Assembly (NCBI GenBank): GCA_021806095.1
Contig: JAJZYD010000005.1
Location: forward strand, 1-43,820
Direction: 5' to 3'
DNA length: 43,820 nucleotides
Source of the DNA: Microcaldota archaeon
GTDB taxonomy: Archaea > Micrarchaeota > Micrarchaeia > Micrarchaeales > Micrarchaeaceae
Numbering within the stretch: the first letter of the stretch is position 1; each line of letters opens with the position of its first letter. The notes beneath the pieces are model-generated. The model was not told where the DNA came from. It worked only from the letters and a program-made list of their open reading frames with translations, and ran no database searches. The position numbers were made by a program, and so were the translations under genes. Of this stretch, positions 1 to 43,820 are shown one piece after another.

Positions 1-210
1 TGTTTTTGTGGTCTTCTTTTTTTGTATGCTTTTTCCTTCAATTTGTGTGCTGTTTGTTTTATACATTAAATAAATCATAAGCACAAAAACAATTACAAAA
101 ATAATATAGAATATTATATTTGCACCGATTGAAAAAAATATTATTATTGCAAGTAATGATAATACAACGACAATGATTGATAAATAAATTTCATTTTTAT
201 TACTGTCCAT
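1..210 (-). CDS. Small membrane protein, C-terminus beyond window
   Basis: Reading the minus strand from the ATG at 208-210 gives 70 codons without a stop up to base 1, so the gene leaves the window on the left. The visible part has a short polar start (MDSNKNEIYL), two closely spaced hydrophobic segments (about residues 9-28 and 30-50), and then a Lys/Thr-rich cytosolic-looking tail. No Shine-Dalgarno sequence is visible. A TATA-like TTATAAAATG at about 225-234 sits close enough upstream to suggest a leaderless transcript. No family is recognised. The long open frame in very AT-rich DNA and the clean two-helix pattern are the only support. Confidence 0.5.
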   Translation of the reverse strand, partial: MDSNKNEIYLSIIVVVLSLLAIIIFFSIGANIIFYIIFVIVFVLMIYLMYKTNSTQIEGKSIQKKKTTKT

Positions 211-439
211 AAAAATACTTATTCATTTTATAATCTGAAGTTATAATAAATAGATAAATTTAAATATGTATTTAAGCACATAGCAATATTATTAGATTTG
301 ACATTTCCACAAATAAATTCTGCTGGATTTCTCATAATTTCAATACTTGTTTCAACTATTTAAAGGTTTTCTGCTCTTTTCTATGAGTTTTGTAAAAACA
401 AAAAACTGTCAAAAGAAAAAATAAAAAAGAAAGAAAGGA

Positions 440-1006
440 TTAGGATTTTATTTCTAGTTTCCTTACTTCAAGTTTGCTCAAATCAGCAACATACCTCACT
501 TTAGCGCCCATCTCTGCTTGGAATTTTCCTTCAATAATTGCTTTTATTATTGAATCAAGATCATTATTTTTAAAATATTCTTTGGTAAAATTAGACATTT
601 CCTGCCTTATACCTTTGATTTTTGATGATGTAGATTTGCTTCTTGTAACTGCAATTAGCTTGACTACTGCATTTTTGTTGTCTTTTGAAACAACAGGTAG
701 CACAGCACTTGAAATACTCTTATATCTTCTAACAAATGATTTAATATAGCTTCCGACCAACTCAAGTCTTACAAGTTGTGTTATTGCTCTATCCCCATTA
801 ACATTTACAACCTTAAGCTTTACATTAGTATAAGCGTGAGCTGGATTTCCTGTCAGCAATTCAAGCCCTATTATAATATTTCTTCCCACTATTTTTTCAT
901 CATTAGCCGGCATCTCAGTAATTTCTACTTCATTAAATAATTTTGGCGCAATAATATTGAACCATTTCTTCAGCTTCCATTTGTCAACTCCTCTTTGTAT
1001 AGGCAT
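440..1006 (-). CDS. rps3ae: 30S ribosomal protein S3Ae (eS1)
   Basis: Small-subunit protein of archaeal and eukaryotic ribosomes, lying near the mRNA exit side of the platform. The 188 residues show the family layout: a KKWFNIIAPKLFNEVEI start, the GRNIIIGLELLTGNP segment, the RLELVGSYIKSFVRRYKS block (about 80-97), and an IRQEMSNFTKEYF helix. The ATG has a good GGTGAT ribosome binding site seven bases upstream. It lies 18 bases downstream of S15 on the same strand and is probably co-transcribed with it, an arrangement common in archaea. The basic C-terminal extension is somewhat short for the family (usually about 200 residues). Confidence 0.93.
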   Translation of the reverse strand: MPIQRGVDKWKLKKWFNIIAPKLFNEVEITEMPANDEKIVGRNIIIGLELLTGNPAHAYTNVKLKVVNVNGDRAITQLVRLELVGSYIKSFVRRYKSISSAVLPVVSKDNKNAVVKLIAVTRSKSTSSKIKGIRQEMSNFTKEYFKNNDLDSIIKAIIEGKFQAEMGAKVRYVADLSKLEVRKLEIKS

Positions 1007-1024
1007 TTATATCACCATTTTTGA

Positions 1025-1498
1025 TTAGGCACTTCCTTTTATAATAAGTGCTGCAAGCTCTGGATTATACTTCCAATCTTCAGGAAGGTAACCGTTCTTA
1101 GTATAATAGCGTACTAAGCGCCATATCTTTGATTCTGTTCTTTTTAATCTTAAAGTATTATGCTTGTCTTGTTTATTAGCTGCTAAATGTTTTCTCATGT
1201 TTACTGCCTTCTTCATTAAATCAAGTAAATCTGCTGGAATCTCACTTTTGAGCCCTTTCTCTTCGAGTATTTGACTCAATCGCTTTCCAGTATATTGCCT
1301 GATATAAGGAACATTATGCTGTTTCTTAAGTAGCTCACCTATCATTGCAGGGCTTTTGCCGCTCTTTGCATAATTTACAATAATATCTTCTATTGCTTCT
1401 TTTGTTATGTTTGCATCTTTTGGTATAACACCAAACTCAGCAACATATGGCTTTCTTGATTTTGCTTTTCCATAATGTTTTCCATATATTCTAGCCAT
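1025..1498 (-). CDS. rps15: 30S ribosomal protein S15 (uS15)
   Basis: Primary 16S rRNA-binding protein of the small subunit. It has the archaeal long form: the start MARIYGKHYGKAKSRKP, an N-terminal helical extension with GKSPAMIGELLKKQHNVP (about 48-65), and the S15 core with LMKKAVNMRKHLAANKQDKHN and LKRTESKIWRLVRYY. The GTG just before the chosen ATG could also be read as start, but MARIYG is the usual family beginning and the preceding TGTGAT then works as ribosome binding site. At 157 residues it matches archaeal S15. It precedes S3Ae; the ValRS stop lies 156 bases upstream. Confidence 0.93.
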   Translation of the reverse strand: MARIYGKHYGKAKSRKPYVAEFGVIPKDANITKEAIEDIIVNYAKSGKSPAMIGELLKKQHNVPYIRQYTGKRLSQILEEKGLKSEIPADLLDLMKKAVNMRKHLAANKQDKHNTLRLKRTESKIWRLVRYYTKNGYLPEDWKYNPELAALIIKGSA

Positions 1499-1654
1499 CA
1501 CATCACAAGTATTAATTTATTAACATCAATATAATTTTCAAAATTTTAATTTAACAATAGCTCATTTGCTATTTATTAAATATTATGTTTATTAATATTT
1601 TTATTATAACATTTTATTTATTTAATTTTTAATTTTAGTTGTTATTTGGTTTAG

Positions 1655-4132
1655 TTATATATTTATAGATATCGATAACTCAGTGCCTTGCGATATCTCT
1701 GCAGAATCTGCCTTTATTATACTTTTTATATCATCTGCACTTGCCATAACTGCTTTATAATATTCTACAGGAACATTTATATTTATTGACTTTATAGGCT
1801 TATTTAATGCAATCTTCAGCTTTGCTTTCTGCTTTCTTGCTTCTACTATTATTACATTGAGAATTTCTCCATATATTTCTGGATCCTGTTCAACATTTGC
1901 TGCAAATAAAAGGCCATTCATTATATATGAGGGCTCTGAAGGAATTTCAATAAATTCTGGAAGCTTTTCTTTAAATATACTTTCATTGCAAAACATTGAA
2001 TTAATTTCTTCAGCAACGAACGGTATGTTTGGAGCAAATAGCACTAATGAATTATGCAGTATATAATTAAGCGTGTATATTGCCGCATCTCTGCTTTCTT
2101 TCATATTCGCATCTTTTGAATATACTCTATGCTTTACGTCTTCTATATAATAATCACAGAACTCGTGCCAATAAAAGTTTGTAAGCTTTGAAAGTGCTTC
2201 AAAAAGCATTAGATTATCATATGAATTGCTTACCTCTTTAACTATTTTGTTGAATTTATTTAGTATCCACATATCAAAAATATTCATTCCTTTTTTAGGC
2301 TCTTTAATATTAGAAATATTAAATCCATTAGATATATTTTTTATAAACAATGCTGAATTGTACAGCTTTGTTATAAAGCTGCTGGCATAATCCATTTCCT
2401 TATAAGAGAATACTTTATCCTTGTTTAATCCTCCAGAAAGCGCGGCCCATAATCTTATAGCATCTATAGAGTACTTTGCCATAAGTTCATCAGGAAATAT
2501 ACCATTGCCCCATCTTTTATGCATCTCTCTTCCATCAGAGCCTAATATCATACCATGTGTAAGAAGGGTCTCAAAAGGTTTATCATCAGCAACTGCTAAT
2601 GATCCTACAATTGTAAAGAAAGCCCATGTTCTTACTATATCAACACCTTGTATTCTAACATCCAAAGGAAATCTATCTTTCATTAATTTTTTATCAGGCC
2701 ATCCCGCAACTACCAAAGGAGTAATGCAGCTGTCAACCCAGCCATCACAAGTATCAGAATCTGCTACAATATTTCCTCCACATTTTTTGCATTTTCCTTG
2801 TGCTGACTCCAAAGAAGGATTGATAGGCAGCTCTTCAGCTTTTGGCGCTATAATTTCTCCACATTTTTCACAATGCCAGAAAGGTATTGGTGTACCAAAG
2901 ATTCTACTTCTTGATATATTCCAATCCCATTCAATACTTTCAATCCAATCAAAAATCCTCTGTTTGTTCTGTTCTGGAACCCATTTTATCTCATTAGCAT
3001 ATTCTTTTATTTTTTCTTTAATATCTTTTGTTTTAATAAACCACTGTATGTGCTGTAGTAGCTCTGTTTCAGTACCGCATCGATCATGCACTTTTACCGA
3101 ATGATTAAGCTTCTCCTGCTTCTTTAAATATCCTGTTTTATTTAATTCATTTAAGATTGCTTTTCTTGCATTTTTTATTTTCATTCCAGTAAATTTGCCT
3201 GCATTCTTCAACTTGCCTGTTTCATCTATTGCATCAACAATATCAAGCTTGTACTTGTGATATATCATAACATCTTTATTATCTCCAAATGTGCAAACCA
3301 TTTCGCAACCAGTACCAAACTCTTTGTCAATTGATGAATCTCCAATAATCTTTACCTTTTTATTGAAAATAGGCACTATTGCCTCCTTCTCCCCTATTAA
3401 CTTCTTAAATCTATCATCATTATTGTTAACGGCAATAGCAACGCACGCATGAAGAAGCTCTGGTCTGGTTGTTGCAATTATTATATTATCAGCACTTATA
3501 TTTGCACCTTTTGTCTCATCTTTTTTATTGGACTCTTCAGCAAAATTGGCAATATCAAACTTTATATAATTAAGTGTTGCTTCTTTATTAACTTCCTCTA
3601 TTTCTTCTCGTGATATGGCGGTATTACAGCCAGTGCACCATAATACAGGATGAATATCTCTTACAATCATCTTTTTTTTATACATTTCCAACAATGCAAG
3701 CTGAACTTTTTTTGTATATTCTTTTGAAGCGGTTTTATATTCATATCTATCATCAAATGTTGCACCAAGCTTAAGTATCACGCTGCGCATTATTTCAATA
3801 TTAGAATTTGAGAGTTCTACTGCTTTATTATAAAATTCTTCTTTTGACAATGATTTACCATATTTTTCTTCTACAGCAATCTCTGTAGGAAATCCATGCA
3901 TATCCCAGCCAAGAGGATAAAGCACATTATAACCAGCTATTCTTTTGTATCTTGCTATAGTATCAATATAGGATATCCAAAACACTTGACCCATATGGAG
4001 TGCTCCATTTGTAAAAGGTGGTGGTGTATCAATAACATAAATAGGCTTATCACTTTTTTCATCAAACTTGAAAAGATTTTTTTCTTTCCAGTATTGCAAC
4101 CATTTTTCTTCAATTGATTTATTATTATACAT
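1655..4132 (-). CDS. valS: Valyl-tRNA synthetase with altered HIGH and KMSKS motifs
   Basis: Class I synthetase that charges tRNA-Val and edits threonine. ValRS rather than IleRS is indicated by GWDMHGFPTE (75-84), TTRPELLHAC and FGTGCEMVCTFGDNKDV (272-288) of the editing domain, and QGVDIVRTWAFFT (495-507). Zinc-ribbon cysteines are at C166/C169, and C421/C424 with C448/C451. The anticodon-binding helical domain starts near 610 and there is a short C-terminal tail. At 825 residues it is slightly short for archaeal ValRS. The ATP-binding signatures deviate: HIGH reads HMGQ (46-49), and KMSKS reads EMHKR (536-540), keeping only the second lysine. A partner tRNA-Val(UAC) is encoded at 17956-18046. 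It lies 28 bases after a small unknown gene, probably in one operon. Confidence 0.9.
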   Translation of the reverse strand: MYNNKSIEEKWLQYWKEKNLFKFDEKSDKPIYVIDTPPPFTNGALHMGQVFWISYIDTIARYKRIAGYNVLYPLGWDMHGFPTEIAVEEKYGKSLSKEEFYNKAVELSNSNIEIMRSVILKLGATFDDRYEYKTASKEYTKKVQLALLEMYKKKMIVRDIHPVLWCTGCNTAISREEIEEVNKEATLNYIKFDIANFAEESNKKDETKGANISADNIIIATTRPELLHACVAIAVNNNDDRFKKLIGEKEAIVPIFNKKVKIIGDSSIDKEFGTGCEMVCTFGDNKDVMIYHKYKLDIVDAIDETGKLKNAGKFTGMKIKNARKAILNELNKTGYLKKQEKLNHSVKVHDRCGTETELLQHIQWFIKTKDIKEKIKEYANEIKWVPEQNKQRIFDWIESIEWDWNISRSRIFGTPIPFWHCEKCGEIIAPKAEELPINPSLESAQGKCKKCGGNIVADSDTCDGWVDSCITPLVVAGWPDKKLMKDRFPLDVRIQGVDIVRTWAFFTIVGSLAVADDKPFETLLTHGMILGSDGREMHKRWGNGIFPDELMAKYSIDAIRLWAALSGGLNKDKVFSYKEMDYASSFITKLYNSALFIKNISNGFNISNIKEPKKGMNIFDMWILNKFNKIVKEVSNSYDNLMLFEALSKLTNFYWHEFCDYYIEDVKHRVYSKDANMKESRDAAIYTLNYILHNSLVLFAPNIPFVAEEINSMFCNESIFKEKLPEFIEIPSEPSYIMNGLLFAANVEQDPEIYGEILNVIIVEARKQKAKLKIALNKPIKSININVPVEYYKAVMASADDIKSIIKADSAEISQGTELSISINI

Positions 4133-4160
4133 CAGATCAACTTCAATAATTTATCAATGA

Positions 4161-4460
4161 TTATTCCTTTTCATTCTCATCTTTTCTAAGGATTTGACTT
4201 ATTGATTTATTATTATAAATATCTAACATACCTCTTTTAAATCCTTCATAAAAATTTGAATCAGGATTTACAGATAGATCTACAATATTTGTTATACTCG
4301 GCTTATCATATTTTTTGTTTGAATTGTTTGTACTAGGATTTACTTTTTTATTAAAAACTATATCTTCTTCTACTGAACGCTTAATCGCCTCTATTGCCGC
4401 TTTTCTTCCTTCTTCATATCTTTCATTTTTGCTTTCCTTATCTTCCTTATTTTCAACCAT
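4161..4460 (-). CDS. Small acidic-basic unknown protein
   Basis: An unrecognised 99-residue protein. It is highly charged, with a Lys/Glu-rich start and end and two short amphipathic helices (YEEGRKAAIEAIKRSVEED, about 15-33, and FYEGFKRGMLDIYN, about 71-84) that share a similar Y/F-E-G-x-K/R pattern. The middle is Asn/Ser-rich and probably disordered. There is no membrane segment, cysteine motif or known domain. It sits immediately upstream of valS (28 bases) on the same strand, so it is likely co-transcribed. Read-through with alternating charged helices and a plausible ATG supports a real gene. Confidence 0.55.
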   Translation of the reverse strand: MVENKEDKESKNERYEEGRKAAIEAIKRSVEEDIVFNKKVNPSTNNSNKKYDKPSITNIVDLSVNPDSNFYEGFKRGMLDIYNNKSISQILRKDENEKE

Positions 4461-4688
4461 ATTATCACTTTGTATTTTAAAGTTATAAATATTTTATAAT
4501 ATTAACAATAATTTAAATTACATAAATTATATTTTTATAGTTAATATAAATATAATATATATGATTATTGTGCTTTTTTATTTTTTATTTTTATTATTTT
4601 TATAATAATTCTATTTTATAATATTTTATAATATATTATTATAATACTTTTCTTATTATTTCTTCTTATTATTTTTATATTTTATAAT

Positions 4689-7600
4689 TTAAGCATAATT
4701 TGCAAGATTAAATTGGCCTACCGCGCGCTCGGCGCCTACAACCCCAAATACTGTTTCTATTTCATCCTTAAGCAGCATTATTCTCTGTTTAATATAGGGC
4801 TCAAGATTATATTTATCTGAAAGATTTATTGCAACATTAAGATATTTTTCAATTCCGCCCTTTGATATTGTAAGTACAATTTTTCCATTACATTTTGTAC
4901 ATTTGCCTATTAATGGCACTCTCCTGTATTTTGCATTGCATGAAACACATCTGAAAGTTTGTCTTGAGAATGAATGCAGATTTCCCATTAAATCCGGGAT
5001 AAAGTGACTTAATATAAGCCTTCTTGCTGTATCTGACTTATTTATTGAACACAATTTATCCATAAGCTCAAACTGAGCATCGATCTTTTCCTGCATTGTT
5101 TTTAATGTTGTATAAGTGCATTTTATTGGTGCATCGGTAATTGCTTCTGCACTTGTCTCATGAGTAAAATTAAGATTTTGATAAATTGATTCTTTATTAA
5201 GCCTATTACCAACAAGCTCAATATTAATATCTGATGGTGGCGCTCTTATAAGAGTCTTTTCATAAAATTCAATAGGATAATTTTTAACAATTTCCATTGC
5301 ATGAACCTCATCATCAACCTCTTCAGGATGAACATTTATTGTAAGAATAAGCGGCGCATCCATTGTGCCTCCAATAGTGGTTGGTAAATAACTCTTTGAA
5401 AAATTTATTAATGCGTCAAGTAGCAGCATAGTTGTATCTTCATCTCCATCACAGTTTCTTCTTCTTGCAGTTATAATATAAGGATGTGCAAAGCCAACAT
5501 TTGCATTTGTCAATCCTATTATTCTGTTCACAACGCCGCATGAAGTATGTGGAGACAATGTTATTACATACACGCCTATTAAATCATTAATATTCTTGAC
5601 GTTATAGAACGGCTCGATTTTATAGAATTTTACAAGCATATCATTAATCATCTGCGCTACTTTTACAAAATATTCTGCGCCGTTTATATTAAGTATAATA
5701 TCTTGATGTTTGAGTTCAACAAGCTGATCATCACGCTCTAATGGATTACCTTTATAATCAGTTGTATATCCCAATTCTTTAAGCCTCTCAACACTTACAT
5801 TAAATTCTTTAGGATAGAAATGAGTTATAGGAACATCCGTTGCATCAAATCTGGCAGTACCATCTTTAAATATATTTATATCATTCATTGACCTAATAAT
5901 TCCTTTCTCAAGTGGTTCGGCTATTTTTTTTGAACTTACAAGCCCTTTTACACCTCTAAATGTTTTTGGAAGCTGCTGGACATTTATATTTTTCATCGCT
6001 CGCTCTACAAGCTCAGTAATATTGAATTTTATATTGTCGTAAGCAATAGTCTTTATATTACAGACACTACATATTTCATTCTCTGTAATCCTACCACAAC
6101 TTTTACATATTTTTTCAAGTTTTGATGCTGAATTATGTTTGCTACAAAAAGATGAAGTAACAAATTCGTGGCCTTTTTCACATCTTAATCTTGCAATCTC
6201 TAACTCAATTCCGCTATTTCCAAATTTTCTCTTTTCATTTGCATACACTTTGATAATGCTGCGCTCTTTTCCCCCATAATCTGTAATCGGAAACAGGATA
6301 TTTGGTGCTGGCTTCATTAATCTCTTTTTTGCCTTTTCTGGCCTTCCAATTCTTGCCCCTATTCTTGTTGATCTTTTCATTATTTTAAAAGGTGATATTT
6401 TATTTAATATTGATAATGTATCTGAACTTTCAATATCATATTTTTTTATTATATCTGGATTCATATCTATTTTATTATTATTGAAAAACCCTAATGCAAA
6501 AAGAAGACTCTGCGCATTTTCCCCTTTTATTATTATATAGTCATCTAACTCAATATGAGGTATGCACAACCTTTCAAAAATATCAACAAATTTTTTTCTA
6601 GCTACAATATCATTAATATTATCAATTGGAATCTTGATGCTTTCAACATCAAATATATTTTTGTTATTTGTATGTTCATCTGTTTGTATTATTGATAGCT
6701 CTGCTTTAATAATTGATTTTGCAATAATCAAAAGCTCATTGCTTGTAATATCCTGATATTCATAAATATATAATGGGTGCATTGGTACATTGTACTCTTT
6801 TGAAATTTCGTATGCTTCTTTGAATGAAAGTTTCTTTTTGATTTCTTTATTATAATTAGCTGCCTTAAGCTCTGCTTCCCAATATTCCTCGACAAAGCTT
6901 GTAGGCAAAAGTGGTGTATTACTCTTCTTAAAATCTCCGTATGTTACAAGAATATCACCTACCGCAATAATTTTTTTAATTCTGCTATATAGCATTTTTG
7001 CCTCCTTAGCGCTGTTAATGCGCAATGCTTCTCCATTATCAAGCTTTACAAACGGACCTTCTATAGAGTCAACTGGTGATGCAATACAACCCTTACCTGG
7101 CTTCTCAACTTTCAATTGAGTACCAGTAGCTATAAAATTATCAAGTACAATCATTGTAGCAGGATTGAATCCCTTTGCAGCTATGCCAGTAAGCCTTGAT
7201 CTGCCATATCTAATTCTAAAAGATCCTGGATAATCTGGATATGCAAGCACCGGCCTACCAGCGACGAGCTCCTGTAAAAATACCACAGTTTTAGTTGAAG
7301 CCTGCTCTGTATTGGATATTTGCATAGAATCCTGTACTTTAAGATTAGTTGATGAAGAAGGCATTGAATATTGCAGCTGCATAGATGGAGACTTGTCAAT
7401 TTTTATAATACTACTTAACCAATCCCATTCAAGCCCCTCTGCTTTTGCATACTTCAAAACACTCTTCGCTTTTTGGGCTATTGCTTCACAACTCACTAGA
7501 GCAACACCGCCTCTAACTCTGTTTGTTAATATTTGCTCTTTTCCATTCTCATCAAATCTCTTTATGTTTCTATAAGTGCTAACTTCTATATCTTCTGTAG

Positions 7601-8249
7601 GAAGGCCATCTATACAAACAGGGCAGTTCTTGAATATTGTTCTAATATTATCGTCGCTTGGCAGGTACTGAAGCCTCGCACATCTTGTATGATAAAGCAT
7701 AATTTCCTCAAGATTTCTTTCAACTTCAGTGTCTGATGGTTTATAAACCTCTATATTAAATAGTTTTCTTGCATAATCTGCAAGTGCAACAGATAATGCG
7801 GCACTCGTGCCCCCTGCACCTCTTATAGGACCAGCATATACAACAGCTATATATGAAGTTCCATCTGCATTCTTATGTATTTCAACACCTTGCAGACCTT
7901 CTGTAGGTGCTACCAATACACCCTCCGTAAGAACACTCAAACCGGCGCGCACTGCAAGCGTAAGCCTTTTGTTTAATGGCATGTCAAATTTATTGTCATT
8001 ACATATCCTTTTTACAACTTCAAATGCTGTTTCAGGTCTTGTTTTTTCTGGTCCTATATCTTTTATAATATCTGCAATACCTTCAACTCCAATAATACCT
8101 TCAACTCTTGATGCAAGGTCTGGAGCTGGCTTTATCTCAACATAAGGCACAGGATCATAGCCTTTTCTCCTTGCCATTTGGGCGACTGCATATGCTTTCT
8201 CAACATCTCTGTTTATAATATCAAAATATTCTTTTATATCCAAAATCAC
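4689..8249 (-). CDS. dp2: DNA polymerase D large catalytic subunit DP2
   Basis: Catalytic subunit of the archaeal replicative polymerase PolD, with a double-psi-barrel RNA-polymerase-like active site. The 1186 residues begin with the typical YFDIINRDVEKAYAVAQMAR and contain GPIRGAGGTSAALSV (about 140-154). The catalytic stretch NCDGDEDTTMLLLDAL holds the metal-binding aspartates D934 and D936, within 932-938. Two zinc-binding regions are near 690-735 and 1100-1125. The catalytic region is not interrupted by an intein, a common insertion site in PolD. The C-terminus ends in GQFNLANYA, a weak match to a PCNA-binding box (Q-x-x-L-x-x-aromatic). It starts 6 bases after the DP1 stop at GTG 8249; TTG 8243 is an alternative because GGTG then lies at better spacing. 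Confidence 0.97.
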   Translation of the reverse strand: MILDIKEYFDIINRDVEKAYAVAQMARRKGYDPVPYVEIKPAPDLASRVEGIIGVEGIADIIKDIGPEKTRPETAFEVVKRICNDNKFDMPLNKRLTLAVRAGLSVLTEGVLVAPTEGLQGVEIHKNADGTSYIAVVYAGPIRGAGGTSAALSVALADYARKLFNIEVYKPSDTEVERNLEEIMLYHTRCARLQYLPSDDNIRTIFKNCPVCIDGLPTEDIEVSTYRNIKRFDENGKEQILTNRVRGGVALVSCEAIAQKAKSVLKYAKAEGLEWDWLSSIIKIDKSPSMQLQYSMPSSSTNLKVQDSMQISNTEQASTKTVVFLQELVAGRPVLAYPDYPGSFRIRYGRSRLTGIAAKGFNPATMIVLDNFIATGTQLKVEKPGKGCIASPVDSIEGPFVKLDNGEALRINSAKEAKMLYSRIKKIIAVGDILVTYGDFKKSNTPLLPTSFVEEYWEAELKAANYNKEIKKKLSFKEAYEISKEYNVPMHPLYIYEYQDITSNELLIIAKSIIKAELSIIQTDEHTNNKNIFDVESIKIPIDNINDIVARKKFVDIFERLCIPHIELDDYIIIKGENAQSLLFALGFFNNNKIDMNPDIIKKYDIESSDTLSILNKISPFKIMKRSTRIGARIGRPEKAKKRLMKPAPNILFPITDYGGKERSIIKVYANEKRKFGNSGIELEIARLRCEKGHEFVTSSFCSKHNSASKLEKICKSCGRITENEICSVCNIKTIAYDNIKFNITELVERAMKNINVQQLPKTFRGVKGLVSSKKIAEPLEKGIIRSMNDINIFKDGTARFDATDVPITHFYPKEFNVSVERLKELGYTTDYKGNPLERDDQLVELKHQDIILNINGAEYFVKVAQMINDMLVKFYKIEPFYNVKNINDLIGVYVITLSPHTSCGVVNRIIGLTNANVGFAHPYIITARRRNCDGDEDTTMLLLDALINFSKSYLPTTIGGTMDAPLILTINVHPEEVDDEVHAMEIVKNYPIEFYEKTLIRAPPSDINIELVGNRLNKESIYQNLNFTHETSAEAITDAPIKCTYTTLKTMQEKIDAQFELMDKLCSINKSDTARRLILSHFIPDLMGNLHSFSRQTFRCVSCNAKYRRVPLIGKCTKCNGKIVLTISKGGIEKYLNVAINLSDKYNLEPYIKQRIMLLKDEIETVFGVVGAERAVGQFNLANYA

Positions 8250-8255
8250 ACCATA

Positions 8256-9812
8256 CTAAAATTTTGCCTTGTTTTCAATTTCTTTAAAATTTATATTTGT
8301 AAATTTATTATATTTTATTTCATATATTGGAAGAAGCGCTGGGGTTGGTATATGACCTTGTTTTACCTGAAATTCTGTTCTATCCTGCCAAGTACCACTA
8401 TTTATTATATGAACATTATGGTAAAGCATATTACCATTCTTATGTATATGCCCCATATGTAAAATATCAGGAACTTTATCTATAACTAAATTATCATCCT
8501 TGCTTGGAACAATTATGTTACCTCCATATATAGGTGATAAATGTCTTCTCTTTAGCAGCTCAACCATAACCTGTTCTGGCTTTGAATAAGATAGCCCTGG
8601 AATAGAGCGTATCATTGAATCAAGTGATGTTCCATGATAAGTAAGCACTTCGACTCCATTGAATGTAATATAAGAGGGATTTGAAACCATGTGTATATTT
8701 GATTTTTTAAAATCTTTTATTAAATTGTCATTGAAAGGCGGTTGCGGTTCTGCTCTCTGCACCGAATCATGATTGCCAGGAAGCACAAAAATTTGTATAT
8801 AATCAGGGATAAGTTCAAGCAGTTCAAATAATCTTTTATATTGTTCATATTCATCTAATACTGCAAGATCTTTCTCTTGATTTGGATATACACCTATACC
8901 ATCAGCAACATCACCCCCGACAATCATATATTTTATTTTTCCTGCAATTTCTTTATCAAAATCTGATTTTCCATTCAACCATGTAAGCATATGGAAAAAA
9001 TTATTTTCAAGAAAAACTTTGCTACCGACATGTATATCAGATATGAAAGCAATTGCAAGATCATCTTTTATTGTTTTCTTTTCTTTTATTGGAATATCTG
9101 GCCATATGATTTCATTTGCTATAATAAAGGGATCACTGTACTTTCCTTTTATCGCAATTACTTCATCTTGTATTATATTTGATGCACTATTGAAAAGCTG
9201 CTTTACCTTTTCAGAAGTTCCATTCATAAATATTATTTTAGAATCGGCTGTTGAATCCTCAATGACAACCATAATGTTTCCTTTTTTTGTTGTTATCTTT
9301 GTTGTCACTATTCCAACAACACATACTTCTCTACCATTAACAAAATTTTTTAATAACTCCAAGGATTTAATAGGTGTACATTGTCTATGATTAGAAAGAA
9401 CTTTTTTGAGCCTGTCAAGCCTGCTATTGAAATATTTTACAAAATCAGTTACATTTCCTTCAGCCCTCTGTATTTCTTTTGATTCTATAGAATAATTAGC
9501 CTCAACTTCTGATGCAATTGGCTTGAACTCAGCTGATCTTATGACTTTTACTTCTAGTGGTTCTTTCTTGCTCTCCAAACTTCTCATTGCCTTATCTATA
9601 TGCTCTTGAGTAATAATAAATAGTGATGGATCATTTGCTTTCATTTCTGCTAATTTTGATATAATTATATCAATATTAAACTTCTTTATATTCTGTGGTT
9701 TTATATCAGTACCAAGCAGTAGGCCATATTTGGAAAGTAGATCAATAAACACTTTTATTATTTCATTTCCCTCTTGCATCTTACCTTTATTATAACCATC
9801 ATCATTGCTCAT
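8256..9812 (-). CDS. dp1: DNA polymerase D small subunit DP1 (3'-5' exonuclease)
   Basis: Proofreading subunit of PolD, a Mre11-like calcineurin phosphoesterase. The layout is an N-terminal helical region, an OB fold (about 145-235, VCVVGIVTTKITTKKGN and ADSKIIFMNG), and then the nuclease with DIH (259-261), GGDVADGIG, GNHD (346-349), TYHGTSLD and GHIH (454-457). All metal-binding signature residues are present, so exonuclease activity is expected. The 518 residues fall within the usual range. The start ATG overlaps the end of the UPF0147 gene by 11 bases and is preceded by GGAGGT at unusually short spacing; an in-frame ATG 11 codons later is the alternative. DP2 follows after 6 bases, giving coupled stoichiometric synthesis of the two subunits. 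Confidence 0.97.
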   Translation of the reverse strand: MSNDDGYNKGKMQEGNEIIKVFIDLLSKYGLLLGTDIKPQNIKKFNIDIIISKLAEMKANDPSLFIITQEHIDKAMRSLESKKEPLEVKVIRSAEFKPIASEVEANYSIESKEIQRAEGNVTDFVKYFNSRLDRLKKVLSNHRQCTPIKSLELLKNFVNGREVCVVGIVTTKITTKKGNIMVVIEDSTADSKIIFMNGTSEKVKQLFNSASNIIQDEVIAIKGKYSDPFIIANEIIWPDIPIKEKKTIKDDLAIAFISDIHVGSKVFLENNFFHMLTWLNGKSDFDKEIAGKIKYMIVGGDVADGIGVYPNQEKDLAVLDEYEQYKRLFELLELIPDYIQIFVLPGNHDSVQRAEPQPPFNDNLIKDFKKSNIHMVSNPSYITFNGVEVLTYHGTSLDSMIRSIPGLSYSKPEQVMVELLKRRHLSPIYGGNIIVPSKDDNLVIDKVPDILHMGHIHKNGNMLYHNVHIINSGTWQDRTEFQVKQGHIPTPALLPIYEIKYNKFTNINFKEIENKAKF

Positions 9813-10089
9813 TTACCTCCTCTTTTATTGATTCCAATTTGCTGAGCAAGTGCCATATACTTGTCCTTGCTTGCGGTGGTAAATTAATGTCATTACTCAC
9901 AGCATCGACGCTATATATTGCATCTGCAATTCTCACTACATATTCTCCAGAAGCATTGAGCTTTGCTTTAGCTTCACTAATAGCACCACGCACATTCTTT
10001 GGCACACTTGTATCGTCTATTATTTTATTCATCTCATTTGTTATAGAATTAATAATCTCATTCATTTTTTTATCTTCTTCAGAAGTCAC
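9802..10089 (-). CDS. UPF0147 family protein
   Basis: Conserved archaeal protein of unknown function, 95 residues and all-helical. Recognised by DDTSVPKNVRGAISEAKAKL (about 25-44) and LPPQARTSIWHLLSKLESI (about 71-89), which match the family pattern of VPKNIR...EAK and MP.HART.IW. It uses GTG with a strong GAGGTGA site four bases upstream. Its TGA lies inside the DP1 reading frame (11-base overlap), so translation is probably coupled to the polymerase subunit. This makes a replication-linked role plausible, although nothing in the sequence proves it. Confidence 0.85.
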   Translation of the reverse strand: MTSEEDKKMNEIINSITNEMNKIIDDTSVPKNVRGAISEAKAKLNASGEYVVRIADAIYSVDAVSNDINLPPQARTSIWHLLSKLESIKEEVNEQ

Positions 10090-10377
10090 AAAATCACCTC
10101 AAGCTTATTTTATTATTTAGTATTTTTCTATTTTATTTTTTGAAATAATTATTTTATTATATAATTTATTTATAATTATATGATTTAGTATATAAATATT
10201 ACTATTTTTATTTTGTCTTTAGTATCATTTTTATTTATTTTATTATTTTTATTTATTGATGTTTTATTTATGTTTATCTTATTTTTATTTATGATATTTT
10301 AATTAGGATATTATAAAATTAAGATAGATTAATAAAACTAATATAATAATATTTATATTATAAAATAAAGTGATTGT

Positions 10378-10653
10378 ATGTCAGAGAAGATAAGATGCGC
10401 ACATATACTCGTTGAAAAGGAGTCAACGGCAAAAGATATTCTTGACAAGTTAACAAATGGGGAAAGTTTTGCAAAGCTTGCTGAACAGTATTCTTTGGAT
10501 GGTTCGAGAAAAAGAGGTGGGGATTTAGGATTCTTTTCAAAGGGACAGATGATCAAACCTTTTGAAGAAGCGGCATTTAAGCTTAAGAAGGGAGAAATTT
10601 CTGGATTAGTAAAAACACAATTTGGGTATCATATAATAAAAAGACTTGAATAA
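10378..10653 (+). CDS. Single-domain parvulin peptidyl-prolyl isomerase
   Basis: Cytoplasmic prolyl cis/trans isomerase consisting of only the rotamase domain (91 residues). Family marks are CAHILV (7-12), [35 protein letters not shown] (split over about 46-67) and GYHIIKR (83-89). The histidines H9 and H85 and residue C7 occupy the usual active-site positions of parvulins. There is no signal peptide or PrsA/SurA extension, so it is a Pin4/NmPin-like minimal enzyme. A TATA-like stretch (about 10350-10362) and GTGAT just before the ATG indicate its own promoter, opposite in direction to both neighbours. Confidence 0.93.
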
Positions 10654-10748
10654 TAAATGATCAATCAGAAAATTCTATATTATATAACAATCTAAAATAT
10701 TTTTAGTTGTTGAATATAGAATAATTAACAATAATATAAAATTTAAAA

Positions 10749-13271
10749 TTATAATTTCTTCTGTTTTCCTCCATTACTTAACTCGCTTTCTTCTATTCCA
10801 AGCTCTTTTAATATACGCATTGTCGCAGGAATTATTTGTTTATTTATATAATATTCAGGATCATAATCTTTTGCAATACCTTCTAATTCTGCTTTGTCTG
10901 ATGTAGTGTTTCCATGCTTTGTTATAATATAACTGATTACTACACCTTCAATCTCATCTTTAGTCCTAAATCCTGCATCAACTGCTTTTTTTGCTGCAGT
11001 AAGCTCTGGTGATCTCGCATCATATGAATTCATCCCTTTTCTGAGCCTTGTATTTATTGCCAAATCAGACAATGGAATTTCATTATTTCTTACTTTATTT
11101 ATTATATTTTTAACAATTTCAATAGCCTCCTCTTTGCTGCCTTCATTTAATATTGATTCAAGCACTTTCTGCTGTGTTTCTCTTGCTATCTTTGACCAAT
11201 CTCTTCTTACAAGTTCAAATCCTCTTATTTTTATTTTATTAGATTCTGAAAGCAGTGCATATTTTTTCTTTGCACCTTTTTCTTCTTTATTAACTTTTTT
11301 TCCAACAAAAACTCCGCGTTTATAGAAATCTTCAAGCTCGAGCTCCATAGAACTTGGAAGCTTTGCATTTAAACTCTTCATAAATGTTAATGCATCTTCT
11401 TTACTTTTATTATTCATTAAAAGCATTACAGAATCCGTGTCGCCATATAAAACTTTAAATCCCTGCTCTTCAGCAAATTCAATGGTTTGATGAATATAAT
11501 AACGGCCATATGCAGTTATGCTTGCTGCACAATCTCTTGAATACCACCTTGATCTTGCATAACCTAAATAACCAAAAACTGAATTGGCAAGAATTTTAAG
11601 CGCTTGAGATCTAGAACCAAGTGCAATATTATTTGGATCCTTTTTATAAGCCTTCTTAACAGACATTCTTTGATTTACTAATATTTCTAATATTGTTGGT
11701 ATTATACCTTTCATATCTTTTCTAAATTTGACACCTATTGGTGATTCATGATAATCTTTACAATCATTACATAGCATTGAAGGATCAATATTATGTGATA
11801 TTATAATTGAAGGATATAAACCCCTAAAATCAAATACAACAATTGAATTGTATATTCCCGGATCAGGCGTTTTCACATATGCACCTTCTATTGGATTTAA
11901 CATCCTTTCATTTATCTCTTTTTCGTTTGGCTTATTGAGTACAATTGAATTTGTCTTATGTGAATAATTAATTAATAAGAACTCAACAAGCTGACCTGTC
12001 GTAGAAACCGCAACATCACTTATTAAATCATTTGTTATTCTTGTAAGCTCGATCATTATTGGTATAAATGTATTATAAACTTCAAAAAGAGCTTCAGAAT
12101 CATTCATGTTGTATTCTGCAAGATTTTCCAAATCTTCTTCATTCCCATCCCATAATTTATATATATCTTTCTTTTCTACTGCAATCTTCTTCTTCTTGCT
12201 TATTGCTTCATAAACATTCTTTAATGTGTAGCTATTGAGCTTTAATATATATTCAGCTGCTCCAACCGTCGCAATAAATTTTACTACAAGATATGCATCT
12301 ATATGAATTCTTCCAGATAATTTAACTCTTTCTACAAGGCCATGCCTTTCTAATCTAGTGCCATCATGAAATCTACTTATATCAAATTCCATTTTAAGAT
12401 GATTTGCCCTGTCCAAAAGATATTTAATATCAAAATTGGCAGAATTATACCCTGTTATTATATCAATATCAAGTTCATTTATTAACTCTATAAAACGCTG
12501 TATCATTAATTTTTCATTTTCTATATATTCAATAAATGGTTTGTTTATCTTTTTTGTTGTAATAATACCACTTCCTTTCTTGCCATTTGAAATATAAAGA
12601 TAACTTATCATTATTACTGGATCAATATTGATTCTTGGAGCACCGAATGGATTATATACCTCTATATCAAAGCACAATATATTCAATTGAATATCTTTCA
12701 GTTTTGATTCCTTTAACTGCTCTTCTATGTTTAATTTTTCTACGCTGTTGAGCATAAATTTGCCCTTTTTATTTTTATACTTGATCCTTGATAATATAAA
12801 TTGTGGAATTTCTTTATCAATAACATATCTTTTTGCAAATGAAATATCATATTCATAACAGCTGCCAAAGCTTGATAGATAAGTACTTAGTTTAGGAACC
12901 TGCATTGGTATATTTAAAATTATTTTATATATTTCTACTTCTTTTCCAAGTAACATCTTATTCTGTTTTTCAAATCCAACAATCTTATCAATGCCACTTC
13001 TTTTAATAAAATTTTCATCACTAAGATTTTTTATATCAAAATTAATGTTAGGCAAAAAATAAAAATAAGGTTTAAAGGAATCATCTAAAATTTCATAAAA
13101 TTTTCCATCTGCTCCTCTTGCTGATAATCTTACAAACAAATTAGAAGATTCTGTAAAGTAATCAACATCATATATAATAACATCTGCTTGTAATATATTT
13201 TCTTCAACAACAGTAAAAGATTGTTCTAAAGATCCAGATTCTGCAGACATAAAATCATTATAGATAAGCAT
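10749..13271 (-). CDS. polB: DNA polymerase family B
   Basis: DNA-dependent DNA polymerase with proofreading. Exonuclease motifs are FDIE (201-204), GYNSANFD (274-281) and YNMND (387-391). Polymerase motif A is DFRGLYPSII (481-490), motif B KILANSVFGYLG (559-570), and motif C YGDTDS (609-614). The KKKYALL and RRDWS elements lie further on in the palm/thumb region. All catalytic carboxylates are present and no intein interrupts the usual insertion sites. The length of 840 residues is typical. The C-terminus (ESELSNGGKQKKL) lacks the PCNA-binding box often found there. Start uncertain: ATG 13271 is used, but ATG at residue 8 (MSAESG) is possible. It is monocistronic as far as can be seen. Confidence 0.97.
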   Translation of the reverse strand: MLIYNDFMSAESGSLEQSFTVVEENILQADVIIYDVDYFTESSNLFVRLSARGADGKFYEILDDSFKPYFYFLPNINFDIKNLSDENFIKRSGIDKIVGFEKQNKMLLGKEVEIYKIILNIPMQVPKLSTYLSSFGSCYEYDISFAKRYVIDKEIPQFILSRIKYKNKKGKFMLNSVEKLNIEEQLKESKLKDIQLNILCFDIEVYNPFGAPRINIDPVIMISYLYISNGKKGSGIITTKKINKPFIEYIENEKLMIQRFIELINELDIDIITGYNSANFDIKYLLDRANHLKMEFDISRFHDGTRLERHGLVERVKLSGRIHIDAYLVVKFIATVGAAEYILKLNSYTLKNVYEAISKKKKIAVEKKDIYKLWDGNEEDLENLAEYNMNDSEALFEVYNTFIPIMIELTRITNDLISDVAVSTTGQLVEFLLINYSHKTNSIVLNKPNEKEINERMLNPIEGAYVKTPDPGIYNSIVVFDFRGLYPSIIISHNIDPSMLCNDCKDYHESPIGVKFRKDMKGIIPTILEILVNQRMSVKKAYKKDPNNIALGSRSQALKILANSVFGYLGYARSRWYSRDCAASITAYGRYYIHQTIEFAEEQGFKVLYGDTDSVMLLMNNKSKEDALTFMKSLNAKLPSSMELELEDFYKRGVFVGKKVNKEEKGAKKKYALLSESNKIKIRGFELVRRDWSKIARETQQKVLESILNEGSKEEAIEIVKNIINKVRNNEIPLSDLAINTRLRKGMNSYDARSPELTAAKKAVDAGFRTKDEIEGVVISYIITKHGNTTSDKAELEGIAKDYDPEYYINKQIIPATMRILKELGIEESELSNGGKQKKL

Positions 13272-13444
13272 ATCTTAACTATCTATATATAATTAATTAT
13301 ATATAATGCAAACTATAAGAACTTTTTGATAGCCAATATTATCTCAACAAAAACTATGAATTTTATTGATGAAAAATATATAATATTAGGAAAAAAACAT
13401 AATAAAAAAATTAAAAAAGGAGAAGAAAATATTTAAAAATTATT

Positions 13445-13870
13445 TTACTTCTCTTTTGTATTTGTATCTTGTATTTTAATTGTGCTTGTTATAAGAGGTG
13501 GTATCAACCCAAGCACATATGCAAGAAGTGTCCCAGATGCACTGCACCTAAAACTCAATGCATTAAGTACTTCTTCTGCTATTTGTGGTGGAAGTGTTTT
13601 CTTTTCATTCCATCTTTTCAATAATGTTGCAATATTATCCTTTGAATCAGTAATATTTACAATTCCGCCGAGTTTTATTTGACCAATATTTTTTGATTCT
13701 TTATCTTCCGATTCAAAATAATCAGCAACAAAAGTATACTTTATTTCAACACCAGTTCCTGTTGAATTAACAGAATCCAAATTAATATTTAACTTTGGAA
13801 ATTTCTGCTTTGCTAATGATGCAGGCTCTATTTTTCCTTCTACATAGGATATGTTCATATCAGATATCAT
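13445..13870 (-). CDS. Conserved archaeal protein of unknown function
   Basis: A 141-residue protein that resembles from memory a widespread archaeal group of small beta-rich proteins with a C-terminal Wx(n)LP...LN...C...A...L.LPPPI pattern. Here the pattern is LLKRWNEKKTLPPQIAEEVL (about 83-102), RCSASGTLLAYVLGLIPPLI (about 107-126). The first half alternates like beta strands (VEIKYTFVADYF, IGQIKLGGIVNI). A SecB-like fold is possible but only an inference. It has no membrane helix; the end is Lys/Thr-rich. It sits alone between polB (174 bases upstream) and the phosphatidyltransferase gene. Confidence 0.6.
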   Translation of the reverse strand: MISDMNISYVEGKIEPASLAKQKFPKLNINLDSVNSTGTGVEIKYTFVADYFESEDKESKNIGQIKLGGIVNITDSKDNIATLLKRWNEKKTLPPQIAEEVLNALSFRCSASGTLLAYVLGLIPPLITSTIKIQDTNTKEK

Positions 13871-14111
13871 AGACTCACTATATTTTTTATTTATTTTATT
13901 TATATTTTTCTTAAATTTATTTAAATATATTACTAATATAGATTTAATAATTTATGTTTCATGAATATTAATACTTTAAATATTTTCAACATTATAATCG
14001 TCTATAAAGTTATAAATATCTTTCGTTACTGCTTAATAAATTAGCTTATCTTATAAAAGGGTTTTATTATAATACATAATTATAATGAAATATTATAAAT
14101 AATTGATCAAA

Positions 14112-14756
14112 TTAATTAATAATACCTTCATAAACTTCTGAAATACCTCGTATAACTATAAATATAACTAAAAGTGCAACTAAGACAAATCCTGGCAGTA
14201 TTGGATAGCCATTGATATAAACAATTATTAGATATGAAAAGGTTAATATTTTCAAAATTGATGATGAAGCCCTTGAAATATTTGATGAATATAAGCGTCT
14301 TGCAAATTTACTCTTTAATTTTGCTGATGTACCTTTAGCAGCCATAAGTGCATCAGCAAACGAATTTCTTACAATTATAATTAATATAACAAATAAAGGT
14401 ATTATATTTAGATAAGTAAATAATATCCAAAAGGAGTATTCTATAATTCTATCTCCAGCAACATCTAATCTTGGTCCATATTTTGATAGTTTTGTAATAT
14501 TTTGTTTTAATTCAATAATCTCTTTTTTATATTTTTGATTGCCTATTGCTGCTTTTATATATTTAACAAAGGTTATTTTTTTATTGTTTAATTTACCAGC
14601 TTCTTTTACTGCTGCAAAACCATCAACACCATCAAGTGCAAACATAATTAATAATATAAATATAATAATAATTGAATTTAATTTTATTATTACAAAATAA
14701 AGGATAAAAAATACTAAAATTATTCTAAATAACGTAATTATATCAGCACTTCTCAA
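14112..14756 (-). CDS. CDP-alcohol phosphatidyltransferase-like membrane protein with split motif
   Basis: Integral membrane enzyme family that moves a phosphoalcohol from a CDP-lipid or CDP-alcohol, as in archaeal polar lipid synthesis. The signature DGxxAR(x8)GxxxDxxxD is present in two pieces: LDGVDGFAA and, after an insertion of about 40 mostly charged residues, GPRLDVAGDR. The second half keeps all aspartates; the arginine of the first half is replaced by alanine. About five hydrophobic helices follow the family pattern. The open frame reaches TTG 14768, but TTG 14756 (MRSADIITLFR) has GGTG six bases upstream and fits the family start. The substrate cannot be deduced, and the altered motif leaves activity open. 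Confidence 0.75.
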   Translation of the reverse strand: MRSADIITLFRIILVFFILYFVIIKLNSIIIIFILLIMFALDGVDGFAAVKEAGKLNNKKITFVKYIKAAIGNQKYKKEIIELKQNITKLSKYGPRLDVAGDRIIEYSFWILFTYLNIIPLFVILIIIVRNSFADALMAAKGTSAKLKSKFARRLYSSNISRASSSILKILTFSYLIIVYINGYPILPGFVLVALLVIFIVIRGISEVYEGIIN

Positions 14757-15125
14757 ATAATACACCAATACAAAAATTATATCTAAATTTTAATAATATT
14801 TAAATTTTTTTAAAAATTGAATTATAAAATCTAAATTATATTTTTATTAAATTATATTTACCATTTAAATAAGTATATAAGCATTAGCACAAATTAATAT
14901 TAATAAGTCAATTTAGTTATAAATTATATAGTTTTATAAATTTATAGTTTACATATTAATTATTTTATTATATTTTTATTAACTATAATTTAATTTTATG
15001 ATTAATTTCATTGATTAATTTTATTAATAATTTTAATATTTAACATTATTTAAATAATTTAAATATTAATTTTAATAATATTATTAATTATGTGATTGTA
15101 TTATTTTAATGAATAATAGATAAAC
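14757..15125. other. Long AT-only intergenic region
   Basis: About 370 bases lie between the start of the phosphatidyltransferase gene (minus) and tRNA-Gln (plus). The stretch is almost pure A and T with many TATA-like strings, so it must hold promoters for both directions, but single boxes cannot be chosen by eye. I see no coding frame, RNA fold or ordered repeat in it. Confidence 0.5.
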
Positions 15126-15198
15126 AGCCCTGTCGTCTAGCGGCCAAGGACCGCGGGCTTTGGACCCGTGTACACCGGTTCGAATCCGGTCGGGGCTA
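15126..15198 (+). tRNA. tRNA-Gln (anticodon UUG)
   Basis: A complete 73-nt cloverleaf. The acceptor stem AGCCCTG/CGGGGCT has a U-G pair. The D stem is GTCT/GGAC, and the anticodon stem GCGGG/CCCGT encloses CTTTGGA with anticodon TTG. The T arm is ACCGG-TTCGAAT-CCGGT, with discriminator A. The A1-U72 end is typical for archaeal tRNA-Gln. CCA is not encoded and there is no intron. It is a clear G+C island inside extremely AT-rich DNA, 53 bases before the agmatinase gene. Confidence 0.97.
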
Positions 15199-15251
15199 AA
15201 CTAAAAATAAATAATAATTAAAATAATTAATATAATAAAAATAATGATGAT

Positions 15252-16151
15252 ATGCAAATTTTAAACAATCTTCCACCATATAATTTTGGTGGAATAGAAA
15301 ATCAAGATTACAAAAATGCTAAAATAGTAATTTTGCCAGTACCTTATGATTCTGCTACTTCGTACAAATCTGGAGCACGAAATGGACCTAACGCAATAAT
15401 AAGCGCTAGTAGAAATCTTGAATTTTATAGTGAAGAGCTTAATGTTAATATACAAAAAGAAGTAGGTATATACACAACAGAAGAGCTTACACCAAACCTG
15501 AATTCTTTAGAAGAAAATATAAAAGATATATCAAAAGAAGTTGCAATAATACTTGATGATAATAAAGTACCTCTAATTATAGGTGGAGATCATAGCATAG
15601 CCTTAGGATCAATAATGGCAATTGCTTCAAAATATAAAGATTTTAGTATACTTCATTTCGATGCACATGCAGATAGAAGAGATAAATTTATGGGAAGTAA
15701 ATATAGCCATGCATCTATTATTACAAGGGCAAATGAACTGTGTAGCAATATCTATAGTGTTGGAGTAAGAAGTATTGAAGAAAATTCTGCAAAAAAATAT
15801 AAAAATGATATATTATTTATAAATAATATTCATCGGATTAGAATTAGGAAAATTGCAGATATTATACTTAAAAAACTTAAATATAAAAAAATTTATTTGA
15901 CATTTGACTTTGATGTTTTTGATATTAGTGAAATGCCAAGTACAGGAACTCCGGAACCAGATGGAATGCATTTTTATGAAGTAAAGGAAATATTGAAAAT
16001 AATCTTACAAAAAAAGGAATTGATAGGGGCTGATTTTGTTGAATTATCACCAATACCTGGATTAATAGCACCAGATTATCTTGCCGCAAAACTTATTTAT
16101 TTAACAATCGGCTATGCATTTAGTAATAAACATAAAAATAAGAAAGAATAG
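15252..16151 (+). CDS. speB: Agmatinase (arginase/ureohydrolase family)
   Basis: Cytosolic di-manganese enzyme expected to split agmatine to putrescine and urea, a step in polyamine synthesis. Metal ligands are all visible: GGDHS (111-115), DAHAD (137-141), SHAS with H153, and DFDVFD (219-224), followed by the agmatinase-type STGTPEPDG (230-238) and E264 in VELSP. The 299 residues are normal for the family. GATGAT directly before the ATG can act as ribosome binding site. It is followed after 27 bases by a membrane transporter gene, so the two are probably one transcript. A related guanidino substrate cannot be excluded. Confidence 0.88.
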   Translation: MQILNNLPPYNFGGIENQDYKNAKIVILPVPYDSATSYKSGARNGPNAIISASRNLEFYSEELNVNIQKEVGIYTTEELTPNLNSLEENIKDISKEVAIILDDNKVPLIIGGDHSIALGSIMAIASKYKDFSILHFDAHADRRDKFMGSKYSHASIITRANELCSNIYSVGVRSIEENSAKKYKNDILFINNIHRIRIRKIADIILKKLKYKKIYLTFDFDVFDISEMPSTGTPEPDGMHFYEVKEILKIILQKKELIGADFVELSPIPGLIAPDYLAAKLIYLTIGYAFSNKHKNKKE

Positions 16152-16178
16152 ATTAAAAACAAAAAAAGTTAGAGTTTT

Positions 16179-17054
16179 ATGTTGAGTGAATTTTGGCCTT
16201 ATCTTGCAATTCTTGCTGGTTTTTTCTCAGGAATAATAGCACTATTTGAAAAAAAACTCTTGAAAATAGAACATGCACTTGCATATACCGCATCAATTAC
16301 ATTTATTGTTACAGTATTTTCTTTTATGCTTCTACCTTTTGCTAACTTTAATATAATACCTTTAAATTGGATTCTGCTTTATGCATATAGCATAACATTA
16401 ACAATAAGTTTTTGGTTCACTGCTAGGCTATTTAGGCATGGTAATATTTCTATTGCTTCACCAATATATAAAACACTACCGATACTATTTGTTGTAATTT
16501 TTGCATTTCTATTTCTTAATGAATCACTTACTCTTATACAATATGGATTTATAATAATCTTAGCAATTTCAGCATATTTACTTATCAATGAATCAAAAAA
16601 AATAAAAGAATCAAATAATTACAAATATAATTATCGACTACTTATTTTATTGGATACATTAGCGGTTTCATTTGGATTAATTATATTGAAATATTTATTG
16701 AACTATGTTAATATTGCATCTATAATAATTATTGTAAATATATTTACTTCATTAAACTTAATGGCAATAATTGTCCGCAGAGGTTCTACATATTTATCAT
16801 GGTTTAAAAATGATATAAAGATTTATATAAACAATATTGTATTAATAAGCACCTTAACTTTCTTTTACAGAATTATATTTTATTTAACAATATCTAGCAT
16901 ATTAATTAGCCTTGCAATACCTATTGCAAATATAACAACAATTATTATAACTGTATTAATAGGTGGAGTAATATTTAAAGAAAAAAGTTTATTTAAGAAA
17001 GTGTTGCTTGCTTTAATAATGATTGTAAGCGCATACTTTCTTATAGTCACATAA
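16179..17054 (+). CDS. EamA/DMT-family transporter
   Basis: A 291-residue, very hydrophobic protein with about ten membrane helices in two similar halves of five, the drug/metabolite transporter plan. The first half ends with FLFLNESLTLIQYGFIIILA (about 114-133) and the second with GGVIFKEKSLFKKVLLALIM (about 262-281); both carry the family's F/L-x-E pattern followed by a final helix. It lies downstream of the agmatinase gene with a short gap, so export or uptake of an amine or amino acid is conceivable, but the substrate cannot be read from the sequence. Confidence 0.8.
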   Translation: MLSEFWPYLAILAGFFSGIIALFEKKLLKIEHALAYTASITFIVTVFSFMLLPFANFNIIPLNWILLYAYSITLTISFWFTARLFRHGNISIASPIYKTLPILFVVIFAFLFLNESLTLIQYGFIIILAISAYLLINESKKIKESNNYKYNYRLLILLDTLAVSFGLIILKYLLNYVNIASIIIIVNIFTSLNLMAIIVRRGSTYLSWFKNDIKIYINNIVLISTLTFFYRIIFYLTISSILISLAIPIANITTIIITVLIGGVIFKEKSLFKKVLLALIMIVSAYFLIVT

Positions 17055-17098
17055 TTACTGAAAATTTTATATATAAATTACTTTTTTTCCATAGAAAA

Positions 17099-17118
17099 AA
17101 CTCTTCGTTCGAAGAGTT
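17099..17118. terminator. Perfect 9-bp hairpin after the transporter gene
   Basis: AACTCTTCG and CGAAGAGTT form a perfect 9-bp inverted repeat with only TT between them (sterically an 8-bp stem with loop GTTC or a little less). It starts 44 bases after the EamA-type gene's stop, just behind a T-rich run, and immediately before a strong TATA-like box. It could help end the speB transcript, or, as double-stranded DNA, be an operator for the following methyltransferase. The sequence does not decide. Confidence 0.4.
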
Positions 17119-17122
17119 AATA

Positions 17123-17132
17123 TTTATAAATA
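17123..17132 (+). promoter_or_regulatory. TATA-like box upstream of methyltransferase gene
   Basis: TTTATAAATA is a near-perfect archaeal TATA element. Transcription would start near 17155, leaving a leader of about 115 bases before the methyltransferase ATG at 17272. It directly abuts the 9-bp hairpin at 17099-17118, where a bound regulator would be well placed to interfere with TFB/TBP binding. A second TATA-like run near 17165-17190 could give a shorter leader. Confidence 0.35.
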
Positions 17133-17271
17133 CCCAACATATAAAAACAGCAATACCCTAATCTAATATATATTTTTCTAAAGATATATAATATTAATTA
17201 GTTGACAGACAATTGCAATTAATTAATATACTTACACAAAATTATGTATATTTTGTTGGTAGGTGATTTAG

Positions 17272-17877
17272 ATGGATTATAACTATTCTGAAGAATTTAA
17301 GAAGATTATATTTAATAAAGATACTGTAAAAGAATACTTAGTAAGAAGTCATGTTGCTGGATATGATTTTGACTTGTGGGTAAAGAGGCGAGCTTTTATA
17401 GCAGAACTTATAAACAAGTCCGGTACAATAATAGATATAGGATGTGCCGATGGATTCTTATTAAGATCATTACAAGAGTGGTCAAAATATAAACTTATAC
17501 CTTATGGTATAGACATTGATTTAAAATTTATGGATCAAATAAAAGAATTATTTCCAAATGATTTTAAAAATTTTATAAAACTCGATGTACGCAATATAAA
17601 GGATATTTCAAAATATTCCATTCCAGATAAATATGATTTTATTTATTGGGATATTTGGGACAATTGGAATTTAGATGTCGATGAACAACAAGAAGTGGTT
17701 TCAGAAGTAAAGGATCATGTTAAATCAGAAGGTAGATTAATTTTAGGATTTTATGATAATAGAGAAAAAAATATGGAGCGGATAGACAATCTAGAAAATG
17801 TAGGATTTAAATTTAATGGTTTATTAATAAACAAATATGGAGAAGAAATTATTGCATGGATTGAGCAGAGTGACTAA
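17272..17877 (+). CDS. Class I SAM-dependent methyltransferase
   Basis: A 201-residue Rossmann-fold methyltransferase of unknown target. Motif I is IIDIGCADGF (53-62); PYGIDID (about 82-88) carries the acidic ribose-binding end of strand 2, KLDVRNIKD follows, and the strand-4 region reads YDFIYWDIWDNW. GRLILGFYDNR is the usual strand-5 segment. TAGGTGAT six bases before the ATG is a strong ribosome binding site. No substrate-recognition domain is visible, so small-molecule, lipid or RNA methylation all remain possible. It stands alone between a hairpin/promoter region and tRNA-Val on the other strand. Confidence 0.8.
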   Translation: MDYNYSEEFKKIIFNKDTVKEYLVRSHVAGYDFDLWVKRRAFIAELINKSGTIIDIGCADGFLLRSLQEWSKYKLIPYGIDIDLKFMDQIKELFPNDFKNFIKLDVRNIKDISKYSIPDKYDFIYWDIWDNWNLDVDEQQEVVSEVKDHVKSEGRLILGFYDNREKNMERIDNLENVGFKFNGLLINKYGEEIIAWIEQSD

Positions 17878-17955
17878 TTTTGTGACATTTCCCTTACCTA
17901 TAATAGTGTAGGATTTCCTGCTCATATTGTTAATTTAAAATTTATTAATAATGAA

Positions 17956-18046
17956 TGGGCCTGTGGAGAGTCGAACTCCAGTCTCAAGCGTGTAAGGCTT
18001 ACGTGCTTTTATAAGCTTAGCGTCTTAGCCGTTGGACGACAGGCCC
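17956..18046 (-). tRNA. tRNA-Val (anticodon UAC) with a 19-nt noncanonical intron
   Basis: The minus strand gives a 91-nt gene whose mature form would be 72 nt. The acceptor is GGGCCTG/CAGGCCC, the D arm GTC(C)...(A)GAC, G26 follows, the anticodon stem is TAAGC/GCTTG enclosing CTTACAC (anticodon TAC at 17992-17994), and the T arm is TGGAG-TTCGACT-CTCCA with discriminator A. The loop ending ACAC and the GGGC acceptor are typical of archaeal tRNA-Val. Nineteen extra bases lie between D arm and anticodon stem and must be removed for the cloverleaf to form. CCA is not encoded. A long-variable-arm (Leu/Ser) reading does not fold. Confidence 0.9.
18002..18020 (-). other. tRNA intron at position 26/27 with relaxed bulge-helix-bulge
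   Basis: The intron reads CTAAGCTTATAAAAGCACG (19 nt). The trinucleotide ACG stands at both borders (18021-18023 and 18002-18004), so the exact cut can slide without changing the product. Folding the precursor puts these two ACG copies in opposite 3-nt bulges. Between them is a 4-position helix CTAA/TAAG with one A-A mismatch; inside is GCTT/AAGC with loop ATAA; outside is TAAG/CTTA with one skipped C. That is a relaxed bulge-helix-bulge, the substrate of the archaeal tRNA splicing endonuclease. The fold was built by hand. Confidence 0.75.
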
Positions 18047-18140
18047 ATAATATCATAATCTAAAATAACAGTTATTTGACTCTAAAAATAAATAAATACT
18101 TTTCCTTTGATTATTTGGCTGTTTATAATATTATTTATTA

Positions 18141-18476
18141 TTAAATAAAGGTATCTTTATTTTCTACTATTTTCTTTATCTCCTTCTCTAAACATTGTTT
18201 TATATCAGAAACTAACATGAAATCTTCTGTAATTATAATTAACTTCAACAAATTATTAGTATCGCTAATACCTGAAAATTTATATTTTATATTTTTGTAT
18301 TCATTTTTAAATACAATATTTATTGCTTTTATTATATCTTCATTAAAAATTTTACCTGAAAATTTATTAGAAATTTCTAATTCCATTTTCCAAGAATTAG
18401 AATTAAAACTATATTTTTCATTTTTAAATAACTCTAGATTATTTGAATTAACTTTACTTGCAAACACACTAAACAC
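18141..18476 (-). CDS. Unknown small protein
   Basis: A 111-residue, Lys/Asn/Ile-rich protein without a recognised family. Predicted alternation of strands and helices (KMELEISNKF, then EDIIKAINIVFKNE, then LLKLIIITEDF and a final amphipathic helix) resembles an alpha/beta ferredoxin-like or tunnelling fold, but no catalytic residues stand out. The start is GTG at 18476; a second in-frame GTG three codons later is equally possible. It lies 99 bases after the ThyX-like gene on the same strand, with an AT-rich gap able to hold its own promoter. Confidence 0.5.
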   Translation of the reverse strand: MFSVFASKVNSNNLELFKNEKYSFNSNSWKMELEISNKFSGKIFNEDIIKAINIVFKNEYKNIKYKFSGISDTNNLLKLIIITEDFMLVSDIKQCLEKEIKKIVENKDTFI

Positions 18477-18575
18477 TTTTTATATTTATTATATAATATA
18501 TTAACTATTTTTTATTTATATTATTTTTATTTATTCTACTTTCTTTTTATATTATTTTTATTGCTTTAATTCTTT

Positions 18576-20360
18576 TTATTTTTTTCTTTTAAAAAGTGAC
18601 ATAGCTCTATTAAGCTGCCCAATTTTATCTTCACCGGGTTTTATACTATTTTTTATTAAATCAGGTTGTGCTGATCTTAATTCATTATATAATTTAAACA
18701 TAAGTTCTCTATATACATCATCACCTTGTGCTGATGTTCTAAGGCGTATATACCAATCTGCTTCGCGCAGATTAAATATATCAATCCATTTTATAATATG
18801 TGCAAATGTTACTGCGCGATTAGCATAGCCTTCAAGTTTTTTATTCATCTTCAATTCAGTATAAACATTTTCTATGCTTGTTATTTTATCTTTAAATTCT
18901 CCATCGAATCCTATATCATAAATGAGTTTTGGTATTATATAGCCATTCTCTACTGTGAAAGATTTAGGTATATGGAGCACAAATCTATTTCTCTGCAAAT
19001 CTCTATATACACTAATTGGAGCAGACAGGGCAACTGTATAGTTAGTACTTTCAAATGCTCTTGGAAGTTTCTTCCATCTATTATCTCTATCTTTATTTAT
19101 AGTATTAATAATTTTATTTACAAACTCAGTATTTTCTTGAAGTATTCTTAAGATTTTTTCTCGATCCATATAACTATCTTGAACCATCAAATTTGTTGCA
19201 ATATTTAATTTTGCTGACTCATCATTATCAGCTCGTAATAATCTAACATTTTTAGTATTAACATTTACTTTATCAGAAGAAGCAAAAACATCATATTCAT
19301 TACCTTTTCCTTTTGCCAACTGTTCTAATTCTTTTTCAAGTTGATGCAATTTTTGTTGATTATTTTTTAAATAATTAATTTGATCTTGAGAGTGTTTATT
19401 TTTTACTTTGCTTATCAATGATGGTGCACATGTATATAAAACGTTATATACACTTTCTGCAATTTTTGCTGCCTCTGGATCTTCGCTTGCATACATTTTA
19501 ATTAGCGTATTTGTAAAGCTCCTAAAATCTGCACTCCATGCAAGATTTGTTATTGTAGACATCGGAAGAATAGCTCTGCATATGTCAAAAGCTTTTGCTT
19601 TTGTTGCCATATTATATGCCTTTTCTGCTATTTTTTTATCTTCTTCGCTGAGCCTCTCATATTTTATCTTATTTTTACTATCATTTTGATCTGGAAATTC
19701 TTGCTCACTTAGGGGCATTTTATTCTTTAACTCAACTATTGTTTTTTCTAAAACTTTGGAAAAAGTTGCAAATAATTCATCCATTGCTTGATTATATGTA
19801 TTTGCCAAATTTGAGGATTCTATAGGTTCATATGTTCTATACAAATAATATTTTTTACTGTTTGAGTATTTTTCATCTGCATATCCTATAATCTCCCCTT
19901 TTTCATTCAATTGCAAAGGATTTGAAAAATTTACAAACCGTGTTGATTTTTCTATATAACCACATAATCTACAATCTTCTATTATTTTTGCACTAACTTG
20001 ATCAATACCTTCTATTCCTACAATTGCAGATACCATATCCAGTACAGAATCATCCCCATAATCGCTAATAATTCTTTTATTTATTTCACTAATTTTCTTA
20101 TTATTCTTAGATACCTTTTCCAGTCCTTTCAATTTCTCTATATCTTCATCTCTTAAGATTTCCTTTAGAAATAGTTTTTGTATACTAATCTCTTTAGATC
20201 TAGAAAATCTAGCAGCAATCAATGCTTTTTCTTCTTCGGTTAATGTATTTTCAAATGTAAAAATATTATATGATGGATTTTGACTATCAGTAAAAAATAG
20301 CTTTAACTTTTCTAATTCGTCTTTTGATAATGCAACTTTATAATTTAATATACCAGGCAT
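18576..20360 (-). CDS. Duplicated ThyX-like (flavin-dependent thymidylate synthase-related) protein
   Basis: A 594-residue protein resembling the long, internally duplicated ThyX relatives found in some archaea and bacteria. In the first half DCRLCGYIEKSTRF lines up with the ThyX motif RHRxxSxNExSxRY, keeping R, E, S and R. The second half has ALPMSTITNLAWSADFRSF and, further on, YRDLQRNRFVLHIPKSF as degenerate counterparts. The classic RHR triad is not complete in either copy, so thymidylate synthesis cannot be assumed; a structural or altered flavin/nucleotide role is possible. A charged coiled-coil-like insert (about residues 328-355) separates the halves. The ATG start MPGILNYKVAL is preceded by a TATA-rich gap. 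Confidence 0.65.
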   Translation of the reverse strand: MPGILNYKVALSKDELEKLKLFFTDSQNPSYNIFTFENTLTEEEKALIAARFSRSKEISIQKLFLKEILRDEDIEKLKGLEKVSKNNKKISEINKRIISDYGDDSVLDMVSAIVGIEGIDQVSAKIIEDCRLCGYIEKSTRFVNFSNPLQLNEKGEIIGYADEKYSNSKKYYLYRTYEPIESSNLANTYNQAMDELFATFSKVLEKTIVELKNKMPLSEQEFPDQNDSKNKIKYERLSEEDKKIAEKAYNMATKAKAFDICRAILPMSTITNLAWSADFRSFTNTLIKMYASEDPEAAKIAESVYNVLYTCAPSLISKVKNKHSQDQINYLKNNQQKLHQLEKELEQLAKGKGNEYDVFASSDKVNVNTKNVRLLRADNDESAKLNIATNLMVQDSYMDREKILRILQENTEFVNKIINTINKDRDNRWKKLPRAFESTNYTVALSAPISVYRDLQRNRFVLHIPKSFTVENGYIIPKLIYDIGFDGEFKDKITSIENVYTELKMNKKLEGYANRAVTFAHIIKWIDIFNLREADWYIRLRTSAQGDDVYRELMFKLYNELRSAQPDLIKNSIKPGEDKIGQLNRAMSLFKRKK

Positions 20361-20534
20361 TTTATCTAATATTATTTTTTAGAAAATATATTTAAACATT
20401 AGTAAAATAAAGTATATATAAAGATAAAAGACAAAATAATCAAAGTTATTAATATTTTGAATTATATTTATATTTTGTTTGTTTTATTATATTGTTTAAT
20501 TTTTAATTTTTATAATATCATAATATTTGATATT

Positions 20535-21782
20535 TTATTTTGCATATTTTTTACAGAAATTATTAAATTTTGTTACTGCATATTTAAGAATTGGTTTTGG
20601 TGCAAGTGCTACAATTCTTACATGAGATGGTGCTCCGAACGCAGAACCCCATACTATTTGAATACCCTCTTCTTTAAGCAGTTTATCAACAAACATTGTA
20701 TCATTTTTAAAACCTAATTCTTTAAGATATATTTTTGGAAACAGATAGTATGCACTATTTGGCCTCACTATATTTATATATTTATTTTCAGTAAGTATTT
20801 TATAAGTGAAATTTACTCTATCAGAAATTAATTTTACGAATTTTTGAATTTCTCTTTTATGCGCCGATATATTTCCTATTGCTTCGGCTGCAGAGTATTC
20901 CGCAGGTGTATTTGATGATAATCTAACCATGCTATAGCTATAAAATTTAGATCTTAATGCTAAAGATTTTTTATCGTCTTCTGGTATTATAACATAACCT
21001 ATTCTAAAACCAGTTGCATTATAATTTTTTGATACACCATTAAGGATGATGTGGGGGATACCTTTAGCTATTTTTGAAATACTGGTAAATTTTGCATTAT
21101 TGAAAATAATCTCATCATATATTTCGTCGCTAACCAGCATAATATTATATTCATTAGCAATATCAACAATCTCTTCAAGCACAGATCTATCCATAACTGT
21201 TCCTGTTGGATTATTAGGATTTGTAATTAACATATATTTTACTTTATTTATTTTGCCATCATTCTTTATAAATTTTAGAGATTTTTTTAGGTCATCGATA
21301 TGAATATTCCATTTATTACTTTCATCATATCTTTCCAAGATTGCATAACCGCCATTTAATTTAAGTTGAGTTATATATAGAGGATAATAAGGACTAAACA
21401 AAACTGCTTTATCATTTTTATTTATTAATGCTGAATTAAGCATTGAAAGTGCTTCAGAAACGCCTTGTGTCACTATAACTTTATCTTCATTAAATTTTAA
21501 ATTGTATAATACTTTGTAACGTTTTACTATTGCATTCGTAAGCTCAATTATACCCTGTGCCCTTGAATAATATACTTTGTTGTCATCAAGTGCTTTTTTG
21601 TATGCATCTATTTCATATTTTGGAGTCTTTATATAATAAGTTGGATCTCCTCTATTCAAATGGATTATTTTCATACCTTTTTCAACAAGAGCTTCTGCTG
21701 TCGAATCCTCCATTTCTATTGCGTTCTGTGCATATCTACTTCGTTCAGATAAAAACCCCATATAATCTATATAATTAATCAA
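20535..21782 (-). CDS. PLP-dependent class I/II aminotransferase
   Basis: Fold-type I aminotransferase of the aspartate/alanine group (415 residues). Seen are HLNRGDPTYY near the start (substrate-binding loop), NPNNPTG (188-194), SDEIY (218-222) with the PLP-ring aspartate, the Schiff-base lysine K252 in GVSKNYNATG, and R260 in FRIGY. The usual C-terminal arginine region is also present (VRIVAL near 395). The distinction between aspartate, alanine and aromatic amino acids cannot be made from these motifs. It is transcribed alone or with the following dph6-nth pair (gap 92 bases, AT-rich). Confidence 0.88.
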   Translation of the reverse strand: MINYIDYMGFLSERSRYAQNAIEMEDSTAEALVEKGMKIIHLNRGDPTYYIKTPKYEIDAYKKALDDNKVYYSRAQGIIELTNAIVKRYKVLYNLKFNEDKVIVTQGVSEALSMLNSALINKNDKAVLFSPYYPLYITQLKLNGGYAILERYDESNKWNIHIDDLKKSLKFIKNDGKINKVKYMLITNPNNPTGTVMDRSVLEEIVDIANEYNIMLVSDEIYDEIIFNNAKFTSISKIAKGIPHIILNGVSKNYNATGFRIGYVIIPEDDKKSLALRSKFYSYSMVRLSSNTPAEYSAAEAIGNISAHKREIQKFVKLISDRVNFTYKILTENKYINIVRPNSAYYLFPKIYLKELGFKNDTMFVDKLLKEEGIQIVWGSAFGAPSHVRIVALAPKPILKYAVTKFNNFCKKYAK

Positions 21783-21874
21783 TATAAAAATTAAAAAAGA
21801 TATGCTTAAATATAAAAATTATAAAAATAAAAATTATTTAAAGATTATTCAAAATAATCCTTTATTTAATATAG

Positions 21875-22534
21875 TTATTTTATTAATTTTGCATCATCTA
21901 TAATATATTTTCCAACACTACCTTCTATTTCTTTATGTGCTCTTATAATCTCTATTTTCTTTTTGAACATTGGAGCATTTAGTACAAAAGATTCTGCTTC
22001 ACCACCTTCAAACAACATATTTATTTTATATTTTTTATTTAATAAAATCAACTTTTTTATCATTTCTTTATCAATTCTTTTGCCAAGCATAGATTCATCA
22101 AAACCTTCAGCAGATATTTGTGTAATTATAACATTATAATTGTTTGAAAGCTCATTCAACTCAATTATAGGATCAATACCCCACAATGGTGCATAATGTT
22201 TTATATTATGTTTTTCAGAAATTATATCAATTCTCTTTTTTTGGTAATTACTTGCGACTGCACCAGTTATAATTGTATCAACATTATTTTCAATTATTGC
22301 ATTTTCTAAATCATCAAGCTCAAGTTCTTTATTACCTTCTGTTCTAATCATTATGTGATTTATTCCTAATGACTGGGCTTGCAACTTGGTCAACATTATG
22401 TTTGGCTTATGAAACATATAGCTATAATCATTATCAGGAATCATCGATATCAAAAGGTTAACTTTCATCAATGCACTTGCTTTATGCAATGCAAGTGTTG
22501 AATCTTTCCCTCCACTAAATAAACATGCAATCAT
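21875..22534 (-). CDS. dph6: Diphthine-ammonia ligase (Dph6)
   Basis: ATP-pyrophosphatase that amidates diphthine to diphthamide on elongation factor 2, the last step of that modification. The N-terminal PP-loop SGGKDS is at residues 7-12. The family-specific C-terminal EGGEAESFVLNAPMFKKKI (about 176-194) matches the Dph6 EGGE.E.FVL.AP.F pattern, and GAVASNYQKKRID in the middle is also typical. The 219 residues equal the usual archaeal length. Its ATG overlaps the stop of the upstream endonuclease III gene by four bases (ATGA), so translation is coupled although the functions are unrelated. Confidence 0.92.
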   Translation of the reverse strand: MIACLFSGGKDSTLALHKASALMKVNLLISMIPDNDYSYMFHKPNIMLTKLQAQSLGINHIMIRTEGNKELELDDLENAIIENNVDTIITGAVASNYQKKRIDIISEKHNIKHYAPLWGIDPIIELNELSNNYNVIITQISAEGFDESMLGKRIDKEMIKKLILLNKKYKINMLFEGGEAESFVLNAPMFKKKIEIIRAHKEIEGSVGKYIIDDAKLIK

Positions 22535-23217
22535 TTTACCACTTTATTCATCAATTTATTTTTGTTATATTTAAAAGTAGTATTTGATGGACATAAATCA
22601 TTTAGCACACACCTTTCGCAATATTTCTTTTTTGCTGTACAGACGTCCTTTCCTAATGCAATAAATAAATTTGTTATAATACCCCAATCTCTTTTTGGTA
22701 TAATGCACATTAATATTTCTTCAATTTTTTTAGAATTTGAGGTTTTAATTAGAAATAATCTGTTAGATACAGTTATACAATGTGTATCGATTGCTATTCC
22801 TTCATATTTTTTAAAATAATTAGATAATACTACATTTGCGGTTTTCCTACCAATTCCTTTTATTTTAATAAGTTTGTCTATAGAATCAGGAACAACCCCT
22901 TTATTATTTTTTATTATGTACTTTGAAGCATTAATTATATTTCTTGCCTTATTCTTATACAAGCCAAGAGTATTAATATATTTATAAAGAGCCATTGCAT
23001 TCAAATTCTTATAATCTTCAATATTAGGGTATTTTTTAAAAAGTGTTTCTGTTACCTTATTTACTTGCGTATCTTTAGATTGCGCTGAAAGCATTGTTGC
23101 AACAAGCAGCTGCCATGCTGAATTATGCTGCAGTATAGTATGAATTTCTTTTTTATATTTAATTTTCAATCTTTTAATTATTAAATTAATATTATTTGAA
23201 TTTTTCATCATAATCAA
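22531..23217 (-). CDS. nth: Endonuclease III (DNA glycosylase/AP lyase)
   Basis: Base-excision repair enzyme for oxidised pyrimidines. It has the helix-hairpin-helix IKGIGRKTANVVL (119-131) with catalytic lysine K125, the catalytic aspartate D144 in IDTH, and a complete [4Fe-4S] loop C193-x6-C200-x2-C203-x5-C209. The 228 residues are normal. Several ATGs start the frame (MIMMKNS); the first is annotated, but the third or fourth residue is possible. It ends in a four-base overlap with dph6 and is divergent from a second endonuclease III homologue only 56 bases away. Confidence 0.93.
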   Translation of the reverse strand: MIMMKNSNNINLIIKRLKIKYKKEIHTILQHNSAWQLLVATMLSAQSKDTQVNKVTETLFKKYPNIEDYKNLNAMALYKYINTLGLYKNKARNIINASKYIIKNNKGVVPDSIDKLIKIKGIGRKTANVVLSNYFKKYEGIAIDTHCITVSNRLFLIKTSNSKKIEEILMCIIPKRDWGIITNLFIALGKDVCTAKKKYCERCVLNDLCPSNTTFKYNKNKLMNKVVK

Positions 23218-23273
23218 AAATATTTATAGTAGTAAATGTTATTAGTATTTGCTTTATATATTATTATGATGCT
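23218..23273. promoter_or_regulatory. Shared divergent promoter between two endonuclease III genes
   Basis: These 56 bases separate two repair genes facing away from each other. The run TTTATATATTATTA (23253-23266) can be read as a TATA box in both directions, and a further TATAAATATT lies near 23219-23230 on the minus strand. Distances to both ATGs are so short that the transcripts would be leaderless or nearly so. This is inferred from spacing only. Confidence 0.35.
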
Positions 23274-23921
23274 ATGACACTCTTAAATGAAAAAGATGCA
23301 AAAGCACTTACTCAGATATTGTGTAAATATTATAAAGATGCAAAATATTATCTTTGTTATAAAACACCAATTGATCTGCTTGCAGCAGCAATATTATCTG
23401 CACAAACAAAAGATGATGTAGTCAATGCACTAACTCCAGAACTATTTAAAAAATATAAAACAGCAAAAGATTATGCAAATGCTGATGAAAAAGAACTTCT
23501 GAAATATGTAAAAAGAGTCAGCTTTGCAGATAAAAAAACTAAAAACATAATTGAAGCAAATAAAATAATAGAGCGTGATTATAAGGGTAAATTACCTAAC
23601 AGTATGAAAGAATTGCTGAAACTTCCAGGAATAGGAAGAAAAACAGCAAATACTATATTAATAAATGCTTATGGAATTGTTGAAGGAATACCAGTTGATA
23701 CATGGGTCATAAAACTTTCATATAGGCTTGGATTAAGCACTAATAAAAATCCAGATAAGATTGAACAAGATTTAATGAAAGTTGTTGATAGAAACTGCTG
23801 GCATAATTTTGCATATGTTATAAAATCTCATGGAAAAGCACTCTGCAATACAATACCAATATGTAGTAAGTGTCCTATAGAAAAATTATGTCCGAAAAAT
23901 AACGTTACTAAAAGATTGTAA
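23274..23921 (+). CDS. Second endonuclease III-family DNA glycosylase
   Basis: A paralogue of the endonuclease III family (215 residues), clearly different from its neighbour. It has helix-hairpin-helix KLPGIGRKTANTIL (116-129) with catalytic lysine K123, and catalytic D142 in PVDTW, where the classical enzyme has DTH. The cluster cysteines are C191, C197, C200 and C206, i.e. C-x5-C-x2-C-x5-C, one residue shorter in the first loop than usual. Both catalytic residues are present, so glycosylase/lyase activity is expected, perhaps with another lesion preference. It is followed after 49 bases by the EndoQ gene, which suggests a repair operon. Confidence 0.88.
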   Translation: MTLLNEKDAKALTQILCKYYKDAKYYLCYKTPIDLLAAAILSAQTKDDVVNALTPELFKKYKTAKDYANADEKELLKYVKRVSFADKKTKNIIEANKIIERDYKGKLPNSMKELLKLPGIGRKTANTILINAYGIVEGIPVDTWVIKLSYRLGLSTNKNPDKIEQDLMKVVDRNCWHNFAYVIKSHGKALCNTIPICSKCPIEKLCPKNNVTKRL

Positions 23922-23970
23922 ATAAGTAGATAAAATTAATTTAAATAAATAAAATGATAATGGTATATTT

Positions 23971-25227
23971 ATGAAAATTAATGCTGATTTTCACATTCAT
24001 TCAAGGTTTTCACGCGCCTGTAGTACAAATATAAATCCATATAATATAGAAGATACCGCTTTTAATAAAGGAATTAATGTTATAGGTACAGGTGATTTTA
24101 CACATCCTCTTTGGCTTAAAGAGATTATGGAGAATTTAGAACCAAGTAAAGATCATCAAGGATTATTTAAACTCAAAAATTCTTCTAGGAAGATATGGTT
24201 TATTTTAAGTGTTGAAGTTGCAACTATACAAGAAGAAAATGGACGGTCAAAAAGAATACACCATGTTGTAATGTTGCCAGATTTTGAATCTGTTGATTCA
24301 TTAAATAATATAATATCAAAATTTGGGAATTTATCATCTGATGGAAGACCACAACTTACAATTAGCGCTGATCATTTTGTTGAGGAAGTATTTAAAGTAA
24401 ACAGAAATGCATTCGTATTTCCAGCACATATTTGGACACCATTTTTTGGTGCACTCGGCGCCACAACGGGCTTTAATTCAATTAAAGATGTGTATAAAGA
24501 TCAAGAAAAACATATATTTGCACTTGAAACTGGATTAAGTAGTGATCCACCTATGAATTGGTTAATATCAGAACTTGATAAATATACTTTAATATCAAAT
24601 AGCGATATGCACTCTTTACCAAAGATGGGAAGAGAAATGAATTTATTTGAGATTGATGAAAAAGATTTATCTTATAATTCAATAGTAAATGCAATAAAAG
24701 AAAAGGATTCAAAAAAGCTAAAGAAAACCATTGAATTCTTTCCAGAAGAAGGAAAGTATCATTTTGATGGGCATAGACAATGCTCAGTATCAATAAATCC
24801 TGAAACAGAGCATATCAAAATCTGCCCTATTTGTGGGAAAAAGGTTGTTATTGGCGTGCTACATAGAATTATTGACTTGGCGGATAGACCAGTAAATTAT
24901 ATTCCAAAAGACGCAATACCTTACCAACACCTCGTACCTCTAGCAGAAGTAATATCTTATGCTATAAAGAAGTCATCTTCATCACAAGCAGTTGCAAAGG
25001 AATACAACAAATTAATATTAAAATTTAATACTGAATTTAATATCCTTGTAAATGTAGATATAGAAAAGATAGAAGAGAATTCATCCAAGGAGATTGCAGA
25101 AAGCATATCTAATGTAAGAAACAACAAAGTTACAATTATACCTGGATATGATGGTGTATTTGGAAAAATTGATTTATTAAATGAAGAAAAACCAAAACCT
25201 GCTTTCTGGAAACAAAAGAGGCTTTGA
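23971..25227 (+). CDS. Endonuclease Q (PHP-family deaminated-DNA endonuclease)
   Basis: EndoQ nicks DNA 5' of deaminated bases (uracil, hypoxanthine, xanthine) and abasic sites. The N-terminal PHP metallo-domain opens with DFHIHSRFS (6-14); further ligands are in GTGDFTHP, SVEVATIQE, PAHIWTPFFG and NSDMHSLP. The C-terminal part has the EndoQ zinc region: C271, C285, C288 and HRIIDLADR around 297-305. The 418 residues match archaeal EndoQ (about 420). It lies right behind an endonuclease III homologue on the same strand. Assignment rests on the full-length pattern; a general PHP phosphoesterase is the less likely alternative. Confidence 0.85.
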   Translation: MKINADFHIHSRFSRACSTNINPYNIEDTAFNKGINVIGTGDFTHPLWLKEIMENLEPSKDHQGLFKLKNSSRKIWFILSVEVATIQEENGRSKRIHHVVMLPDFESVDSLNNIISKFGNLSSDGRPQLTISADHFVEEVFKVNRNAFVFPAHIWTPFFGALGATTGFNSIKDVYKDQEKHIFALETGLSSDPPMNWLISELDKYTLISNSDMHSLPKMGREMNLFEIDEKDLSYNSIVNAIKEKDSKKLKKTIEFFPEEGKYHFDGHRQCSVSINPETEHIKICPICGKKVVIGVLHRIIDLADRPVNYIPKDAIPYQHLVPLAEVISYAIKKSSSSQAVAKEYNKLILKFNTEFNILVNVDIEKIEENSSKEIAESISNVRNNKVTIIPGYDGVFGKIDLLNEEKPKPAFWKQKRL

Positions 25228-25261
25228 TTTATTAATAGTAGACTTTTAGTTTTTAAGTGAA

Positions 25262-25861
25262 TTATAAATTATATTTATTTCCTTTTTTTATAAGATTCAA
25301 CAACTCTAAAAAGTAATATTTTTCTTTTATCTTTGGTTTTTTACATATTTTTTTATCTTTTTTTTGTTGTTTTATTATGCATGTTAGGTATTTTATTATT
25401 TGATTTGCTTCTCCTTTTGTCTCAATTTCATATGTTTCTTTTGAAAATCTTTTTATTTTACTGCAATAATCATAAGCTTCTGCAATAATATTTTCATTTA
25501 TTTTTTCTATTTGGTAATTCCTTCTTTCCATCCTTTTTGCAATAACTTTCAAAGGTTTACGCATAACAATTGCAATATCATATTTTATATTTAGATCTGC
25601 TGCAAGATGTCCAACTAAAATTATATTTTGATTATTTATTTTTATATAATTATTTATTGCCTTGTTTAATTTCTTAATATCGACAATTTTAGTCCCAAGA
25701 GAATCAGTTCCAGTGTAAGTATTATAAAGTTTTGCAAGATCATTTATTTCTACACTAGTGATATGGAGCTTTTTGATTATTTTTTTTGCAAATGTTGTTT
25801 TACCAGTTGTAGGAACACCGGTTATTGCGATTATTAATCTTGTATTATTATTTAAATTCAC
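25262..25861 (-). CDS. AK6/Fap7-type adenylate kinase-like NTPase
   Basis: Small P-loop kinase; homologues (Fap7/hCINAP, archaeal AK6) work in maturation of the small ribosomal subunit with uS11 and show adenylate kinase activity. The P-loop is GVPTTGKTT (15-23), VEINDLAKLY follows, IILVGHLA stands for the EGHLSH element, the lid-like RMERRNYQIEKINENI is next, and EAYDYC ends the core. A Lys-rich C-terminal extension (about 170-199) is longer than usual. The GTG start is 17 bases behind the preceding coiled-coil gene, with which it is probably co-transcribed. Confidence 0.82.
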   Translation of the reverse strand: MNLNNNTRLIIAITGVPTTGKTTFAKKIIKKLHITSVEINDLAKLYNTYTGTDSLGTKIVDIKKLNKAINNYIKINNQNIILVGHLAADLNIKYDIAIVMRKPLKVIAKRMERRNYQIEKINENIIAEAYDYCSKIKRFSKETYEIETKGEANQIIKYLTCIIKQQKKDKKICKKPKIKEKYYFLELLNLIKKGNKYNL

Positions 25862-25878
25862 TTATTCTACCTTGCTGT

Positions 25879-26565
25879 TTATTTACTATTCTTCTTTGTT
25901 GGTGCGCCTGTGGTCGTGTCTGTTATTGATTGTGGTGTAGTTGGCTTTGATGATCCCGCTATAATTTCATTTATTACCATTTTTGCACCAGCAAATAAAT
26001 TACCAATGTTTTCCTTACTTCGTAAAATCTTGATTAGCATGTTTTGATTAATAAATATCTTAATATTATAATTTTTACCGTTTTGCATAACAATTGTCCA
26101 ATCCCCAAAATTATAGTTTTCATATTTTGTAGATGTATTAACGATGAATACTGCCTTTGGTATTATTGTTTGCAAAAATGTTGAAATATTAGTATCTATA
26201 TTTTCTATATATATTAATTCTGTTTTTGTTGGTTCGGGTATATAAATTACAGGAGTGATTACTGGAACATTATTTTGCTTTGAATTCAATGAAATAAATT
26301 GTGAAATCTGCTTTGTCAATGCATCCGCTCTTAATTCAATATCATTAAGTTCTTTCTTTTCTTTTAACATCAAATCTGTAAATCCATTGATATAATCATC
26401 TATATCTGCTTTTATTAATTCAATAACTTTAGATATATTATTAACATTTGAAAATTTGTATGGATTATTTAAGAGGTCTTTAACATGTATTTTATATTTT
26501 GCATATATTGATTCATCTACATCACTTAATATTTCATCAACATCATTATCCCATAACTCTGCCAT
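25879..26565 (-). CDS. Unknown protein with helical front and beta-rich core
   Basis: A 228-residue protein, not recognised. The first 110 residues are acidic and helical, with a coiled-coil-like stretch (LMLKEKKELNDIELRADALT, about 64-83). Residues 117-200 look like strands (VPVITPVIYI, KAVFIVNTSTKY, DWTIVMQNGKNYNIKIFIN), and a Thr/Pro-rich tail ends KKNSK. There is no signal or membrane segment. The ATG has AGGTG five bases upstream, supporting a real gene. It is first gene of a pair with the AK6-like kinase. Confidence 0.6.
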   Translation of the reverse strand: MAELWDNDVDEILSDVDESIYAKYKIHVKDLLNNPYKFSNVNNISKVIELIKADIDDYINGFTDLMLKEKKELNDIELRADALTKQISQFISLNSKQNNVPVITPVIYIPEPTKTELIYIENIDTNISTFLQTIIPKAVFIVNTSTKYENYNFGDWTIVMQNGKNYNIKIFINQNMLIKILRSKENIGNLFAGAKMVINEIIAGSSKPTTPQSITDTTTGAPTKKNSK

Positions 26566-26664
26566 AAAAACACCTGTGTATTATTATAATTAGATTACAT
26601 ATATATTTTATATATCTTTTTATCAACACTTTATTTTAATTCTTAAATATTATTTGGAGATTTT

Positions 26665-26910
26665 ATGAACGAAAATGAAAATAGCACTTTGAATATAAAG
26701 AAAAGGATAGAAAAAGATATTACAATGTTTTATACAAATCTTTCAAAATTAGAAGAAATAAAAGATGAAAAGTCATTAAAAGTTATTGAACTTGCAAAAA
26801 TGTATGCTAGCGATGCAAAGAGTTATATAGACAAGAATGATTATTATACATCATTCTCATGCATTTCTTATGCACATGGATTACTTGATGCAATACTAAT
26901 TAGTAAATAA
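26665..26910 (+). CDS. DUF357 family protein
   Basis: Archaeal helical protein of unknown function (81 residues). The family pattern is visible: a first helix with KKRIEKDITMFYTNLSKLEE, then VIELAKMYASDAKSYIDKNDYYTSF and ISYAHGLLDA at the end. GGAGAT stands six bases before the ATG. It lies 25 bases upstream of trm1 and is likely co-transcribed with it and with a zinc-ribbon gene, which hints at, but does not show, a link to RNA modification. Confidence 0.8.
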   Translation: MNENENSTLNIKKRIEKDITMFYTNLSKLEEIKDEKSLKVIELAKMYASDAKSYIDKNDYYTSFSCISYAHGLLDAILISK

Positions 26911-26935
26911 GATATATATTAAATAAGTGTAAGAT

Positions 26936-28087
26936 ATGTATAAAGAAGGGCTTGTTGAAATAAAGTATCAAGAAAATGCATTCCTTAACTCAAAGTCAAG
27001 ATTAACTAGAGATATAGGTGTTGCCTTTATTGATTCAGTGTTCTCAAAAGAAGAAAAGAAAGAGCTTATTGTACTTGATCCTACTGCAGCTACAGGGATT
27101 CGTGGAATTAGATATGTTGTTGAATCTGAAATAAAGAATATAACATTTTTGGAGATAAATAAAAGTGCATATAATACCCTTAAGAAGAATTTAAGGTATG
27201 AAAAAATAAATGTTAAAAATAAAATTAATGCTACAGTATTAAATAAAAGTATACAAGAATTTGCGAATACAACAAAAGAGCGTTATAATATTATAGATCT
27301 TGATCCTTTTGGGAGTATAAGCCCAAATTTGTATGATATATTAAAGATTACAAAAGATAATTCTTATTTGTTTATGACTGCTACTGACACAGCTGTATTA
27401 TGTGGTGCAGAAGAAAAAGCATGTTTAAAAATATATGGTGCAAAACCGATGCACAATGAACTCTGCCATGAAGTTGGCTTAAGAATTCTTATAGGATATG
27501 TTGCAAAAATAGCAGCACAATTTAACATAAATATAAAGGTAATTTTTGCTTTCTCTTATGCACATTATTTTAGAGTTTTAGTAAAATTATCACATGGCGC
27601 AGAAAAAGTCAATGAATCTATAATGAATGATTTAGGATATGTATATTACTGTAATAAATGTGGCTATAGAAATATTTCAAAGGGATTTTTACCAAATCAA
27701 AATACTTGTAAATGTAATGCGCCTCTTCTTATTTCAGGAAGATTGTGGATAAATATATTGAACAATAAAGATATTTTACAATTAATTTATAATAGGCTTA
27801 CAAAAATCAAAGATATAAATAAAAAGGATTTGAAATTTGTAGAAATTTTAATAAATGAACCTGAAATACCTCTTTATTATTCATTACCAAAACTTACAAA
27901 AAGACTTAAAACCCCTTCTATTAAAATGGCAAATATATTAGACAACCTTAAAAGTAAGGGATTTATTGCAGAAAGAACACATTTTGATTTAAATGCAATA
28001 AAGACGAATGCACCTATAGACGACATAAAAAATTTAATATACTTTATAAACCGCACTTCCACTATTATTAAAAAAGGTAAAATATAA
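26936..28087 (+). CDS. trm1: tRNA (guanine26-N2)-dimethyltransferase
   Basis: Makes m2,2G at position 26 of tRNAs using SAM. It starts with the family's EGLVEIKYQENAFLN and RLTRDIGV; motif I region LDPTAATGIRGIRY (47-60); catalytic-site DLDPFGS (121-127); and ATDTAVLCG. The archaeal-type hinge PMHNELCHEVGLRIL (171-185) follows, then a zinc site with C239, C242, C258 and C260. The 383 residues are normal. The tRNA-Val in this window has G26, a potential substrate; tRNA-Gln has C26 and is not. It is the middle gene of a DUF357-trm1-zinc-ribbon group. Confidence 0.95.
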   Translation: MYKEGLVEIKYQENAFLNSKSRLTRDIGVAFIDSVFSKEEKKELIVLDPTAATGIRGIRYVVESEIKNITFLEINKSAYNTLKKNLRYEKINVKNKINATVLNKSIQEFANTTKERYNIIDLDPFGSISPNLYDILKITKDNSYLFMTATDTAVLCGAEEKACLKIYGAKPMHNELCHEVGLRILIGYVAKIAAQFNINIKVIFAFSYAHYFRVLVKLSHGAEKVNESIMNDLGYVYYCNKCGYRNISKGFLPNQNTCKCNAPLLISGRLWINILNNKDILQLIYNRLTKIKDINKKDLKFVEILINEPEIPLYYSLPKLTKRLKTPSIKMANILDNLKSKGFIAERTHFDLNAIKTNAPIDDIKNLIYFINRTSTIIKKGKI

Positions 28088-28138
28088 ATAACAGAAAAAA
28101 TACAATAATAATTGAATAAAAAAATAGGGTGGTGGGAA

Positions 28139-28528
28139 ATGATCAATATAAATGGAGAAAGTACACAGTATTGTAGGAAATGTGGTACCAAACTTATAAA
28201 AGAAAATAAGAAATATGTGACAGAAGTAAATGACTTTTTTTGTACAAAATGCGCAAAAGAGATAGAAGATTTCTACAAGGCAAATCATACATGTGCAGTA
28301 TGTGGTAGGAAATTTGGTAAGTCAGAAATAAAAATAGCAATTTCGAACAGTATTTTAGGCAATAATAGTAATCCTGACAAAGACTTTGGATTAAGATTTG
28401 TTGGTGTAGAGTGTTATAATAAGCTAACAACAAAAAACATAAGTAAAATAAATAATTCAAACGCAAAAATAGATAGGATAAGAAAAGATATAAGAAAATC
28501 TATAGTAAACAGACAGTTTAAAGTATAA
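28139..28528 (+). CDS. Small zinc-ribbon protein
   Basis: A 129-residue cytosolic protein with CxxC pairs spaced as zinc ribbons: YCRKCGTKL, FCTKCAKEI and TCAVCGRKF, plus a later lone cysteine (VECYNK). The C-terminal third is basic and helical (IDRIRKDIRKSIVNRQFKV), fitting nucleic-acid or ribosome binding. The open frame reaches TTG 28112, but ATG 28139 has a strong GGTGGTGGG just upstream and is chosen. It follows trm1 after 51 bases. The exact family is not recognised. Confidence 0.7.
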   Translation: MININGESTQYCRKCGTKLIKENKKYVTEVNDFFCTKCAKEIEDFYKANHTCAVCGRKFGKSEIKIAISNSILGNNSNPDKDFGLRFVGVECYNKLTTKNISKINNSNAKIDRIRKDIRKSIVNRQFKV

Positions 28529-28749
28529 TAATGAATAGATAGACACAACTTTTGTAAAACATATTCAACAATAAGAATATATATTTAGAAATATAGTTAT
28601 TTATTTTAACTTTTTGAAAATAAGGAGAATTTATATATATAATAATTATATGAAAGATAATCTAATATTTATTTTTAATTTAACTTTATATAGAGGAAAA
28701 TTTAATTTTTAGTGTAGAAGAGTCCATTATATTTATTAAATTCTATTAA

Positions 28750-29097
28750 TTATTTTTTATTCTTTTTCTTTTTAGTTAATGTCATATTTTCTATATCTTT
28801 AAAAAATTTATTATTTTTTGCAATCTCTCTGTGTGCTTTGCTTATGATTGAATCAATTGTATTTTCATTCATGTGAGAATTTTCTAATCCTGCATCTGGA
28901 TCTGTAATTGCAAGATTTTCAAGAGCACTTGCCTTTAAAATTATTCCTATTTTGTCTGTTTTATCTATTGCATTAATTTCTTCTTTATATTTTTTTGATA
29001 AAGCAGCAGTCTTTTTTTCCTTATTTTGATTTTTATTTGCTCCTTTAATTTGCTTTATTTTTTTACTTTTTTTTGTCGCCTTATATTTATACACCAT
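28750..29097 (-). CDS. Small Lys-rich basic protein
   Basis: A 115-residue unknown that is extremely basic at both ends: the first 38 residues and the final MTLTKKKKNKK are dominated by lysine. The middle (about 40-100) is helical and less charged (DKIGIILKASALENLAITD, IDSIISKAHREIAKNNKFF). It is probably a nucleic-acid-associated protein, an inference from charge only. GGGGAT sits three bases before the ATG, supporting translation. It lies 71 bases downstream of the beta-CASP nuclease's start-side neighbour order (same strand, transcribed before none of them), so operon membership is unclear. Confidence 0.55.
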   Translation of the reverse strand: MVYKYKATKKSKKIKQIKGANKNQNKEKKTAALSKKYKEEINAIDKTDKIGIILKASALENLAITDPDAGLENSHMNENTIDSIISKAHREIAKNNKFFKDIENMTLTKKKKNKK

Positions 29098-29168
29098 AAA
29101 ATCCCCTTTTATTGAAAAGTTTTATTAGAAAACTATTTATTAGTTTTGATTTATTTAATAAAACTTCT

Positions 29169-30482
29169 TTAAATATCGTAGTTGTCAAGAATTTTAGGTA
29201 TAATTGTTGTATATTTATTTTTAAATGTATTATATAAGGACTCAATTTTATTAGGTTCTCCATGTATAAGGAATATGGATTTTAATCCCTGTAACTTTTG
29301 TGGTATTTGCTCAAGCTGCTTTCTATCTGCATGCGCAGACATGTGGTGTACTTCAACTGAAAGATTAATTTGTAAGTGTGATCCATGAAAGTCAATTTCT
29401 TTTGCACCATCTTGTAAATCTCTACCTGCACTACCTTCTGGTTGGAAACCTACTAATATAAGCTTATTTATATTGTCCTTTGCAAGGTTTTTTAGATATC
29501 CAACAACAGGACCTCCAGTAAGCATACCTGAGGTTGTTACAATAATACTACATTGTTTTTCTTCTATTATTTTCTTTCTTAAGCTCTTTTTATCAACAAT
29601 AATAAAATTATTGCTTTTGAATGGATCATAGTCGCTCATTAAAATTTTACTTTGAATTTCTTTCTTACAATATATAACATTATGCCTGTGAATGCGTAAA
29701 ACTTTACTTATCATTCCATCAACATATATTGGAACTTTTGGTAAAACTCCAGAATTCATAAAATCATCAAGAAAAAGGAGAACCTCTTGCCCTCTACCAA
29801 CGCCAAAGCTTGGTATTATAACTTTACCGCCACTAAGTAAAGTATCTTTTATACTTTTTGTCATTTTGGATGCTAATTCTTTTTCGGATGGAAAAATATC
29901 ATTAGCTCCCCCATATGTGCTTTCTGTTATGAGTGTATCTGCATTTATATTCTGAAGATCAGCACCATCAAGAAGTTTGGTTTTTGTTAAATGAATATCT
30001 CCAGTATATAATATACTACTTTTTTTATCATTTACTTTTATTGCCGCACTTCCTATAATATGTCCCGCATTAAAAAATTGAATATTTAAATCACGTAAAC
30101 GGAATGTTCTTCTATATTCTATGATTTGATAATTCTTCTGCATTTTTGTTAGAATTTCTTTTGTTATTTCTTTAGGTTTAGACAACCGCATATAATCTGC
30201 TATCTGAATATTTAAAAGTTCAAGGGTTGGTTTAGTCGCATAAATCTTTCCCTGATAGCCTCTTGCAAATAAGTGTGGTACAAAACTGCAATGATCAACA
30301 TGCGCATGTGTTAAAAAAACACCATCTAAATTAGCGATTTGTTCATTGTTTATTAAAGGAAAATCCATGCTTTCCTCTAATACTTTTAATCCAGCATCAA
30401 GCAATATATTTGTATTTTCAGTGCTTATCATTATGCAGCTTCTTCCGACCTCTCCAGCTGCTCCAAAAAATGTAATTTTCAT
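29169..30482 (-). CDS. aCPSF2-like beta-CASP ribonuclease
   Basis: Metallo-beta-lactamase/beta-CASP RNase that processes or degrades RNA in archaea. Motifs are HAHVDH (62-67 from the upstream ATG), GHIIGSA, TGDIH, the ESTYGG block, beta-CASP motif B TTSGMLTGGP, SAHAD (motif C region) and LIHGEP near the end. There is no N-terminal KH domain, which separates it from aCPSF1; the length of 437 matches aCPSF2. The frame opens with ATG ATA ATA ATG; the second ATG (30482) is chosen because GGATGAT then lies at proper spacing and MKITFFGAAGEVG is the usual beginning. Confidence 0.9.
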   Translation of the reverse strand: MKITFFGAAGEVGRSCIMISTENTNILLDAGLKVLEESMDFPLINNEQIANLDGVFLTHAHVDHCSFVPHLFARGYQGKIYATKPTLELLNIQIADYMRLSKPKEITKEILTKMQKNYQIIEYRRTFRLRDLNIQFFNAGHIIGSAAIKVNDKKSSILYTGDIHLTKTKLLDGADLQNINADTLITESTYGGANDIFPSEKELASKMTKSIKDTLLSGGKVIIPSFGVGRGQEVLLFLDDFMNSGVLPKVPIYVDGMISKVLRIHRHNVIYCKKEIQSKILMSDYDPFKSNNFIIVDKKSLRKKIIEEKQCSIIVTTSGMLTGGPVVGYLKNLAKDNINKLILVGFQPEGSAGRDLQDGAKEIDFHGSHLQINLSVEVHHMSAHADRKQLEQIPQKLQGLKSIFLIHGEPNKIESLYNTFKNKYTTIIPKILDNYDI

Positions 30483-30719
30483 TATTATCATCCTTTTTTT
30501 TATATTTTTATATTTTTCTATTTTATTTACTTTATTTCTATTTTATTTTTAATTTTGTCTTTATTTTTAATATATATAAGCAAAAATAAACATACTTTGC
30601 TTTTCTTTTCATTAGTATTAAGGTTTAGATAGTATATACCAAAATGCTAAAAGCATTAATATATAAAATATAAATTTAATTTATGAATTTTATTTAAACA
30701 AAATAAACAAAGCGAGAAT

Positions 30720-31550
30720 TTATTGACTTTCGTCATCCACCTTCTTCTTTTTGACTGTTTTGATAACAGCAATATTTTCAAGATTAACCTCCTGTTGATG
30801 CATTATTTGCTGCTCCCTTTCTCTCCTTGGCTTTTGCATTTTCTTTTCATGTTCATAATTTTTCTTTATTCCTAAATAACTTTTTATTTTATCATAAAGC
30901 TCATCAAGCTGCTTATCATATACATCTATATCTTTACTGATTTCCTTTATGCTTTTTTCATATTCTTCTATATCATTCTTGATGAATTCGGCTTTTCTTT
31001 TTAATCTTATCTTTTTATATTCATCATGAAGCTGTTTGTTAACATCATCAATTTCTCTTACAAGTTTTTTCTCTGCTGCAAGTGAAGTTGCTTCAGTTGC
31101 AATCTTAAATTCAAGCACATTCTTCATTTTCTTTAATTTACTTATTTTATTTCTTGTCTGTTTACCTTCCTCTTCACTTGGCTTCTGTGTTTCAATAATT
31201 TTTGCAAATGTCATACTCTCTATTTCCTTATGTTTAAGTCTTCTTCTTATATCTTTGATCTTAAAAATCAATATACTTCTTTTCTTTTTAATATCTTCTA
31301 TCGCTTCTTTCAGCTTCTGAACTTCAGGATTAGTAGATTCTTTTATTGCTTGATTTAATCTGCTTACATATTTGTCTTGAGATTGATCATGTGATAAATT
31401 TGTTACTTCTCCTTGTGCAGCAACCGGTATTTGTTGGGTATTGGCTTTCTGTGAATTTTTTTGTTCTTCGACTGCATTGCTTGCTTTATTATTTATATCT
31501 CCATTTTCATCTACTTTAACATCTGCATTGGCAGGTTCATTACTGTCCAG
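30720..31550 (-). CDS. Coiled-coil protein without a conventional start codon
   Basis: The frame is open from the TAG at 31650-31652 to the stop at 30720. The first ATG/GTG/TTG in it is TTG 31271, which would give 183 residues. Yet the about 93 codons before it read like real protein: polar, Glu/Gln/Asn-rich, then LNQAIKESTNPEVQKLKEA leading straight into the coiled coil. A CTG at 31550 (or ATT at 31556, right behind AAAGGG) is the only plausible upstream start. The downstream part is a long heptad-rich helix (about 100 residues) plus a basic tail PRREREQQIMHQQ and VKKKKVDDESQ. It is not recognised; a structural, SMC-arm-like or ribosome-associated role is possible. Confidence 0.55.
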   Translation of the reverse strand: MDSNEPANADVKVDENGDINNKASNAVEEQKNSQKANTQQIPVAAQGEVTNLSHDQSQDKYVSRLNQAIKESTNPEVQKLKEAIEDIKKKRSILIFKIKDIRRRLKHKEIESMTFAKIIETQKPSEEEGKQTRNKISKLKKMKNVLEFKIATEATSLAAEKKLVREIDDVNKQLHDEYKKIRLKRKAEFIKNDIEEYEKSIKEISKDIDVYDKQLDELYDKIKSYLGIKKNYEHEKKMQKPRREREQQIMHQQEVNLENIAVIKTVKKKKVDDESQ

Positions 31551-31813
31551 ATAAATCCCTTTATTATTTTTATTAACTACTAAGTATTTTATATTTTTAT
31601 AATTAATAATTGTATAATTAGTATTTTTATAAAATTTATTAAATAAATACTATTTAAGTTATATATCCATTACCTATTTAAATCTTTTTACTTCTTTCTA
31701 TTTTTATAATTTTTCAATTTTTATAATTTTTAGTTATGAATTATATACCATACAATAGAACAAAATATAAACTTTTTCATTATTTTTGATATGTTGACCA
31801 GTGTACTAATTTA

Positions 31814-32977
31814 TTATAAAGTTGTTTTATTTATGATATCTTTATAAAATGTGATTAAAGAATCAGTTGTATTCTTTATCGAATAATTGCTTACTGTATT
31901 TTCAATATGTTTATATTTTGTATTTAATGCAATTTTAATCTTTTTTGCACAATCCTTGCTATTATTTGCTCTGAATTTTTCTCCATTTATCCCTTCTATT
32001 ATAATTTTTTTTAAAGCAAGGCTATCAGCAGCTACTACTGGCTTTCCACAGGCCATTGCCTCAATTGCTACAATTCCTTGTGTTTCAAAAGTTGATGGTA
32101 TACAAAATATATCACATGCGGCATAATATTTTGGAAGCAGAATATCATTTACAAAACCTATAAATATAACATTCCCAAGATTCAATTTATTTACAATCTT
32201 TTTATAATAATCATATGCAGGGCCTTTTCCGACAATAACAAATAAAATTTTTTCATTTTTTAATATTTTTGCCGCTTTGAATAAAGTTTCAAGCCTTTTT
32301 TCTTTGCTTAGCCTGCCTACATAAAGTACGATCTTTTTATTTCCACTATGAAACTGCATTCTAATTTTTGATCCATCAACATTTGTATTGAATCTTGATA
32401 AATCAACACCGTTTGATATTGTATATATATTTTTGATACCTTTTTTATTTAATACTTCTTTGATAGAGTCTGATGGTGCAATTACCCCATTACATTTATT
32501 ATAATAGAATGAAGCATACTTCCATGAATATTTTTGTATAATATTTAATGCATATCTTGAGAAATATTCATTTATTACAAATTTATCGGTAAAAAGAGTA
32601 TGAAACGTACTTACTATAGGTATCTTGTTTATTTTTGCAATTGCAAGTGCAAATCCACCCATTGCGAAAGGCGTGTGTGCATGTATAATATCAGGCTGTA
32701 TCTCATTTATTTTTATAGGTATATTAAAGGGAAAGAGTGCTATATTATACTGAGGATATTTTTTAAACTGCGAACCTCTTACTATAAAAATATTTTTGTT
32801 AAACTTTAATTTTTTTAGCATTTCTTTTGTAGCTGAATTTCCACTTGCAAATATATATACAGTGTGTCCTCTTTGCTCTAATTCTTTTTTAAATGATAAA
32901 ATAGATGTTACAACACCATCTACTGCTGGAAGAAAACTGTCCGTAAAAAAAACAATCTTCAATTTTTCGTCTTTCAC
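31814..32977 (-). CDS. GT4-family glycosyltransferase
   Basis: Retaining GT-B glycosyltransferase (387 residues), probably acting on the cytosolic membrane face in lipid, glycan or glycoprotein synthesis. The N-terminal FFTDSFLPAVDGVVTSILSF and the following KELEQRGHTVYIF fit the donor/acceptor half. IIHAHTPFAMGGFALAIA, YVGRLSKEKRLETLFKA and the E-x7-E motif FETQGIVAIEAMACGKPVV (about 304-322) define GT4. It is closest by look to lipid (diacylglycerol or phosphatidylinositol) glycosyltransferases, but the substrate is not fixed. The GTG start is 24 bases behind the L15 gene, so it shares a transcript with ribosomal protein genes in the place where secY usually is. Confidence 0.88.
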   Translation of the reverse strand: MKDEKLKIVFFTDSFLPAVDGVVTSILSFKKELEQRGHTVYIFASGNSATKEMLKKLKFNKNIFIVRGSQFKKYPQYNIALFPFNIPIKINEIQPDIIHAHTPFAMGGFALAIAKINKIPIVSTFHTLFTDKFVINEYFSRYALNIIQKYSWKYASFYYNKCNGVIAPSDSIKEVLNKKGIKNIYTISNGVDLSRFNTNVDGSKIRMQFHSGNKKIVLYVGRLSKEKRLETLFKAAKILKNEKILFVIVGKGPAYDYYKKIVNKLNLGNVIFIGFVNDILLPKYYAACDIFCIPSTFETQGIVAIEAMACGKPVVAADSLALKKIIIEGINGEKFRANNSKDCAKKIKIALNTKYKHIENTVSNYSIKNTTDSLITFYKDIINKTTL

Positions 32978-33001
32978 AGAACATACGCCACATATATAGC
33001 T

Positions 33002-33409
33002 TTATTTTATCACTACCGCTTCTCCTCCTTTATCTTTTATTTTTATAACTGCTTGTTTTGAAAATTTAGATGCCTTTATTATTGCCGGCTTTTCAAGCAC
33101 ACCGTTGCTTAAAACCTTATAATTCTTAAGCTCTATTGAAGGTTTTTGTTCTTTTGAAGATTCGAGCATTGCACTTATAGTTTTTAATGATATCTCTTTG
33201 AATGTAACTTTTTTTCTTGAAGGAAATCCCTTTTTATGAATAAGCCATGGTTCTTTTGCTGTTATATAAGTAAAATCATGCTTTGTTAATTTGCCAACTT
33301 TGCCTACTCCACCTCTATCGCCTGCTCCTCTTGCATTTTTTATGTTTCCGACACCCCATCTTCTTGTACCAAGAAATTTTCTATTTTTCTTCTCTTTTCT
33401 TATTACCAT
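33002..33409 (-). CDS. rpl15: 50S ribosomal protein L15 (uL15)
   Basis: Large-subunit protein. The Gly/Arg-rich N-terminus is characteristic: KFLGTRRWGVGNIKNARGAGDRGG, in which the GTRRWG and NARGAGDRGG blocks match archaeal uL15; the core ends with LSNGVLEKPAIIKASKFSKQA (about 103-123), typical of the family. The open frame starts at ATG 33421, but the ATG at 33409 has GGTG seven bases upstream and gives the usual MVIRKEKKNRKF start. It is 135 residues, slightly short. It follows L30 by 31 bases, as in the archaeal spc operon. Confidence 0.93.
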   Translation of the reverse strand: MVIRKEKKNRKFLGTRRWGVGNIKNARGAGDRGGVGKVGKLTKHDFTYITAKEPWLIHKKGFPSRKKVTFKEISLKTISAMLESSKEQKPSIELKNYKVLSNGVLEKPAIIKASKFSKQAVIKIKDKGGEAVVIK

Positions 33410-33440
33410 AATTAGCACCATATTTTATATTTAATTTTTA

Positions 33441-33860
33441 TCAAAGCATTCTATTTACAAGCTTATTTATTTCTGCACCCATATAACCCACTGAACCGCC
33501 AACTCTATAATGAATCATTACATTTTTATATCCGTGTTTTGGTGGGTGTAATCTAAATGGCATCTTATCTTTTATATCTTTTATATTGAATGAACTGTTT
33601 ATTAGGCCTTTTGGATCTACATTTAATTTATATTTTTTAAATAGCTTTGTAAGTGTTAATTCATCTACCTCTCCATATGCTATATAATTTTCACATTTTT
33701 TTAACATCCCATAATAAACATCAGTTGACTTCAACAAAATGCAATTGTTGACTCTCTTTAGATTTAATCTATTCATCGTTTCTGCAATGCTGTTTCTTAC
33801 ATTGACACGTCCGCGCACTCTTACTGCCATTACAATTTTTCCATCTAGTTTATTCTTCAT
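33441..33860 (-). CDS. rpl30: 50S ribosomal protein L30 (uL30)
   Basis: Large-subunit protein of the archaeal long type (139 residues). Seen are VMAVRVRGRVNVRNSIAETM (residues 10-29), LNLKRVNNCILL, the YIAYGEVDELTLTKLFKKY segment, and the archaeal/eukaryotic FRLHPPKHGYK (about 102-112) with the closing GGSVGYMGAEINKLV. ATG 33860 adds about ten residues before the core; ATG at residue 11 is an alternative. First gene of a short L30-L15-glycosyltransferase group, with a 538-base gene-free region upstream. Confidence 0.93.
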   Translation of the reverse strand: MKNKLDGKIVMAVRVRGRVNVRNSIAETMNRLNLKRVNNCILLKSTDVYYGMLKKCENYIAYGEVDELTLTKLFKKYKLNVDPKGLINSSFNIKDIKDKMPFRLHPPKHGYKNVMIHYRVGGSVGYMGAEINKLVNRML

Positions 33861-34150
33861 AAAAACACACTATTATTTAATATATTTTACACAACTTTAA
33901 GTACTTTTATACTAATTATTTTTATTATTTATTATATACTTATTATACTTATTTATATACTTTATATTATAATACTTTTGTTGAACAAAATTTTTATTCT
34001 TTATTATCTTGCAATTTATTTAAATATAGAGTAAATAGCAATTTAATAGTTATAATAATTATAATCTTAAACTAAAAAATACACAAACAAAACAAATTAT
34101 TATCTAATTATTGAAACAGTCAAATATAAAATATTTACTATATATTTTAT

Positions 34151-34224
34151 GTGAACTACCTTGCCACTACGGATAGTGCTTCATTACGTGTTAGTCTGGA
34201 ACTTTTCACTCACTAAGTGAAAGT
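34151..34224 (+). repeat. Two-hairpin element resembling an IS200/IS605 end or small RNA
   Basis: GTGAACTACC is followed by a hairpin (CACTA, loop CGGA, TAGTG) and GCTTCATTA, and then, after GTTAGTCTGGA, a second hairpin ACTTT(T)CACT-CACTA-AGTGAAAGT. From memory, a GAACTACC-hairpin-GCTTC arrangement is seen at right ends of archaeal IS200/IS605-type elements, but no transposase or TnpB frame is present here. It may be a small non-autonomous remnant or an unrelated structured RNA. Confidence 0.3.
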
Positions 34225-34274
34225 AACAAAAAACCTGATAATAACAATAGCACTGTATTAAGGACAATAATTGC

Positions 34275-34319
34275 ACTATACAAATCTAAAAAGTAAAAAC
34301 AAACTCTGATTTGTATAGT
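34275..34319. repeat. Perfect 12-bp inverted repeat
   Basis: ACTATACAAATC (34275-34286) and its exact reverse complement GATTTGTATAGT (34308-34319) flank a 21-base A-rich spacer. Flanking TGC and GCA could extend the stem after a TTT bulge. It may be a transcription end signal for a short RNA, an operator, or part of the same element as the neighbouring hairpins. Confidence 0.45.
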
Positions 34320-34398
34320 TTTGCATATTCGTATACTTCCATTAATTCTTTTCAAAAGATATATTTAAAAACCACTAATTCTTTTTATATCAGATTTT

Positions 34399-34731
34399 AT
34401 GAAATATTATTCAGAATATGAGCGTATAAAACATATTGAATTATTATTTGAAAGGCTTGCTTATTTTTCAGTAGGGCTTGATTTTTTAGTTGCATTAATA
34501 ACTTTTTTAGTATTTAATATGGATTTTGCAAATTTCATACTCGTAATTGTTGATTATTTTATGCTATTTGAAGTTTTATTAGCATCTTTTATAATGATAA
34601 TTCTCCTTGTATTAAAACATTATAATAAAATTATAAATGAACTTTCAAACAGAACATTTAAAAGCAAACATTATACAAAATTTATTTTATTTAGAATAAT
34701 TGCAAAATTAATTAATTTTATTATTGATTGA
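34399..34731 (+). CDS. Small two-helix membrane protein
   Basis: A 110-residue protein, not recognised. A charged amphipathic start (MKYYSEYERIKHIELLFERL) is followed by two hydrophobic helices (about 22-42 and 46-72) and a basic C-terminal part ending in a third weakly hydrophobic stretch (FILFRIIAKLINFIID). Most likely an inner-membrane protein with both ends in the cytosol. It is a lone gene on the plus strand. Confidence 0.55.
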   Translation: MKYYSEYERIKHIELLFERLAYFSVGLDFLVALITFLVFNMDFANFILVIVDYFMLFEVLLASFIMIILLVLKHYNKIINELSNRTFKSKHYTKFILFRIIAKLINFIID

Positions 34732-34799
34732 TTTAATTTGTTTTTAGAGTTTAGAATAATAGTAATTAAAATAATAAAATAATAAAATAATAAAGAAGA

Positions 34800-34988
34800 T
34801 TATTCTATAAAAAGCTCCTTTTCATCAGCTTTAAAATTTATTTTATGATGTGTTCCATCACAAAATGGTTTATTATTAGAATGACCACACCTACATAGCA
34901 CAAATTTTGGTTTACCGTCTGAATTAATTATATTAGGACCATCCTTTGTTGATTTAATTTTTATTTCAGGACATTTTTTTTCTTTCAT
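34800..34988 (-). CDS. CDGSH iron-sulfur domain protein
   Basis: Minimal 62-residue protein made of one CDGSH domain that binds a redox-active [2Fe-2S] cluster through three cysteines and one histidine. The motif is CRCGHSNNKPFCDGTH (32-47), matching C-x-C-x2-S-x3-P-x-C-D-G-T-H, so the ligands are C32, C34, C43 and H47. The region before it (GPNIINSDG, then KPKFVLC) is the usual strand-turn lead-in. It starts 15 bases after the HAD hydrolase stop and is probably co-transcribed. The physiological role of single-domain archaeal members is not established. Confidence 0.93.
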   Translation of the reverse strand: MKEKKCPEIKIKSTKDGPNIINSDGKPKFVLCRCGHSNNKPFCDGTHHKINFKADEKELFIE

Positions 34989-35003
34989 ATTTTCACTTTT
35001 TAA

Positions 35004-35693
35004 TTATACTTTTATTATAGATTCAATATCAAGAAGTTCATTAAGATTTTTTATTTTTATACAATTATTTTTATTTTCTTTGTCTTCTCTATCTATAAGT
35101 ATAGGAATTATACCAGCAGACAGAGCACCCATAATATCTACAAAATAATTGTCGCCAACATATATAATTTCATTTTTATTGCATTTTAATTTATTTATTA
35201 CATAATCAAATACTTTTTTATTTGGTTTTGAAAAACCTATTTTCTGCGAGTAAAATATGTAACTAAAATATGTATTTAATTGTAGTCTTTTCACTTTATC
35301 CAAAATTTCATCTGTGTGATTTGATAATATAATAAGATTATATTTCTTTTTTAGATTTTTTAATACTTTTATTGTTTCTGGATAAATTTTTATTTTCCTG
35401 TTTCTAAAGTTATTTTCGAGTATATTTGCAAGCCTATCAACATCTTGTTTTATACCTAATTTTCTAATTACTAATTTGTTAAAATTTATCCAAAATTCTT
35501 TACTTTTACCACAATAATAATAAATTTTATTAAGTTCTTGTTCTTCTACTTCTTTTAATACTTCTTTTAATTTTAGTTTATCAACAATTATATTTTCTGA
35601 TTTTAATGAATTGTACCATATATCAAATTCTTTTTCTTGATTTTTGATTAGGGTGCCATCAAAATCAAATATCAATGTTGATATCTTGACCAT
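35004..35693 (-). CDS. HAD-superfamily hydrolase
   Basis: A 229-residue haloacid-dehalogenase-type phosphatase. Motif I is FDFDGTL (9-15) with nucleophile D10 and acid/base D12. A helical cap follows (about 18-90). Motif II is LILSNHTDE (about 123-131), motif III lies in FSKPNKKVF, and motif IV is YVGDNYFVDIMGALSAG. All four catalytic motifs are complete, so it should be an active phosphatase of small phosphorylated metabolites; phosphoglycolate or a nucleotide is possible, but the cap does not tell. The first gene of a pair with the CDGSH protein. Confidence 0.85.
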   Translation of the reverse strand: MVKISTLIFDFDGTLIKNQEKEFDIWYNSLKSENIIVDKLKLKEVLKEVEEQELNKIYYYCGKSKEFWINFNKLVIRKLGIKQDVDRLANILENNFRNRKIKIYPETIKVLKNLKKKYNLIILSNHTDEILDKVKRLQLNTYFSYIFYSQKIGFSKPNKKVFDYVINKLKCNKNEIIYVGDNYFVDIMGALSAGIIPILIDREDKENKNNCIKIKNLNELLDIESIIKV

Positions 35694-35810
35694 AAAACAA
35701 CAACCTATAGTTCAACCATTTATATTAATCATATTAAAAATAAAATAAAATTTTATTAATTTATTTTATGAACAAAAGATTTTTATAATAATATAATTTA
35801 CATTTATAAA

Positions 35811-36689
35811 TTATTTATTATTAATTTTATTTTTCTTTTGTAAATTTGATATTTGCGACATTGCTTTTTCAAGTATTTTTGACTGAATTAACTTTTCATT
35901 TTTTATATGATCCTTTATTTCAACATCAATAATAATTCTATACTTGCTGCTTTCAAACGACTCAAGCCCTATTTTGAAATGATTCAATTTTAACTCTTTT
36001 AAAATTTTAGTAAATATTTTTTTTGTTATTGGAAATGATATGCTGTTATCAATTTCAAGTCTTATATTTAGAAACTTGCTCTCCGCCCTACGATGATTAA
36101 CAATCATTGCTTGATTTAACACACCATTTGGAATATAGAATGGAACATTATCGATTCCAATGAGCTTTGTATAAAGGAATCCTATTTCTTCTACTCTTCC
36201 TGAATATCCAGGAAGAAACTCTGAATGGATGAATGTTGGTGGCGAAACTGCATACTGCCATGTGAGTAATGTTATATTATCGCCAAGTTGAAATGGCTTT
36301 GCTATAATTATTGATATTCCAGAAAAAAGATTTCCTAGTGTAGCTTGAGCGGCAAGACCAACTACTATACCTAAGAACCCAAGGCTGACAAGTATACCAA
36401 ATACATTTACATTATAGAAACTAAGCAGTAAAATTATAAGTATTGAATAGGTTATTACTTTAAATAAATCTTTTATTTCTGCTGCCTCATTTTTTATTCC
36501 TTTATAATATATGTATTTGTAAAGGAAATATGAAATAGATTCAATTATTGCAATTCCAAATATTATGATTATGATTATTTCAGCAATTTGAGTATATGGA
36601 TTAATAATCAGGTGCTCGATTAGTGAAGCAGATAATGTGGCTATAATAAGCAATATTAATATTATGTATATAATTGTTTTATTCATCAA
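35811..36689 (-). CDS. MscS-type mechanosensitive ion channel
   Basis: Small-conductance mechanosensitive channel (292 residues) releasing solutes during hypo-osmotic shock. Two N-terminal membrane helices (about 5-27 and 34-60) are followed by the pore-lining helix: LGFLGIVVGLAAQATLGNLF (about 103-122) with its Gly/Ala packing, then SGISIIIAKPFQLGDNI, the family signature, and a beta domain with YIPNGVLNQAMIVN. The C-terminal alpha/beta vestibule ends in a Lys-rich tail. An insert with Pro and aromatic residues (WQYAVSPPTFIHSEFLPGYS) stands in the beta domain where most members have only a short turn. Confidence 0.9.
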   Translation of the reverse strand: MMNKTIIYIILILLIIATLSASLIEHLIINPYTQIAEIIIIIIFGIAIIESISYFLYKYIYYKGIKNEAAEIKDLFKVITYSILIILLLSFYNVNVFGILVSLGFLGIVVGLAAQATLGNLFSGISIIIAKPFQLGDNITLLTWQYAVSPPTFIHSEFLPGYSGRVEEIGFLYTKLIGIDNVPFYIPNGVLNQAMIVNHRRAESKFLNIRLEIDNSISFPITKKIFTKILKELKLNHFKIGLESFESSKYRIIIDVEIKDHIKNEKLIQSKILEKAMSQISNLQKKNKINNK

Positions 36690-36901
36690 GTCGCCAAATT
36701 AAAATCTTTAAATTATTTAATATTAGATTTTTTAACACATAAAGTATAAAAATTATTGTATATTAAGAATCGAAGCAAACTATCTTCACTCATGTAATGG
36801 AACTTCTTTTATATAGCGCCAAATACAATCAAACAACAGAAATATTAATATATTAACATCTAATAATTTAATATTAAAAATATAATATAAAGGTTGCCAT
36901 T

Positions 36902-37240
36902 ATGGAATATGAAGGAAATATACTTTTAGTTATAGGTATAATAATAATCCTTGTGACATTGTACATTGGATATGACTTATATGAAAATATACAACTTAAT
37001 AATATAATTGAGCAGACATCACCAACTTCAACTTCTTCAACAAGCACTATTAATTCCACATTGAACAATATGAACTTAAATATAAATGAAACAATAAAAA
37101 CGAGCACAAATTATTTAATTGAAATTATGCTGCTTTTCTTATTTGCTAGCATAGGCTACAAGATTGCATATTTGGGAATAACAATAAACAAAGGAAAATC
37201 ACAGCAAGCTCCAGGCAAAGATGGACAAGCAGAAAAATAA
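36902..37240 (+). CDS. Small membrane protein with Ser/Thr-rich external loop
   Basis: A 112-residue unknown. The first hydrophobic helix (about 7-24) is followed by an extended segment rich in Ser, Thr and Asn (about 35-75) that contains the N-glycosylation sequons NST and NET. A second helix (about 76-98) and a short basic tail follow. The likely topology is both ends in the cytosol, with a loop outside that could be glycosylated. No family is recognised; the gene stands alone, divergent from the MscS gene. Confidence 0.55.
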   Translation: MEYEGNILLVIGIIIILVTLYIGYDLYENIQLNNIIEQTSPTSTSSTSTINSTLNNMNLNINETIKTSTNYLIEIMLLFLFASIGYKIAYLGITINKGKSQQAPGKDGQAEK

Positions 37241-37467
37241 TATTATAAAAAGCATCATAAATTCTAAAAAAATTAACAATCGCCCTGCAATTGTTTATAA
37301 TACACTTTTGAGTGTTGCAAAAGTTTGTAAAATTTTAATAATCTTTGCTTCGAAAACATAATCTGTCTCAATTCTGTATTTTTGAATAGTATATTGTTAA
37401 TAGATTTATTTTATAGCAATTTTGAACTCTTACACTTTTTAAAACTTCATTATTGAAATTTAGTTTC

Positions 37468-38316
37468 TTATTTATTGATAAGCTTAGGTATTAATTTCCT
37501 AGCGAGTTTTAAGTTAAATATATAATTTATTTGACTAAATGCACTTTCACGCGCAGTTTTTCCAGTTTTCCAAGCTGGCCCATCCGTTATCCAAATAAAC
37601 TTCATTTTATTTGCAGTCGCGTCTTCTTGTAATTTTATATAACTTTGTGCAGTTTCAAGTGGTTTGCTACCAAGCTCATTGAAAAAGTTAACTTCTACAT
37701 ACGCGAATATTTTTCCTTTCTTGTATATTAATATGTCAGATTTCTTATTTCTAATTCCAAATTTGTTTTTGCCTGTTGCTTTTCTTGCATCAATTCCGGC
37801 TTTTAATAATGCCTTTAAAGTTAAATCTTCAAATATTGCTCCAGAACGATTTTTTCTTGCATTAGTATCAGAACCTACTTCTACACCAAGTAAATAGGTA
37901 TATAGATCTTTAATTGTCCCAAGCATCTCAATTATTTTAGTCTTTTTACAAAAGTCCAGTATATCTTCTATTTTACTTTGACTAAAGTTTATGTTTTTGT
38001 AAGTTATATTTCCTTCTGCGTCTATCATTAGTAAGTTAAAATTTTGTTCCCTAGTAGCAACTAGAAATGGTATCACAGCATGGGTTTTTGGATATTTTTT
38101 TAGTATGTGCTCCAAATGTTTAAATCTCTTATCCTTTTCTTTTATTATTACTAATCCGTTCAACAATGAAATCTCATCTAAATATTTCTCTAAGTTTGCA
38201 TATACTTTTTCCCAGTTTACAAAAAATTGTGGCGTCCTATTTGTTTCCAAAAGTGTTTTATAAAAATCTTTAAAGTAAGTTTCCTCTGATTTATACCCAA
38301 ATTCCTTGTAGTTCAT
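37468..38316 (-). CDS. DpnII/MboI-type restriction endonuclease (GATC)
   Basis: Type II restriction enzyme expected to cut unmethylated GATC. The DpnII family signature GVEVGSDTNARKNRSG is at 144-159. The catalytic core of PD-(D/E)XK type is seen as KSDILIY with D194 and VEVNFF with E208; the lysine of the motif is replaced by N210, which is usual for this family. The 282 residues match DpnII (about 288). The start codon's ribosome site AGGTGA is formed by the stop of the methyltransferase gene, four bases away, so the nuclease is made only after the protective enzyme. Confidence 0.9.
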   Translation of the reverse strand: MNYKEFGYKSEETYFKDFYKTLLETNRTPQFFVNWEKVYANLEKYLDEISLLNGLVIIKEKDKRFKHLEHILKKYPKTHAVIPFLVATREQNFNLLMIDAEGNITYKNINFSQSKIEDILDFCKKTKIIEMLGTIKDLYTYLLGVEVGSDTNARKNRSGAIFEDLTLKALLKAGIDARKATGKNKFGIRNKKSDILIYKKGKIFAYVEVNFFNELGSKPLETAQSYIKLQEDATANKMKFIWITDGPAWKTGKTARESAFSQINYIFNLKLARKLIPKLINK

Positions 38317-38320
38317 AATT

Positions 38321-39193
38321 TCACCTATTGCTAATACTACTTATTACTTGCTCCTGTGGTCTAAATAAGCGTATTTGCTTACTTTTCCAGCTTCTGACAA
38401 TTAGTTCAGAAATTTTCTTTCTTCCATTTCCTTTTGAATTTATAGCTCTATTAGCATAAACTTCTTCAATATTGTAGTTAGCGTATAGTTCATGTATTAA
38501 TTTAGTATTTGAATTGCTTAGCATCACGTTGCACCCTTTTGCAACAAGCCCTTTAAATATTTCAGCTAATCTAATTTGATCATTTTCATCAAAGCATTTA
38601 TCTGTATAACCTGTAAAATTAGAAGTTTTAGATAATGGTTGATATGGCGGATCAAAATATATTAAGTCATCTTTCTTTGCATATTTAGTTACCTCAGAAA
38701 AGTCGCAAGCCAAAAGTTCAGCCATTTGTAATGCTTTACTATCTAAAAGCAGTTTTTCCTGATCAACCAAGTTTATATGAGTGTATTTTCCGAAAGGTGC
38801 GTTAAATTTTCCCTGCGAGTTAACTCTATAAAGCCCGTTATAAGCAGTCCTATTTAAATAAATAAACCTCGCTGCACTTTGAATATTATCATTAACTTCT
38901 AAACTTCTTATTTTGTAAAATGCCTCTTTTTCATTTTTATATAGCGGATTTTTAAGTTCATTAATAAGACTAAAAACATTATTTTTTACAATATTATATG
39001 TATTTATGAGTTCAATGTTATAGTCATATAAGTATGCTTTATTTATTAATTTTTTATTATACAATTCAAAGAAAAGCGCACCTCCGCCTAAGAAGGGTTC
39101 ATGATAATTCTTAAATTTAACTAAAGAGTTAACAAGATGTTTAAGTATTTGCCTTTTGCCACCAGCCCATTTAATAAATGGTTTTGCTCTCAT
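38321..39193 (-). CDS. DNA adenine methyltransferase, Dam/DpnM type
   Basis: N6-adenine methyltransferase of the alpha class, protecting GATC from the linked nuclease. KPFIKWAGGKRQIL (4-17) and EPFLGGGALFF (32-42) form the SAM-binding motif, and DPPY is at 181-184. RFIYLNRTAYNGLYRVN (109-125) is typical of Dam-like enzymes. The 290 residues are normal. It lies directly upstream of the DpnII-type nuclease. GATC occurs many times in the surrounding sequence, so the host needs this protection. The genes are less extremely AT-rich in motif regions, and the pair may be acquired. Confidence 0.95.
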   Translation of the reverse strand: MRAKPFIKWAGGKRQILKHLVNSLVKFKNYHEPFLGGGALFFELYNKKLINKAYLYDYNIELINTYNIVKNNVFSLINELKNPLYKNEKEAFYKIRSLEVNDNIQSAARFIYLNRTAYNGLYRVNSQGKFNAPFGKYTHINLVDQEKLLLDSKALQMAELLACDFSEVTKYAKKDDLIYFDPPYQPLSKTSNFTGYTDKCFDENDQIRLAEIFKGLVAKGCNVMLSNSNTKLIHELYANYNIEEVYANRAINSKGNGRKKISELIVRSWKSKQIRLFRPQEQVISSISNR

Positions 39194-39251
39194 AATTTAC
39201 ACTAATAATAATTAATATTACATTAATTTATAAAATTTTCTTTTAATGATA

Positions 39252-39617
39252 TTATATATAACAGAATTTAAATATTTGTGGTTTTTCAGCACGCTCAAAA
39301 TTGAGTTTTAATCTACTATTGCCTGTAATGACTACAGCAACATCTGACTTTATCTGCACTATCTTCTGGAAGCTCTTCCACTTTATCAGGCCGTGATGGT
39401 CGTATTCTATAGCTACACGAAATTTCCCTCTCCTAACAATTAGGTCTATCCTCCCAGCTCTGCCTGATTTGTCTTTTATTTTTAATATTGGATACTCTCT
39501 CGTTGTATAGAACTTATGCTTCCTAAATGCACGTTCTATTTGGTTAACTGTTTCATTGTGTTCCAGTTCTGGTTTGGCATCTTTAAATACGTCCTCTATA
39601 ACTTTTGATACGAGCAA
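39252..39617 (-). CDS. Putative PD-(D/E)XK-like nuclease, start unclear
   Basis: A 121-residue protein with a restriction-nuclease-like core: a conserved-looking helix with E41 before it, GRIDLIV with D58, and VAIEYD with E71 and D73 where a lysine is usual; a following HHGLIKWKSFQK helix and VAVVIT strand complete the pattern. The only conventional start is TTG 39617, without a good ribosome site. The same frame stays open 23 codons further up to the TAA that ends the preceding 112-residue gene, and those codons look coding (WPRDIWVFSVKHQNRVVLG). The gene may thus be the tail of a longer protein or start at a non-AUG codon. It is upstream of the methyltransferase by 58 bases. Confidence 0.5.
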   Translation of the reverse strand: MLVSKVIEDVFKDAKPELEHNETVNQIERAFRKHKFYTTREYPILKIKDKSGRAGRIDLIVRRGKFRVAIEYDHHGLIKWKSFQKIVQIKSDVAVVITGNSRLKLNFERAEKPQIFKFCYI

Positions 39618-39686
39618 ACCTAATACTACTCTGTTTTGATGTTTTACACTAAAGACCCAAATGTCTCTTGGCCAACCAGTTTTCCC

Positions 39687-40025
39687 TTAGATTCCATGAC
39701 CAACATCTTTAGTGTACTCCTTCAATGCAGCATTCAGACAATTCTTTATGTCAATAGTTTCACCTTCATCATAGAAGCCTATATCGAACCCTACATCAAT
39801 GAGCGTGCCTTTCATTTTTTCAATAGATTCAACGGCAATATACACGAGTGCGTGCTGTTCAGTACCTTTCTCGTATACTATGTCAACGCTGGTTTCATCC
39901 TTTATCACCTTTACATCTGAGTATATACCCTCTTCCATGAGCTTTTGGCGAACCAGCAAAGCAAGCTTCTCGGCTTGCTTCATCGCCATATTTCCGTGTT
40001 TCTTGAACATATCTTCTTGGCTCAT
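39687..40025 (-). CDS. Unknown protein of the accessory island
   Basis: A 112-residue cytosolic protein, not recognised. The start is helical (MSQEDMFKKHGNMAMKQAEKLALLVRQKL), then strand-like segments follow (DVKVIKDETSVDIVYE, HALVYIAVES, IDVGFDIGFYDEG) and a last helix. A good GGGGAG stands three bases before the ATG. It starts 8 bases after the 282-residue gene and ends in a TAA beyond which the same frame runs into the nuclease-like gene, so the three are translated from one message. Charge pattern and size fit a partner or regulatory subunit; nothing more can be said. Confidence 0.6.
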   Translation of the reverse strand: MSQEDMFKKHGNMAMKQAEKLALLVRQKLMEEGIYSDVKVIKDETSVDIVYEKGTEQHALVYIAVESIEKMKGTLIDVGFDIGFYDEGETIDIKNCLNAALKEYTKDVGHGI

Positions 40026-40033
40026 ATTCTCCC

Positions 40034-40882
40034 CTATTCTGTTCCAATTCCATAAACTTCCATTATCCTTTTTTGTATCAATATCGCAGCCTTTTCTCTA
40101 ATCAATAATAGTTCACTATTTCTTGATAAATCAGTCGCAAAAGTGGCAATAGCGTGGATGTCGGTAGAATTTTCTGCCGCGTGTTTTAATCTGTTATAGA
40201 GTTTTCTCCAATTTCCTATTTTTGTGGTGTCCACATCTATCTGCTGGCTTAGGTATTCATCAAAGTTAGAACTCTCTCTCCTGATACCATCATAGTTCGT
40301 TACTATCTCTAAGGAATCAAAGAGGTGTTTGAACCTTATGTAAGAAATGAAGCTTGACATTGCGGTTTCATATTCGAGAAGCGCCAATTTTATATTTGTC
40401 TTTTTTATGTCTTCGTCAAAAGCTAGCATGTGCGCATTTGTACTTTGAATAAAAGTTAGAGAACGATTGATTTGAGCCTCTGTAATATTTTCTTCAAATG
40501 GTTCTGGTGCCATAAATGGATATGGAATAGTAGTTGTAAACCCCCGAATCCTATCATTTAGCGTTATGTTTCCAGTTCGCATTATTGGATAAGTGCTACT
40601 ATTGTTTTGCCACGGAAAGGCTATGCGTGATAATATACCTCGTTTTAAGTTTAAGTTTATAGCTAATAGTAAATCGTCTACATATAGGTTAGCACTTGCC
40701 ATATCATTAACATTTAGCTGTATGCTTGATTCTAACTTGTATGCATCTCCGTAATCTGATTGAAAATGCCCTAGTGTAAGCTTTCTATTATCGATTATTG
40801 AAACGCTCCCTACGGTTGACATTCTCCCGGGCTCGTTCAGTATATCGTGAAGGAACACCATTTTTTCTACTACCACATTCAC
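40034..40882 (-). CDS. Unknown protein with beta-rich front and HEPN-like helical end
   Basis: A 282-residue protein with no clear family. Residues 1-125 alternate like beta strands (VGSVSIIDNRKLTLG, ANLYVDDLLLAINLNL, TGNITLNDRIRG). The remainder is helical and recalls HEPN domains: SSFISYIRFKHLFDSLEIV (about 176-194), then KIGNWRKLYNRLKHAAEN (about 222-239) with Arg and His near each other as in the RNase R...H motif. Such N-terminal domain plus HEPN arrangements occur in abortive-infection proteins, but this is inference. It is first in the run of genes leading to the restriction-modification pair. The GTG start overlaps the stop of a 14-codon leader frame. Confidence 0.6.
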   Translation of the reverse strand: MNVVVEKMVFLHDILNEPGRMSTVGSVSIIDNRKLTLGHFQSDYGDAYKLESSIQLNVNDMASANLYVDDLLLAINLNLKRGILSRIAFPWQNNSSTYPIMRTGNITLNDRIRGFTTTIPYPFMAPEPFEENITEAQINRSLTFIQSTNAHMLAFDEDIKKTNIKLALLEYETAMSSFISYIRFKHLFDSLEIVTNYDGIRRESSNFDEYLSQQIDVDTTKIGNWRKLYNRLKHAAENSTDIHAIATFATDLSRNSELLLIREKAAILIQKRIMEVYGIGTE

Positions 40883-40923
40883 ACCTTTATCAGCAAATAC
40901 TCATCTTTATTCTCAGCAATCAT
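40879..40923 (-). CDS. 14-codon leader ORF overlapping the island's first gene
   Basis: ATG 40921-40923 has a near-ideal GGAGG seven bases upstream, better than any other site in the island. The frame reads MIAENKDEYLLIKV and stops at TGA, which overlaps the GTG start of the 282-residue gene (GTGA). It may serve translational coupling. Alternatively a frameshift would join it to the next gene: LLIKV followed by NVVVEK would make one continuous strand. The sequence alone cannot tell these apart. Confidence 0.45.
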   Translation of the reverse strand: MIAENKDEYLLIKV

Positions 40924-41146
40924 CTTATTTCCTCCATTAAACTTTCATATAATTTACTTAACATTATAAATATATTATACTTCTGTTTCTTATCCACATT
41001 GGCCAAAACAAAAATTTTTTTTATTGAGGTATGTGTTTTGTAGGATCTTCACAACTACTTATAAACATCAATAAAATTACTTATATATAAATCTTTTTAT
41101 TAAGTAAAATATTTGATTGTTAAATTTTTTTAACTTTTTTTTATTT
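40924..41146. promoter_or_regulatory. Promoter region of the accessory island
   Basis: Upstream of the leader ORF on the minus strand are AT runs with TATA-like TATAATATATTTATAATG (about 40963-40980), 40 or so bases before the leader ATG. Further right the sequence is poly-T/A and featureless up to the small frame at 41147. No operator-like repeat or controller gene site is evident. Confidence 0.35.
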
Positions 41147-41323
41147 TTAATTTTTTTTCTGTTTCTTTACTCTCACAAAGGCAAAATTAACAACAAAAGT
41201 GATACTCAAAACATTAATTAGGGTAATAAATTTATCAACACAATCACCAAAAGGAATATCAGTTAAATAGATAATATCCAACTTTAGAGCAGATAGCAAT
41301 CTTAATGTATTAGATATACTCAA
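41147..41323 (-). CDS. Possible small ORF or gene remnant after the ABC operon
   Basis: A 58-codon frame starting at TTG 41321-41323, ten bases after the permease stop. It reads like a protein: LRLLSALKLDIIYL, DCVDKFITLINVLSITFVVN (a membrane-like stretch) and a basic end VRVKKQKKN. No ATG, no good ribosome site and no family. In DNA this AT-rich a stop-free run of this kind is unusual but not conclusive. It may be a tiny membrane protein or the tail of a decayed gene. Confidence 0.3.
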   Translation of the reverse strand: MSISNTLRLLSALKLDIIYLTDIPFGDCVDKFITLINVLSITFVVNFAFVRVKKQKKN

Positions 41324-41332
41324 CTTCTATTT

Positions 41333-42124
41333 TTATCCACCACCGCTTGTGTAGAATTTGAGCAGCCACATTGTAGTTTTATAAAAGATATATGATAATA
41401 TAATTGCAAATACCGCCAGCACAAATACAAGACTATAGTCTATTTTAGTAAACAAAAGTTCTGCAGGATAAAATGATGCCAATCCTATTGGAAGGAGTAA
41501 TGTGAACAGCAGTATACCTGCTAAACTATATATTGTAAGAGGATACTGTGATGCGGTACCTAAGATACTTATAATCCATTGGATATAGTTTCCACTCTTA
41601 AAAAGTACATAAGAGAGCACAGATATCAATATAAAGAACATTATTATTGCAACAGTACCGAGTGCAAACATAAAAAAGGCAGTTGCTATAGCTAGTATAT
41701 TTGTTTGTGTATTAATGAGTCCATATATGATAAGCACCAATGCACTAATCATAGAACTGATTCGTACCTCCCACCCCATTCTTGATATTATCATAAATAT
41801 GGGATTGTATGGTTTCAAAAGGAGCTGATCAAAGCTACCATTCCTCATATAATTCACAAGATTCCATGGATTAAGCACATAACCTAATGTTCCTATCATC
41901 AAATTTGAAAACCCGGCAAGCGCCAATAGTTGATAGTATGTCCAACCATTTATACCATTTGATACATTGTAGATGATGCTTATACTTATGAATCCAACTA
42001 TAATTGGGAAAGAAGCTATAAGAAGCCACAAAACCCACTGAGTTCTGTATACCATATCTTTTTTCCAGTTATAGCGCTGCATTAGAAAGAATGCATGTAT
42101 ATATCTACTTATTGATTGCAACAT
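41333..42124 (-). CDS. ABC-2 family transporter permease (second)
   Basis: Membrane subunit of an ABC exporter (263 residues, about six helices). It belongs by look to the DUF990/ABC2_membrane_6 type group: an N-terminal short cytosolic part, a helix, then the conserved loop LVNYMRNGSFDQLLLKPYNP (about 87-106) with its Gly-x-x-Asp-x-x-Leu-x-x-Pro core, and a closing helix followed by a Gly-rich end. Its ATG directly follows the stop of the other permease (TGAATG), so the two are translated in tandem and probably form a heterodimer. The substrate is unknown. Confidence 0.82.
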   Translation of the reverse strand: MLQSISRYIHAFFLMQRYNWKKDMVYRTQWVLWLLIASFPIIVGFISISIIYNVSNGINGWTYYQLLALAGFSNLMIGTLGYVLNPWNLVNYMRNGSFDQLLLKPYNPIFMIISRMGWEVRISSMISALVLIIYGLINTQTNILAIATAFFMFALGTVAIIMFFILISVLSYVLFKSGNYIQWIISILGTASQYPLTIYSLAGILLFTLLLPIGLASFYPAELLFTKIDYSLVFVLAVFAIILSYIFYKTTMWLLKFYTSGGG

Positions 42125-42931
42125 TCAAACACCAACTGCATTTATAACTTTATTCACTTTTGTCCATGTGAACTTGGCAAGTACAAAAAGTATCAATACC
42201 CACACAAATCCAATTGCTAAGGCCTGTATAGCGGCTGCTGTGCTGATCAAACCAATAATCGTTGCTATAGGTACATAACATGTGATAGGAAATGGAGTCA
42301 ACATAAGTATTGCTGTAATAGTCTTTGGATAAAACATCAACGGAACAAAACTACCATTAGCAATTTCAAATATCCAAAACACAGCGCTTTCTATACCATA
42401 AATATTAGTCAGATACATCGACAATGAACCTATCATAAATCCTATGAGATTTACTATAATATATGCAACTGCAACCTGTCCTGCAAATATAACCATAGTG
42501 AGCGGTGACACTATCATGTGTGAGAGTGCAAGTATTAAAATCAATATTGGTATAGTGCCAAAACATAAAAATATTAGATCCCTAGGCAACACTCCTAAGA
42601 ATAGTTGGATTGCAAAGCTTATTGGCCTTATCATAAAACTAATTATACTACCATTTTCTACACTATTCTGAAATTGATCAATTATCTCAGGATCAGTATT
42701 AATTTCAATAAGAGCCGCAGTCATGAAAAAGTATGCAGTCATTACACTTAAGGACAGACCATGAATTGTAGATGTTCCAGAGAAATAATATACTGTTGCC
42801 CATACAATTATAAGAACAAGTGAAGAAGAAAATCGCAGTATTAATGAAAGTACCATTTGGGCTCTATAAACGATTTCCTGTTTGAAATTGATGACTAAAA
42901 CCGAGAGATATGGTGAAATCTTACTAGACAT
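42125..42931 (-). CDS. ABC-2 family transporter permease (first)
   Basis: Membrane subunit paired with the preceding one (268 residues, six helices). The same loop element is seen as FQNSVENGSIISFMIRPISF (about 84-103), and the long hydrophobic segments LIFLCFGTIPILILILAL and AVAYIIVNLIGFMIGSL follow. The frame opens at GTG 42940, but ATG 42931 has GAGGTG six bases upstream and is preferred. It overlaps the end of the ATPase gene by eight bases. With the other two genes it makes a complete exporter. Confidence 0.82.
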   Translation of the reverse strand: MSSKISPYLSVLVINFKQEIVYRAQMVLSLILRFSSSLVLIIVWATVYYFSGTSTIHGLSLSVMTAYFFMTAALIEINTDPEIIDQFQNSVENGSIISFMIRPISFAIQLFLGVLPRDLIFLCFGTIPILILILALSHMIVSPLTMVIFAGQVAVAYIIVNLIGFMIGSLSMYLTNIYGIESAVFWIFEIANGSFVPLMFYPKTITAILMLTPFPITCYVPIATIIGLISTAAAIQALAIGFVWVLILFVLAKFTWTKVNKVINAVGV

Positions 42932-43820
42932 CTTTAGCACCTCTTTTCTTCAATTTTTTGTCTATGGAGCTGTATATTTCGCTGATTAGGAAACTTAGAT
43001 TTGGCTCTGTTAACCTATAATCAATTACACCTTTACTACTAAGCATGCGCATAAACCATTCCTCTTTCACCACTTTTGGATTTATCTCTAATTTTATGAA
43101 GTTGTCTCTACTAACTATAACCTTGCCGTGTTTTGTATATGTATTTCTGTTAGCATTATTTGATAAGTAAAGTTCTAGCATTACTCTTTTCTTGAACATT
43201 TCCCTTAATTTATCCTGTGAACCATTGAATATTAATTTGCCATGATCCAGCATTATTATTCTATCGGAATTTGTTATGTCATCAACCACATGTGTTGTTA
43301 TAATAAATGTTGTTCCGAACTGCTTTCTCATCAGCATAACGCTTTTGGCTATGGCCATCCTTGAAGGCAGGTCAACCCCAACTGTTGGTTCATCCATGAA
43401 AACAATTTTGGGGGCGTGCAGGTTAGCGGCAACGAACTCACACTTCATGCGCTCTCCAAGTGATAACTGCCTTGTCTGCCTTTTGTATACATCTTTCAGC
43501 GAAAGCATATTCATGAAGTATTCAAGGCGTTTCTCGAAGTCATTATCACTTATACCATACATACCCTTGACATATTCAAATGTGTCTATTGGCGGAAGAT
43601 CCCAATAAAGTTGTGGATGTGTTGATCCTACTACTACACCTATTTGCTGCACTAATTTTATACGATCCTTGTAAGGATCCAGTGACAGGACACGTATTGA
43701 GCCACTATCAGGGTGTAGTATACCTACCATCATCTTGATTAGTGTTGACTTCCCACTACCGTTTCTGCCAAGCAACGCAATTATTTCACCACTTTTGACT
43801 GTGAAGCTTACGTCGTCAAG
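42924..43820 (-). CDS. ABC transporter ATPase, N-terminus beyond window
   Basis: ATP-hydrolysing subunit driving the two permeases. The frame is open to the right edge, where LDDVSFTVKSGEIIALLGRN precedes the Walker A GRNGSGKST; the true start is outside. Seen in order are the Q-loop region VVGSTHPQLYWDLP, the signature LSLGERMKCE, Walker B IVFMDEPTVGVD and the switch histidine in TTHVVDD. After about residue 225 comes a C-terminal extension with LYLSNNANRN and a final regulatory-looking domain ending KKLKKRGAKDV. This matches ABC-2 exporters of the ABC-2/DUF990 kind. It overlaps the first permease gene by eight bases. Confidence 0.93.
   Translation of the reverse strand, partial: LDDVSFTVKSGEIIALLGRNGSGKSTLIKMMVGILHPDSGSIRVLSLDPYKDRIKLVQQIGVVVGSTHPQLYWDLPPIDTFEYVKGMYGISDNDFEKRLEYFMNMLSLKDVYKRQTRQLSLGERMKCEFVAANLHAPKIVFMDEPTVGVDLPSRMAIAKSVMLMRKQFGTTFIITTHVVDDITNSDRIIMLDHGKLIFNGSQDKLREMFKKRVMLELYLSNNANRNTYTKHGKVIVSRDNFIKLEINPKVVKEEWFMRMLSSKGVIDYRLTEPNLSFLISEIYSSIDKKLKKRGAKDV

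Follow-up and report, generated by a model that had tools for sequence, protein, structure and literature searches.

The only tRNA-Val(UAC) gene that we detected in this Micrarchaeaceae genome (G000) very probably carries a 19-nt protein-spliced intron at position 29/30. The intron is of the bulge-helix-bulge (BHB) type, in the relaxed HBh' form. The 91-nt gene runs from 18046 to 17956 on the minus strand of the window, the 43,820-nucleotide stretch of DNA that we analyzed; the minus-strand sequence is GGGCCTGTCGTCCAACGGCTAAGACGCTAAGCTTATAAAAGCACGTAAGCCTTACACGCTTGAGACTGGAGTTCGACTCTCCACAGGCCCA. A sequence-only reading had proposed a noncanonical BHB-type intron in this gene, and the presence of such an intron is well supported. 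However, it had put the intron at 26/27, between the D arm and the anticodon stem, with a differently drawn BHB. The position and the structure are corrected here to a site inside the anticodon stem, as follows.

18018 to 18046, minus strand: 5' exon, mature positions 1 to 29 (acceptor strand, D arm, G26, and C27-U28-A29 of the anticodon stem), from alignment with 13 uninterrupted same-genus genes and the BHB cut rule.
18020 to 18023, minus strand: 5' strand (ACGC) of the BHB central helix, tRNA positions 24 to 27, pairing with 18001 to 18004; U25-A of the relatives is C25-G here.
18017 to 18019, minus strand: 5' bulge U28 A29↓A, where the cut is predicted to follow the second nucleotide (BHB fit).
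17999 to 18017, minus strand: 19-nt intron AGCUUAUAAAAGCACGUAA at 29/30, from a BHB of canonical polarity and from the homologous introns that 17 genomes have at this site.
18005 to 18016, minus strand: inner hairpin GCUU-AUAA-AAGC (helix h'), 4 bp; pairing is kept in most relatives with a different sequence.
18001 to 18004, minus strand: 3' strand (ACGU) of the BHB central helix, within the intron (BHB fit).
17998 to 18000, minus strand: 3' bulge AA↓G30, where the cut is likewise predicted to follow the second nucleotide (BHB fit).
17956 to 17998, minus strand: 3' exon (G30-C31, anticodon loop CUUACAC, remainder of the anticodon stem, T arm, acceptor strand, A73), from ARAGORN and the same-genus alignment.
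17992 to 17994, minus strand: anticodon UAC, positions 34 to 36, from the sequence and ARAGORN.

Taking out 19 nt leaves a 72-nt tRNA-Val(UAC) with G26, as the sequence-only reading had stated, and ARAGORN called this spliced form tRNA-Val(tac). ARAGORN in its default no-intron mode made no call on the unspliced gene. Rfam at default settings did not report the gene either; at a lax threshold, the unspliced gene scored 25.8 bits (cutoff, 29 bits) with a shifted, incorrect 5' end. The GUA-reading tRNA of G000 is one that escapes default tRNA scans. We also considered a 91-nt tRNA with a long variable arm, of the Ser or Leu type, and ruled it out, because the T arm, the acceptor, A73, and the UAC loop are those of a valine tRNA.

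Two distinct 19-nt removals both yield a cloverleaf tRNA. If CTAAGCTTATAAAAGCACG is removed at 26/27, the anticodon stem is UAAGC/GCUUG and the predicted mature tRNA contains GACGUAAGCCUUACAC. If AGCTTATAAAAGCACGTAA is removed after A29, the stem is CUAGC/GCUUG and the predicted mature tRNA contains GACGCUAGCCUUACAC; a cut at 28/29 gives this same product. Considering this one genome alone, the 26/27 product is the better paired, with a complete anticodon stem, and direct ACG repeats stand at both intron borders. The 29/30 product has a U28.U42 mismatch, which is also present in all congeners. Minimum-energy folding of the spliced tRNA gave no cloverleaf for either product, and folding energy is therefore no arbiter of the splice site. 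Comparison within the genus spoke against 26/27. In each of the 13 other genomes from this genus, the Val(UAC) gene is uninterrupted, is 71 to 72 nt long, and has CTAGCCTTACACGCTTG at the corresponding place; the stem strand CUAGC in all 13 is at odds with the 26/27 stem. The 29/30 product has an anticodon stem-loop identical to that of all 13 genes and is up to 70/72 identical overall. Of 25 uninterrupted genes, 23 resemble it more closely than they do the 26/27 product. Mature bases 27 to 29 would thus read CUA, as in 13/13 congeners, instead of the UAA predicted earlier. The naive reading of the splice site is three bases off and gives a wrong mature sequence.

The BHB fit pointed the same way. 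The archaeal central helix forms between the 5' exon and the 3' part of the intron, which places each 3-nt bulge on the 3' side of its own helix strand. In the canonical case, the first anticodon bases pair with the intron (PMC4090602). The same polarity is found in the 37/38 and T-loop introns of G000 itself, for example those of Phe(GAA) and Ala(GGC). At 29/30, the central helix ACGC/ACGU has three of four pairs (A-U, C-G, and G-C, plus one C.A), and the bulges UA↓A and AA↓G, 3 nt each, lie on opposite strands. The inner hairpin has a 4-bp helix, GCUU/AAGC, with AUAA closing it. Removal at this site restores the cloverleaf and a normal anticodon loop. The strict hBHBh' form has an outer helix h beside the 3' bulge, and here G23-C31 is its sole pair. 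Because the outer helix is a single pair and the central helix has one C.A, we class the motif as relaxed HBh'. Among the positions tried, 29/30 alone gave a BHB of canonical polarity with at least three central and four inner pairs. When the intron was shuffled, three central plus four inner pairs arose at 29/30 with a frequency of 5e-5; the frequency of such a fit at any position in a 40-nt range was 0.8%. Canonical BHBs at 26/27 and at the other shifts allowed by the ACG repeat were rejected, with 0/4 central-helix pairs at 26/27 and fewer than three elsewhere. The hand-built BHB of the sequence-only reading was inverted in polarity: its two bulges both lay on the 5' side of the central helix. 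The ACG repeat that it had assigned to the two bulges makes up the central helix on both sides, as ACGT is self-complementary.

We then considered the other Micrarchaeaceae, of which 85 genomes were searched with a covariance model of this tRNA and by DNA search. The same intron site is occupied in 17 further genomes from 10 genera (G016, G020, G022, G095, G096, G024, G027, G089, G028, G061, G032, G092, G035, G077, G082, G083, and G086), with introns of 15 to 30 nt. A 29/30 splice gives a completely paired stem, CCAGC/GCUGG, in 17/17 of these genes; a 26/27 splice breaks the stem in 17/17. Their central helix is ATGC/GCAT in 15 (4/4 paired) and ATGC/GCAC in 2 (3/4). The C25-G pair of the window is compensatory, since the relatives have U25-A and both sides have changed. 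Inner helices vary in sequence (GCTT/AAGC, GCGG/CCGC, GTTC/GAAC, and GCAATA/TATTGC), and pairing is retained in most relatives; in G082 and G083, the inner helix beside the bulge is absent. Scanning named genomes for the exact pattern returned 12 contigs, labeled Candidatus Micrarchaeota or Micrarchaeaceae, with 2 labeled Marsarchaeota. The splice site is settled by comparison with relatives together with BHB polarity, and an intron at 26/27 with an inverted BHB is very unlikely. We retain 29/30 as the position.

The gene is likely to be needed. GUA accounts for 204 of the 513 valine codons in the 24 open reading frames of the window, which therefore calls for a Val(UAC) tRNA. The other valine tRNA genes of G000, Val(CAC) and Val(GAC), are of normal length. 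Archaeal tRNAs with CAC or GAC anticodons are not known to read A-ending codons. An intact second Val(UAC) gene had been named earlier as the finding that would speak against the intron, and none was detected in the G000 assembly (782 kb, 51 contigs, 92.5% complete). The gene could still be silent or decaying, in which case another tRNA or a copy outside the assembly would read GUA; an intact extra copy could be missing because the assembly is in 51 contigs and 92% complete. However, besides the lack of a further Val(UAC) gene in that assembly, the exons are intact and close to those of congeners, and the BHB has been maintained with a compensatory change. A silent gene is very unlikely, and the locus is most probably a functional, intron-bearing gene.

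At least six other tRNA genes of G000 have noncanonical introns, one of them 12 nt long. The 19-nt intron had been described as near the lower size limit, but there are shorter ones: 12 and 15 nt in other tRNAs of G000, and 15 to 16 nt at 29/30 in relatives. The 12-nt intron, AAGATCGAATAA, is in the T loop of tRNA-Leu(CAA) (L027, G000:C38:7152-7248), with a 4/4 central helix and no inner helix. Ala(GGC), Arg(UCG), and Ser(GGA) (L032, L029, and L035, on G000:C17, C40, and C11, respectively) each have a T-loop intron with a well-formed BHB, located around 59/60 and 35 to 44 nt long, and Ser(GGA) seems to have a second intron in the anticodon loop. D-loop introns are present in Ser(GCU) (27 nt) and Leu(UAA) (21 nt) (L033 and L034, on G000:C35 and C13).

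The 29/30 intron is scattered across the family. On a tree of the DNA polymerase D large subunit plus EndA from 50 genomes, its distribution needs at least seven changes; on a careful tree of 28 genomes, it needs at least four, and G000 is the first branch of its genus, with support of only 87/81. EndA alone gave a tree that was not resolved. We favor one old intron with repeated loss over several gains because the site and the boundaries are identical, and the scattered distribution is probably that of an old family intron lost repeatedly. In G086, a duplicated 3' half lies 0.9 kb downstream of the intron-bearing gene. It starts with CATAAGCC, the intron end, followed by a GCTTG-type exon. 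The exons of the intron-bearing G086 gene are unlike those of its congeners, and the duplicated half is of the congeners' type. From this arrangement, the intron seems to have been associated at one time with exons of that type as well. We raise a speculative and rather doubtful idea: within Micrarchaeaceae, the 29/30 intron of Val(UAC) may be an allele subject to repeated loss, replacement, or movement, partly via elements inserting at the 3' half of this tRNA gene. The 18 genomes with the intron, the many without it, and the remodeled inner hairpins offer a natural series for tRNA intron gain and loss under an ε2 endonuclease.

Duplicated 3' parts of tRNA-Val also occur elsewhere. In G046, 5.9 kb separates a full tRNA-Val from a second copy of its 3' part (L243, G046:C29:34481-40447). 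This stretch encodes a pyridine nucleotide-disulphide oxidoreductase together with an ArsR-type regulator, and may be a resistance island that was inserted there. G008, G019, and G039 also have such 3' fragments close to tRNA-Val. The DNA between the tRNA-Val and the duplicated half in G086 (L246, G086:C22:5491-6495) includes a stretch resembling Fic/DOC (HPFVDGNKRT) that seems to be interrupted; the Pfam match is indicative only, as the query sequence was typed by eye. Inspection of the open reading frame lists by eye recognized no integrase genes beside the duplicated halves. Near the tRNA gene in the window, 18576 to 20360 (minus strand) encodes a 594-amino-acid protein that contains two Thy1 (ThyX) stretches and is about double the normal length of ThyX, and a search of named genomes with this query found no relatives.

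The sequence-only reading had expected an endonuclease of broad specificity, and the EndA predicted from the genome (383 aa, G000:C34) is of the ε2 type, a type of broad specificity. Its best PDB match is the ARMAN-2 ε2 enzyme 4FZ2, at 526 bits over the full length, and the next structure scores 82 bits. Residues 9 to 383 align with 4FZ2 residues 11 to 387, and Y160, K161, K228, Y236, H251, R275, K282, and W384 are all identical in this alignment; PMC12397907 names these residues as acting in catalysis, in recognition of the bulges, or in the ARMAN-specific loop. The ε2 enzymes consist of a single alphaN-alpha-betaC chain of about 390 aa, with the loop residues Y160/K161 and the catalytic residues Y236/H251/K282, and G000 EndA fits this pattern. 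G000 also encodes an RtcB ligase (550 bits). We suggest that pre-tRNA positions 24 to 27 pair with the 3' part of the intron and that the intron folds its own small hairpin, which would leave two 3-nt bulges on opposite strands. The ε2 endonuclease would most likely cleave UA↓A and AA↓G, and RtcB may then ligate A29 to G30 to give the 72-nt tRNA-Val(UAC). In this scenario, cleavage, ligation, and charging of this tRNA are inferred.

The closest known enzyme is the ε2 endonuclease of ARMAN-2 (Candidatus Micrarchaeum acidiphilum; PDB 4FZ2/9W2K), which is of the same three-unit type as G000 EndA. The ARMAN-2 enzyme cleaves both BHB and BHL introns (PMC12397907, PMC6379350), and relaxed-BHB introns are removed efficiently by heterotetrameric (alpha-beta)2 and ε2 enzymes (PMC6379350). 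In contrast to the ARMAN-2 enzyme with its broad substrate set, G000 EndA is from another species and is known here from its sequence. Known noncanonical archaeal tRNA introns (BHB, hBH, and HBh') are likewise protein-spliced and short, with two 3-nt bulges, and 29/30 is an entry among their published sites (PMC4090602). Compared with the known 29/30 introns, the one described here is in a Micrarchaeaceae tRNA-Val(UAC), with one central-helix mismatch and almost no outer helix.
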